The notes under the pieces were generated by a model. The model had not been told where the DNA came from and did not search any database. It saw only the letters and a program-made list of their open reading frames with translations. This document shows, one piece after another, positions 1-43,089 of a stretch of DNA of 43,089 nucleotides (the stretch's first letter is position 1; each line of letters begins with the position of its first letter). A program made the translations under genes and the position numbers. Source of the stretch: an uncultured Geobacter sp. (GTDB taxonomy: Bacteria > Desulfobacterota > Desulfuromonadia > Geobacterales > DSM-12255); the NCBI GenBank assembly GCA_937860145.1, contig CALMBF010000179.1, positions 1 to 43,089 on the forward strand, in the 5' to 3' direction.

Positions 1-179
1 GCATATTCAGCTAGTTAGCGCCATGAATGTTTTGATTTGGGCAACAGGCCGTCAACTCTTGTTATCAAGCTAAACGAATGATGTACACTTTGACTATTTA
101 AATGCACAACATGCGAATAGACCTGTTTCGATACGCTCTCAGGGCATCCGCAACTCCGTTAAATCAGAAGGAGAAGGGT

Positions 180-848
180 ATGTCACAAAACTCACAAAAT
201 GCCACGAAACGTACTGTGGGGGATGCTGTACATGCGCTTGCGAAGGCAGGGTTTTCAGCAATTCCTGTTGTAGGCGGTCCAGCCGTTGAGCTTTTTCAAT
301 ATGTGGTCCAGCCACCTCTTGAAAAACGCAGAGAAGCATGGATGGAGGATGTTGGACAAAGGCTAAAAGAATTAGAATCGCAAGGACTGAAGCTAGAGGA
401 TCTCCAAAGCAACGAGGAATTTATCACAGCCGTCATGCAAGCGTCTCAAGTTGCATTGAGAACTCATCAGACAGAGAAGCTTGCCGCACTCCGTAATGCA
501 GTACTTAATGTTGCTAAAGGCCAAGCTCCAGAGGAAACTATTCAACATCTTTTCCTGGACTACGTTGATTCTCTTACTGAACGTCACTTACAGATTCTGA
601 AGATATTTCAAGCTCCCGTGCCCCCTCCGGGTTCGACTATGGGTGGATTGGGTAATGTGCTCGAACACAACCTCCCAGAACTGCGCGGCCGTCGTGAACT
701 CTACGATCAACTTTGGAAGGACCTTTATTCCCGGGGCCTTGTAAACACTGACAGTCTACACGGCACAATGAGTGGCATGGGCTTAGTTCAAAAACGTACG
801 ACTGGTCTCGGAGATGAGTTTTTGAAGTTTATCTCGGCGTTAGCGTAA
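180..848 (+). CDS. hypothetical protein, family not recognised (222 aa)
   Basis: I do not recognise this protein. The ATG at 180 is preferred over the upstream in-frame start at 102 because a good ribosome binding site (GAAGGAG, 168-174) precedes it. Near residues 25-38 there is a small-residue/hydrophobic stretch (FSAIPVVGGPAVELF), followed by a charged, probably helical segment with a KRREAW motif. The rest looks alpha-helical and soluble; there is no signal peptide and no enzyme motif I can name. Base composition is visibly AT-richer than the rest of the window and codon use differs (more AAA, TTT, TCA), which suggests transfer. It sits alone between the contig start and the convergent selU gene. 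Coding is likely from the length and ribosome binding site; the function is unknown. Confidence 0.72.
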   Translation: MSQNSQNATKRTVGDAVHALAKAGFSAIPVVGGPAVELFQYVVQPPLEKRREAWMEDVGQRLKELESQGLKLEDLQSNEEFITAVMQASQVALRTHQTEKLAALRNAVLNVAKGQAPEETIQHLFLDYVDSLTERHLQILKIFQAPVPPPGSTMGGLGNVLEHNLPELRGRRELYDQLWKDLYSRGLVNTDSLHGTMSGMGLVQKRTTGLGDEFLKFISALA

Positions 849-1074
849 AGCTTTTACAAAGCGCGGCAGACGATCGGCTGCCGCCGCCGCTGCGCTCTCA
901 GCAGTTGAAAGTCAGGAAGCTAGGGCCCCCTCCTCGTTTAGGAAAATATAAAGTGAAAGTCGATCTGTCACTCCCCGCCAGGCAAGCAACCAGAGACACA
1001 GCTGAATTAAAGCGGTTTTTAGCGGCAGGTTCTCTCGAAACAGCCCCAGACATGTTCCGGCGGCTCTTGCGACA
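849..1074. other. intergenic stretch between convergent genes, with short inverted repeats
   Basis: No gene is supported here. A GTAAA-GCT-TTTAC inverted repeat (845-857) overlaps the stop codon of the upstream gene. A second hairpin, CGGCAG / CTGCCG (864-869 with 878-883), follows. Neither has a U-rich tail, so intrinsic termination is uncertain. A reading frame at 905-1180 runs into selU on the opposite strand and looks spurious. Confidence 0.4.
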
Positions 1075-2106
1075 TCACGTCGCCCTGCTCCCCTCCACTG
1101 CAGCCACCAACTCCTCCGCCGCGGCGTCGAAATCCTCCAGGGAGAGGGTCAGGTCCTCCTGCCACTCCCTGACCTTGTAGTACATCCGGTCGTAGTAGCT
1201 GACGATGAGCTCGGTCATGAACGGCTCCATCTCCCACCGCTCCAGGTAGCCGGCGATCTCGGCGTACTTGTCTCCGCCCAGCTTCTTCTTTATCCGCAGC
1301 AGGGCCTCGCCCAGGCCGTCGGCGTACTCCCGCAGGCCGTACTCGGCCGTCAGCCGGGCCACCCGGGTCTCCAGGGAGGCGGTGCACCAGACCTTGCAGC
1401 TCTCCCCCATGACGTCGTAGAGGTTCCCCGGCAGGGTCATCCGGCCGATGCGGCGGCTCTCCCCCTCGACGAAGACCGGCCGGCCGGGGGGGAGCCTGCG
1501 GAAGGCGTCCCAGACCAGGGTCTCGAAGTGCTTCTGGGTCAGCTCGTCCTGGGAGAGGCCGAGGGAGCCGAAGGCCGACCCCCGGTGGCGGGCCAGGGCC
1601 TCCAGGTCGACGGTCGCCTCACCCCGGGCGGCCAGCTTGTCCAGGAGGGTGGTCTTGCCGATGCCGGTCATGCCGTGGAGCACCACCAGCGGCCCCGGCG
1701 GGGTAAAGTTGTCGAAGGCTTCGCTGACCACGGCCCGGAACGCCTTGTAGCCGCCGACCAGCTGGGCTACCGGGAAGCCGGTCAGCTCCATGACCGTGGC
1801 GATGGTCCTGCTGCGCAGCCCGCCCCGCCAGCAGTAGACCAGGATCGGCCGGCCGGCGGCCAGGCCGGCGATCTCGTGCATGATGGCCGGGAAGCGGGGG
1901 GCGGTGAGCTCCATCCCCCGGATCCGGGCGACGTGGGGTCCCTGCTGCTTGTAGAGGGTGCCGACCTCCACCCGCTCCTCGTTGGTGAGGAGGGGGACGT
2001 TGTGGGCGCCGGGGAGGTGGTCCTCGGCGAACTCCAGGGGGGTCCGGGCATCGATGAGGCAGTGGCTCTCCAGCAGGTCGGGATGAAAGGTGACGGTTTC
2101 CGGCAC
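1075..2106 (-). CDS. selU: tRNA 2-selenouridine synthase (SelU/MnmH)
   Basis: This enzyme replaces sulfur with selenium at the wobble 2-thiouridine of tRNAs for Lys, Glu and Gln, using selenophosphate and a geranylated intermediate. The N-terminal rhodanese domain shows DARTPLEFAEDHLPGA and the catalytic Cys in YCWRGGLRS. A P-loop (GMTGIGKTT) opens the C-terminal nucleotide-binding half. The start chosen is GTG at 2106, preceded 7 bases upstream by AAGGAT; an in-frame ATG at 2172 would add 22 Pro/His-rich residues unlike the family. That gives 343 aa, close to the usual length. The gene stands alone and diverges from the aldolase gene. Its presence implies that the host makes selenophosphate (SelD), which is not in this window. 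Confidence 0.92.
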   Translation of the reverse strand: MPETVTFHPDLLESHCLIDARTPLEFAEDHLPGAHNVPLLTNEERVEVGTLYKQQGPHVARIRGMELTAPRFPAIMHEIAGLAAGRPILVYCWRGGLRSRTIATVMELTGFPVAQLVGGYKAFRAVVSEAFDNFTPPGPLVVLHGMTGIGKTTLLDKLAARGEATVDLEALARHRGSAFGSLGLSQDELTQKHFETLVWDAFRRLPPGRPVFVEGESRRIGRMTLPGNLYDVMGESCKVWCTASLETRVARLTAEYGLREYADGLGEALLRIKKKLGGDKYAEIAGYLERWEMEPFMTELIVSYYDRMYYKVREWQEDLTLSLEDFDAAAEELVAAVEGSRAT

Positions 2107-2257
2107 GGTGAAATCCTTATGGGTTCGGATGGGGTGCGGGGGGATTATAGATGGTGGCGGACGGTGTGGCAAGTCACTTGATTTTAGATGGTTAAAATGT
2201 TACAAGACTTCCGATTCTGTTTATATTTTTTTACTGTTACTAAAAGGAGACGGTACC

Positions 2258-3538
2258 ATGGCATTTTCCGCGGATTTCGAAAAGGCGCTCCAGGTTGGCA
2301 GGCCGCCGAACATCAGGAAGCTTTTCCCCAACTCCAAGGCCCTCATCGTCAGCGGCAAGGTCGTCGACCGTGCCATGGCCGCCAAGGGGAAGGCCATTGC
2401 CATGGCCGCCAACGGCCGTAACTACTTCGTCATCCGCGGGGTGCTCCAGGCCGCCCAGCGGGCCAACTGTCCGGTGATCATCGAGATCGCCAAGTCCGAG
2501 GGGGGGCAGAAGGCCTACTGCGCCGTGAACTACTGGAACATGGCCACCATCGTGGACCAGCTCTGCAACGAGCTGGGGATCACCGTGCCGGTGGCGATCC
2601 ACGCCGACCACTACGGCATCAAGAACGACAAGGACCTGGCCGCCGCCAAGGTGGAGATCCCGACCATGTTCGAGGCGGGGATCACCTCCATCGCCATCGA
2701 CGCCTCCCACCTGCCGGACGACCAGAACCTCCTGGCCAACCTGGCTATCAACCCGTTCATCCCGGCGTGGGCCGGGCTTGAGACCGAGGTGGGGGAGATC
2801 AAGGGGAACCAGGGGCTCTCCACCGTGGCCGAGGCCACGTTCCTGATCCAGGGGCTGAACGCCCACGGCATCCACCCCGACTGGATCGCCCTCAACAACG
2901 GCACCACCCACGGCCTCGAGGCATCCGACGCCGGGATCCAGGTCGGGCTCACCGCCGAGATCCACCAGGCCCTGGCCCCCTATAGGGTGAACGGCGCCCA
3001 GCACGGCACCTCGGGGAACAGCTCGGAGCGCCTGCGCCAGATCGCCAACCAGACCGCCACCACCAAGGCCAACGTGGCCACGGCCCTGCAGATGATCTCC
3101 TGGGGTCTGGAGGTGAACGACTACGGCAATGCCCAGCTGGATGCCGAGGGGAACTTCATCAAGGTCCCCGGCGAGGGGATGACCGAGGAGCTCTGGGCCG
3201 AGATGGTCAAGTATGCCACCGACAAGGGGTGGAAGAAGGGTGATTACAAGAACCTGAACCTCCCCTTCGAGAACAAGCTCCTGGCCCAGCCGGCGGCGGT
3301 GCGCGAGCGGATGGCCAAGCGGGTGGAGGAGTTCGCCTACAAGATGTTCACTGAGGTGTTCAACGCTGCCGATACCGCCCCCCTGGCCATCGAGGCGATC
3401 CTCACGGCCGGCTCCCACGACCTCGGTTCCCGGGCCAGCCGGGTGGAGGACCCGGCCCGCTGGACCGAGGCCCAGATCATCGAGCGCGCCAAGGGGATCG
3501 GCGGGGACAAGGGCCCGGCCGGGAACTTCGACGACTAG
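2258..3538 (+). CDS. fba: class II fructose-bisphosphate aldolase
   Basis: This is a class II (zinc-dependent) aldolase that would interconvert fructose 1,6-bisphosphate with DHAP and glyceraldehyde 3-phosphate in cytosolic glycolysis/gluconeogenesis. Visible family features are the metal-site HADHYG motif, AGITSIAIDASH, the ETEVGEI segment, and the late NGAQHGTSGN stretch that matches the usual G-x-HG-G/S signature region. At 426 aa it is longer than the roughly 350 aa core, as in the long class II subgroup. The ATG at 2258 follows AAAAGGAGACGG, an excellent ribosome binding site. The gene is monocistronic and closes with a strong terminator at 3562. The promoter is not clear: TTGATT at 2178 with TACAAG at 2201 is only a weak candidate. 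Confidence 0.9.
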   Translation: MAFSADFEKALQVGRPPNIRKLFPNSKALIVSGKVVDRAMAAKGKAIAMAANGRNYFVIRGVLQAAQRANCPVIIEIAKSEGGQKAYCAVNYWNMATIVDQLCNELGITVPVAIHADHYGIKNDKDLAAAKVEIPTMFEAGITSIAIDASHLPDDQNLLANLAINPFIPAWAGLETEVGEIKGNQGLSTVAEATFLIQGLNAHGIHPDWIALNNGTTHGLEASDAGIQVGLTAEIHQALAPYRVNGAQHGTSGNSSERLRQIANQTATTKANVATALQMISWGLEVNDYGNAQLDAEGNFIKVPGEGMTEELWAEMVKYATDKGWKKGDYKNLNLPFENKLLAQPAAVRERMAKRVEEFAYKMFTEVFNAADTAPLAIEAILTAGSHDLGSRASRVEDPARWTEAQIIERAKGIGGDKGPAGNFDD

Positions 3539-3561
3539 CGGCGACAGCAGGTGCAGGTCAC

Positions 3562-3585
3562 AGGGGGCTTCATGCCCCCTTTTTT
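3562..3585 (+). terminator. intrinsic terminator of the aldolase gene
   Basis: A perfect 7-bp stem AGGGGGC / GCCCCCT (3562-3568 with 3574-3580), with loop TTCAT, is followed by a T tract. It lies 23 bases after the aldolase stop codon. Confidence 0.9.
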
Positions 3586-3612
3586 GTAAGCTGCAGGGAA
3601 GTGTGGTATAAC
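3584..3612 (+). promoter_or_regulatory. sigma-70-type promoter for the PilZ gene
   Basis: TTGTAA (3584-3589), a 17-base spacer and TATAAC (3607-3612) lie 30 bases upstream of the PilZ start codon. The -35 shares bases with the T tract of the preceding terminator, a compact arrangement that isolates the gene from the aldolase unit. Confidence 0.6.
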
Positions 3613-3641
3613 TCTCCGTATCCTTTCCGGGAGGAACGAAC

Positions 3642-4031
3642 ATGGAACAGCGTCACTTCAGCCGCGTCGACTATCACGTGCATGCCGTCATCGCCTGCGA
3701 CGGCGACTCATTCCCGGCGGATGTGGAGAATCTCAGCCTGCACGGGATGCTGGTGAAGAGCGAACGGGTCCTCACCGTCGGTTCACCGGTCGATATCACC
3801 ATCTCCCTCGCGGATGCCGACCCGCCCGTGGCGATCCACCTGAACGGCGTGACCGTCAGGGCCCAGGAGGGGGAGCTGGGCTTCAAGTTCGAGCGGATCG
3901 AGCTGGACTCCTTCGTGCACCTGCGCAACATCGTCTCCATCGCCAAGGGGGACGCGGACCGGGTCATGGACGAGTTCATCGATTTCGTCGGCGCCAATGT
4001 CCACGCCGCCGATGACCGGGACAAGGGGTAG
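3642..4031 (+). CDS. PilZ domain protein, probable c-di-GMP receptor
   Basis: This is a stand-alone PilZ domain of 129 aa, cytosolic, with no other domain. Both c-di-GMP signatures are visible: the RxxxR-type motif near the N-terminus (RHFSR) and the D/NxSxxG motif (ENLSLHG) near residue 30. Single-domain PilZ proteins act as small adaptors that change pilus, exopolysaccharide or transcription machinery when c-di-GMP binds; the partner here cannot be read from the sequence. The C-terminal 35 residues are acidic and probably helical. The ATG at 3642 follows GGGAGGAAC. The gene has its own promoter and terminator, so it appears monocistronic. Confidence 0.88.
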   Translation: MEQRHFSRVDYHVHAVIACDGDSFPADVENLSLHGMLVKSERVLTVGSPVDITISLADADPPVAIHLNGVTVRAQEGELGFKFERIELDSFVHLRNIVSIAKGDADRVMDEFIDFVGANVHAADDRDKG

Positions 4032-4060
4032 CCTGCACCATTCCCGCTGTATACGACACG

Positions 4061-4086
4061 GGGGCTGCCTGCCCCTTTATTTTTTC
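4061..4086 (+). terminator. intrinsic terminator after the PilZ gene
   Basis: A GGGGC / GCCCC stem (4061-4065 with 4071-4075), with loop TGCCT, is followed by TTTATTTTTT. Confidence 0.8.
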
Positions 4087-4107
4087 AGGGACAGTGATTA
4101 TCTATGG

Positions 4108-4113
4108 TATAGT
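4108..4113 (+). promoter_or_regulatory. possible -10 element for the Tim44-like gene
   Basis: TATAGT lies 62 bases upstream of the next start codon, in a short AT-rich patch after the PilZ terminator. The matching -35 region (TTCAGG at 4084) is poor, so this is only a candidate. Confidence 0.35.
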
Positions 4114-4175
4114 GCCGTCGATCCCGCCGGTACGGCGTAACGAACCTTCAGACTTCAGACTTTAACGAGGTGGAT

Positions 4176-5126
4176 ATGAAAAGAAACATGGCATCCTGCG
4201 CGTGCCTTCTCCTGGTACTCTCCCTGCTGGCCGGATTCTTCGCTGCCGCCGAAGCCGAGGCGAGGGCGGGCAGCAGTCGCTCCATCGGCAGCCGCGGCTC
4301 GCGCAGCTACTCCCGTCCGGTCGCACCCTCGACCTCCCCTTCACCCTACCAGGCCGCGCCCCAGCAGGCACGACCCGTCACCCCTCCGCCGTACCAGCAG
4401 CCCCAGCCGGCGGGCGGAGGCTTCCTCCGCAGCATGGCTGGTGGACTCCTCGGGGGGATGCTCGGCGGCATGCTGTTCCGTAGCCTCGGTTTCGGCGGCG
4501 GCGGGTTTGGCGGCGGCGGTATCGGCCTGTTCGAGATCATTCTGCTCGCCGGCATCGGCTACATGATCTACCGTATGGTCAAGTCGAGGCGCCAGGCTGC
4601 CGAGCACTCCGCGTATTCCGGCCAGTCCCAGGTCTACGACGTCACCCCCCAGGCGGCGGGGTATACGTCGACCCGGGACGACCTCGATCAGGGGCTGGCC
4701 CACATCAGGCAGATGGACGCCGGTTTCAGCGAGGAGCGCTTCTGCGACCAGGTGATGGACGATTTCTTCAAGATCCAGGGGGCGTGGATGAACCGTGACC
4801 TGGCACCAATCGGCGGCCTGCTGACCGAGGAGATCCGCCGCATCTTCCAGGAGGATATCGACCGCCTCCTGCGGGAGAAGCGGGTGAACCGCCTGGAGAA
4901 CATCGCCGTGCGCAACGTCGAGATCGTCGAGGCCTGGCAGGAGAACGGACAGGACTTCGTCACCACCCTCATCTACGCCAACCTGCTGGACTACACCACC
5001 GACGACGCCACCGGCCAGGTGGTTTCCGGCAGCAAGACCGACCCGGTCAAGTTCGAGGAGTACTGGACCTTCACCCGCCCGGTGGGGGGCGGCTCCTGGA
5101 AACTGGCTGCCATCGACCAGAAGTAG
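4176..5126 (+). CDS. Tim44-like domain protein, membrane-anchored
   Basis: This 316-aa protein has an N-terminal signal or anchor segment (ASCACLLLVLSLLAGFFAAA), a Ser/Pro/Gln-rich low-complexity region (about residues 30-85), a glycine-rich hydrophobic stretch with GGLLGGMLGGM, and a second membrane segment (LFEIILLAGIGYMIYRMV, near residue 120). The C-terminal 150 residues (FCDQVMDDFFKIQGAW to the end, with LTEEIRRIFQEDI) match the Tim44-like fold of bacterial homologues, a pocket thought to bind lipid or membrane. The function of the bacterial proteins is not settled. The start is ATG 4176 behind ACGAGG; GTG 4170 is possible but lacks a spaced ribosome binding site. It appears monocistronic, followed by a hairpin at 5151. 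Confidence 0.82.
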   Translation: MKRNMASCACLLLVLSLLAGFFAAAEAEARAGSSRSIGSRGSRSYSRPVAPSTSPSPYQAAPQQARPVTPPPYQQPQPAGGGFLRSMAGGLLGGMLGGMLFRSLGFGGGGFGGGGIGLFEIILLAGIGYMIYRMVKSRRQAAEHSAYSGQSQVYDVTPQAAGYTSTRDDLDQGLAHIRQMDAGFSEERFCDQVMDDFFKIQGAWMNRDLAPIGGLLTEEIRRIFQEDIDRLLREKRVNRLENIAVRNVEIVEAWQENGQDFVTTLIYANLLDYTTDDATGQVVSGSKTDPVKFEEYWTFTRPVGGGSWKLAAIDQK

Positions 5127-5150
5127 CGGCTGGCGTGGCGATATAACCCG

Positions 5151-5177
5151 AGAAAGCGGCCTCCATGGCCGCTTTCT
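5151..5177. terminator. inverted repeat, probable terminator
   Basis: A perfect 11-bp stem AGAAAGCGGCC / GGCCGCTTTCT with loop TCCAT lies 25 bases after the Tim44-like stop codon. The downstream T tract is weak (TTTCTGCGTTC). Confidence 0.7.
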
Positions 5178-5232
5178 GCGTTCATACGCGAAACATGTGA
5201 GAAAGTCGTCGAGAGGGAATATCGAGGTGAGC

Positions 5233-6147
5233 ATGCGCATAGCTATTGTCGGCGCCGGGGCGCTGGGACTCTATTACGGGGCACTGCTGCAGAAGAGCGG
5301 GCAGGAGGTCCATTTCCTCCTCCGGCGGGACTACGGGGCGGTGAAGGAGAAGGGGCTCAAGGTCTTTTCCGTCAACGGTGATTTTCACCTCCCCGTGGTG
5401 AATGCCTGGCGCACGCCTGAGGAGATCGGGGCGGTGGACCTGGTGCTGGTGGGGCTCAAGACCTTTGCCAACGGCTCGTTCACCGACCTGATCGGTCCGC
5501 TCCTGGGAGAGGGGACGCAGATCCTCACCCTGCAGAACGGCCTGGGGAACGAGGAGGAACTGGCCCGGCTGTTCGGTGCCCAACGGGTCATCGGGGGCGT
5601 CGCCTTCCTCTGCTCCAACCGGGGGGAACCGGGGGAGGTGCACCACCTGGCCGCCGGCCGGATCATCCTTGGCGAATACGCAGAGGTCAACCACGGCCGT
5701 GTCGAGGAGCTGGCGGCCATGTTCTCTGCCGCGGGGGTCGACTGCCGGGCCACCGACGACCTGAAGCGGGCCCGCTGGGAAAAGCTGGTCTGGAACATCC
5801 CCTTCAACGGCCTCTGCGCCCTGCTGCAGCACTCCGTCGATCGCCTGCTGGCAGTGACCGCGACCAGGGGGCTGGTGAAGGAGTTGATGCTGGAGGTGAT
5901 CGGGGCGGCCAACCTGCAGGGGGTACGGAAACCGATCCCCGTTTCCTACGCCGACGCCATGCTCGAGTTTACGGACAACATGGGGGTGTACAAGCCTTCC
6001 ATGCAGATCGACCGGGAAGAGGGGCGGGAACTGGAGACCGGCGCCATCTTCCGCACCCCGCTCCGTTTCGGCACGGGGGAGGGGGCTTCCATGCCGCGGG
6101 TCGAGATGCTGGCGACCCTGCTGGAGCAGGCGACGACGCCCCCCTGA
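5233..6147 (+). CDS. panE: 2-dehydropantoate 2-reductase (ketopantoate reductase)
   Basis: This is an NADPH-dependent reductase of the ApbA/PanE family that would convert 2-dehydropantoate to pantoate in pantothenate/CoA synthesis. The Rossmann motif is at the extreme N-terminus (IAIVGAGALGLYYG). The family signature with the catalytic lysine is near residue 180 (KRARWEKLVWNIPFN), and LTLQNGLGNEE is the usual cofactor/substrate segment. At 304 aa it has normal length. The ATG at 5233 is preferred to 5197 because the Rossmann strand normally begins at residue 2-3 and GAGG precedes it. It converges on pcm with only 26 bases between and no clear terminator. Many genomes carry several paralogues of this family with other 2-ketoacid substrates, so the substrate is inferred. 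Confidence 0.85.
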   Translation: MRIAIVGAGALGLYYGALLQKSGQEVHFLLRRDYGAVKEKGLKVFSVNGDFHLPVVNAWRTPEEIGAVDLVLVGLKTFANGSFTDLIGPLLGEGTQILTLQNGLGNEEELARLFGAQRVIGGVAFLCSNRGEPGEVHHLAAGRIILGEYAEVNHGRVEELAAMFSAAGVDCRATDDLKRARWEKLVWNIPFNGLCALLQHSVDRLLAVTATRGLVKELMLEVIGAANLQGVRKPIPVSYADAMLEFTDNMGVYKPSMQIDREEGRELETGAIFRTPLRFGTGEGASMPRVEMLATLLEQATTPP

Positions 6148-6173
6148 CCCCCCCGCCGGAAGCTCCTCACCCT

Positions 6174-6854
6174 CTACCACCCCTTGGCGCCGATCAGGGG
6201 GACGAAGCGGACACCGCAGAGCTCTTCGGTCCGGTACTCGTCCTCGTTCAACCTCCGCACCCGGACGAGGAGCTGGAATTCGGGCACCGGCCCGACGGGG
6301 ATGACGAGCCGTCCGCCGATGGCAAGCTGGTGAAGCAGGGGGGGCGGCACCCGCGGGGCGCCGGCAGTGACGACGATGGCGTCGTAGGGGGCATGCTCGG
6401 GCCACCCGAGGGTTCCGTCCCCTTCGTGGACCAGGACGTTCGAGTAGCCGAGCCTGTCCAGACGCTCCCGTGCGCTCCTGGCCAGCCCTTCGAGGCGCTC
6501 GACGCTGTGGACCGTCGCGACGATCCTGCTCAGCACGGCGGCCGCGTAGCCGGAGCCCGTGCCGATCTCCAGGACGCGGTCCGAGACCCCCAGTTCCAGC
6601 GCCTCCGTCATGTAGGCGACGATGTAGGGCTGGGAGATCGTCTGCCCCTCGTCGATGGGGAGGGGGTTGTCATCGTAGGCGTGTTCCCATAGCTGCTCGG
6701 GGATGAACGCCTCCCGGGGCACCTCCTCCATGGCCCGGATGACCGCCTGGCTCCGGATGCCCCGTCCCGCCAGGTGTTCCCTCACCATGATGTCCCGTCG
6801 CCGTTCCAGGCTGCCTGCAGCGTCGGGCGTGCCCCCCACCCGCCATGGTGTCAT
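6174..6854 (-). CDS. pcm: protein-L-isoaspartate O-methyltransferase
   Basis: This SAM-dependent enzyme methylates isoaspartyl residues in aged proteins and so starts their repair. The substrate segment QTISQPYIVAYMTEAL, the SAM-binding motif RVLEIGTGSGYAAAVLS and the later DAIVVTAGAPRVPPPLL are all present in the family order. At 226 aa it has usual length. The ATG at 6854 overlaps the stop codon of the upstream gene (ATGA), so translation is probably coupled. The first 20 residues (to MVREHL) are poorly conserved in type; initiation at an internal Met is possible. It is the second gene of a two-gene operon with the adenosine-specific kinase. Confidence 0.93.
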   Translation of the reverse strand: MTPWRVGGTPDAAGSLERRRDIMVREHLAGRGIRSQAVIRAMEEVPREAFIPEQLWEHAYDDNPLPIDEGQTISQPYIVAYMTEALELGVSDRVLEIGTGSGYAAAVLSRIVATVHSVERLEGLARSARERLDRLGYSNVLVHEGDGTLGWPEHAPYDAIVVTAGAPRVPPPLLHQLAIGGRLVIPVGPVPEFQLLVRVRRLNEDEYRTEELCGVRFVPLIGAKGW

Positions 6855-7339
6855 CTCTTGTAGCCGATCTTCCGCAGGAGGTCGCGCCGCTCCTGCCGGT
6901 CATCCTCCGTCTCCACCCCCTTGGGGGGGGACCCGTCGATGACGCCGATGACCCCCCACCCCTGGAGGGTCGATGCCACGAGGACCTGGAGGGGGGTGGC
7001 CGTTGCGCAGAAGACGGTGCAGACTTCGGGGCAGTTCTTGATCTGGGTGAGCACGTTGATGGGGTAGGCATCCCGCAGGAGGATGCAGAAGACGTGGCCG
7101 GCGCCGATGCTCTTCAGGATGGTGGCGCAGCACCCCACGAGCTCCCGGTCGTTCCCCTCGGTGCGGATCAGGCAGGGGCCGGACGCTTCGGTGAAGGCGA
7201 TGCCGAAGCGGGCCTGGGGGACCGATGTGGCGATGATCTCGTACAGGTCCTCGGCACTCTTGATGAAATGGGTCTGGCCGAGGATGATGTTGCACCCTTC
7301 GGGATAGTCGATTTTCACGTCATGGATTTCGAGATTCAT
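6851..7339 (-). CDS. adenosine-specific kinase family protein (DUF355)
   Basis: This 162-aa protein matches the compact Adenosine_kin (DUF355) family, common in archaea and in Geobacter-type bacteria. Visible family segments are YPEGCNIILGQTHFIKSAEDLYE near the start (split here as YPEGCNIILGQTHF and IKSAEDLYE), the middle FTEASGPCLIRTEGN, and the late GWGVIGVIDGSPPKGVE. The family has been described as adenosine-specific in ligand and activity studies of a thermophile; a physiological role in this host is unproven. There is no membrane segment. The gene leads the pcm operon and is preceded by a convincing promoter (7398 to 7371). The start is ATG 7339 with AAGGAGGGG upstream. Confidence 0.83.
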   Translation of the reverse strand: MNLEIHDVKIDYPEGCNIILGQTHFIKSAEDLYEIIATSVPQARFGIAFTEASGPCLIRTEGNDRELVGCCATILKSIGAGHVFCILLRDAYPINVLTQIKNCPEVCTVFCATATPLQVLVASTLQGWGVIGVIDGSPPKGVETEDDRQERRDLLRKIGYKR

Positions 7340-7370
7340 ATGCCCCTCCTTAACGGTGCCGGTGTCTCAA

Positions 7371-7398
7371 GTTATAGCAGGTATGTGAGTATGGTCAA
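7371..7398 (-). promoter_or_regulatory. sigma-70 promoter of the adenosine kinase-pcm operon
   Basis: On the minus strand, TTGACC (7398-7393), a 16-base spacer and TATAAC (7376-7371) are followed by the start codon 31 bases downstream of the -10. Both hexamers match the consensus at five of six bases. Confidence 0.75.
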
Positions 7399-7522
7399 AT
7401 GATGGCGGAGCGGGCGGATTTCCTCCCGTGTGGTATCATTTCCATCGTACCGGCGTGGTCAGCGGAGCCGCACTCACGGGCGGCCGTCGGTCAGCCGACA
7501 CCTTAACCGGAGGAGGAACGTC

Positions 7523-7801
7523 ATGTACATCAGAGCAAGTGTGGTCGCAGCGAGCCTGGCCATTGCCGCCATTGCCCACGGAGCGGGTGAGGGGGTGAGT
7601 TTCGAGAAGAAAGCCCATGACGTCATCGCGAAGAGATGTACCGGGTGTCACGGGGAGGAGCGGATCACGGCCGCATTCTCTTCCGGCAAGGATATGCGGG
7701 CCATCCAGATGGAGATGCAGCGGCGTGGCGCCAATCTGAGCGGGAGCGAACAGGAGGTCCTGGGGATCTACTGGAAGAGACCGCGCCCGAAACAGCCGTG
7801 A
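7523..7801 (+). CDS. small periplasmic monohaem c-type cytochrome
   Basis: This 92-aa protein has an Ala-rich signal peptide (residues 1-20, probably cut after AHG or GAG) and a single haem c motif, CTGCH, near residue 38. Downstream Met residues (KDMRAIQMEMQRRG) offer candidate distal axial ligands, giving a small class I-like layout: haem motif first, ligand Met about 30 residues later, and a terminal helix. It would be a soluble periplasmic electron carrier; its partner is unknown. The ATG at 7523 follows AGGAGGAAC, which decides the start against the longer frame from 7430. No terminator is obvious between it and the lipoprotein gene. Confidence 0.85.
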   Translation: MYIRASVVAASLAIAAIAHGAGEGVSFEKKAHDVIAKRCTGCHGEERITAAFSSGKDMRAIQMEMQRRGANLSGSEQEVLGIYWKRPRPKQP

Positions 7802-7825
7802 ACACCGGCAATCAGGAATTTCTTT

Positions 7826-7873
7826 TTGACTGACCTTGGCAGGGTGGTACATTGTTAATGTATGTTAATATAT
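7826..7873 (+). promoter_or_regulatory. promoter with overlapping palindromic operator upstream of the lipoprotein gene
   Basis: TTGACT (7826-7831), 16 bases and TACATT (7848-7853) form a sigma-70-like promoter. The -10 is itself the left arm of a perfect palindrome TACATT-GTT-AATGTA (7848-7862). A direct repeat, TTAATGTAT (7855-7863) and TTAATATAT (7865-7873), lies one helical turn apart. This arrangement suggests a repressor site. Confidence 0.5.
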
Positions 7874-7914
7874 CAATCGTCTGTTTTTGGGACGATGGTC
7901 GGCCGGGAGGATTT

Positions 7915-8511
7915 ATGTACAGAGTGATGATGCAGTGCTTGTTCGTGGTGGCGTGTGTCTCTCTGCTCGGCGGATGTACCGGTACGAATATGGTCGTTTC
8001 GCCCGACCCCGCATCAGTCACCTATGTCGTAAGCAAGAAATGCGGAGCTATAGGGGTGAAGGAGATAGCTCCCGACCGGGTCTATCCTCCGGCTGGTAAC
8101 CTCGTCCCCGGTTTCGCCAGTGCGCTGGAGAAGTCAGGCGTGAGCGATTCGGTGTATTACCCCTCACGTCCCGACGACAAGGTCGCCGTCACGCTGGAAT
8201 CAAAATTTGACGTCGCTTTCGATCCAAATAACGGGGGAAACCTGACAAAGTCGTTTTTTACCGGCTTTTCACTCTTCATTCTCGAGCCGGTATTCTGGTT
8301 CAACTACGACTATACGCTTACAGGTACGGTCGATGTAATGGTGGGGAAAAACAGGATGGCGACCCTCCAGGCGAACTCCTCCGGGGAGATGTCCATGAAG
8401 TTCCTGTCGCTGTCAGAGGTCCAGAGCCTGGAGGGGAAAACCTTGGCTATGGCGAAAGATGCTCTCTATCGGCAGTTGCTCAGGGATTTGAGCTCGTACT
8501 GTAATCGCTGA
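7915..8511 (+). CDS. predicted lipoprotein of unknown function (198 aa)
   Basis: The N-terminus is a classical lipoprotein signal: a hydrophobic core followed by the lipobox LLGGC, with Cys 21 as the acylated residue. The mature part is soluble and probably beta-rich, with a hydrophobic segment in the middle (SFFTGFSLFILEPVFWFNYDY, about residues 119-139; at most 20 residues hydrophobic) that could be buried or touch the membrane. I do not recognise the family. The layout (lipobox, central YTLTGTVDVMVG strand, C-terminal helix with Tyr-Arg-Gln) recalls generic outer-membrane-associated lipoproteins, but no function should be assigned. The ATG at 7915 follows GGGAGGATTT. The gene ends at a strong bidirectional terminator shared with metG. 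Confidence 0.75.
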   Translation: MYRVMMQCLFVVACVSLLGGCTGTNMVVSPDPASVTYVVSKKCGAIGVKEIAPDRVYPPAGNLVPGFASALEKSGVSDSVYYPSRPDDKVAVTLESKFDVAFDPNNGGNLTKSFFTGFSLFILEPVFWFNYDYTLTGTVDVMVGKNRMATLQANSSGEMSMKFLSLSEVQSLEGKTLAMAKDALYRQLLRDLSSYCNR

Positions 8512-8546
8512 AGCTGCACACGATTAATGTCTGGACATACCGTTGA

Positions 8547-8587
8547 AAAAGGAACGGCCCCCGTGTTTCCCGGGGGCCGTTCCTTTT
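8547..8587. terminator. bidirectional terminator between the lipoprotein gene and metG
   Basis: A perfect 17-bp inverted repeat (8547-8563 with 8571-8587) has a GC-rich core GGCCCCC, A/T ends and a 7-base loop. A-rich and T-rich flanks allow it to act on both strands. Confidence 0.93.
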
Positions 8588-8625
8588 CTGTTCACGGAGA
8601 ACATCCTGTTTACGGGAGTGGATGT

Positions 8626-10155
8626 CTACTCGCCCTTCTCCTCGATGCGCGGGAAGAGCGCCTCGGCCTTGGTGACCGTCGTTCCGGCTGCCATGCCGCC
8701 CCAGGCGAGGGATGCCGCGCTGGGGGGGGCGGTGACGCCCAGGTAGCCGAGCCCCTTGGCCGAGGTGGCCGGCATGAAGGCGGCAAGGAGGGTGTAGACC
8801 AGGCGCTGGGACTCCGCAAGGCAGTACATGACCGTGCCGAGGCGGTCAGCCTGGGCCGGGTCCTTGGCAAGTGCCCAGGGGGCCGTTTCGTCGATGTACT
8901 TGTTGCCGGCGGAGATGACCTCCCAGATGCTCTGCAGCGCCTTGCTGAAGGCAAGTTCCCCCATCTGGGTGTCGACGGCGGCCAGCATGGCGACACTCTT
9001 CTCCCGGTAGGCGCTGTCGACCGCCTCGAGGGTGCCGCAGGCCGGGAGCACGCCGCCGAAATACTTGTTGATCATGGCCGTGGTGCGGTTGAGCAGGTTC
9101 CCAAGGTCGTTCGCCAGGTCGGAATTGATCCGGTTTACCAGGGCCGAGTGGGAGAAGTCGCCGTCCAGGCCGAAGGGGACCTCGCGGAGGAGGAAGTAGC
9201 GCACCGCGTCGACGCCGTACTTGTCGATGAGCATGTTCGGCTCCACCACGTTCTGCAGGCTCTTGCTCATCTTCTGCCCCTCGACGGTCCACCAGCCGTG
9301 GGCAAAGACCTTCTTCGGCAGCGGCAGCCCGGCGGCCATGAGGAAGGTCGGCCAGTAGACGGTGTGGAAACGGAGGATGTCCTTGCCGATCAGGTGGACG
9401 TCGACCGGCCAGAAGTCGCTGAAGTTCCCCCCCTTGTCAGGGTAGCCGAGGGCGGTGATATAGTTGGAGAGGGCGTCGAACCAGACGTAGATGACGTGCC
9501 GCTCGTTCCCCGGGACCGGAATCCCCCAGTTGAAGGTGGTACGGGAGACGGAGAGGTCCCGCAGCCCCTCTTTCACGAACGCCAGGATCTCGTTGCGCTT
9601 GCTCCGGGGCTGGATGAAGTCGGGGTTCGCCTCGATATGGGCCAGGAGCTGTTCCTGGTAGGCGCTCATCCGGAAGAAGTAGGATTCCTCCTTCAACTTG
9701 TCCACGGGGCGGTTGCAGTCCGGGCACTTGCCGTCGATGAGCTGGGTTTCGGTCCAGAACGTCTCGCAGGGGGTGCAGTACCAGTCCTCGTACTCACCCA
9801 GGTAGATGTCACCCTGTGCCATGAGCTGGCTGAAGATGTGGCTGACACCGAGCTTGTGCCGCTCCTGGGTGGTCCGGATGAAATCGCTGTAGTCGATGCC
9901 CAGCTTGATCCAGAGCGACTCGAAGCGCTTCATGACCCGGTCGGCCAGTTCCAGCGGGGTTTCGCCGGCGGAGTTCGCCGCTTTCTCGACCTTCTGGCCG
10001 TGCTCGTCGGTGCCGGTGAGGAAGAAAACCCTGTCACCCATCAGTCTCCGGTAGCGGGCCAGCACGTCGGCGGCGAGGGTGGTATAGGCGTGGCCGATGT
10101 GGGGGACGTCGTTAACGTAGTAGATCGGGGTGGTGACGTAAAAGGTTTTGCTCAT
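8626..10155 (-). CDS. metG: methionyl-tRNA synthetase
   Basis: This class I aminoacyl-tRNA synthetase charges tRNA-Met. The HIGH signature is HIGH at about residue 19, KMSKS appears as QKMSKSLQN, and a zinc knuckle is formed by CTPC and CPDC (about residues 127-147). At 509 aa the protein ends after the anticodon-binding helical domain and lacks the C-terminal EMAP-like tRNA-binding dimerisation domain found in some MetG proteins. The start codon overlaps the ricT stop (ATGA), so it is the last gene of the tmk-holB-ricT-metG operon and likely translationally coupled. Transcription ends at the 17-bp terminator at 8547. Confidence 0.96.
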   Translation of the reverse strand: MSKTFYVTTPIYYVNDVPHIGHAYTTLAADVLARYRRLMGDRVFFLTGTDEHGQKVEKAANSAGETPLELADRVMKRFESLWIKLGIDYSDFIRTTQERHKLGVSHIFSQLMAQGDIYLGEYEDWYCTPCETFWTETQLIDGKCPDCNRPVDKLKEESYFFRMSAYQEQLLAHIEANPDFIQPRSKRNEILAFVKEGLRDLSVSRTTFNWGIPVPGNERHVIYVWFDALSNYITALGYPDKGGNFSDFWPVDVHLIGKDILRFHTVYWPTFLMAAGLPLPKKVFAHGWWTVEGQKMSKSLQNVVEPNMLIDKYGVDAVRYFLLREVPFGLDGDFSHSALVNRINSDLANDLGNLLNRTTAMINKYFGGVLPACGTLEAVDSAYREKSVAMLAAVDTQMGELAFSKALQSIWEVISAGNKYIDETAPWALAKDPAQADRLGTVMYCLAESQRLVYTLLAAFMPATSAKGLGYLGVTAPPSAASLAWGGMAAGTTVTKAEALFPRIEEKGE

Positions 10156-11264
10156 GGTGTCTCCTTTGCTTTATCCGGTTTTCCCTTCCCCCCCTGCCGG
10201 TTCCGGTGGCGGTTACGACGACGGCCACCGCCCCCCTGCTTCTCTTTCTCGTCCTTCTGCTGCTCCTCCGGCCTGGGTTTCGGCGGCTGCGGGGAAACCT
10301 GCTGCTGCGGTTGGGATTGCTGTCCGTGCTGACCCTGCTTCGGCGGCCTCTGCTTGGGCTGGCGCTGCTGTCGCGGCTGCCCCTGTTTCTGGTACTGCTT
10401 CTGCTGGGGTTCGGCAGCAGGCGCGCCCTGTTCCCCGGTCTGTGCTGCCGGGGAGCTCTCCGACACCCCTTCGTCCTTCAGGTCGTCAGGGGTGAGCAGG
10501 ACCTCCCGGGAGTCGGGTGTGCGAACGGTGAAATTCCGCCCCAGGGTGCTGACCTTGATGACCTCCCCTTCGGCCTTGCCGCACTTGACATGCTTGCCGC
10601 ATTTGGGCAGCCCCTTGCGCAGTTCGCAGTAGGTATCGAATTCGTAGCCGAGGCAGCAGAGGAGCCGGCCGCACTGCCCGGAGATCTTGGTCGGGTTGAG
10701 GGCGAGGTTCTGCTCCTTGGCCATTTTCACCGATACCGGCGCGAAGTCACGAAGGAACGAGGAGCAGCAGAGTTCCCGGCCGCAGATGCCGATGCCCCCC
10801 ACCAGCTTGGCTTCGTCCCTGACCCCGATCTGGCGCATCTCGATGCGGGTGTGGAACTGGTGGGCAAGGTCCTTCACCAGGTCGCGGAAATCGATGCGGC
10901 CGTCGGCGGTGAAGTAGAAGATCGCCTTGCTGCCGTCGTAGACGTACTCCACCTTGACCAGTTTCATCTCCAGGTTCCGCTCGGCGATCTTGGCCTGGCA
11001 GAATGCGAAGGTCTCCTTTTCCCGGGCGGTATTGCGTTCCGCTGCTTCCAGGTCGGCCTGGTTTGCCTTGCGCAGGATCGATTTCATCGATTCGGGGGCA
11101 AGCTCGTCGGGAATCTGCGCCGGTTTCGTGGCCACGATTGCCATGCTCCGGCCCCGGTCGGTCTCGACGATGACCCGGTCGCCGGGGGAGAGGTCGAGCC
11201 CGCCCGCGTTGAAGTCGTAAAGTTTTTCAGCAGTGTGAAACTGCACTTTGACAATGGTGATCAA
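10152..11264 (-). CDS. ricT: PSP1 domain protein RicT/YaaT-like with low-complexity tail
   Basis: The first 260 residues match PSP1/RicT (YaaT): VKVQFHTAEKLYDF at the start, the central DFRDLVKDLAHQFHTRIEMRQ and two Cys clusters (CGRELCC and CGRLLCC), plus a third (CGKHVKCG). In Bacillus, RicT works with RicA and RicF as an iron-sulfur complex that affects RNase Y-dependent mRNA maturation; the Cys clusters fit metal-cluster binding. About 110 C-terminal residues are Gln/Pro/Lys-rich and end in a basic patch (GGGGRRRNRHRNRQGGKGK), probably disordered and possibly RNA-binding. The start is TTG 11264 preceded by GGAGGAACA. It lies between holB and metG, the order also seen for yaaT near holB in Firmicutes. 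Confidence 0.88.
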   Translation of the reverse strand: MITIVKVQFHTAEKLYDFNAGGLDLSPGDRVIVETDRGRSMAIVATKPAQIPDELAPESMKSILRKANQADLEAAERNTAREKETFAFCQAKIAERNLEMKLVKVEYVYDGSKAIFYFTADGRIDFRDLVKDLAHQFHTRIEMRQIGVRDEAKLVGGIGICGRELCCSSFLRDFAPVSVKMAKEQNLALNPTKISGQCGRLLCCLGYEFDTYCELRKGLPKCGKHVKCGKAEGEVIKVSTLGRNFTVRTPDSREVLLTPDDLKDEGVSESSPAAQTGEQGAPAAEPQQKQYQKQGQPRQQRQPKQRPPKQGQHGQQSQPQQQVSPQPPKPRPEEQQKDEKEKQGGGGRRRNRHRNRQGGKGKPDKAKETP

Positions 11265-11301
11265 TGTTCCTCCAGTATGGTGTTGCCGCGTGTATTTACG
11301 C

Positions 11302-12261
11302 TCAGACCGCCAGTTTCATGCTCAGGGCGTCCAGTGCCAGGCGGACGTTGGCATTACGCAGTATGGCACTGCGGGTACGGCCGAGTTGTTCTATGTTGCC
11401 GATAATGGTCGATTCGCTCCGCTTCGCCGCTTCCCGCTGCAGCAGGGGGAGCATGTCCCTGTTGACCACCCGGCCGGAACCGCTCCGGAGGAGGAGCATG
11501 TCCCGCCAGAAGCTGGTGAGTAGCTCGATTGCCTGGGTCGCCTTTTCCCGCTCCTTGTCGAACATCTCGCCCAGGGTGAACAGGGGGAGCATCTCCTGCC
11601 GGTCCAGGTTGCAGGCGGCGTGTATGATGTCGCCGCGGCTTGCCATGATCTCTTCGCTGCAGAGGGCCAGTGCCCGCGAAATGCTCCCGTCCGCCAGGGA
11701 GGCGGCTACCTGGGCGGTTTCGGCGTCGGTTCCCTGCCCCCTGAGGTACGTCTCGATCTCTTCCGTGGGGATGCCGCTGAAGAGGAGCTGTTGGCAACGG
11801 GAACGGATTGTCGGCAGCACGTTGTCGGCGGTCGTCGCCAGGAGGATCATCAGCGCATTGCCGGGCGGCTCTTCCAGCGTTTTCAGCAGGGCATTGCCCG
11901 ACGACTGGTTGAAGCGGTCGGCGCCATCGATTATGCATGTCTTGCGCGGTGCCTCGTAGGGGCGAAAAGCCAGTTCCCGTTGCAGTTCCCTGACCTGGTC
12001 GATCTTGATGAACTGCCCGTCGGGCTGGACGATGTGCAGGTCGGGGTGATTGCCCGCGGCGATCTTGCGGCACGAGGGGCAGCTGCCGCAGGGATCGTCC
12101 GTGCCGCAGAAGAGGGCCGCGATGAATGCCGTCGCGCTCATCTTCCGGCCGGTCCCCTCCGGCCCGATGAAGAGATAGGCGTGGGCGATCCGTCCCGACG
12201 CGGCGATCCGCCGGAGGATGGCAATGCTCTTGGCATGACCGACTATCTGCCGGAAGGACAT
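11302..12261 (-). CDS. holB: DNA polymerase III delta-prime subunit
   Basis: This is a clamp-loader subunit of the replicase. The N-terminal AAA+ domain shows VGHAKSI, a degenerate P-loop (GPEGTGRK), the zinc-binding Cys cluster (CGTDDPCGSCPSC), the DEAD-like CIIDGADRF and the SRC motif (TIRSRCQQL). At 319 aa the length is normal. The ATG at 12261 is shared with the tmk stop (TGATG), so the upstream reading frame is not used. As a delta-prime subunit it is expected not to hydrolyse ATP efficiently, which agrees with the altered P-loop. It would assemble with HolA, also in this window at 35419, and DnaX. Confidence 0.92.
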   Translation of the reverse strand: MSFRQIVGHAKSIAILRRIAASGRIAHAYLFIGPEGTGRKMSATAFIAALFCGTDDPCGSCPSCRKIAAGNHPDLHIVQPDGQFIKIDQVRELQRELAFRPYEAPRKTCIIDGADRFNQSSGNALLKTLEEPPGNALMILLATTADNVLPTIRSRCQQLLFSGIPTEEIETYLRGQGTDAETAQVAASLADGSISRALALCSEEIMASRGDIIHAACNLDRQEMLPLFTLGEMFDKEREKATQAIELLTSFWRDMLLLRSGSGRVVNRDMLPLLQREAAKRSESTIIGNIEQLGRTRSAILRNANVRLALDALSMKLAV

Positions 12262-12920
12262 CAGGCCCCCCCGGCCAGTCGGGAGGTTACCGCCGAGGCA
12301 ATGGCGGCGGCGATCTCCCCGATGCTGCCGGTCCCGTCCACGACGACAAAGCGGTGGGGCTCTTCGGCCGCCAGGGTGAGGTAGCCGTCGCGCACCCGCT
12401 GGTGGAACTGGCGCGACTCCATCTCGAAACGCTCTTCCCGCGTGCTGTTGCTGTTGGCACGGCTTTTCGCGTTGATGCGCGCCATGGCGCGTTGCAGGCC
12501 GGTCTCCACGGGACAGTCGATGAGCACGGTCAGGTCGGGACGGCACCCGGCAGTGGCCATGTCGTTCAACCGGAGAATGGTTTCCCGGTCCAGTCCCCGT
12601 CCGTACCCCTGGTAGGAGAGGGTGGCATCGGTGAACCGGTCGCAGAGGACGATGTCGCCGCGCTTCAGGGCCGGGGCGATCACCTCGCTGATATGCTGGG
12701 CACGGGCGGCGGCATACAGGAGCAGCTCCGCGGAAGGGGTCATGGCGCTGTTGTCCGCATCGAGGAGGATGGCGCGGATCTTGTCGGCAATGGGACACCC
12801 CCCCGGTTCACGCGTCTGGGTGACCTGCTTTCCGGCCCCGGCCAGAGCCGCGGCAAGGCGCCTGATCTGGGTCGTTTTGCCGCACCCCTCGACACCTTCG
12901 AATGTGATGAAATATGCCAT
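12261..12920 (-). CDS. tmk: thymidylate kinase
   Basis: This enzyme phosphorylates dTMP to dTDP for DNA synthesis. It shows a P-loop (EGVEGCGKTTQ), the TREPGG motif that binds dTMP, and the DRFTDATLSYQGYGRGL segment with the catalytic DR motif. The lid region around residues 145-160 has several arginines. At 219 aa the length is typical. The gene opens the tmk-holB-ricT-metG operon and has a strong promoter at 12975-12947. The start is ATG 12920; the nearest purine-rich sequence (GGGGTAAG) is a moderate ribosome binding site. Confidence 0.95.
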   Translation of the reverse strand: MAYFITFEGVEGCGKTTQIRRLAAALAGAGKQVTQTREPGGCPIADKIRAILLDADNSAMTPSAELLLYAAARAQHISEVIAPALKRGDIVLCDRFTDATLSYQGYGRGLDRETILRLNDMATAGCRPDLTVLIDCPVETGLQRAMARINAKSRANSNSTREERFEMESRQFHQRVRDGYLTLAAEEPHRFVVVDGTGSIGEIAAAIASAVTSRLAGGA

Positions 12921-12946
12921 TACGCTTACCCCAGTTTAAATGAAAA

Positions 12947-12975
12947 ATTATATGAGAGGGGGCGGAATTAATCAA
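12947..12975 (-). promoter_or_regulatory. sigma-70 promoter of the tmk operon
   Basis: On the minus strand, TTGATT (12975-12970) and a perfect TATAAT (12952-12947) are separated by exactly 17 bases, 26 bases upstream of the tmk start codon. Confidence 0.85.
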
Positions 12976-13006
12976 GCCAAAACGCTTGAAATGACTCTTA
13001 TTGCTA

Positions 13007-13035
13007 TTGATTATCCCCGGGGGGTTGGGTATAGT
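13007..13035 (+). promoter_or_regulatory. sigma-70 promoter of rnc, start site next to the start codon
   Basis: TTGATT (13007-13012), a 17-base spacer and TATAGT (13030-13035). The expected transcription start (about 13042) is only 2 bases before the rnc GTG at 13044, so the message would be essentially leaderless. It diverges from the tmk promoter, whose -35 is the same hexamer. Confidence 0.75.
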
Positions 13036-13043
13036 GAAAAACC

Positions 13044-13742
13044 GTGCTAATTAATCAGGAAACCCCATATTCCGGGCTTGAAGATGCCGTCGGCTATCGC
13101 TTCAGCGACCCTCGCCTGCTGCAGGAGGCGTTGACGCACCGCTCCCGGGCCAACGAGGTGAGCTGCAGGCTCCCCGACAATCAGCGCCTCGAGTTCCTGG
13201 GCGACTCCATACTCGGCTTTCTCGTCGGTCGCGAGCTGTTTCTTCACTATCCCGACTGGAACGAGGGGGAGCTGAGCCGTCATCGCTCCGCCCTGGTCGA
13301 CGAGGGGAACCTCGCCCGCCTGGCCCGGGAACTTGACCTGGGGTCCTATCTTATCCTCGGCAGGGGGGAGGAGAAGAGCGGCGGAAGGGAAAAGAAATCG
13401 CTCCTGGCCGATGCCTACGAGGCGCTCATAGCAGCCGTCTACCTGGATGGCGGCATGCAGCAGGTGCAGCGACTGGTGAAGCGCCAGTTCGGCCATCTCC
13501 TGGCCGGCGACACTCCTGCCACCCTTACCAGGGACTACAAAACGGCCCTGCAGGAGCTTACCCAGTCACGGCACGCCGTCATGCCGCGCTATGAACTGCT
13601 GGACGCGGCCGGTCCCGACCATGACCGGAGCTACCGGGTTGCGGTGTACGTCAAGGATACCCTGGCAGGGGAGGGGAGCGGTACGTCCAAGAAGGCGGCC
13701 CAGCAGGCTGCCGCCCGGGCAGCGCTGGAGAAGCTCGGGTGA
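13044..13742 (+). CDS. rnc: ribonuclease III
   Basis: This endonuclease cleaves double-stranded RNA in rRNA and mRNA processing. The catalytic signature is QRLEFLGDS (about residues 48-56), with the second acidic cluster in LADAYEALIAAVYLDGG (about residues 118-134). A double-stranded RNA-binding domain (DYKTALQELTQS to the AAQQAAARAALEKL end) completes the standard 230-aa layout. The start is GTG 13044; no other in-frame start fits and there is no Shine-Dalgarno sequence, consistent with a leaderless message from the promoter at 13007. The stop overlaps the GTG of the next gene (GTGA). It is the first gene of rnc-radical SAM-era-der. Confidence 0.94.
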   Translation: MLINQETPYSGLEDAVGYRFSDPRLLQEALTHRSRANEVSCRLPDNQRLEFLGDSILGFLVGRELFLHYPDWNEGELSRHRSALVDEGNLARLARELDLGSYLILGRGEEKSGGREKKSLLADAYEALIAAVYLDGGMQQVQRLVKRQFGHLLAGDTPATLTRDYKTALQELTQSRHAVMPRYELLDAAGPDHDRSYRVAVYVKDTLAGEGSGTSKKAAQQAAARAALEKLG

Positions 13743-14827
13743 AGAAGCGGGTCATCGTGCCGTTCTTCATCTCCCACCAGGGGTGTCCCCACCGGTGCGT
13801 TTTCTGCGACCAGCGTGCCATCACCGGCAGCGCCGGCACTCCGCCGTCTGCGCGGGAACTCCTGGATACCGTCGGCCAGTGGCGCCGTTCGGCCAACGGG
13901 GAGCCTGTCGAGGTCGCGTTTTATGGCGGCACCTTCACGGCCCTTCCTCGCGAGGTCCGGGAAGGGCTGCTTGCCCCGCTGCAACCCCTGCTGCGCAGGG
14001 GAGACGTCTGCTCCATCAGGGTCTCCACCCGCCCCGATGCCCTGGATGAGGGAGTTGTCAGCTCCCTGCGGGATTTCGGTGTGGGTCTGGTGGAGCTGGG
14101 GATCCAGTCCATGGATGATGCCGTCCTGGCGCGAGCCGGGAGAGGCCATTGTGCGGCCCACAGCGAAAAGGCTTTCGCCCTGCTCAGGGGCGCCGGGATA
14201 CGGGTGGGGGCGCAGTTGATGCCCGGCCTGCCGGGAGACAGCGCCGCGGGTGCCGTAGCGTCTCTGCGCCGCCTGCTCCCTTTGCGCCCGGACCTGCTGC
14301 GTATCTATCCGGCCGTGGTGCTGGAGGGGACGGAGCTGGCCCGGCTTTACCGGACCGGAGGGTACCGGCCGCTCTCCATGGACGATGCCGTCCGCATCTG
14401 CAAGGTGATGCTGCAGGAGGCGGCAGTGGCAGGAGTGCCGGTCATCCGCGTGGGGCTTCACCCCGGTGACGACCTGGCAGCTTCGGGGGCGGTGCTGGCC
14501 GGTCCGTATCACCCGGCGTTCCGCCAGCTGGCGGAAAGTGAACGCTGGTACGACCTCCTTGCCCTCGTCTGTGCACCGTTTCCGGAGGGGGACGAGCTGG
14601 AGGTATCCGTATCACCTGCCAGGGTTTCCGACCTCGCGGGGCAGAAGCGGTGCAACATCAGGCGGATGGAAGCGGTCCATCCGTTCCGTGTGCGCCGGAT
14701 TCTTGGGGACGCTTCCCTGGGGCGGGACGACCTCGTCATCAGGGGGGTATCCGCAACTATCAACGTCAATCTCGTCAGGGATTTGCGCTACAACAGTTCA
14801 ATGAACGCAATAAGGGAGAACGCTTGA
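13739..14827 (+). CDS. radical SAM protein, Elp3-like domain
   Basis: This is a radical SAM enzyme with the cluster motif CPHRCVFC (CxxxCxxC, about residues 15-22). An Elp3-like barrel follows: [32 protein letters not shown] and the [11 protein letters not shown] loop. These features place it with the radical SAM group of Elp3/YhcC type, for which tRNA or cofactor modification is proposed, but no acetyltransferase domain follows (362 aa), so it is not a full Elp3. The substrate is unknown. The start is GTG 13739 overlapping the rnc stop, and its own stop overlaps the TTG of era, so it is embedded in a tightly coupled operon of RNA-processing and ribosome-assembly genes. Confidence 0.85.
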
Positions 14828-15717
14828 CAGAACAGCAGTTTCATTCAGGATTCGCGGCCATAGTCGGCAGGCCGAACGTGGGGAAGTCGACCCTGCTCAA
14901 TGCCATTCTGGGGGAGAAGATCGTCATAACCTCGGACAAGCCCCAGACCACACGCAACCGTATCCAGGGGATACACAACGTCCCGGGCGGGCAGATCGTC
15001 TTCATCGATACCCCCGGGGTACACCGGGCCAGTTCGCGCCTGAACCGCTCGCTGGTGGAGACGGCACTGGAGGCGATCCAGGGGGTGGACGTGGTCCTGT
15101 TCCTGGTGGAGGCTACCTCCAAACCGGCGGCGGAAGCGGAGATGATGGCGGAAATCCTTGCCGGTGTGACCGTGCCGGTGCTCCTGGTGATCAACAAGGT
15201 CGACCTGGTGGCAAAGGAGTCGCTCTTCCGGCTGATGGAGGAGTACAGCAGGATGCGCGAGTTCTGCGACATCGTCCCTCTTGCCGCCAGCACGGGGGAC
15301 GGGGTCGAGCGCCTGGTGGAGCTGGTCTGCCGGCGGTTGCCGGTGGGGCCCGCCTATTTCCCCGACGATATCCTGACCGACCTCCCCGAGCGTTTCGTCG
15401 TTGCCGAGATGATCAGGGAAAAGGTTTTCCGCCTTACCCGGGACGAAATCCCGTACTCCGTCGCCGTTCAGGTGGAGAGCTTCAAGGAACGCCCGGAAAG
15501 CGGCGTCATCGCCATCAGTGCCTCGATCATCGTCGAGCGCGATTCCCAGAAGGGGATCGTCATCGGCAAGCGGGGGGACATGCTGAAGCGGATCGGCACG
15601 GCCGCACGGCACGAAATCGAGCGGTTTCTTGCGGAACGGGTCTTCCTCGAGCTGTTTGTCAAGGTGTCGCGGGACTGGAGTGACAACCCGCAGAAACTGA
15701 AGGAGTTCGGATACTGA
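14824..15717 (+). CDS. era: GTPase Era
   Basis: Era binds 16S rRNA and assists assembly of the small ribosomal subunit. The G domain shows GRPNVGKST (G1), DTPGVH (G3) and NKVD (G4). The C-terminal KH domain contains [11 protein letters not shown] and ends with [18 protein letters not shown], the typical Era finish. I chose TTG 14824 as the start: AAGGGAGAA precedes it by 5 bases and it gives 297 aa, the normal length; the ATG at 14650 lies well inside the radical SAM gene. The stop overlaps the der start (TGATG). Era following rnc is a widely conserved order. Confidence 0.95.
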
Positions 15718-17039
15718 TGCGACCGATAGTGGCAATTGTAGGCCGTCCCAACGTGGGGAAATCGACCCTGTTCAACCGTCTCATCGGCGAGCGGAAGGCC
15801 ATCGTGGACGATATGCCCGGGGTGACCCGTGACCGTAATTACGCCAATGTGGACCGTTACGATGTGCCGTTCACCCTCATAGATACGGGCGGTTTCGAAC
15901 CGGTGAGCCAGGAGCTTCTCCTCCAGCAGATGCGGACCCAGTCCCAGCTGGCCATGGAGGAGGCGGACGTCGTCATCTTCCTCATGGACGGCCGTGCAGG
16001 CCTGACCGTGGCCGACCGGGAAGTGGCCGCCATGCTCCGCAAGATGAAGAAACCCGTGTTCTACGTGGTCAACAAGGTCGACGGCGATAAGGTCGAAGCG
16101 CTGTCGTCCGAGTTCTACGCTCTGGGGATCGATAAGTTCCATACCATATCCGCTGCCCATAACAGGGGGGTCGGTGACCTTATGGAGGAGGTGACGGCCG
16201 CATTTCCCGCAAACGCAGCCGTTGACGAGGACGAGGAGTTGACCAGGATCGCCGTGGTGGGGAGACCGAACGTGGGGAAGTCTTCCCTGGTCAACAGGTT
16301 GCTCGGGTTCGAACGCTCCGTGGCAAATCCGGTCGCCGGCACTACCCGGGACTCCATCGACACCCTGTTTACCTGCAACAGGAAGCGCTACCTGCTCATC
16401 GATACCGCAGGCATCAGGCGCAAGGGGAAGGTGTCCCTGAAGATCGAGACCTACAGCGTGGTCGATGCTCTCCGCAGCATCGAGCGGGCCGACGTGGTGC
16501 TGATCGTCATCAATGCCGAGGAGGGGGTGACCGAGCAGGATACGAAGATTGCCGGTTACGCTTATGAAGCCGGGCGTTCGTGCCTGTTCGTGGTCAACAA
16601 GTGGGATGCGGTTGCCAAGGACAATGCCACCATCGGCAAGTTCGTCGACAAGATCCGCACGGAGTTCAAGTACCTCGCCTTTGCTCCGATCGTCTTCGTC
16701 TCCGCCAAGAGCGGCCAGCGCACCGGCACGATCATGACCGAGGTGGAGAAGCTGATGGCGGAGTATACCAAGAGGGTGTCGACCGCGGACCTCAACCGGG
16801 TGTTCAAGGAGGCGATCGAATCACACCATGCCCCTCTCGCCACGGGCCGGAGGGTCAAGTTCTACTATGCAACCCAGGTCGCCGTGAAACCCCCCTCCTT
16901 CGTCATTTTCACCAACCAGCCGGAAGGGGTGCATTTTTCCTACGAACGATACCTGACAAACAAGTTCAGGGAAGCGTTCGGTTTCAGCGGGACCCCCCTC
17001 CGCCTGATGTTCCGCGGGCGGGAGCGGATGAAAAAGTGA
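15717..17039 (+). CDS. der: ribosome biogenesis GTPase Der (EngA)
   Basis: This is a double-GTPase protein needed for large ribosomal subunit assembly. Two complete G domains are visible: GRPNVGKST with DTGGFE and NKVD in the first half, and GRPNVGKSS with DTAGIRRK and NKWD in the second. A C-terminal KH-like domain (about residues 355-440) follows. At 440 aa it has the normal length. The ATG at 15717 shares a base with the era stop. It is the last gene of the rnc operon. No hairpin terminator with a T tract follows, so some read-through toward the chemosensory cluster is possible. Confidence 0.96.
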
Positions 17040-17077
17040 GGAGAGTGGTGGAGCGGACACCTGGTGCATTCCGGGGC

Positions 17078-17134
17078 AACCGGACCGGTTAATCCGTTAT
17101 AATTCTTTACCTGATGGGAACTCTCGGGTATGAT
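17078..17134 (+). promoter_or_regulatory. candidate control region of the chemosensory cluster
   Basis: A perfect palindrome AACCGG-A-CCGGTT (17078-17090) lies where the -35 of a consensus -10 TATAAT (17098-17103) should be; no good -35 hexamer exists there. A second candidate promoter follows: TTTACC (17106-17111), 17 bases, TATGAT (17129-17134). Either would give a leader of 30-65 bases before the TTG at 17174. Confidence 0.5.
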
Positions 17135-17173
17135 TTATCAATTTACCATGTGTGAATTCTAAGAGGGGGCGCG

Positions 17174-18856
17174 TTGAGTCTTGTCGGTAATCTGGCAGAC
17201 CTGGGGCTTGGCGAGATACTGCAAATCGTCAGTCTCAGTCGGAAGTCGGGGATCCTGACGCTGCAGAGCAAGGGGCGACAGGGGATTATCGTCTTCCGCT
17301 TCGGCCAGGTTATCCGTGCCACTTCGAGTACCATCCGGTACTTCCTCGGCGAGGAGCTTCTGAAACGGGGGATCGTCGACGAGGAGTGCCTGAAGAGGGC
17401 TCTTCAGGAACAGCAGGCGACAGCCTACAAGGAGCGCCTCGGGCCGATCCTGATTCACAAGTTTAATGTTCCTGTCCAGAAGATCGAAACCGTCGTCCGC
17501 GAGCAGATCGAAAAGGTCGTGTACTCCTTTTTCTCATGGGACGAGGGGAGTTTCGAGTTTGAACTTCAAGAAGACGTTGAAACAATCGATGACTCGAAAA
17601 TCGATCCCCTTCAATTCATGCTTGAACAGGGGCTCAACCCCCAGTTCCTCGCCATGGAGGGGTCTCGGATCATCGATGAGAAGCGTCATCGGGGCGATGC
17701 CCTTGACGAAGAGGTGCCGGTCCAGCCGGCAGAAGAGCCTGATGTCGCTTTCGACCTGATCGACCACGAGCCGGCACCGGCGCCTCCTGCTCCGCCTGCG
17801 GAGGAGACGAGCCCGTACCGCGGCCTGGTGCTGGTGGAAGATGACGACGTCATACGGGATTTCCTCGCCGGTCTGCTGACAACGGCAGGGTACGAGGTGT
17901 TTGCGTTTGCCGGCAGCGAGGAGGCGCTGATCACCATCGACGCCCACTACCGTGACGGCAAGAGACCCTGCATCCTGCTCGACCTGATCATGCCCCGCAT
18001 GGATGGCTCGGGAGTCCTCGGCGGGCTGGAACTGCTGGAACTGCTTCATGGCAATTTCGAGGAGTTGCCGGTCCTGGTGACGTCGGATTACCGCAACAGC
18101 GATGCGGAGAGGCGCATCCGCGAGGTGGGTGCCGATTTCATCATAAAGCCCAGGCGTGGCGAGCTGACCGACAGCCAGGTATCCCAGTCGTTCAGTTTGA
18201 AAGTCGTCGAGGCCCTGCGGAGACTTGCCAGCGGGTCACGGGTGGTCAGTCAGTCCGAGGAAGTGAACCTGGGTGATGAACTGCGTCTCGAACTCGGCGA
18301 TATCGGCGAGCAACCGTCATCGACCGTTGTACCCAGCACCGGCATCTCCCTGTTGCGGGGGATGCTCGAGGAGCTGAACGACCCGACCCTTGGTGGCGGC
18401 GTGATTCTGCTGCTGCTCCGCTTCGCTTCCGAGTTCGTCAATCGTGCGGTGATCTTTCTCGTCAAAGAGCAGGAGATCGTGGGGATCGGCCAGTTCGGTA
18501 TCGTGCTGAAGGAGCAGTCTGCCGACGTGATGATCCGCAGCCTGAAAATCCCGAGGGGAGAGGAGTCCCTCTTCACCAGGGTGTTGAAGGGGCACATGGC
18601 GGAAAAAGTCGTTCCCGGGCATGCCACGTGGAACGACTACCTGTTCGCCAAGATCGGCGGTCCGCCGCACGAGGTGTTTCTCGGCCCGCTCCTCAGTCAG
18701 GGTGACGTCGTCGCCATCCTGTATGGGGATAATTATCCCGGGCAGAATCCGATCGGTGATACCGACTCACTGGAGATCTTTCTTTCCCAGGCAGGCATCG
18801 CCATGGAAAAGGCAGTGCTTGAACAACGGTTGGGGGCCATGGCAGTCAAGAGGTGA
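17174..18856 (+). CDS. response regulator with PATAN (DUF4388), receiver and FRGAF-like domains
   Basis: The 560-aa protein has three parts. Residues 1-150 match DUF4388/PATAN (MSLVGNLADLGLGEILQIVS is its usual opening; later WDEGSFEFEL). A Pro/Ala linker (about 185-213) follows. Residues 217-330 are a receiver with E222/D223/D224, phosphoacceptor D270 in LLDLIMPRMDG, T303 and K326, all intact. The last 170 residues resemble the FRGAF region annotated in Geobacter homologues, with YGDNYPGQ and LEIFLSQAGIAMEKA. PATAN domains are associated with motility and pilus control in other bacteria. The start is TTG 17174 behind AAGAGGGGG. It opens the chemosensory cluster and is probably an output protein for CheA. 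Confidence 0.85.
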   Translation: MSLVGNLADLGLGEILQIVSLSRKSGILTLQSKGRQGIIVFRFGQVIRATSSTIRYFLGEELLKRGIVDEECLKRALQEQQATAYKERLGPILIHKFNVPVQKIETVVREQIEKVVYSFFSWDEGSFEFELQEDVETIDDSKIDPLQFMLEQGLNPQFLAMEGSRIIDEKRHRGDALDEEVPVQPAEEPDVAFDLIDHEPAPAPPAPPAEETSPYRGLVLVEDDDVIRDFLAGLLTTAGYEVFAFAGSEEALITIDAHYRDGKRPCILLDLIMPRMDGSGVLGGLELLELLHGNFEELPVLVTSDYRNSDAERRIREVGADFIIKPRRGELTDSQVSQSFSLKVVEALRRLASGSRVVSQSEEVNLGDELRLELGDIGEQPSSTVVPSTGISLLRGMLEELNDPTLGGGVILLLLRFASEFVNRAVIFLVKEQEIVGIGQFGIVLKEQSADVMIRSLKIPRGEESLFTRVLKGHMAEKVVPGHATWNDYLFAKIGGPPHEVFLGPLLSQGDVVAILYGDNYPGQNPIGDTDSLEIFLSQAGIAMEKAVLEQRLGAMAVKR

Positions 18857-19000
18857 TGCCGTGCACCGTCGCCGTCCGTTGACGTGACAACGGAATTATT
18901 GGGACTGGTGCTGATGACGAGACGGAAGTAACGGAGCGGTTGTTGCCATGCGTGATGACTTTATTTCAGAGATTGTATCCATCTGTCTACCGGAGGGTGT

Positions 19001-19375
19001 ATGAGGAGAATTCTTGTAACCGAGGACTCTGCTACCATGCGCTCACTGCTGGTCGCCACCATCGAGGCTTCTGGTGATTACGAAGTCGTGGAGGCGGCCA
19101 GCGGTTTTGAGGCGTTGCGACTGCTCCCTCGGGAAAAGGTCGATCTGATCATTACCGACATCAACATGCCGGACATCAACGGTCTGGAGTTGATCAGCTA
19201 TGTGCGTAAAAGCGAGGTCTACCGGACCACGCCGCTTTTCATCATCTCCACCGAGGGGCGGGAAAAGGATATGGAAAAGGGGTTGGCGCTCGGTGCCAAT
19301 GAGTATCTCGTCAAACCCATTGATCCGGCGAGATTGCAGGACCTTATCAGGAAGTACCTCGGATCTGATGTGTAG
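19001..19375 (+). CDS. cheY: CheY-like response regulator
   Basis: This is a single receiver domain of 124 aa. All phosphorylation residues are present: acidic E8/D9, phosphoacceptor D53 in ITDINMPDING, T84 (IISTEG) and K105 (VKPI). The STEGREKDMEKGLALGANEYLVKP pattern is closer to chemotaxis CheY than to DNA-binding regulators (fragments shown: STEGREKD, ALGANEYLVKP). The ATG at 19001 follows GGAGGGTGT. A 144-base gap separates it from the PATAN gene; it holds a CCGTTG / CAACGG hairpin (18876-18893) but no clear terminator or promoter. CheA starts 39 bases downstream, so this is the likely direct phosphate acceptor. Confidence 0.92.
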   Translation: MRRILVTEDSATMRSLLVATIEASGDYEVVEAASGFEALRLLPREKVDLIITDINMPDINGLELISYVRKSEVYRTTPLFIISTEGREKDMEKGLALGANEYLVKPIDPARLQDLIRKYLGSDV

Positions 19376-19414
19376 CAGGGAAAACGGTCTTCCCCTTTAC
19401 CCATGGAGAACGTC

Positions 19415-21502
19415 ATGTCGGGAGCTAATGATATTTCAGGTAAGGCAGTAAAGGATTTTCTCGCGGAGGCCGAGGAGATTCTGGATCAGCTCTGCGCCGA
19501 CCTCAGTGAGATGAGTGACGGTACCGAGAGCGGAGAATGCAATCCGGATTCCCTCAACTCCATTTTCCGCGGGGCCCACTCCCTCAAGGGGCTTGCAGGG
19601 ATGTTCGGTTTTACCGGCATTCAGGACCTGTCCCACAACATGGAGAACCTCCTCGACTCTCTCCGTCTCGGGAAGGTCGAATTCGGCCCGAAGGTGATGA
19701 CCGTCCTGATGGACTCGCTGGAAACCCTCGGCATGATGATCCGCAACCTGGGAGACGGCGCTACGGAAGAGACCTCGTTCCAGCCGCTGCTGCAACGGAT
19801 CAACGATTGCCTGACCGGCGACAGCGGAACGGACAACGATTCCGTCCTTTCTTCCCTCGATATCCCCGCATCCATGATCAATGCCCTGACCGAGTACGAA
19901 GAGCACCGGTTGCTGGAAAACATCAAGAAATCACGCACCATTTTTTCCGTCCTGGCCTCCTTCAGCCTGTCGACCTTTGACCAGGACCTGGCGGAACTGA
20001 CTGATCTGCTGAAAAAGAACGGCGAGGTCATCAGTACCCTCCCGAGTGTCGGTGCCAACATCGAGTCTTCCATCGACTTTGAAATCCTTTTCGGCTCTGC
20101 AAAAAGCCTGGAAGAGATGGCCGCTCTCGTGTCCGATTCCAATGCAACGGTGAAAAGGGTAAGCTCCGGCGGTGGCTCGTCCCCGGCAGCGAGACCGGCA
20201 CCACTCGCTCCCCGGCCGGTTCCCCTGGAAGAATCAGCCTCCGTGGCTGTCGAGGCGGAGGATGCCGGCCAGCAGCAGGGTGCCGCGCCGGATGCCGGGA
20301 TTACCGCCAAGAGCATGAGCCGGACGGTCAGGGTCGATATCGGCAAGCTTGACGATCTGATGAACATCGTCGGAGAGCTCGTCCTGTCCCATTCGACCAT
20401 CTCGGATATCGCGGAAAAGATGCGCAAGGCCGGATATTCCACCATGCTTGCAGAGCTCCTTAAGGCAGCCAAGGGGCTCGAACGGAAGCTGAACGAGCTG
20501 CAGAAGGGGGTCATGGAGATACGGATGATCCCTGTTGGTCAGCTCTACGAGAAGATGGGCCGGATAGTCCGCAAGATCTCCAAGGAGCAGGGGAAAAAAG
20601 TCGACCTGCGCGTCTTCGGAGCCGACACGGAGCTGGACAAGCTGATCATGGAGGATATTGCCGATCCCCTGATGCATATCATCAGGAATGCGATCGACCA
20701 TGGCATCGAATCCCCTGAGGAACGCGTCGGCTGTGGTAAGAGCGAACGGGGGACCATCAGGCTCTCCTCCTACCAGAAGGGGAACCATGTCGTCATCGAG
20801 GTCGAAGACGACGGCCGGGGTATCGACGTGGCCAAGGTCAAGCGGAAGGCGGTGGAGAAGGGGTTGATCTCGCCGACCGAAAACCTGACCGACCGGGAAG
20901 CGGTTGAGCTGATCTTCCTCCCCGGCTTTTCCACCAGCGAGACGGTCAGCGAGATTTCCGGCCGCGGCGTGGGGATGGACGTGGTCAAGAACAATATCGC
21001 CGCGGTGAGCGGCATGGTTGATGTGGAGAGTGTCCAGGGGCAGGGGAGCAGGATGACCATCACCCTTCCCATCACCCTGGCGATCATCAAGGCACTGATC
21101 ATATCGACAGCGGGGCGCTACTACGCCCTGCCGATCACGTCGGTCCTCGAATCGATCATGATCGAACCGTCCGAGATCCTGACCGTGGAACGCAAGGAGG
21201 TCATCCAGCTGCGGGACAGCACCCTGCCGCTGTTGCGCTTGAACCGTTTTTTCCAGCTGGACGGCGAGTCCGGAGGGGAGAATCTCTTTGTCGTCGTGGT
21301 CGGCGTTGCCGACAAGCGCCTCGGTATTGTCGTCGACGAACTGCTGGGACAGCAGGATATCGTCATCAAGACCCTCGGACCGGTATTCGAAGGGGTGAGG
21401 GGGGTCTCCGGGGCGGCAGACCTCGGCGACCAGAGGACCATCCTGGTCCTCGATGTGGGCGGGATTATCAATGAAGCCACCAAGGGTGGCAGCCAGGCCT
21501 GA
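19415..21502 (+). CDS. cheA: chemotaxis histidine kinase CheA
   Basis: This is the central kinase of the cluster (695 aa from ATG 19415, which has GGAGA 6 bases upstream; ATG 19403 is possible). The N-terminal HPt domain carries the phosphorylated His 55 in HSLKG. A middle region (about residues 150-240) with LTEYEEHRLLENI is typical of deltaproteobacterial CheA and may replace the P2 domain. After an Ala/Pro linker come dimerisation (RVDIGKLDDLMNIVGELVL), the HATPase core (N box HIIRNAIDHGIE, G1 DDGRGID, GRGVGMDVV) and a C-terminal CheW-like domain. It would phosphorylate the CheY-like proteins, PATAN receiver and CheB encoded nearby. Its stop shares a base with the next start codon. Confidence 0.96.
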   Translation: MSGANDISGKAVKDFLAEAEEILDQLCADLSEMSDGTESGECNPDSLNSIFRGAHSLKGLAGMFGFTGIQDLSHNMENLLDSLRLGKVEFGPKVMTVLMDSLETLGMMIRNLGDGATEETSFQPLLQRINDCLTGDSGTDNDSVLSSLDIPASMINALTEYEEHRLLENIKKSRTIFSVLASFSLSTFDQDLAELTDLLKKNGEVISTLPSVGANIESSIDFEILFGSAKSLEEMAALVSDSNATVKRVSSGGGSSPAARPAPLAPRPVPLEESASVAVEAEDAGQQQGAAPDAGITAKSMSRTVRVDIGKLDDLMNIVGELVLSHSTISDIAEKMRKAGYSTMLAELLKAAKGLERKLNELQKGVMEIRMIPVGQLYEKMGRIVRKISKEQGKKVDLRVFGADTELDKLIMEDIADPLMHIIRNAIDHGIESPEERVGCGKSERGTIRLSSYQKGNHVVIEVEDDGRGIDVAKVKRKAVEKGLISPTENLTDREAVELIFLPGFSTSETVSEISGRGVGMDVVKNNIAAVSGMVDVESVQGQGSRMTITLPITLAIIKALIISTAGRYYALPITSVLESIMIEPSEILTVERKEVIQLRDSTLPLLRLNRFFQLDGESGGENLFVVVVGVADKRLGIVVDELLGQQDIVIKTLGPVFEGVRGVSGAADLGDQRTILVLDVGGIINEATKGGSQA

Positions 21503-22308
21503 TGCTCATGTACAAGGATTTTTACAGACTCAGGGAGCGTCCCTTCAGCAAGACCCCCGATCCGAGATTCCTCTATCTCAGCAAAGGGCACAGGGAGGCC
21601 CTTGCCCGTCTGCAGTACGTCATCGAAGAGAGGGAGATGGCACTGCTCACCGGGGAGATAGGGTGCGGCAAGACCACGCTTTCACGGGCGCTCATGGACA
21701 GTATGGGGGATGAATGCCGCTTCTGCTTCATCGTCAATCCCCGGCTCAGTTCATTGGAGTTTCTGAGGAGTATCGCCCGTTCCCTCCTCTCGACCCCTCC
21801 CGCGGAGGAGAAAGAAAGTCTGCTCAACCAGATTGCCGATGCCCTGTTTATGTATCATAATGAAGGAGTATGTCCGGTCGTCATCATTGACGAGGCCCAA
21901 CTGATTCCGGACGGCGAGGTATTCAACGAGATCAGGTTGCTGACCAACTACCAGCTGGATGACAGGAACCTGTTAAGCGTCATTCTCATGGGGCAGCCGG
22001 AATTGCGCTCCATGCTGGCCAGCCCTGTCTTTGAGCCGCTCAGGCAGCGGATCACCATGCATTATCATCTGTCTCCCCTGGAGATGGATGATATTCTTGA
22101 GTACCTGGATTATCGCCTGGAAGTGGCCGGAGGGGCTGCCGGACTCTTTTCTCCCGACGCGGTGCAGCGCATCTATGAACTGTCGGGTGGGGTGCCCCGA
22201 AAGATAAATCATCTTGCTACCAATGCCATTCTCGAGGGGTATGGCCGCGACGCTGCCATGATTGACGGGGCAATCATAGATTCCGTTGCCACCGAACTGT
22301 TACTCTGA
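21502..22308 (+). CDS. AAA ATPase of the ExeA/GspA type
   Basis: This is a 268-aa AAA ATPase with Walker A GEIGCGKTT (about residues 51-59), Walker B VVIIDEAQ and a sensor region ILMGQPELR, the signature set of the ExeA/GspA family. The opening YKDFYRLRERPFSKTPDP and the late LSGGVPRKINHLA are also typical. ExeA with ExeB helps insert the type II secretin through peptidoglycan; here the peptidoglycan-binding C-terminal part and transmembrane segment are missing and no ExeB is present, so another remodelling role is likely. The ATG at 21502 overlaps the cheA stop; ATG 21508 is an alternative. Neither has a strong ribosome binding site, which suggests coupling to cheA. Confidence 0.88.
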   Translation: MLMYKDFYRLRERPFSKTPDPRFLYLSKGHREALARLQYVIEEREMALLTGEIGCGKTTLSRALMDSMGDECRFCFIVNPRLSSLEFLRSIARSLLSTPPAEEKESLLNQIADALFMYHNEGVCPVVIIDEAQLIPDGEVFNEIRLLTNYQLDDRNLLSVILMGQPELRSMLASPVFEPLRQRITMHYHLSPLEMDDILEYLDYRLEVAGGAAGLFSPDAVQRIYELSGGVPRKINHLATNAILEGYGRDAAMIDGAIIDSVATELLL

Positions 22309-22321
22309 TCGGACGGAAAAC

Positions 22322-23233
22322 ATGAACCTAGCAGAGATACGAAAAAAAGCCGGTGAGGCACGGAAACAGGAGGTCGCGGAGACTTCCGCCCAGTCAGAGG
22401 GGCAGGATGCGGAGAGTGCGGCTGCCGATCATGACACCTATGCATCCCCGGATGAAGAGTGTCTCCCTGATGTGACCGCTGCCGCCTCGACCAGCGAGGA
22501 TTTTTCCTCGTTTGCGCTGGATGAGGCGGAGTTCGAAGTGCTGCGGTCAAGCGGGGAGTCAGAGAGTGAGGAGCCTCCTGCCGGGGATGAATGGGGTGCC
22601 ATGCCGGCGGAGCCTGTCATCGACCTGACGCAGGACATCCTTCCGCCCGTCGTCGAACACGCCGTTCCTGCAGAGAAAGTGGTGCCGGCTGCGCCGGTGC
22701 GCCATCCCGCCTATGATCCCGTGGCAACGCTCCTTGCCGGGCGAGTGGCCGCGACCGGTGAGGAGATTTCGCCCGTCGACGAGGAGCTGGTCCATGTTTC
22801 CGGCGACATGGAAGAGTACCTCTGTTTCAAGGTCGCCGATGAAGAGTATGCCTTGAACATCATGGATATCAAGGAGATCATCAAGCCGCGGGATGTTACG
22901 GAAGTCCCCCGGATGCCGAAGTTTGTGCCCGGGGTAATCTCTCTGCGTGGCGTCATCATCCCCATCATCGATATCCGGCTCAGGTTGTCTCTTCCGGTGG
23001 GCGAGCCGACCGGAAGAGAGAGAATCCTTGTGCTCATGACCTCTGTCGGCTATTGCGGCGTGCTGGTCGATGAAGTCATCCAGGTCGTGAGACTGAAGCA
23101 GGGTGACATCGAGGGGCCGCCGGCCATCCTGGACGGTATCGACCGTGAGTTCGTCATGGGTCTCGGCCGTTTTGAACAGCGGATGCTGATACTGCTCAAC
23201 CTGGACAGTATACTTAACCTGGAAATACACTGA
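22322..23233 (+). CDS. cheW: CheW-domain protein with a long N-terminal extension
   Basis: The C-terminal 140 residues form a CheW domain: EYLCFKVADEEYALNIMDIKEII (opening seen as YLCFKVADEEYALNIM), then VPGVISLRGVIIPIIDIR, ILVLMTSVGYCGVLVDEV and the closing LLNLDSIL. The first 160 residues are acidic and rich in Ala, Glu, Ser and Pro, probably disordered, with LAEIRKKAGEARKQE at the very start. CheW couples receptors to CheA; the extension is unusual and may bind another cluster protein. I chose ATG 22322 (303 aa), preceded by CGGACGGAAAA; the ATG at 22286 lies inside the ATPase gene. The gap to the ATPase stop is 13 bases. Confidence 0.9.
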   Translation: MNLAEIRKKAGEARKQEVAETSAQSEGQDAESAAADHDTYASPDEECLPDVTAAASTSEDFSSFALDEAEFEVLRSSGESESEEPPAGDEWGAMPAEPVIDLTQDILPPVVEHAVPAEKVVPAAPVRHPAYDPVATLLAGRVAATGEEISPVDEELVHVSGDMEEYLCFKVADEEYALNIMDIKEIIKPRDVTEVPRMPKFVPGVISLRGVIIPIIDIRLRLSLPVGEPTGRERILVLMTSVGYCGVLVDEVIQVVRLKQGDIEGPPAILDGIDREFVMGLGRFEQRMLILLNLDSILNLEIH

Positions 23234-23288
23234 AATCCGCACGCGTATGAAATGTAACTTTCTACTGTAATAATGGAGAGCTAATGCT

Positions 23289-23663
23289 ATGGCAAATAAC
23301 CGGATTCTGATCGTAGAGGATGAAGAGAGCCTGCTCAAACTTGAAAGCATTCTTCTCACATCCCGGGGGTACCATGTCAGGGGGGTGACCGATGGGGCTA
23401 CGGCGCTCAGGGAGATCGTGGCGAACCCTCCGGACCTTGTCCTCCTGGATATCATGATGCCGGGCATTGACGGATTCGAGGTCTGCCGCAGGATCAAGGA
23501 GGATCCCCAGACCAGGAACATCCCCGTGGTCATGCTGACTGCCAAAAAGAGCAGCATGGACCAGGCGCGGGGGATGCAGGTGGGGGCTGACGCCTACATC
23601 ACCAAGCCGTTCAAGTCGGTCAAAATCATCGAGGTTATCGAGGGGTTGCTGAAACACAGGTAA
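23289..23663 (+). CDS. single-domain response regulator
   Basis: This is a receiver-only protein of 124 aa, more PhoB-receiver-like than CheY-like. It has ILIVEDEESLLKLE at the start, phosphoacceptor D54 in VLLDIMMPGIDGFEV, T84 (MLTAKK) and K106 (TKPF). No output domain follows. It could act as a phosphate sink or as an allosteric output for CheA, which has several competing receivers in this cluster. The ATG at 23289 follows ATGGAGAGC; a 55-base AT-rich gap separates it from the upstream CheW gene and includes TAATAAT-like sequence, so an internal promoter is possible but unproven. Confidence 0.9.
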   Translation: MANNRILIVEDEESLLKLESILLTSRGYHVRGVTDGATALREIVANPPDLVLLDIMMPGIDGFEVCRRIKEDPQTRNIPVVMLTAKKSSMDQARGMQVGADAYITKPFKSVKIIEVIEGLLKHR

Positions 23664-23711
23664 CACGGCGGCAGTGGACGGAAATTCTCCAATCTCGGAA
23701 AAGGGTTTGCT

Positions 23712-24176
23712 ATGAGCGGTGAAATTACTGAAATACAGGTGGCCTGTTTCAAACTGATGGATGACCTCTATGCGGTTGATATCATGAGGATCAACGAGAT
23801 CATCCGTCCGCAGAAACTGACCGTGCTGCCCAAAGCCCCTGCTTTCATCGAGGGGGTCATAAATCTCAGGGGGACGGTCATCCCGGTCGTCGACCTGCGC
23901 AAGAGGTTCGACATGCCGCCTCGACCCTCTTCCGCGTCCACACGGCTGTTGATTATCCGCGTGGCCGGCCAGTCCCTGGGGCTAGTTGTCGACGATGTCA
24001 CCGAAGTGATAACCGTCCCGGTCAAGGATATCAAACCCCCTCCAACGGTGGCCGACGGCATGGCAGTTTACTATCTGCTCGGGGTGTGCCTGGCCGGAGA
24101 TATTCTCGTCATGCTGCTCGATATCGATAAATTGCTTACTACCCATGAGGTCAGGGCCTTGGAAAACCTGGCCTAG
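23712..24176 (+). CDS. cheW: CheW coupling protein
   Basis: This is a normal-length CheW (154 aa): QVACFKLMDDLYAVDIMRINEII at the start (seen as CFKLMDDLYAVDIMRIN), FIEGVINLRGTVIPVVDLRKRF in the middle and LLIIRVAGQSLGLVVDDV later. It would link CheA to a receptor array. It is the second CheW of the cluster; the first has a long extension, so the two may serve different partners. The ATG at 23712 sits 11 bases after AAAAGGG. It is separated from the next gene by 36 bases and appears to be in the same operon. Confidence 0.94.
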   Translation: MSGEITEIQVACFKLMDDLYAVDIMRINEIIRPQKLTVLPKAPAFIEGVINLRGTVIPVVDLRKRFDMPPRPSSASTRLLIIRVAGQSLGLVVDDVTEVITVPVKDIKPPPTVADGMAVYYLLGVCLAGDILVMLLDIDKLLTTHEVRALENLA

Positions 24177-24212
24177 GTCTTACCGCCAGGTCGCCGAGGA
24201 GAATAGGATCAT

Positions 24213-25124
24213 ATGCTTATCTGTTGTCCGGTCTGCAAGACCAGGTTTCGCCTGAATGAACAAAAAATCAGCAATGCCGGCGTCAGGCTGCGTTGCAGCA
24301 AGTGCAGCGCGGTGTTTCGCCTCGCGGCTGACAGTGATGTCCGATCAGGGCGGATGACCGTCCTCGTCGCCCACGAGAGCAGGGAGTTCTGCAATGCGGT
24401 GCAGAAAGTCCTGGAGCCGGAGCCGTTTACCATTATTTCGACCCATGATGGCAAGGAGGCCCTCGACATCGCCCTGAAACTGGTGCCGGACGTCGTGCTC
24501 CTCAACGTGGCTCTCCCCACACTGTATGGTTTCCAGGTCTGCGAGGCATTGCGCAATGACCCGAGGACAGCGGGTATAAAGATCATCCTCCTGGCCGCCA
24601 TCTATGACAAGACGAAGTACAAGCGTTCGCCCCAGACGTTGTATGGCGCGGATGATTACATCGAGCAACACCACATACCCGACGCCCTGGCAGCAATGAT
24701 CTATCGCCTGGCTGCTGAGGCAAAACCCCTCGACGCGGGGCAGAACGACCTGTCCCCCGTTGAGAAGGTCGTTGCCACGTCCCCCGCACGGCTGACCCCA
24801 GCCGAGGCTGCTACCCAGGAGGTCGCCAGAAAAGAGCTGCGCGATCACCACCTCCACGAACCGGAGGGGGGCGGGGACAGTGTTGCCGAGGCGGCACGGC
24901 AGATAGCGAGGAGTATCGTCTCCGATATCTCCCTGTATCGCGAAGAGGACCTGAATCAGGCATTACGGACCGGAAACCTCGAGCAGTATCTCGGCAGTGA
25001 ATTAAAGGACGGCCGCGCACTCTACGAAAGCAAGCTGCCGGAGGGTCTCAAGCCGGGTATCGACTATTTTGAACAGGCTTTGAACGAGTTGGTAGAGCAG
25101 AAAAAACGGGAACTTGGAATCTGA
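24213..25124 (+). CDS. zinc-ribbon protein with a pseudo-receiver domain
   Basis: Residues 1-37 form a zinc ribbon of the MJ0042 type (CCPVCKTRFRL with RCSKCSAVF; ligands about C5, C8, C28, C31). Residues 48-165 have the receiver fold (VLVAHESREFCNAVQKVL, VVLLNVALPTLYGFQVCEALR, ADDYIEQHHIP), but the key residues are gone: the acidic pair is A53-H54, the phosphoacceptor is N98, the Thr is A129 and the Lys is replaced by E/Q near 151. It should not be phosphorylated. The C-terminal 90 residues (ARQIARSIVSDISLYREED to the end; motif VSDISLY) are helical and of unknown role. The start ATG 24213 has GAGGAG upstream. It may be a phosphorylation-independent adaptor in the cluster. Confidence 0.82.
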   Translation: MLICCPVCKTRFRLNEQKISNAGVRLRCSKCSAVFRLAADSDVRSGRMTVLVAHESREFCNAVQKVLEPEPFTIISTHDGKEALDIALKLVPDVVLLNVALPTLYGFQVCEALRNDPRTAGIKIILLAAIYDKTKYKRSPQTLYGADDYIEQHHIPDALAAMIYRLAAEAKPLDAGQNDLSPVEKVVATSPARLTPAEAATQEVARKELRDHHLHEPEGGGDSVAEAARQIARSIVSDISLYREEDLNQALRTGNLEQYLGSELKDGRALYESKLPEGLKPGIDYFEQALNELVEQKKRELGI

Positions 25125-25139
25125 CGAATCGAGGTGCCT

Positions 25140-26963
25140 GTGGAACCGGTAGAACAGCTGCGAAATAAACTCGGCTCTGCGGACGAGGAGGAGAGGCGTA
25201 GTGCCGCGCGCTCTCTGGCGGCCCATCCCCTTGCCGAGGTGAGGGACCTTGCCTTTGCCGCCCTTGGGGACGAGAGCTGGAGGGTCAGGAAAGAGGCGGT
25301 TGACCTGATGCTCTCCTATGTTCCCGACGAAAACCTGGCCCGTGACCTGATTTCACTCTTGTCTACGCAGGATAATGCCGGCTTGCGGAATTCCGTCGTT
25401 GAGGTGCTGCAGACGTTCGGATCCCGCGTCCTCCCCCAACTGGTCGAAGCCCTCGGACATGAAGATCCAGGGGTCCGCAAGTTCATCGTCGATATTCTGG
25501 GGGGGGTAGGTGATGTTGCCGCCATTCCGGAACTTTCGGCAGTGCTCGCTGACCAGGACCCCAACGTGGCGGCCGCTGCTGCGGAGAGTCTCGGGCTCAT
25601 CGGGGACGAACTCGCTCTGCCCCATCTCCTGAATGCCCTGGGAAGGGACGATTTCCTGTTCCGGTACGCAATACTGCAGGCGCTGGTCAGGATAGGACGA
25701 CCGGTACCCCTCGGGATGATTGTCCCCCTGGCAGAAAATCCCCTGCTGAAGAAAGCCCTTTTTGAGTGCATCGGAGTTGTCGGCAATCCCGACGCCGTGC
25801 TCCATCTGACTGATGGACTGCATGACCGGGCCAGGAATGTCCGGGAAGCTGCCCTCGTTGCTCTGGATTCGATCAGGGGCCGTTCAAGCAGGGAAGAGGT
25901 CGAGGGGGCGATTGACCCCTGCCTGCGGGAACTTTCCGGCACCGACACTGTCGAATACCTTCTGCTCACGGGTGAAAGTAACGACAGGAAGATCAAGTCC
26001 GCGGTGATTTCCATCCTGGGGGCAATCGGGGATGCCCGCGCTTTTGATCTCTTTGTGAAGGAATATCGTGACGAAAGCCTGCAACCTGTCGTCCTGCAGG
26101 CTTTGCACGACATGGGCTCCTCTGCGGGAGAGGTGCTCCGCAGCCGTTTTGAGACTGGGGAGGACGAGGAGCGCTGTATCATTGCCCACCTGTGCGGAGA
26201 ATTATGCTCCCCCGAATGTGTCAGGATCGCTGCTTCAGGGCTTCATGACCCCGTTCCCCTGGTGCGGGCACTCTCAGCCGAGGCAGCGGGCAAGGCACTG
26301 ATGACCGGGCTGATTCCCTCCGTCATTGCACTTCTGGATGATTCCTCTGCCGACGTGAGGCGCAGGGCAACCGGCGCTCTCGTTCGCCTGGCGGCAGTCG
26401 AAGGCGAGTCGGTGGCGGGCGCGGCAGTAAAGTTGGCAGATTCCCCTGACCCTGACGGTCGCCTGCAGTCTGTCAGGCTGTTCGCGGCACTTGGCGACGC
26501 AGGTCATTTGGGTCTCATGAGCAAGGATGAAGACCCCCGGGTCCGCCGGGAGGCGGTTTCCTCTCTCGGTGAACTGCATTCTCAGGAGAGCTCCGGCAGA
26601 CTGATAATGGCATTGACGGACGAAGACCCGGATGTGAGGGTGGCAGCGGCAACTGTCCTGGGATGGCCGGGATTTGCCGATGAGTCCGGGGCGTTGCTGA
26701 TGGCTCTGAACGATTCCTCTCCCCGTGTGCAGGTCGCCGCTCTCAAGAGCCTTGGCCGCAGGCGGGAACAATCAGCTTTGGAAAAAATTACTCCTCTTCT
26801 GGAAAACTCTACGGGGATGCTCCTCATCTCTGCCCTGCAGGCTGCGTTTCAGATTTCACCGGAGAAGGCGCTTCCGTACCTGCTCAAGGCGGAACAGGAT
26901 GACGATTATGAAGTGGTAAGAGTCGCCAGGGGGCTGATCGACAGTATGGCGGAAAGGGTCTGA
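25140..26963 (+). CDS. HEAT-repeat scaffold protein
   Basis: Almost the whole protein (607 aa) is made of HEAT/PBS-lyase-type helical repeats of about 31 residues, for example HEDPGVRKFIVDILGGVGD, DQDPNVAAAAAESLGLIGD and DEDPRVRREAVSSLGELHS. There is no signal peptide, membrane segment or enzymatic motif, so it is probably a cytosolic protein-protein interaction scaffold. The start is uncertain between GTG 25134 and GTG 25140; I favour 25140 because GAGG lies 5 bases upstream of it. The stop shares a base with the cheR start (TGATG). HEAT proteins are common in Geobacter genomes; one inside a che operon suggests a complex-organising job in place of or beside receptors. Confidence 0.87.
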   Translation: MEPVEQLRNKLGSADEEERRSAARSLAAHPLAEVRDLAFAALGDESWRVRKEAVDLMLSYVPDENLARDLISLLSTQDNAGLRNSVVEVLQTFGSRVLPQLVEALGHEDPGVRKFIVDILGGVGDVAAIPELSAVLADQDPNVAAAAAESLGLIGDELALPHLLNALGRDDFLFRYAILQALVRIGRPVPLGMIVPLAENPLLKKALFECIGVVGNPDAVLHLTDGLHDRARNVREAALVALDSIRGRSSREEVEGAIDPCLRELSGTDTVEYLLLTGESNDRKIKSAVISILGAIGDARAFDLFVKEYRDESLQPVVLQALHDMGSSAGEVLRSRFETGEDEERCIIAHLCGELCSPECVRIAASGLHDPVPLVRALSAEAAGKALMTGLIPSVIALLDDSSADVRRRATGALVRLAAVEGESVAGAAVKLADSPDPDGRLQSVRLFAALGDAGHLGLMSKDEDPRVRREAVSSLGELHSQESSGRLIMALTDEDPDVRVAAATVLGWPGFADESGALLMALNDSSPRVQVAALKSLGRRREQSALEKITPLLENSTGMLLISALQAAFQISPEKALPYLLKAEQDDDYEVVRVARGLIDSMAERV

Positions 26964-27838
26964 TGCTCTTTTTTGGTGATACTGACATAAAAATGACTGA
27001 CGATGAGTTCCTGCTTATCCGGGATCTTATCTATAACTACAGCGGTCTCTATTTTGCCGACGATAATCGTTTTCTCCTGGAACGTCGGCTCTCTCTCCGT
27101 TTGACGCAACTCCAGTTGGCCACGTTTCATGACTATTATTATTACCTGAGGTATGACCACAACAAGGATCAGGAACTTTCCGACATCATGGATGTCCTGA
27201 CAACGAACGAGACCTATTTCTTTCGCGAGGCATTCCAGCTTCGTGCTTTCTCCGAAGAGATCATTCCTGAACTGACTGCTGCCAAGAGCGCCAAAAAGGA
27301 CCGGACCCTCAGAATATGGAGTGCGGGATGTTCCACCGGCGAGGAACCTTACACCATCGCCATGCTTCTTCTGGACCGGCCTGAACTCTTGGGCTGGAGG
27401 ATAGAGATCGTCGGGACCGACATCAGCCAGCGGGTTTTGCACCAGGCTCGCAAGGGAGTGTATGGCAGTTCCTCATTTCGGGTTACTGATGACAGTTATA
27501 AACAACGTTACTTTAATGAGCAGGAAGGCGGTTTCAGGATTGCCGACAGGGTACGGGAACTGGTAACATTCAGTCGACTGAATCTGTATGACCAGAGCAG
27601 ATTCCTTGTCCTGGGCAAAATGGATATCGTCTTCTGCCGCAACGTGATCATCTATTTCGACCTGCCGGCGAAGAAGCGGGTCGTCGAGCAGTTTTACGGC
27701 AGTTTGAACCCGGGGGGATTTCTTCTCCTGGGACATTCCGAATCGTTGATGAACATAACGACGGCTTTCAAGCTGAGACATCTGAAAAACGACATGGTAT
27801 ACGAAAAGCCTTTTACAGGTGATGCGGGGTACGTGTGA
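26963..27838 (+). CDS. cheR: chemotaxis protein methyltransferase CheR
   Basis: This SAM-dependent enzyme methylates glutamates of chemoreceptors. The N-terminal helical domain ends in [10 protein letters not shown]. The SAM site is [18 protein letters not shown] (about residues 115-132), with EIVGTDIS and the catalytic-domain [10 protein letters not shown] downstream. At 291 aa the length is typical; no TPR tail is present. The ATG at 26963 overlaps the HEAT stop, and the stop overlaps the cheB GTG, so the three are coupled. Its substrate is an open question because no methyl-accepting receptor gene is in the window; receptors may be encoded elsewhere. Confidence 0.95.
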
Positions 27839-28911
27839 AAACCGTCCGGGTTCTGGTTATAGACGATTCCGCCTATAGCAGGCGGACGATCATCAAGCTG
27901 CTCGAGGAGCTTTCAGGCGTCGAGGTGGTAGGGTACGCCGCCAACGGTGAAGAGGGTCTGCGCAAGGTCATCGATCTTCGTCCCGACCTGATAACCCTTG
28001 ATCTTGAGATGCCCGGCATGGACGGATTTACCCTCCTGCGCATCATCATGAATGCCTGTCCGACGCCGGTGATCGTCGTCAGCGCCCAGAACGAGGATGA
28101 ACGGGTTTTCAAGGCGATGGAACTGGGCGCGGTCGACTTTGTTGCCAAGCCGGGGAGAGTGATTTCCGAGCAGTTGCTGGAAATCCGCGATGAACTGCAG
28201 CAGAAAGTGTCCAACGTCTTCAATCTCAATCTGCAGGGGCTGAAAATACGGACCAAGATGGTCGTGCAGGAGGAGAATCTTCCTGTGCGCAAGCTGGCCA
28301 GGCTGCCGAGGGGGGGGAGGCAGAAGTTCGAGCTGGTCACCATCGGCTCATCCACCGGGGGGCCACCGGCACTGCAGAAGATCCTCTCGCAGTTTCCCGG
28401 CACGTTGCCCTTTACGGTACTCATCTCCCAGCACATGCCGGCAGGGTTCACCAGGGCATTTGCCGAACGACTGAACCGGATGTTCCCGTTCGATATCCAT
28501 GAAGCCATTGATGGCGAAGTCGTGAAACCGAATACCGTTCTTATTGCCCCCGGCGGGATGAATATGGTGTCCGCACAGCTGAGGGACCAGATAATCGTGC
28601 AGCTCAAGATCCCGTCCAAGGAGGATAAATATATCCCCTCGGTGAACGCGATGTTCTCATCGGTGGCCAAGACCTATGGCAATCGGGCGCTGGCAGTCGT
28701 CCTTACCGGCATGGGGAATGATGGCAGTCAGGGGGTCGTGAGTATCAAGAATGCCGGTGGAGGGGTCCTTGCCGAAGCTGAAGAGTCGGCAGTCGTCTTC
28801 GGCATGCCCAGGGAAGCGATTTCTACTGGAGTCGTTGACAAAATCATACCCCTTGATCTGATGGCGGGAGCGATCATGGAGTGTTGCGGTTTTGTGGCCG
28901 GGAAAGTTTAA
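27835..28911 (+). CDS. cheB: chemotaxis methylesterase CheB
   Basis: This is a receptor glutamate methylesterase/deamidase regulated by a receiver. The receiver has D10/D11, phosphoacceptor D56 in [12 protein letters not shown] and K105. The catalytic domain carries the triad S173 ([10 protein letters not shown]), H200 ([10 protein letters not shown]) and D296 ([11 protein letters not shown]). At 358 aa it is complete. The start is GTG 27835, overlapping the cheR stop by four bases (GTGA). With CheR it provides adaptation, so the pathway is expected to have methylated receptors somewhere in the genome. It is the last gene in the tightly overlapping HEAT-cheR-cheB block. Confidence 0.96.
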
Positions 28912-28925
28912 AGGAGGGGAATTTA

Positions 28926-29750
28926 ATGTCCATTGAGGAAGAGTCGGGATACCGGGGAAAGGCGGAAGAGTTTCTCCAGGCATTTAAGAAGGGGGCCGAA
29001 TTTACCCAGGACCTGCTGCGGGAGAACGAACGGTTGCGCTATCGGGTTCTGGAACTGGAAAACTCCCTTAACAGCATGACTGCCGGAGGGGGGACGGACA
29101 GTCAGAGCCAGGCCCTCATGTCGCGTATCAAGGTGCTGGAGCAGGAGAAGCAGGACATCCTCGACCGCATCAGGCAGATCGAGGACGAAAACCAGGATTT
29201 CGCCAACCGGTACGTGGAGATCGAAGCGGAGAACAACAATCTTGCCAACCTGTACATCGCCAGCTACCAGCTCCATTCGACCCTTGACTTCAAGGAGGTC
29301 CTGCAGATAATCATGGAAATCGTCATCAACCTCATCGGCGCCGAAGAGTTCGCCCTGATGCTGTTGGATGAAAAAACCGGTGATCTGCAAGCAGTGGCGT
29401 GTGAAGGTCTGGACAGGGACGAGATACCCCCTGTCAAGCTCGGTAGCGGTCTGATCGGCCAGACGTTGCAGAGCGGCGAGAGCTATTTCTGTGATGATGT
29501 TGAAGGATACAAGCGGGATATCCTCAGTCCGATGGTCTGTGTCCCGCTCAAGATAAAGGACCATGTAATCGGTGTTCTTGCGATTTACAAGCTGTTGCTG
29601 CAGAAGGACCAATTTGCCCAGGTCGATTACGAGCTTTTTACGCTGCTTGCCGGTCATGCCGCAACAGCCATTTTCGGCGCCAGGCTCTACTCCGATTCGG
29701 AGAGAAGACTGTCGACCATTCAAGGGTTTCTTGATCTTTTGACCAAATAG
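28926..29750 (+). CDS. coiled-coil GAF domain protein
   Basis: The N-terminal 110 residues form a long coiled coil rich in Glu, Gln and Leu (LLRENERLRYRVLELENSL; later IKVLEQEKQDILDRI). From about residue 115 a GAF domain follows (YQLHSTLDFKEVLQIIMEIV, then GLIGQTLQSGESYF and MVCVPLKIKDHVIGVLAIY). No kinase, cyclase or other output is attached. GAF domains bind small ligands or cofactors; the ligand here cannot be predicted. It could act as the sensory input missing from the cluster, joined by its coiled coil. The ATG at 28926 (274 aa) follows AAAGGAGGGG, a strong ribosome binding site, 14 bases after the cheB stop. Confidence 0.86.
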   Translation: MSIEEESGYRGKAEEFLQAFKKGAEFTQDLLRENERLRYRVLELENSLNSMTAGGGTDSQSQALMSRIKVLEQEKQDILDRIRQIEDENQDFANRYVEIEAENNNLANLYIASYQLHSTLDFKEVLQIIMEIVINLIGAEEFALMLLDEKTGDLQAVACEGLDRDEIPPVKLGSGLIGQTLQSGESYFCDDVEGYKRDILSPMVCVPLKIKDHVIGVLAIYKLLLQKDQFAQVDYELFTLLAGHAATAIFGARLYSDSERRLSTIQGFLDLLTK

Positions 29751-29780
29751 TCATTTATTGATATAGCTCGGAGGAGAGTT

Positions 29781-30158
29781 ATGGCAGATTACAACATATT
29801 GATAGTTGAAGATTCCCCGACCATGAGACAGCTTATCTCCTTTGCACTCAAGCGTATCAGGGGGGTGCGGATTGTTGAGGCAGGTGACGGGGTTGACGGC
29901 CTGAAAAAGATATCTGCCGAGAAGTTCGACATGATATTCACCGACATAAACATGCCGGTCATGGATGGACTGAAACTGATCAGTCTCGTGCGTGATGATG
30001 CTAACCACAAGGGGGTCCCCATTGTGGTAATCACAACCGAAGGCGCCCAGGAGGACCGGCAGAGAGCCCTGGCTCTCGGCGCCAATGACTACATCACCAA
30101 GCCGATCCAGCCCAACAGGATTCTCGAGGTTGCAAAGCAGTTGCTGCATTTTGCATGA
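29781..30158 (+). CDS. cheY: CheY-like response regulator
   Basis: This is a receiver-only protein of 125 aa with a full set of phosphorylation residues: the ED pair in ILIVEDSPTMR, the phosphoacceptor Asp in IFTDINMPVMDG, Thr in ITTEGAQED and Lys in ITKPI. It closely resembles the CheY at 19001 in the DINMP and TTEG/STEG segments, so the two may be paralogues at the two ends of the cluster. The ATG at 29781 follows GGAGGAGAG. It ends 25 bases before the 27-haem cytochrome gene, which has its own ribosome binding site, so co-transcription is likely. Confidence 0.93.
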   Translation: MADYNILIVEDSPTMRQLISFALKRIRGVRIVEAGDGVDGLKKISAEKFDMIFTDINMPVMDGLKLISLVRDDANHKGVPIVVITTEGAQEDRQRALALGANDYITKPIQPNRILEVAKQLLHFA

Positions 30159-30183
30159 AAGGTTCCGGCCCAAGGAGAATTGA

Positions 30184-32328
30184 GTGAGACGCTTCTGGTT
30201 GCAGGCGCTTCTGCTGGTGTGCCTGCCTGTTTTACTGTTTGCAAAAGATTTCAAGAATGCCACGATCAAGACAGCCACTGTGGGGAACGTCCCGTTTCCC
30301 CACGATCCTCACCTGAAGAAACTTGGGAATAACTGCACCATTTGTCACAACTCCATCTTTGCCATCGGGGCCAAGAACCCTACTGTTACCATGGCTGAGA
30401 TGGAGACCGGCAAGTCCTGTGGCATATGCCACAACAAGGTCCGTGCGTTTGGTTTGTCGGAGTGTGCTACCTGCCACAACACGAAGGAGATCGGGATCAA
30501 GATCCCGAATTTCGGATCAGTACTTTTCAGTCACAAATTCCACCTTTCCTCGTTCACCTGTACCGATTGCCATACCAGGCTTTTCAAGGCAGACGGCACC
30601 AATCCGCATGTCACGATGAAGCAGATGGAGGGGGGCATCTCCTGTGGCGGATGCCATGACGGCAAGACCGCCTTCAGCGTCACCGGCAGTTGCACCAAGT
30701 GTCATGCCGTCAAGGACATCAGTTTCGATGCCGATGCTCTTTTCAGCCATAACATCCACCTGGGGATGGGGTATCAGTGCGGCAACTGCCACAGCAAGCT
30801 TTTCATCGCCGGTCCCAACAGCAAGCGGTATCTGATGATGGACATGGAGATGGGGCTTTCCTGCGGCGGCTGTCACAACGGCAAGGATGCCTTCTCGGTA
30901 CAGGGGGATTGCAACAAGTGCCATACCGCCACTCCCGATGTCAGTTTCAAGGGGGGGGGAGGGGCACTCTTCAGCCATAAAATACATACCGACGTGGCTA
31001 AAAAGATGTACGTCTGTGTCGACTGTCACAGTGGCATTTTTGTCGGGGGGGTAAAGAGTCGCCGGTATACCATGGGGGAGATGGAGCAGGACCGCTCCTG
31101 CGGAGCATGTCACGACTCCAAGATTGCCTTCAGTGTCACCGGGAGCTGCGACAGGTGCCACAATAAAACCAAGGAGATAACCTTTACCTTGGCCAACGCG
31201 GGCAAGGTCGAGTTCAGCCACACGTTCCACCTAGGGATGTACAAGTGTGATGACTGCCACAACAAGATTTTCACAACCGGGGCGCAGCGCAAGACCTATA
31301 CGATGGCCCAGATGGAGAAAGGGGCGTCGTGCGGCGCCTGCCATGACGGGAAGACGGCGTTTTCCGTTGCCAAGGAGTGCAGCAAATGCCATCCCGTGAG
31401 GGATATCTTCTTCAAGGCGGAGGCCAAGTTCCCCCATACGCGCCACCTCGAGATGTACAGCTGCAGCGACTGCCACAATGCCTTTTTTACCCCCAACACC
31501 GAGAACAAGCGCTACACCATGGCGGAAATGGAACAGGACCGCTCCTGCGGCGCCTGTCATGACAGCATTTTCGCATTTTCTGTGAAGGGTGATTGCGGTC
31601 GCTGCCACATATCGACCAAGGAGATCAAGTTCGCCGTTCGTGAGACCGGTCCGGTGACCTTCAGCCACAAGTTCCACACAGGCCTGTACAAGTGCGTTGA
31701 ATGTCATTACGGGATCTTCCCGACAGGAAAGAGCGCGAAGCGTTTCAATATGGCACAGATGGAGAACGGAAACTCCTGCGGAGCATGCCACGACGGTAAG
31801 ACGGCATTCTCCGTAAAAGGTTCCTGCGACAAGTGTCACCCGGTAAAGGATATCGTCTTCAGGGATTCGGGGGCACTGTTCAGCCACAAGTTCCACCTTG
31901 ACATGTACCGTTGTACCGACTGCCATGACAAGACATTCATTCCGGCGGAGGGGAACCGGCGGTATTCCATGACCGAAATGGAAGGGGGGGCATCCTGTGG
32001 GGTCTGCCATAACGGCAAGGATGCTTTTACCGTCAAGGATAACTGCCAGAAGTGTCATCCCCTGCTGAAGGCGATCCGGTATGACTTCCCGAACAAGAAG
32101 GATGTCCAGCCGGTGACGTTCAGTCACAAGGTCCATCTGGGTCGCGGGTACCGTTGCAGTGACTGTCACTACAAGATCGTACCGGCAAGCGTGAACAGAA
32201 AGCCAGTCACCATGAGGGATATGAATCTCGGCAAGTCGTGTGGCGCCTGTCACGGATTCCAGATGGCCTTTTCGACGAGAGATGCACAAAATTGCGAGAG
32301 ATGTCATAAACCCGAGCAGTATGAATAA
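30184..32328 (+). CDS. 27-haem c-type cytochrome made of nine triheme c7-type modules
   Basis: I count 27 CxxCH haem motifs in 714 aa, arranged as nine repeats of three. Each repeat of about 75 aa opens with an FSHxxHL-type stretch supplying axial His ligands, then CxxCH, a TMxxMExGxSCGxCH segment and a final CxKCH. This is the c7-type triheme nanowire-like module. A signal peptide (residues 1-20, ending LLFA) sends it to the periplasm; no lipobox or anchor is present. It would form an elongated chain of haems for electron storage or transfer. The start is GTG 30184 behind AAGGAGAA. It follows cheY by 25 bases and precedes leuS. A G9 tract at 30951 lies between modules three and four. Confidence 0.95.
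30951..30959 (+). repeat. G9 homopolymer inside the 27-haem cytochrome gene
   Basis: Nine consecutive G bases, followed by A and four more G, encode a Gly-rich joint (KGGGGA) before the fourth module. Slippage by one base would truncate the protein after about nine haems. Confidence 0.85.
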
Positions 32329-32359
32329 ATTGGTCTTATCCAATGACGGAGGTCGAGAA

Positions 32360-34828
32360 GTGGAAGAAAAGTATTCGCCCGCTGCAGTAGAAGGGAAGTG
32401 GCAGAACAAATGGGCGTTGGAGAAGAGTTTCAAGGTCAGCGAAGATGCCGGTCGTGAGAAATATTACCTCCTCGAGATGTTTCCCTATCCGTCCGGACGT
32501 ATCCACATGGGACATGTCCGTAACTACTCGATCGGCGACGTCGTCGGCCGCTTCAAGCGGATGAGGGGGTTCAACGTCCTTCACCCCATGGGGTGGGATG
32601 CGTTCGGGATGCCGGCGGAAAATGCCGCCATCCAGAACAAGACCCATCCTGCCAAGTGGACCAAGGAGAACATCGAGTACATGCGTGGCCAGTTGAAACG
32701 CATGGGGCTCTCCTATGACTGGGACCGCGAGCTGGCAACCTGTGATGTGGAGTATTACCGCTGGGAGCAGAGGATCTTCCTGGAGATGTTCGAGAAAGGA
32801 CTTGCCTACAAGCGGAGCTCATTCGTCAACTGGTGCCCGTCCTGCGAAACGGTCCTTGCCAACGAGCAGGTCGAGGATGGCTCGTGCTGGCGCTGCGACA
32901 GCGTTGTCGTTCAGAAAGAGCTCGAGCAGTGGTTTTTCAGAATAACCGCATATGCCGAGGAGTTGCTGGAGTTTACCGACAAACTGCCCGGGTGGCCGGA
33001 GCGGGTCCTCGTCATGCAGAGAAACTGGATCGGCAAGAGCTACGGCTGTGAAATAGACTTCCCCCTGGAAGGTGACGGGTTTATCAAGGTCTTTACGACC
33101 CGGCAGGACACCCTTTTCGGCGCAACGTTCATGTCTCTGGCTCCTGAACATCCCCTGGCGCTCTCCCTGACCACACCCGACCGCCACGCCGATGTGGCAG
33201 CATTTGTCGAGAAGGTGAAGCAGACCGACAAGATCAAGCGGACGGCCGATGACATGGAGAAGGAGGGGGTCTTTACCGGCTCGTACTGTATCAACCCCGC
33301 CACCGGCGTGCGGATGCCGGTGTATCTGGCCAACTTCGTCCTTCCCGACTACGGTACCGGCGCGGTGATGGCCGTTCCCACCCATGACCAGCGTGATTTC
33401 GAATTCGCCAAAAAATACGGCCTGCCGCTCAAGATGGTCATCCAGCCCGAGGGTGAAGCGCTGGATCCGGAAACCATGACCGCCGCCTTTACCGAGGCTG
33501 GCACCATGGTCAATTCGGACCGGTTTGACGGCATGGTGAGCACTGATGCGAAAGAGCGGATTGCCTCATGGCTGGAGGCCGAGGGGAAAGGGACGAAGAC
33601 GGTAAACTTCCGTCTGCGGGACTGGGGCATCTCCCGCCAGAGGTACTGGGGTAATCCGATTCCCATCATCTACTGCGACTGCTGCGGTACCGTTCCGGTC
33701 CCTGAAAAGGATCTGCCGGTCGAACTCCCCCTTGATGTCGCCTTTACCGGCGAAGGGGGAAGTCCCCTGGCCAGAATCGACTCTTTTGTCAATGTCGACT
33801 GCCCGCGCTGCGGCAAGCCGGCCCGCCGGGAAACCGATACCATGGACACCTTTGTCGAGTCATCCTGGTATTTTCTGAGGTACTGCTGCCCCGATTTCAC
33901 CGGCGGCCCCCTGGACAGTGACAGGGTGCGGTACTGGATGTCCGTGGACCAGTATATCGGCGGCATCGAGCACGCCGTCCTCCACCTCCTCTATGCGCGT
34001 TTCTTCACCAAGGTGCTGAGGGATCTCGGCTACATCACCGTGGATGAGCCGTTTACCAACCTTCTTACCCAAGGGATGGTCATCAAGGATGGCGCCAAGA
34101 TGAGCAAGTCAAAGGGTAATGTTGTCGATCCCAACGCGCTGATCGAGAAGTACGGTGCCGACACTGCCCGGCTCTTCTCTCTCTTCGCGGCTCCCCCGGA
34201 AAAGGATCTGGACTGGAACGACCAGGGGGTCGACGGCAGCTTCCGTTTTCTCAACAGGCTCTGGAAGCTGGTCACCGAGTGTCTCCCCTTCATCGGCTCG
34301 ACGCTCGCCGTTGATCCGGCTGCTCTCTCCGATGATGCACGGTCATTGCGCCGGCTGGTTCACAAAACCATCCGCAAGGTTACTGCCGACCTGGACGAGC
34401 GTTTTCATTTCAATACGGCCATTGCGGCCATCATGGAGCTGGTGAACGGCATCCATGCCTTCTCCGGAAAGAACCTTCCCGAAAACAGTTCACTTGTGAA
34501 GGAAGCACTGGAGAGCACGCTTCTGCTCCTGTATCCGTTTGTCCCCCATTTCTCCGAAGAGCTGTGGGAGAGGCTGGGCCACACCGGCGGCATCGAACTG
34601 GCCGGCTGGCCATCGTTTGACGCCGAAGCAGCAGCCGACGAGGAGCTGCTCATCGTGGTCCAGGTTAACGGCAAGCTGCGTGGCCGCATAACCGTGCCCG
34701 TCGACGCGGCGGAAGAAACGGTGAAGTCAGCTGCCCTAGCCGATGAACGGGTAGCCCCCTACCTCGAAGGCAAAACTCCGAGGAAGGTCATTTACGTCCC
34801 CGGCAAACTGCTCAACGTGGTGGTTTAA
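32360..34828 (+). CDS. leuS: leucyl-tRNA synthetase
   Basis: This class I synthetase charges tRNA-Leu. It shows the HIGH-type HMGH (after PYPSGRI), the KMSKS as AKMSKSKGN, the zinc-type Cys cluster near residue 155 (CPSCETVL), and the editing (CP1) domain with [19 protein letters not shown]. The C-terminal anticodon-binding part ends with [17 protein letters not shown], the normal finish. I chose GTG 32360 because GGAGG lies 7 bases upstream and the protein then opens as [15 protein letters not shown], the family norm; ATG 32321 overlaps the end of the cytochrome gene. This gives 822 aa. It heads the conserved leuS-lptE-holA group. Confidence 0.96.
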
Positions 34829-34831
34829 ACG

Positions 34832-35338
34832 GTGCTGAGAATATTGTCGATGGTCATATTCGCCGCATTCGCCCTCACCGGTTGCGGTTATTCTGTCGTG
34901 CAGAAAGGTGCCGGTCCGTTTGCCGGGCGTTCGATGCATCTGGAGATGTTTGCCAACAGGACCTACCAGCCGGACATCGAAGGCAGGCTCCGCCTGTTCC
35001 TGGTCGACGAACTCTCCGCTTCCTCGTCGGCCAGGCTGGCGGAGAGCACCGATGCCGACCTGCTCGTTACCGGTGACGTGGAGTCGCTGACCATTGAAAA
35101 TGCTGCCTTCACCCAGCTGGACCGGGCGGGAGTCTATCGGATGGTCCTTACCGTGCAGGCACGGGTCAGTGACAGGAAAAGCGGCAAAATCCTGTGGAAA
35201 GGGACGGAGACGGTGCGGGAGGAGTACCCGGCCGGAACCGACATGGCGCTGCAGCGAAATGCCCGCGATACGGCGATTTCCTCAGTCTGCAAAGAGATGG
35301 CCCGGCATCTCGTCAGCCAGATGAACCGGGCATTCTGA
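34832..35338 (+). CDS. lptE: LPS assembly lipoprotein LptE
   Basis: LptE plugs the LptD barrel and helps place lipopolysaccharide in the outer membrane. The signal peptide ends in the lipobox LTGC (acylated Cys about residue 18), followed by GYSVVQKG. The mature part shows the family pattern: LEMFANRTYQPDIEGRLRL, then a beta strand TGDVESLTIENAAF and the late WKGTETVREEYPAG. At 168 aa the length is right. Sequence identity in this family is low, but the position between leuS and holA matches the E. coli order and strengthens the call. The start is GTG 34832, three bases after the leuS stop, so translation is probably coupled. Confidence 0.88.
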   Translation: MLRILSMVIFAAFALTGCGYSVVQKGAGPFAGRSMHLEMFANRTYQPDIEGRLRLFLVDELSASSSARLAESTDADLLVTGDVESLTIENAAFTQLDRAGVYRMVLTVQARVSDRKSGKILWKGTETVREEYPAGTDMALQRNARDTAISSVCKEMARHLVSQMNRAF

Positions 35339-35418
35339 GTGGACACCGACTCACCGGAAACGCAGCGGCGGTATGGCCGTTTGCAGATCCGCAGCGCCCC
35401 CCCAGGGCATGAGGGACA

Positions 35419-36411
35419 ATGAGACCTGAAGAGCTAGACAGAGCGGTCGGTAAAGGGGAGATTGCTCCCCTTTACTATATCTACGGTGAAGAAGAGTTCC
35501 TGGTGGAGCGTGCCGTCCAGCGTCTTATGGATGCAATCGTCGCTCCCGATTTCAAGGACTTCAACTACTCCGTCTTTTACGGCAAGGAGGTCAGGGGCGA
35601 GCAGATCATCGAGTCTGCCATGACCCTGCCGATGTTCGCCCAGCGTCGCGTGATCCTCGTCAAAAGGGCCGACGACATGTCCGCTGATGCTTTTGAGCAA
35701 CTCCTCTCCTATCTGCACAACCCCTCTCCGGAGAGCTGTGTCGTTTTCCAGGGGGTAAAGGCGGATCAGAGGAGGAAGTTCTTCCAGGAACTGAAAAAAG
35801 CCGACCAACTGGTGGAATTCAAGAAGATGAAGGATGACCAGCTGGCCGGCTTCATCAGGAGGGAAGCGGAACAGCGTGGCAAGAGGATAGATGCAGCGGC
35901 AGCGGAGATGATCGTCTACTATTCGGGCAACAATCTCCGGGAACTTGTTGCCCAGGTGGAAAAGCTGGCCTCCTTCTGTGGTGAGCGGCCGACGATTTCA
36001 CCCGATGACGTGCGCGCCATGGCTTCCGACACCAAGATCGACAGTGTGTTCGAGCTGGCGGATGCCATGGGAAGACGGAATCTGGACAAGGCCATGCGCC
36101 AGTTGCAGACCATCCTGCGTGATTCCGATGCCCCCTATATGCTGATCGGGGCACTTGCCCGACACTTCCGCCAGCTTTGCATCATACGAGCCCTGATGCA
36201 GAAACGGGTGCCCATTGATGAGATCGGCAGGCAGGCCAAGGTCAACCCGTATTTTCTCAAGGGGTTGCTCGAACAGGCGCGTAATTTCAAGCCGGAAGAT
36301 TTCGCCGGGATCTTTACCCGGCTTCACGAGGTTGATGTGGAGCTCAAAAGAGGGGGGAGGCAGCAGACACTTCTGGAGATGCTGGTCTTTTCCGTCTGCG
36401 GCTGCCAGTAG
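35419..36411 (+). CDS. holA: DNA polymerase III delta subunit
   Basis: Delta is the wrench of the clamp loader that opens the beta ring. The family pattern is seen in LYYIYGEEEFLVERAV near the start, TLPMFAQRRVILVKRAD (beta-contact region), the lid LREKVAQVEKLA-like segment (here LRELVAQVEKLASF) and the C-terminal LARHFRQLCIIR. No P-loop is present, as expected for delta. At 330 aa it is full length. The start is ATG 35419, after GAGGGACA. An 80-base gap after lptE shows no terminator, so it is probably co-transcribed with leuS and lptE. It converges on rpsT and ends at a 17-bp bidirectional terminator. Confidence 0.92.
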   Translation: MRPEELDRAVGKGEIAPLYYIYGEEEFLVERAVQRLMDAIVAPDFKDFNYSVFYGKEVRGEQIIESAMTLPMFAQRRVILVKRADDMSADAFEQLLSYLHNPSPESCVVFQGVKADQRRKFFQELKKADQLVEFKKMKDDQLAGFIRREAEQRGKRIDAAAAEMIVYYSGNNLRELVAQVEKLASFCGERPTISPDDVRAMASDTKIDSVFELADAMGRRNLDKAMRQLQTILRDSDAPYMLIGALARHFRQLCIIRALMQKRVPIDEIGRQAKVNPYFLKGLLEQARNFKPEDFAGIFTRLHEVDVELKRGGRQQTLLEMLVFSVCGCQ

Positions 36412-36430
36412 GGCGGGGGGCTGTGTTCAG

Positions 36431-36470
36431 GGCATTAAAAAAGGGCCGACAGGGGCCCTTTTTTAATGCC
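36431..36470. terminator. bidirectional terminator between holA and rpsT
   Basis: A perfect 17-bp inverted repeat (36431-36447 with 36454-36470) has a GGGCC core, an A6/T6 segment and a 6-base loop. It serves the two convergent genes. Confidence 0.93.
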
Positions 36471-36486
36471 TTATGTAGTGACTCGA

Positions 36487-36750
36487 CTAGCCGAGGGTGT
36501 TGACGAGCTTGGTCAGTCGGGAAACGCTCCTGGAAGCATTGGACTTATGAATCACACCCTTGGTTGCCGATTTGTCGATAACCGGGATGGCGGCTGCGAG
36601 TGCCTCTTTGGCAGCAGCTATGTCCTTGTTTTCAACCGCCTCGCGAACTCTCTTCACGAAAGTCCTCAGGGTCGTGCGCACGTGCCTGTTGCGTGCATTT
36701 TTTACCTTGTTCTGCTTGATACGCTTGAGAGCCGACTTATGATGAGCCAA
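36487..36750 (-). CDS. rpsT: 30S ribosomal protein S20
   Basis: This small basic primary 16S rRNA-binding protein is recognised by [20 protein letters not shown] at the N-terminus (shown in part: [11 protein letters not shown]) and by the [16 protein letters not shown] finish. At 87 aa it is normal length. The start is TTG 36750, with GGAGGTGCAG directly upstream; the ATG at 36813 would add residues from the leader. A TTG start on a highly expressed ribosomal gene may be part of translational autocontrol, as known for S20 in E. coli. The promoter at 36833 is close to consensus. It is monocistronic. Confidence 0.96.
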
Positions 36751-36803
36751 ACTGCACCTCCGATTATGTGAATAGCTGTTTATTCTCTGTTTTGAAAGAG
36801 TCT

Positions 36804-36833
36804 TATATAGCACCGCGCCAGCTTTGGTGTCAA
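36804..36833 (-). promoter_or_regulatory. sigma-70 promoter of rpsT
   Basis: On the minus strand a perfect TTGACA (36833-36828) and TATATA (36809-36804) are 18 bases apart, giving a leader of about 45-50 bases before the TTG start codon. Confidence 0.82.
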
Positions 36834-36875
36834 CGAAAAAATAGGGTCGCGGGCGAGCAGGTGCGGCAAAATGGG

Positions 36876-36905
36876 TTGACTAATTAAAAGAAGATTGCGT
36901 AAAAT
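36876..36905 (+). promoter_or_regulatory. sigma-70 promoter of miaB
   Basis: TTGACT (36876-36881), an AT-rich 18-base spacer and TAAAAT (36900-36905) lie 33 bases upstream of the miaB ATG. It diverges from the rpsT promoter with about 42 bases between the two -35 elements. Confidence 0.78.
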
Positions 36906-36938
36906 CTTGAATTTGCATGATGCCGTGAGCGGAGCCCG

Positions 36939-38255
36939 ATGAAACAGAAAAAAGTTCTTATACAGACATACGGCTGCCAGATGAATGTGAGCGATTCGGA
37001 GAAGATCGCTGCTGCCCTGCGCAGTGTGGGCTACGAGCCGACCGCTACCATCGATGATGCCGATATGGTCATTCTCAATACCTGCAGTGTCAGGGCCAAG
37101 GCCGAAGAAAGAATTTACGGCATCCTTTTTACCATGAAAGGCGAGCTGAAAAGAAACCCGCGGCTGCTTATCGGTGTCGGTGGTTGCGTTGCCCAGCAGG
37201 AGGGGGAGACGTTGCTTGAGAAGGTGCCCCACCTGAGTTTTGTCTTCGGTACCCATAATCTGCACCTTCTGCCCCAGATGGTGAAGGCGGCTGAAGAGGG
37301 GAAGCGGGTAGCAGAGACCAGTTTTATCGACGATGACAGCAGGCTTGATCTTTTCCCCTCCCAGGATATGGCCGGGGGTGTCAGCCGTTTCGTCACGATC
37401 ATGCAGGGGTGCGACAATTTCTGCTCCTACTGCATCGTCCCCTATGTGAGAGGGAGGGAAATCAGCCGCCGCCCCTCCGAAATCCTTGATGAAATCAGGA
37501 TGGCTGCCGATGCCGGTGTCAGGGAGGTGACCCTCCTGGGGCAGAATGTCAACTCCTACGGGTTGAAGGCCGGCCACGACATCGATTTCCCGGCACTTCT
37601 CCGCCAGGTGGCGTCGATCTCCGGGATTGACCGGATCCGCTTCATGACCTCTCACCCGAAGGATATCTCCCCCCCGCTGATAGCATGCTTCGCCGACCTG
37701 GAGAAGCTCTGTTCCCATATCCACCTTCCGGTGCAGGCGGGGAGTGACAGGGTGCTGCAGATGATGAACCGGGGGTACAGCCGGAGCGACTACCTGCGCA
37801 AGGTGGAGATGCTCAGGGGGGCACGGCCTGATATCCACTTCACCAGCGATATCATCGTCGGGTTCCCGGGGGAGAGCGAGGAGGACTTCGCTGAGACCCT
37901 CTCCCTGATGGAAGAGGTACGGTACATCGATTCCTACACATTCATCTTCTCCCCGCGGCCGGAGACGAAGGCGGCCACACTGAACGACAGCATCGACAAG
38001 AAAGAAAAGCAGCAGCGTCTCGAACAGCTGCTTGCCGTCCAGAAGAAGATCACCGGCGAGTTGCACCGGGAGCTTGTCGGGAGCGAACTCGAGGTGCTGG
38101 TAGAGGGTGCCGGGCGCCATGACGGCCAGATATTCGGTCGGACCTCCGGCAATCGCATCGTCAACTTTACCGGGCCTGCGGAGAGGATCGGCAGCATGCA
38201 GAAGGTGCTTATCACGAAGGATGAGCCCAATTCACTCCTTGGGATGATGGTGTGA
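36939..38255 (+). CDS. miaB: tRNA-2-methylthio-N6-dimethylallyladenosine synthase
   Basis: This radical SAM methylthiotransferase modifies A37 of tRNAs reading UNN codons. The N-terminal UPF0004 domain has three cluster cysteines (YGCQMN, NTCSVR, GGCVAQQ). The radical SAM motif is CDNFCSYC (about residues 153-160). MiaB-type signatures follow: PYVRGREISR, LLGQNVNSYG, TSHPKDI, HLPVQAGSD. A C-terminal TRAM domain (LEVLVEGAG to the end) binds tRNA. At 438 aa it is full length. The ATG at 36939 has a modest ribosome binding site (CGGAG). It probably forms an operon with the DUF151 gene. Confidence 0.96.
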   Translation: MKQKKVLIQTYGCQMNVSDSEKIAAALRSVGYEPTATIDDADMVILNTCSVRAKAEERIYGILFTMKGELKRNPRLLIGVGGCVAQQEGETLLEKVPHLSFVFGTHNLHLLPQMVKAAEEGKRVAETSFIDDDSRLDLFPSQDMAGGVSRFVTIMQGCDNFCSYCIVPYVRGREISRRPSEILDEIRMAADAGVREVTLLGQNVNSYGLKAGHDIDFPALLRQVASISGIDRIRFMTSHPKDISPPLIACFADLEKLCSHIHLPVQAGSDRVLQMMNRGYSRSDYLRKVEMLRGARPDIHFTSDIIVGFPGESEEDFAETLSLMEEVRYIDSYTFIFSPRPETKAATLNDSIDKKEKQQRLEQLLAVQKKITGELHRELVGSELEVLVEGAGRHDGQIFGRTSGNRIVNFTGPAERIGSMQKVLITKDEPNSLLGMMV

Positions 38256-38274
38256 TGCACGGGAGATGTCTGTA

Positions 38275-38784
38275 ATGGAGCAAAAAACCGGCTACCGGCA
38301 GCTCAATCTGGTAGGGTTCACCCTGGACGTCATGCAACCCCTTGCCCTCTTCAAGGACGAATCCGGCGAGTCGACGATTCCGCTCTGGCTCGAGATGAGC
38401 GACGTCCTCACCGTTACCGCAGCGCTCGTGTCAAGCAAGCTTTCCGGCAAGACGGACAAGCACGATCTCCTGGACCCACTGCTGGCGACACTGGGGTTGA
38501 ATGTGAAGGAGATCCGCGTTGATGGTAGTGCCGGCAGCGGGTATGTTGCCAGCGTCTGTTTCAGCAGTGACGGAGATGACGTCCTGGTTCGTGTGGGATT
38601 GATAACAGCACTGCTGACGGCAATCAGGTACAGGTTGCCGGTCGGCATCTCCGCCGAGGCAATTGCCAGCTCGTCCCTTGTCGACCACAGTAATACTTCA
38701 GCAACAACGTTGGATGACAAGGAGCAACTGCTCGAATTCCTGGAAAAACTGAAGCCGGAAGACATGGGTAGGTTCCCGATGTGA
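38275..38784 (+). CDS. divergent DUF151 (bifunctional nuclease-like) protein
   Basis: The 169-aa protein follows the DUF151/BFN outline: a strand-rich start, ALFKDESGESTIPLWLEMSD in place of the usual LLKD..G.R.LPIWIG, KHDLLDPLLATLGLNVKEIRVD in place of THDLL..LL..LG..V..V.I (shown as KHDLLDPLLATLGL), then a final helix. The strongly conserved late DARPSDAIALALR-type motif is not kept: VRVGLITALLTAIRY stands there. It may therefore be catalytically inactive. ATG 38275 is favoured, with GGGAG about 9 bases upstream; ATG 38266 would leave no spacing. It follows miaB by 19 bases, a frequent DUF151 setting in this lineage. Confidence 0.72.
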   Translation: MEQKTGYRQLNLVGFTLDVMQPLALFKDESGESTIPLWLEMSDVLTVTAALVSSKLSGKTDKHDLLDPLLATLGLNVKEIRVDGSAGSGYVASVCFSSDGDDVLVRVGLITALLTAIRYRLPVGISAEAIASSSLVDHSNTSATTLDDKEQLLEFLEKLKPEDMGRFPM

Positions 38785-38825
38785 ACGGAGAACCGTTCGG
38801 AAGGGAGATAGTGCATTGTCCACGA

Positions 38826-38853
38826 TTGCTTTTTGTGTGGGGACGGATACAAT
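38826..38853 (+). promoter_or_regulatory. candidate promoter of the M42 peptidase gene
   Basis: TTGCTT (38826-38831), 16 bases and TACAAT (38848-38853) lie 34 bases upstream of the GTG start, in the only AT-rich part of this gap. Confidence 0.5.
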
Positions 38854-38887
38854 CGAAAAGAACTGTGCGTTTTGATCGGAGGCATGT

Positions 38888-39958
38888 GTGAGGGATGAAT
38901 CATTCGGTTTTTTATCGGCGCTGGTAGCCGCGCCCAGTCCTTCCGGCTACGAGCAGCCGGCCCAGAGACTGTTCCGCAGTTACATCGAACCATACGCAAC
39001 GGTTGAAACTGACGTCATGGGAAGCGTCTACGGCACTATCCGCGGAGCAGGGGAGGACTGCCCAAGGGTCATGCTGGTGGGTCACTCTGACGAGATCGGC
39101 CTGCAGGTGAAATATGTCGATGATAAGGGGTTCATCTGGTTCGGAGCGATCGGCGGCGTTGACCCCCACCTGACCCCGGGCCTCAGGGTGAATATTCATG
39201 GCAGAACCGGCGTTATCCCCGGTGTCATCGGCAGGAAACCGATTCATCTCCTCGAATCCAAGGACCGGGAGACGGTCGTCAAGCTTGATGCCCAGTATAT
39301 CGATATCGGCGCTTCAGACCGGAAAGAGGTGGAGAACCTCGTGCGTGTCGGCGATCCGGTTACGTTTGCGACCGAGTTGCAGAGGCTCCAGGGGGACCGG
39401 GTGACAGCACGCGGATTTGACGACAAGGCGGGGAGTTTCATCGTCGCCGAGGTCCTCCGCCAGGTGTCGGCGTTGTCGAAACCGCTCAACGTCGATCTCT
39501 ACGGCGTCTCCTCGGTTCAGGAAGAGATCGGGCTCAGGGGGGGGATCACCAGCAGTTACAATGTCAATCCGGATATCGGCATATGCGTCGAAGTCGATTT
39601 CGCCACTGATCAGCCCGACGTGGAGCGCAAGCACAACGGGGATGTCGCGGTCGGCAAGGGACCGATCATCCCCCGCGGGGCAAACATCAACCCCGTGCTC
39701 TTCGACCTGCTGGCGCAAACGGCCGAAGAAGAGAAGATCCCGGTACAGTTTACCGGCATTCCCCGCGCCACGGGGACCGATGCCAATGTCATGCAGATAT
39801 CAAGGGGAGGGGTAGCCACGGCACTTGTCAAGGTGCCGCTCCGTTACATGCATTCTCCGGTAGAGGTCCTTTCCCTGGCCGATCTGGACAACGCCGTGCG
39901 TCTGATAGTCGCACTTCTTGCGAAAATACACGACAAGAAGATGTTCATCCCCGTCTGA
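38888..39958 (+). CDS. M42 family metallopeptidase
   Basis: This is a dinuclear-metal aminopeptidase of the M42 type, which forms large cytosolic shells that trim peptides. The ligands and catalytic residues are in place: His and Asp in VGHSDEIGL, the bridging Asp in ARGFDDKAGS, the Glu pair in SSVQEEIGLRG, Asp in CVEVDFATD and His in LRYMHSPVEV. At 356 aa it is full length and has no signal peptide. The start is GTG 38888, 5 bases after GGAGG; an ATG at 38884 is out of frame and stops at once. Substrate preference cannot be read; older names include glutamyl aminopeptidase and endoglucanase, the latter being a misnomer. Confidence 0.93.
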   Translation: MRDESFGFLSALVAAPSPSGYEQPAQRLFRSYIEPYATVETDVMGSVYGTIRGAGEDCPRVMLVGHSDEIGLQVKYVDDKGFIWFGAIGGVDPHLTPGLRVNIHGRTGVIPGVIGRKPIHLLESKDRETVVKLDAQYIDIGASDRKEVENLVRVGDPVTFATELQRLQGDRVTARGFDDKAGSFIVAEVLRQVSALSKPLNVDLYGVSSVQEEIGLRGGITSSYNVNPDIGICVEVDFATDQPDVERKHNGDVAVGKGPIIPRGANINPVLFDLLAQTAEEEKIPVQFTGIPRATGTDANVMQISRGGVATALVKVPLRYMHSPVEVLSLADLDNAVRLIVALLAKIHDKKMFIPV

Positions 39959-40058
39959 TGCTCCTGAACCAGGCAGGGGGATGTTCGGTTTTTTTCAGTT
40001 TATGTCATAATTAAGCGTGTTACCTGTGGGTACACATTTTATATCAAGGAGAACTGTT

Positions 40059-40373
40059 ATGATTATAATCCGGATGTGTCGTCAAGCTATTGTATCTGCC
40101 AGCCTGATTCTTCTGCCAGCCACCCTGCTGTTTGCTGAAACTCCCGCAAACATGGGACCAAAAACCATCCAGTTCAAAATGGGGACGAAGACGATAGTTT
40201 TTACCCATCAGAAGCACCAGAAGTTGGCCAAGAACAATTGCTGGGAATGTCATGACAAGAAAAGCGGCAAGATTCCAAACTGGGGAGAGGCTACCGCCCA
40301 CAAGCTCTGCATACCCTGCCACGACCTGAATGAGAAAGGCCCGGTTCAGTGCAAGGAGTGTCACAAGAAATAG
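40059..40373 (+). CDS. PpcA-family periplasmic triheme cytochrome c7
   Basis: This 104-aa precursor has a signal peptide ending near LLFA (about residue 26). The mature part closely follows PpcA: VFTHQKHQK for the axial His pair, then haem motifs CWECH, CIPCH and CKECH, and the KGPVQCKECHKK tail typical of the Ppc proteins. In Geobacter these small cytochromes carry electrons across the periplasm from inner-membrane to outer-membrane cytochromes. Which Ppc paralogue it is cannot be decided. The ATG at 40059 follows AAGGAGAAC. The gene is monocistronic, with a terminator at 40394. It is a single-module relative of the 27-haem protein at 30184. Confidence 0.93.
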   Translation: MIIIRMCRQAIVSASLILLPATLLFAETPANMGPKTIQFKMGTKTIVFTHQKHQKLAKNNCWECHDKKSGKIPNWGEATAHKLCIPCHDLNEKGPVQCKECHKK

Positions 40374-40393
40374 CAGGGAGAGAGCAACGTTTG

Positions 40394-40433
40394 AAAAAAC
40401 CGACGATAACACCAAGATCGCCGGTTTTTTTTT
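40394..40433 (+). terminator. intrinsic terminator of the triheme cytochrome gene
   Basis: The stem AAAAAACCGACGAT (40394-40407) pairs with ATCGCCGGTTTTTT (40417-40430) with one A-C mismatch; the right arm runs into a nine-base T tract. Confidence 0.85.
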
Positions 40434-40504
40434 ATTGTAATAAAAGCTGGTCCATGGTTTTTTATTGCTTAATTATTTTCAATGGTTACTCAGGGGTGTA
40501 GTTG
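40434..40504 (+). promoter_or_regulatory. AT-rich leader of the histidine kinase gene
   Basis: This short AT-rich region should contain the kinase promoter, but no hexamer pair stands out. A sigma-54-like GG/GC pair (40456-40457 and 40467-40468) has the wrong spacing (9 instead of 10 bases). Confidence 0.3.
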
Positions 40505-42969
40505 GTGAAACCAAAATTGAAAAAATGGTTGACCGACCCGTTACGGGTTCTGTTGGTCCTGATTGCGCTCATTGCGACCACCGAAAGTCTGATCATGCAC
40601 TTTCTCCGCATGGTCAGCAACCGGCTCTCTCCCCTTACATTGATTTTCTTGGATTCATCCCTGCTGGTATTAATACTCTGGCCCGTCCTCTACTTCATGA
40701 TCGTATACCCTCTCCTGGAGCATATTCGTGAACGCTCTGCCGCAGAGGATGCTCTCAAGGTAAGTGAAGAAAACTACCGGCAGTTGATCGATTCCGTGGA
40801 GGGAATTGTCTGGGAAGCCGATCCGAGGAGTTTTGCCTTCACGTTTGTCAGCCGGAAGGCGGAAGATATCCTTGGCTACCTCTTGAGCAGATGGACCGAA
40901 GAATCTTCATTCTGGGCTGACCATCTCCATCCCGACGACCGTGAGTGGGCCATAGAGTACTGCACTTCCGCCTGTCGCGAACTGCGCGATCATATTTTCG
41001 AATACCGGATGCTTGCCGCTGACGGACGGGTGGTCTGGTTGCGCGATCTGGTGACGGTCGTGGTTGAAGCCGGCGAGCCCGTGAGCCTGCGCGGTCTCAT
41101 GATCGATGTGACCGAGAGGAAGGATATTGAACTGGCGCTTGCGGCGAGCGAAAAGCGTTACCAGTTCATGGCCGACAATCTCCATGACGTCATTTGGAAG
41201 ATTGATAAAAATCTGACCTACACCTACGTGAGCGGTTCGGTGGACGAAATGTTCGGCTTTCGGGGTGATGAGCTCGTGGGGCAGCCGTTCGATGTGGCAT
41301 TGACGGAGTCTGCCGCGGTGAAAGCCCGTGAGATTCTTGCAGGTGTCAGCCACGGTCACTATGCAGGGAGTGGCGGGCAGTACAAGATGAACCAGGAGCT
41401 TGAATGCCGCCGCAAGGACGGTTCGATATTCTGGGGCGAGGTGAGCGCTACGCTGCTGTTTTCCCCTGAAAATGAACTTCAAGCCATAATCGGTAGTACC
41501 AGGGATATATCCGATCGCAAGCACGCCGAAAACGAACGGAAAGTCGCCCATGACCTGTTACAGAAGACGATCAACAGCCTTATCGAAGCGGTCGCGATTG
41601 TCGATGCCTCCACTCTGCAGATCAGGGATGTCAACAGCGCCGCCGAGAAGATGTTCGGCTATTTCCGGGAAGAGCTTGTCGGGGCGGATATATCCATGCT
41701 GTATGTCTACAGCGAGATGTTCCAGCGCTTCAATGACGAGATGCACAACTGTTTCAAGGAAAACGGGAGTTTTTCGACCAAGTTGCGCATGAAGAAAAAG
41801 AGCGGCTGGGTATTCCCTACCGAGCAGTCGGTGGCGCAGATCAGCACGGACGATGATGGAGCATGCCGTCATTACGTCTACGTTATCAGGGACATATCTG
41901 TCCAGATGTTGCATGAGGAAGAGCTGAACCGTGCCTACATCATGGTTGCCGAGCGCAATACCTTTGTCGAGTCGGTCATAACCAACATCCAGAGCGGCAT
42001 TATCGTCCTGGACCAGGAGATGCGCATCACCATGATCAACCCCTACGCGGCCGGCATCTGTCACCGCGACGCTGACGAGCTCTTGGGGATACCGTTGCTG
42101 GAGATCTGTCCGGAGCTGCACGAGCAGGTTTGCCAGGGGTGTACCCCGGACGAGATGATCGCCACCTTCTGCGGCAATCGTTTCATCATCGGGTTCGCCT
42201 GCTTCCAGATGCGCAACGTCCGCGGCATCGTGACCGGTACCATCCTCACCTTCAAGGACCTCACGGAGATCGTCAAGATCCGCAACGAGATCCGTCAGAA
42301 ACAGCGACTGTCGGCAATGGGTGAAGTGGTGGCCAGGGTCGCCCACGAGATGCGCAACCCCCTCTTTGGCATGACATCGGCGGGGCAGATCCTGAACATG
42401 GAGCTGAACCTGAACAGTGCTCAGCAGCTGCTGATGGACTCCTTTCTCAAGGAGGCGCGCCGTCTCAACAATCTTGTGGATGAACTGCTGGACTCCACCC
42501 GGGAGGTGCGCCTTGCAAAGAGAACTATCGACCTGGTTTCCGTTATCAACGATTCGTTACGCCTCGTGGCGGGGAGTGCTGCGGAAAGAGGGGTGACCCT
42601 CACGCCTGGGGAGGTCGCAGGTGCGATACAGGTGCACGGGGACCCCGAGAAACTGGAACAGGTTCTGTTGAATCTTCTGAAAAACGGTGTCGAGGCATGT
42701 TCTGAGGGGGGCGGGTCGAGCTGTCTGTCCGGGTCGAGGGGATGACGGCTCTGGTCTCGGTTGAAGACACCGGCAGCGGCATATCGGATGATGTCATGGA
42801 CTCGATTTTCGATGTCTTCTACACGACAAAGAAAAACGGAACCGGCATGGGGCTCTCCATATCAAGAAACATCGTCGAAGCCCACTCCGGAGAACTGGTT
42901 GCACGGAACAATGAGGGCTCTGGTGCAACCTTTGTCGTGAAGCTCCCCGTGCAGATGGAGGCGGGGTGA
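40505..42969 (+). pseudogene. membrane multi-PAS sensor histidine kinase, frameshifted near the 3' end
   Basis: The kinase has two membrane helices (about residues 13-36 and 44-70), then four PAS-type domains (roughly 88-205, 215-345, 350-475, 490-600), a HisKA domain with the phosphorylated His near residue 614 (RVAHEMRNPL) and a HATPase core. The frame breaks after the N box (NLLKNGVEA): a run of six G at 42706-42711 needs one more G to continue as EGGRVELSVRVEGMTALVSV. In the next frame the rest is intact: DTGSGI and NGTGMGLSIS, ending at 42969. It is either a real frameshift or an error near the contig end. GTG 40505 is the likely start; TTG 40502 is possible. It overlaps the response regulator start. 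Confidence 0.85.
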
Positions 42970-43044
42970 AGGCGCTCATCATCGATGATGCCCCGGGGAT
43001 ACGCATTGCCCTTGGTCACTTCCTCAGGGGGAGGGGCTATGAGG
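42966..43044 (+). CDS. response regulator, 3' truncated by the contig end
   Basis: GTG 42966 overlaps the kinase stop (GTGA) and opens KALIIDDAPGIRIALGHFL, the beginning of a receiver domain with the acidic pair DD. Only 26 codons are genomic; the sequence then runs into adapter. As the partner of a PAS kinase it is probably an NtrC-type or single-domain regulator, but the output domain is lost. Confidence 0.8.
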
Positions 43045-43089
43045 CTGTCTCTTATACACATCTGACGCTGCCGACGAATAGAGAGGTGT
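43045..43089. other. Illumina Nextera adapter with i5 index, not genomic
   Basis: Positions 43045-43063 are the Nextera transposase mosaic end (CTGTCTCTTATACACATCT), followed by GACGCTGCCGACGA of the read adapter (43064-43077). The next eight bases, ATAGAGAG (43078-43085), are the reverse complement of the i5 index N/S502, and GTGT begins the P5 flow-cell sequence. The order matches a library molecule read through its insert. Any reading frame here is meaningless, including the minus-strand peptide starting MCIRDS. Confidence 0.98.

Follow-up and report, generated by a model that had tools for sequence, protein, structure and literature searches.

An untrimmed Nextera adapter at a Geobacter contig end within a response regulator gene

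The natural ends of Tn5 and its IS50 elements carry a 19-bp sequence of their own, which is followed by IS50. The mosaic end used in Nextera (Tn5 tagmentation) kits is derived from these ends and differs from them in sequence: it is an artificial replacement, given as Tn5MErev in PMC4248319, where the Illumina read-1 side oligo Tn5ME-A is also printed. The 19-bp mosaic end is a functional substrate of the Tn5 transposase (PMC2229646). The indices used with such adapters, among them S502 (CTCTCTAT), are listed in the table of PMC7589761. Nextera read-through is the closest described system to the one analysed here, with the mosaic end, the read-1 side adapter, S502 and the start of P5 in the same order and orientation; the sole contrast is that here the adapter was kept in the assembly and not trimmed.

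The analysed stretch, hereafter the window, comprises 43,089 nucleotides of an uncultured Geobacter sp. and is the entire contig C179, so that position 43089 is a true contig end. Its last bases, 43045-43089, read CTGTCTCTTATACACATCT GACGCTGCCGACGA ATAGAGAG GTGT and consist of the following parts.

43045-43063, minus strand: Tn5 19-bp mosaic end, the synthetic transposon end of the Nextera/tagmentation kit (exact CTGTCTCTTATACACATCT; Tn5MErev in PMC4248319)
43064-43077, minus strand: remainder of the Nextera read-1 side adapter, reverse complement of TCGTCGGCAGCGTC
43078-43085, minus strand: i5 index S502, reverse complement of CTCTCTAT (PMC7589761 table), common to every readable i5-type end
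43086-43089, minus strand: GTGT..., the opening four bases of P5 in reverse complement; longer i5-type ends run on as GTGTAGA

The first 33 bases (43045-43077) are an exact match to the reverse complement of the published Tn5ME-A oligo, which makes a chance origin impossible. The following ATAGAGAG corresponds to S502 in reverse complement, and GTGT likewise to the ...ACAC which precedes the S502 index in the table of PMC7589761. The first-pass annotation had described these 45 bases as Nextera library sequence with a readable i5 index 502 and the start of P5, and the comparison with the published oligos bears it out on all three points. It is hence virtually certain that the final 45 bases represent Nextera library adapter that was left untrimmed and kept at the contig end.

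The same sequence is spread through the whole assembly (207 contigs, 3.96 Mb, 414 contig ends). The assembly contains 42 copies of the 19-bp mosaic end, 22 of them forward near 3' ends and 20 reverse near 5' ends, and the same 19-mer read backwards, taken as a control, gives no match in the 3.96 Mb. Each site was fetched: all 42 sit at contig ends and face outward, and none lies inside a contig. The arm that follows the mosaic end is of the i5 type at 19 ends and of the i7 type at 23, two of the latter carrying it with one mismatch. Wherever the arm is long enough to read, the index is always S502 (ATAGAGAG) at the i5-type ends and always N702 (CGTACTAG) at the i7-type ends. A single i5 index combined with a single i7 index is the pattern expected from short-insert read-through of one dual-indexed library. 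The i7 end of contig C50 extends through P7 and then into poly-A; sequencing reads give runs of A past the end of the fragment. The i7 ends of C50 and C131 have ATATCGTATG in place of the ATCTCGTATG of the adapter, the same single-base difference after the index. Opposite adapters are found at the ends of contigs C76 and C80, whose genomic parts overlap by 26 bp, which indicates adjacent contigs left unjoined by the assembler.

In the one same-genus genome examined (G001), 18 contig ends carry the exact mosaic end, with indices S503 and N703. These are the next indices of the set after S502 and N702, and we infer that both libraries were made in parallel. One further end of G001, on contig C39, has the 19-mer with one mismatch. 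Apart from G001, the 19-mer is absent from the relatives searched; among 198 genomes sampled from the phylum it is found in exact form in eight, mostly at contig ends. A literature search for adapter-derived proteins, and for surveys that record Nextera remnants in assembled bacterial genomes, returned nothing usable.

The adapter interrupts the beginning of a response regulator gene, which lies directly behind a sensor kinase gene with a broken reading frame.

42706-42712, plus strand: break of the kinase reading frame at a G6 run (frames intact in relatives L071-L077)
42966-43044, plus strand: 5' part of a response regulator gene of the sigma-54 (NtrC-like) type, cut off after 26 codons and one base; the gene resumes at base 2 of contig C3
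42819-43061, minus strand: spurious open reading frame (MCIRDS...), with its start codon taken from the adapter

The GTG start codon of the response regulator, at 42966, overlaps the stop codon of the kinase, and the coding sequence of the regulator breaks off at 43044, in line with the earlier remark that this gene is cut. The remainder (residues 27-447) begins at base 2 of contig C3 of the same assembly (positions 2-1267); with a same-genus homologue as the query, the match on C3 covers query residues 26-443 at 67% identity. The window freed of its adapter and C3 share two bases (GG), which gives an in-frame join without a gap. Across the join the protein reads RGYEVYEAVSG, compared with RGYEVYEAATG in the relative, and the joined gene has 447 codons versus 446-455 in relatives. 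Pfam finds the rest of the receiver domain, the sigma-54 interaction domain and a Fis-type helix-turn-helix on the C3 part. The in-frame join means that the response regulator gene is intact and that the break lies in the assembly alone; the genome runs on without the 45-base insert, the window adjoining C3. Behind the split regulator C3 has two more open reading frames for single-domain response regulators (1577-1969 and 2136-2519).

The functional nature of the 19-bp end as a transposase substrate (PMC2229646) would also suit a real insertion of Tn5/IS50, or of a laboratory transposon of the EZ-Tn5 type, in the response regulator gene. However, what follows the 19 bp is the kit adapter, the index and P5, and this sequence refutes a Tn5/IS50 insertion; a transposon body was sought beside the 19-bp end of the window and is absent, the index and P5 standing in its place. 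The distribution also speaks against an insertion, with 42 contig ends, two adapter types, one index pair and never a contig-internal copy, as do the response regulator, which is unbroken from the window into C3, and the artificial origin of the mosaic end, which substitutes for the natural IS50 ends (PMC4248319). We therefore regard an insertion as next to impossible. A shared 9-bp target duplication was also weighed, but the window and C3 overlap by 2 bases, which rules it out. The adapter end is an ordinary technical artefact, fully explained.

The adapter end most probably arose as follows. Fragments shorter than the read length were read through at their far end, first into the mosaic end and then into the i5 side adapter, S502 and P5; such reads went untrimmed, and the assembler retained the adapter as the contig end. 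About 20 bases beyond the break, at bases 20-34 of C3, lies a G7-A-G7 tract, and the break may be placed where it is because reads thin out at this G-rich stretch just past it. If coverage is thin there, the short-insert read-through reads would be those that reach the break point. Contigs might halt some 45 bases along the adapter because all such ends converge there on one shared sequence. Runs of at least four G or C in the last 60 bases occur at 43 of the 60 adapter ends, versus 63% elsewhere in the same stretches, a difference that is not significant. At 49 of 60 ends the genomic base adjoining the adapter is G or C, compared with a G+C background of 63%. Tn5 has a known target preference, with which this composition of the junction base agrees.

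The kinase upstream poses a separate question. The frame of this PAS-HisKA kinase (40502-42745) stops early, and the rest of the HATPase domain lies in another frame which runs to the stop at 42967-42969. The frame switches at the G6 run 42706-42711, and the break at 42706-42712 falls 333-339 bases before the adapter, matching the distance of about 330 bases estimated in the first-pass annotation. No near relative of the kinase was found in the plasmid collection or in the scan of genome contigs.

Frame breaks were called with a codon-periodicity model on 568 kb from the same assembly and G001, spanning the 60 adapter ends. An earlier model was dropped owing to many false minus-strand calls at gene junctions, and a loose setting of the present one (88 calls, mostly gene overlaps) was left unused. 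At the strict setting six frame breaks are called, two of them less than 600 bp from an adapter end versus 0.38 expected, and the kinase break is one of these two; the other lies near position 500 of G001 contig C296. In planted controls 43 of 60 interior deletions were recovered and somewhat over half of those near ends. This hints, weakly, that contig ends with adapter are also prone to errors, and does not show the kinase break to be an error. The advice in the first-pass annotation to treat the nearby bases with caution is reasonable, while its support, two breaks against 0.38 expected within 600 bp, is weak.

We consider it fairly probable that the kinase break was introduced in error, during sequencing or assembly, at this same G-rich and presumably thinly covered contig end. 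The position of the break in a G6 run, the single unbroken frame across the site in the relatives and the conserved motifs retained in both halves (HATPase_c at 1.3e-17 in the second) agree with an error, as does the rarity of such events, this being one of only six called over the 508 kb of coding sequence. Against it, the excess near adapter ends is borderline (binomial about 0.05), and most of the 60 adapter ends are without a called break; of breaks planted at such ends, however, the model recovers only about half to two thirds. A real and recent mutation unconnected to the adapter accounts for the sequence equally well. Single-base changes in homopolymers are common as real mutations, and short reads rarely make such an error at normal depth; frame breaks are, however, rare elsewhere in the assembly and this one sits near an artefactual end. 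We hold a real mutation to be the less probable of the two. That the break marks a real, recent loss of the sensor kinase in this strain appears rather unlikely. A causal tie between the adapter and the frameshift is not supported by the evidence; read-through alone causes no indels.

The adapter reading rules out biological novelty at 43045-43089, and the presence of kit sequence at 42 of 414 contig ends of this assembly and at 18 of G001 matters for data quality only. It produces false start codons, as in MCIRDS..., false protein tails, such as the plus-strand one that the adapter appends to the response regulator, and needless breaks within genes. As the 19-mer recurs in genomes across the phylum sample, genome scans should screen for it.
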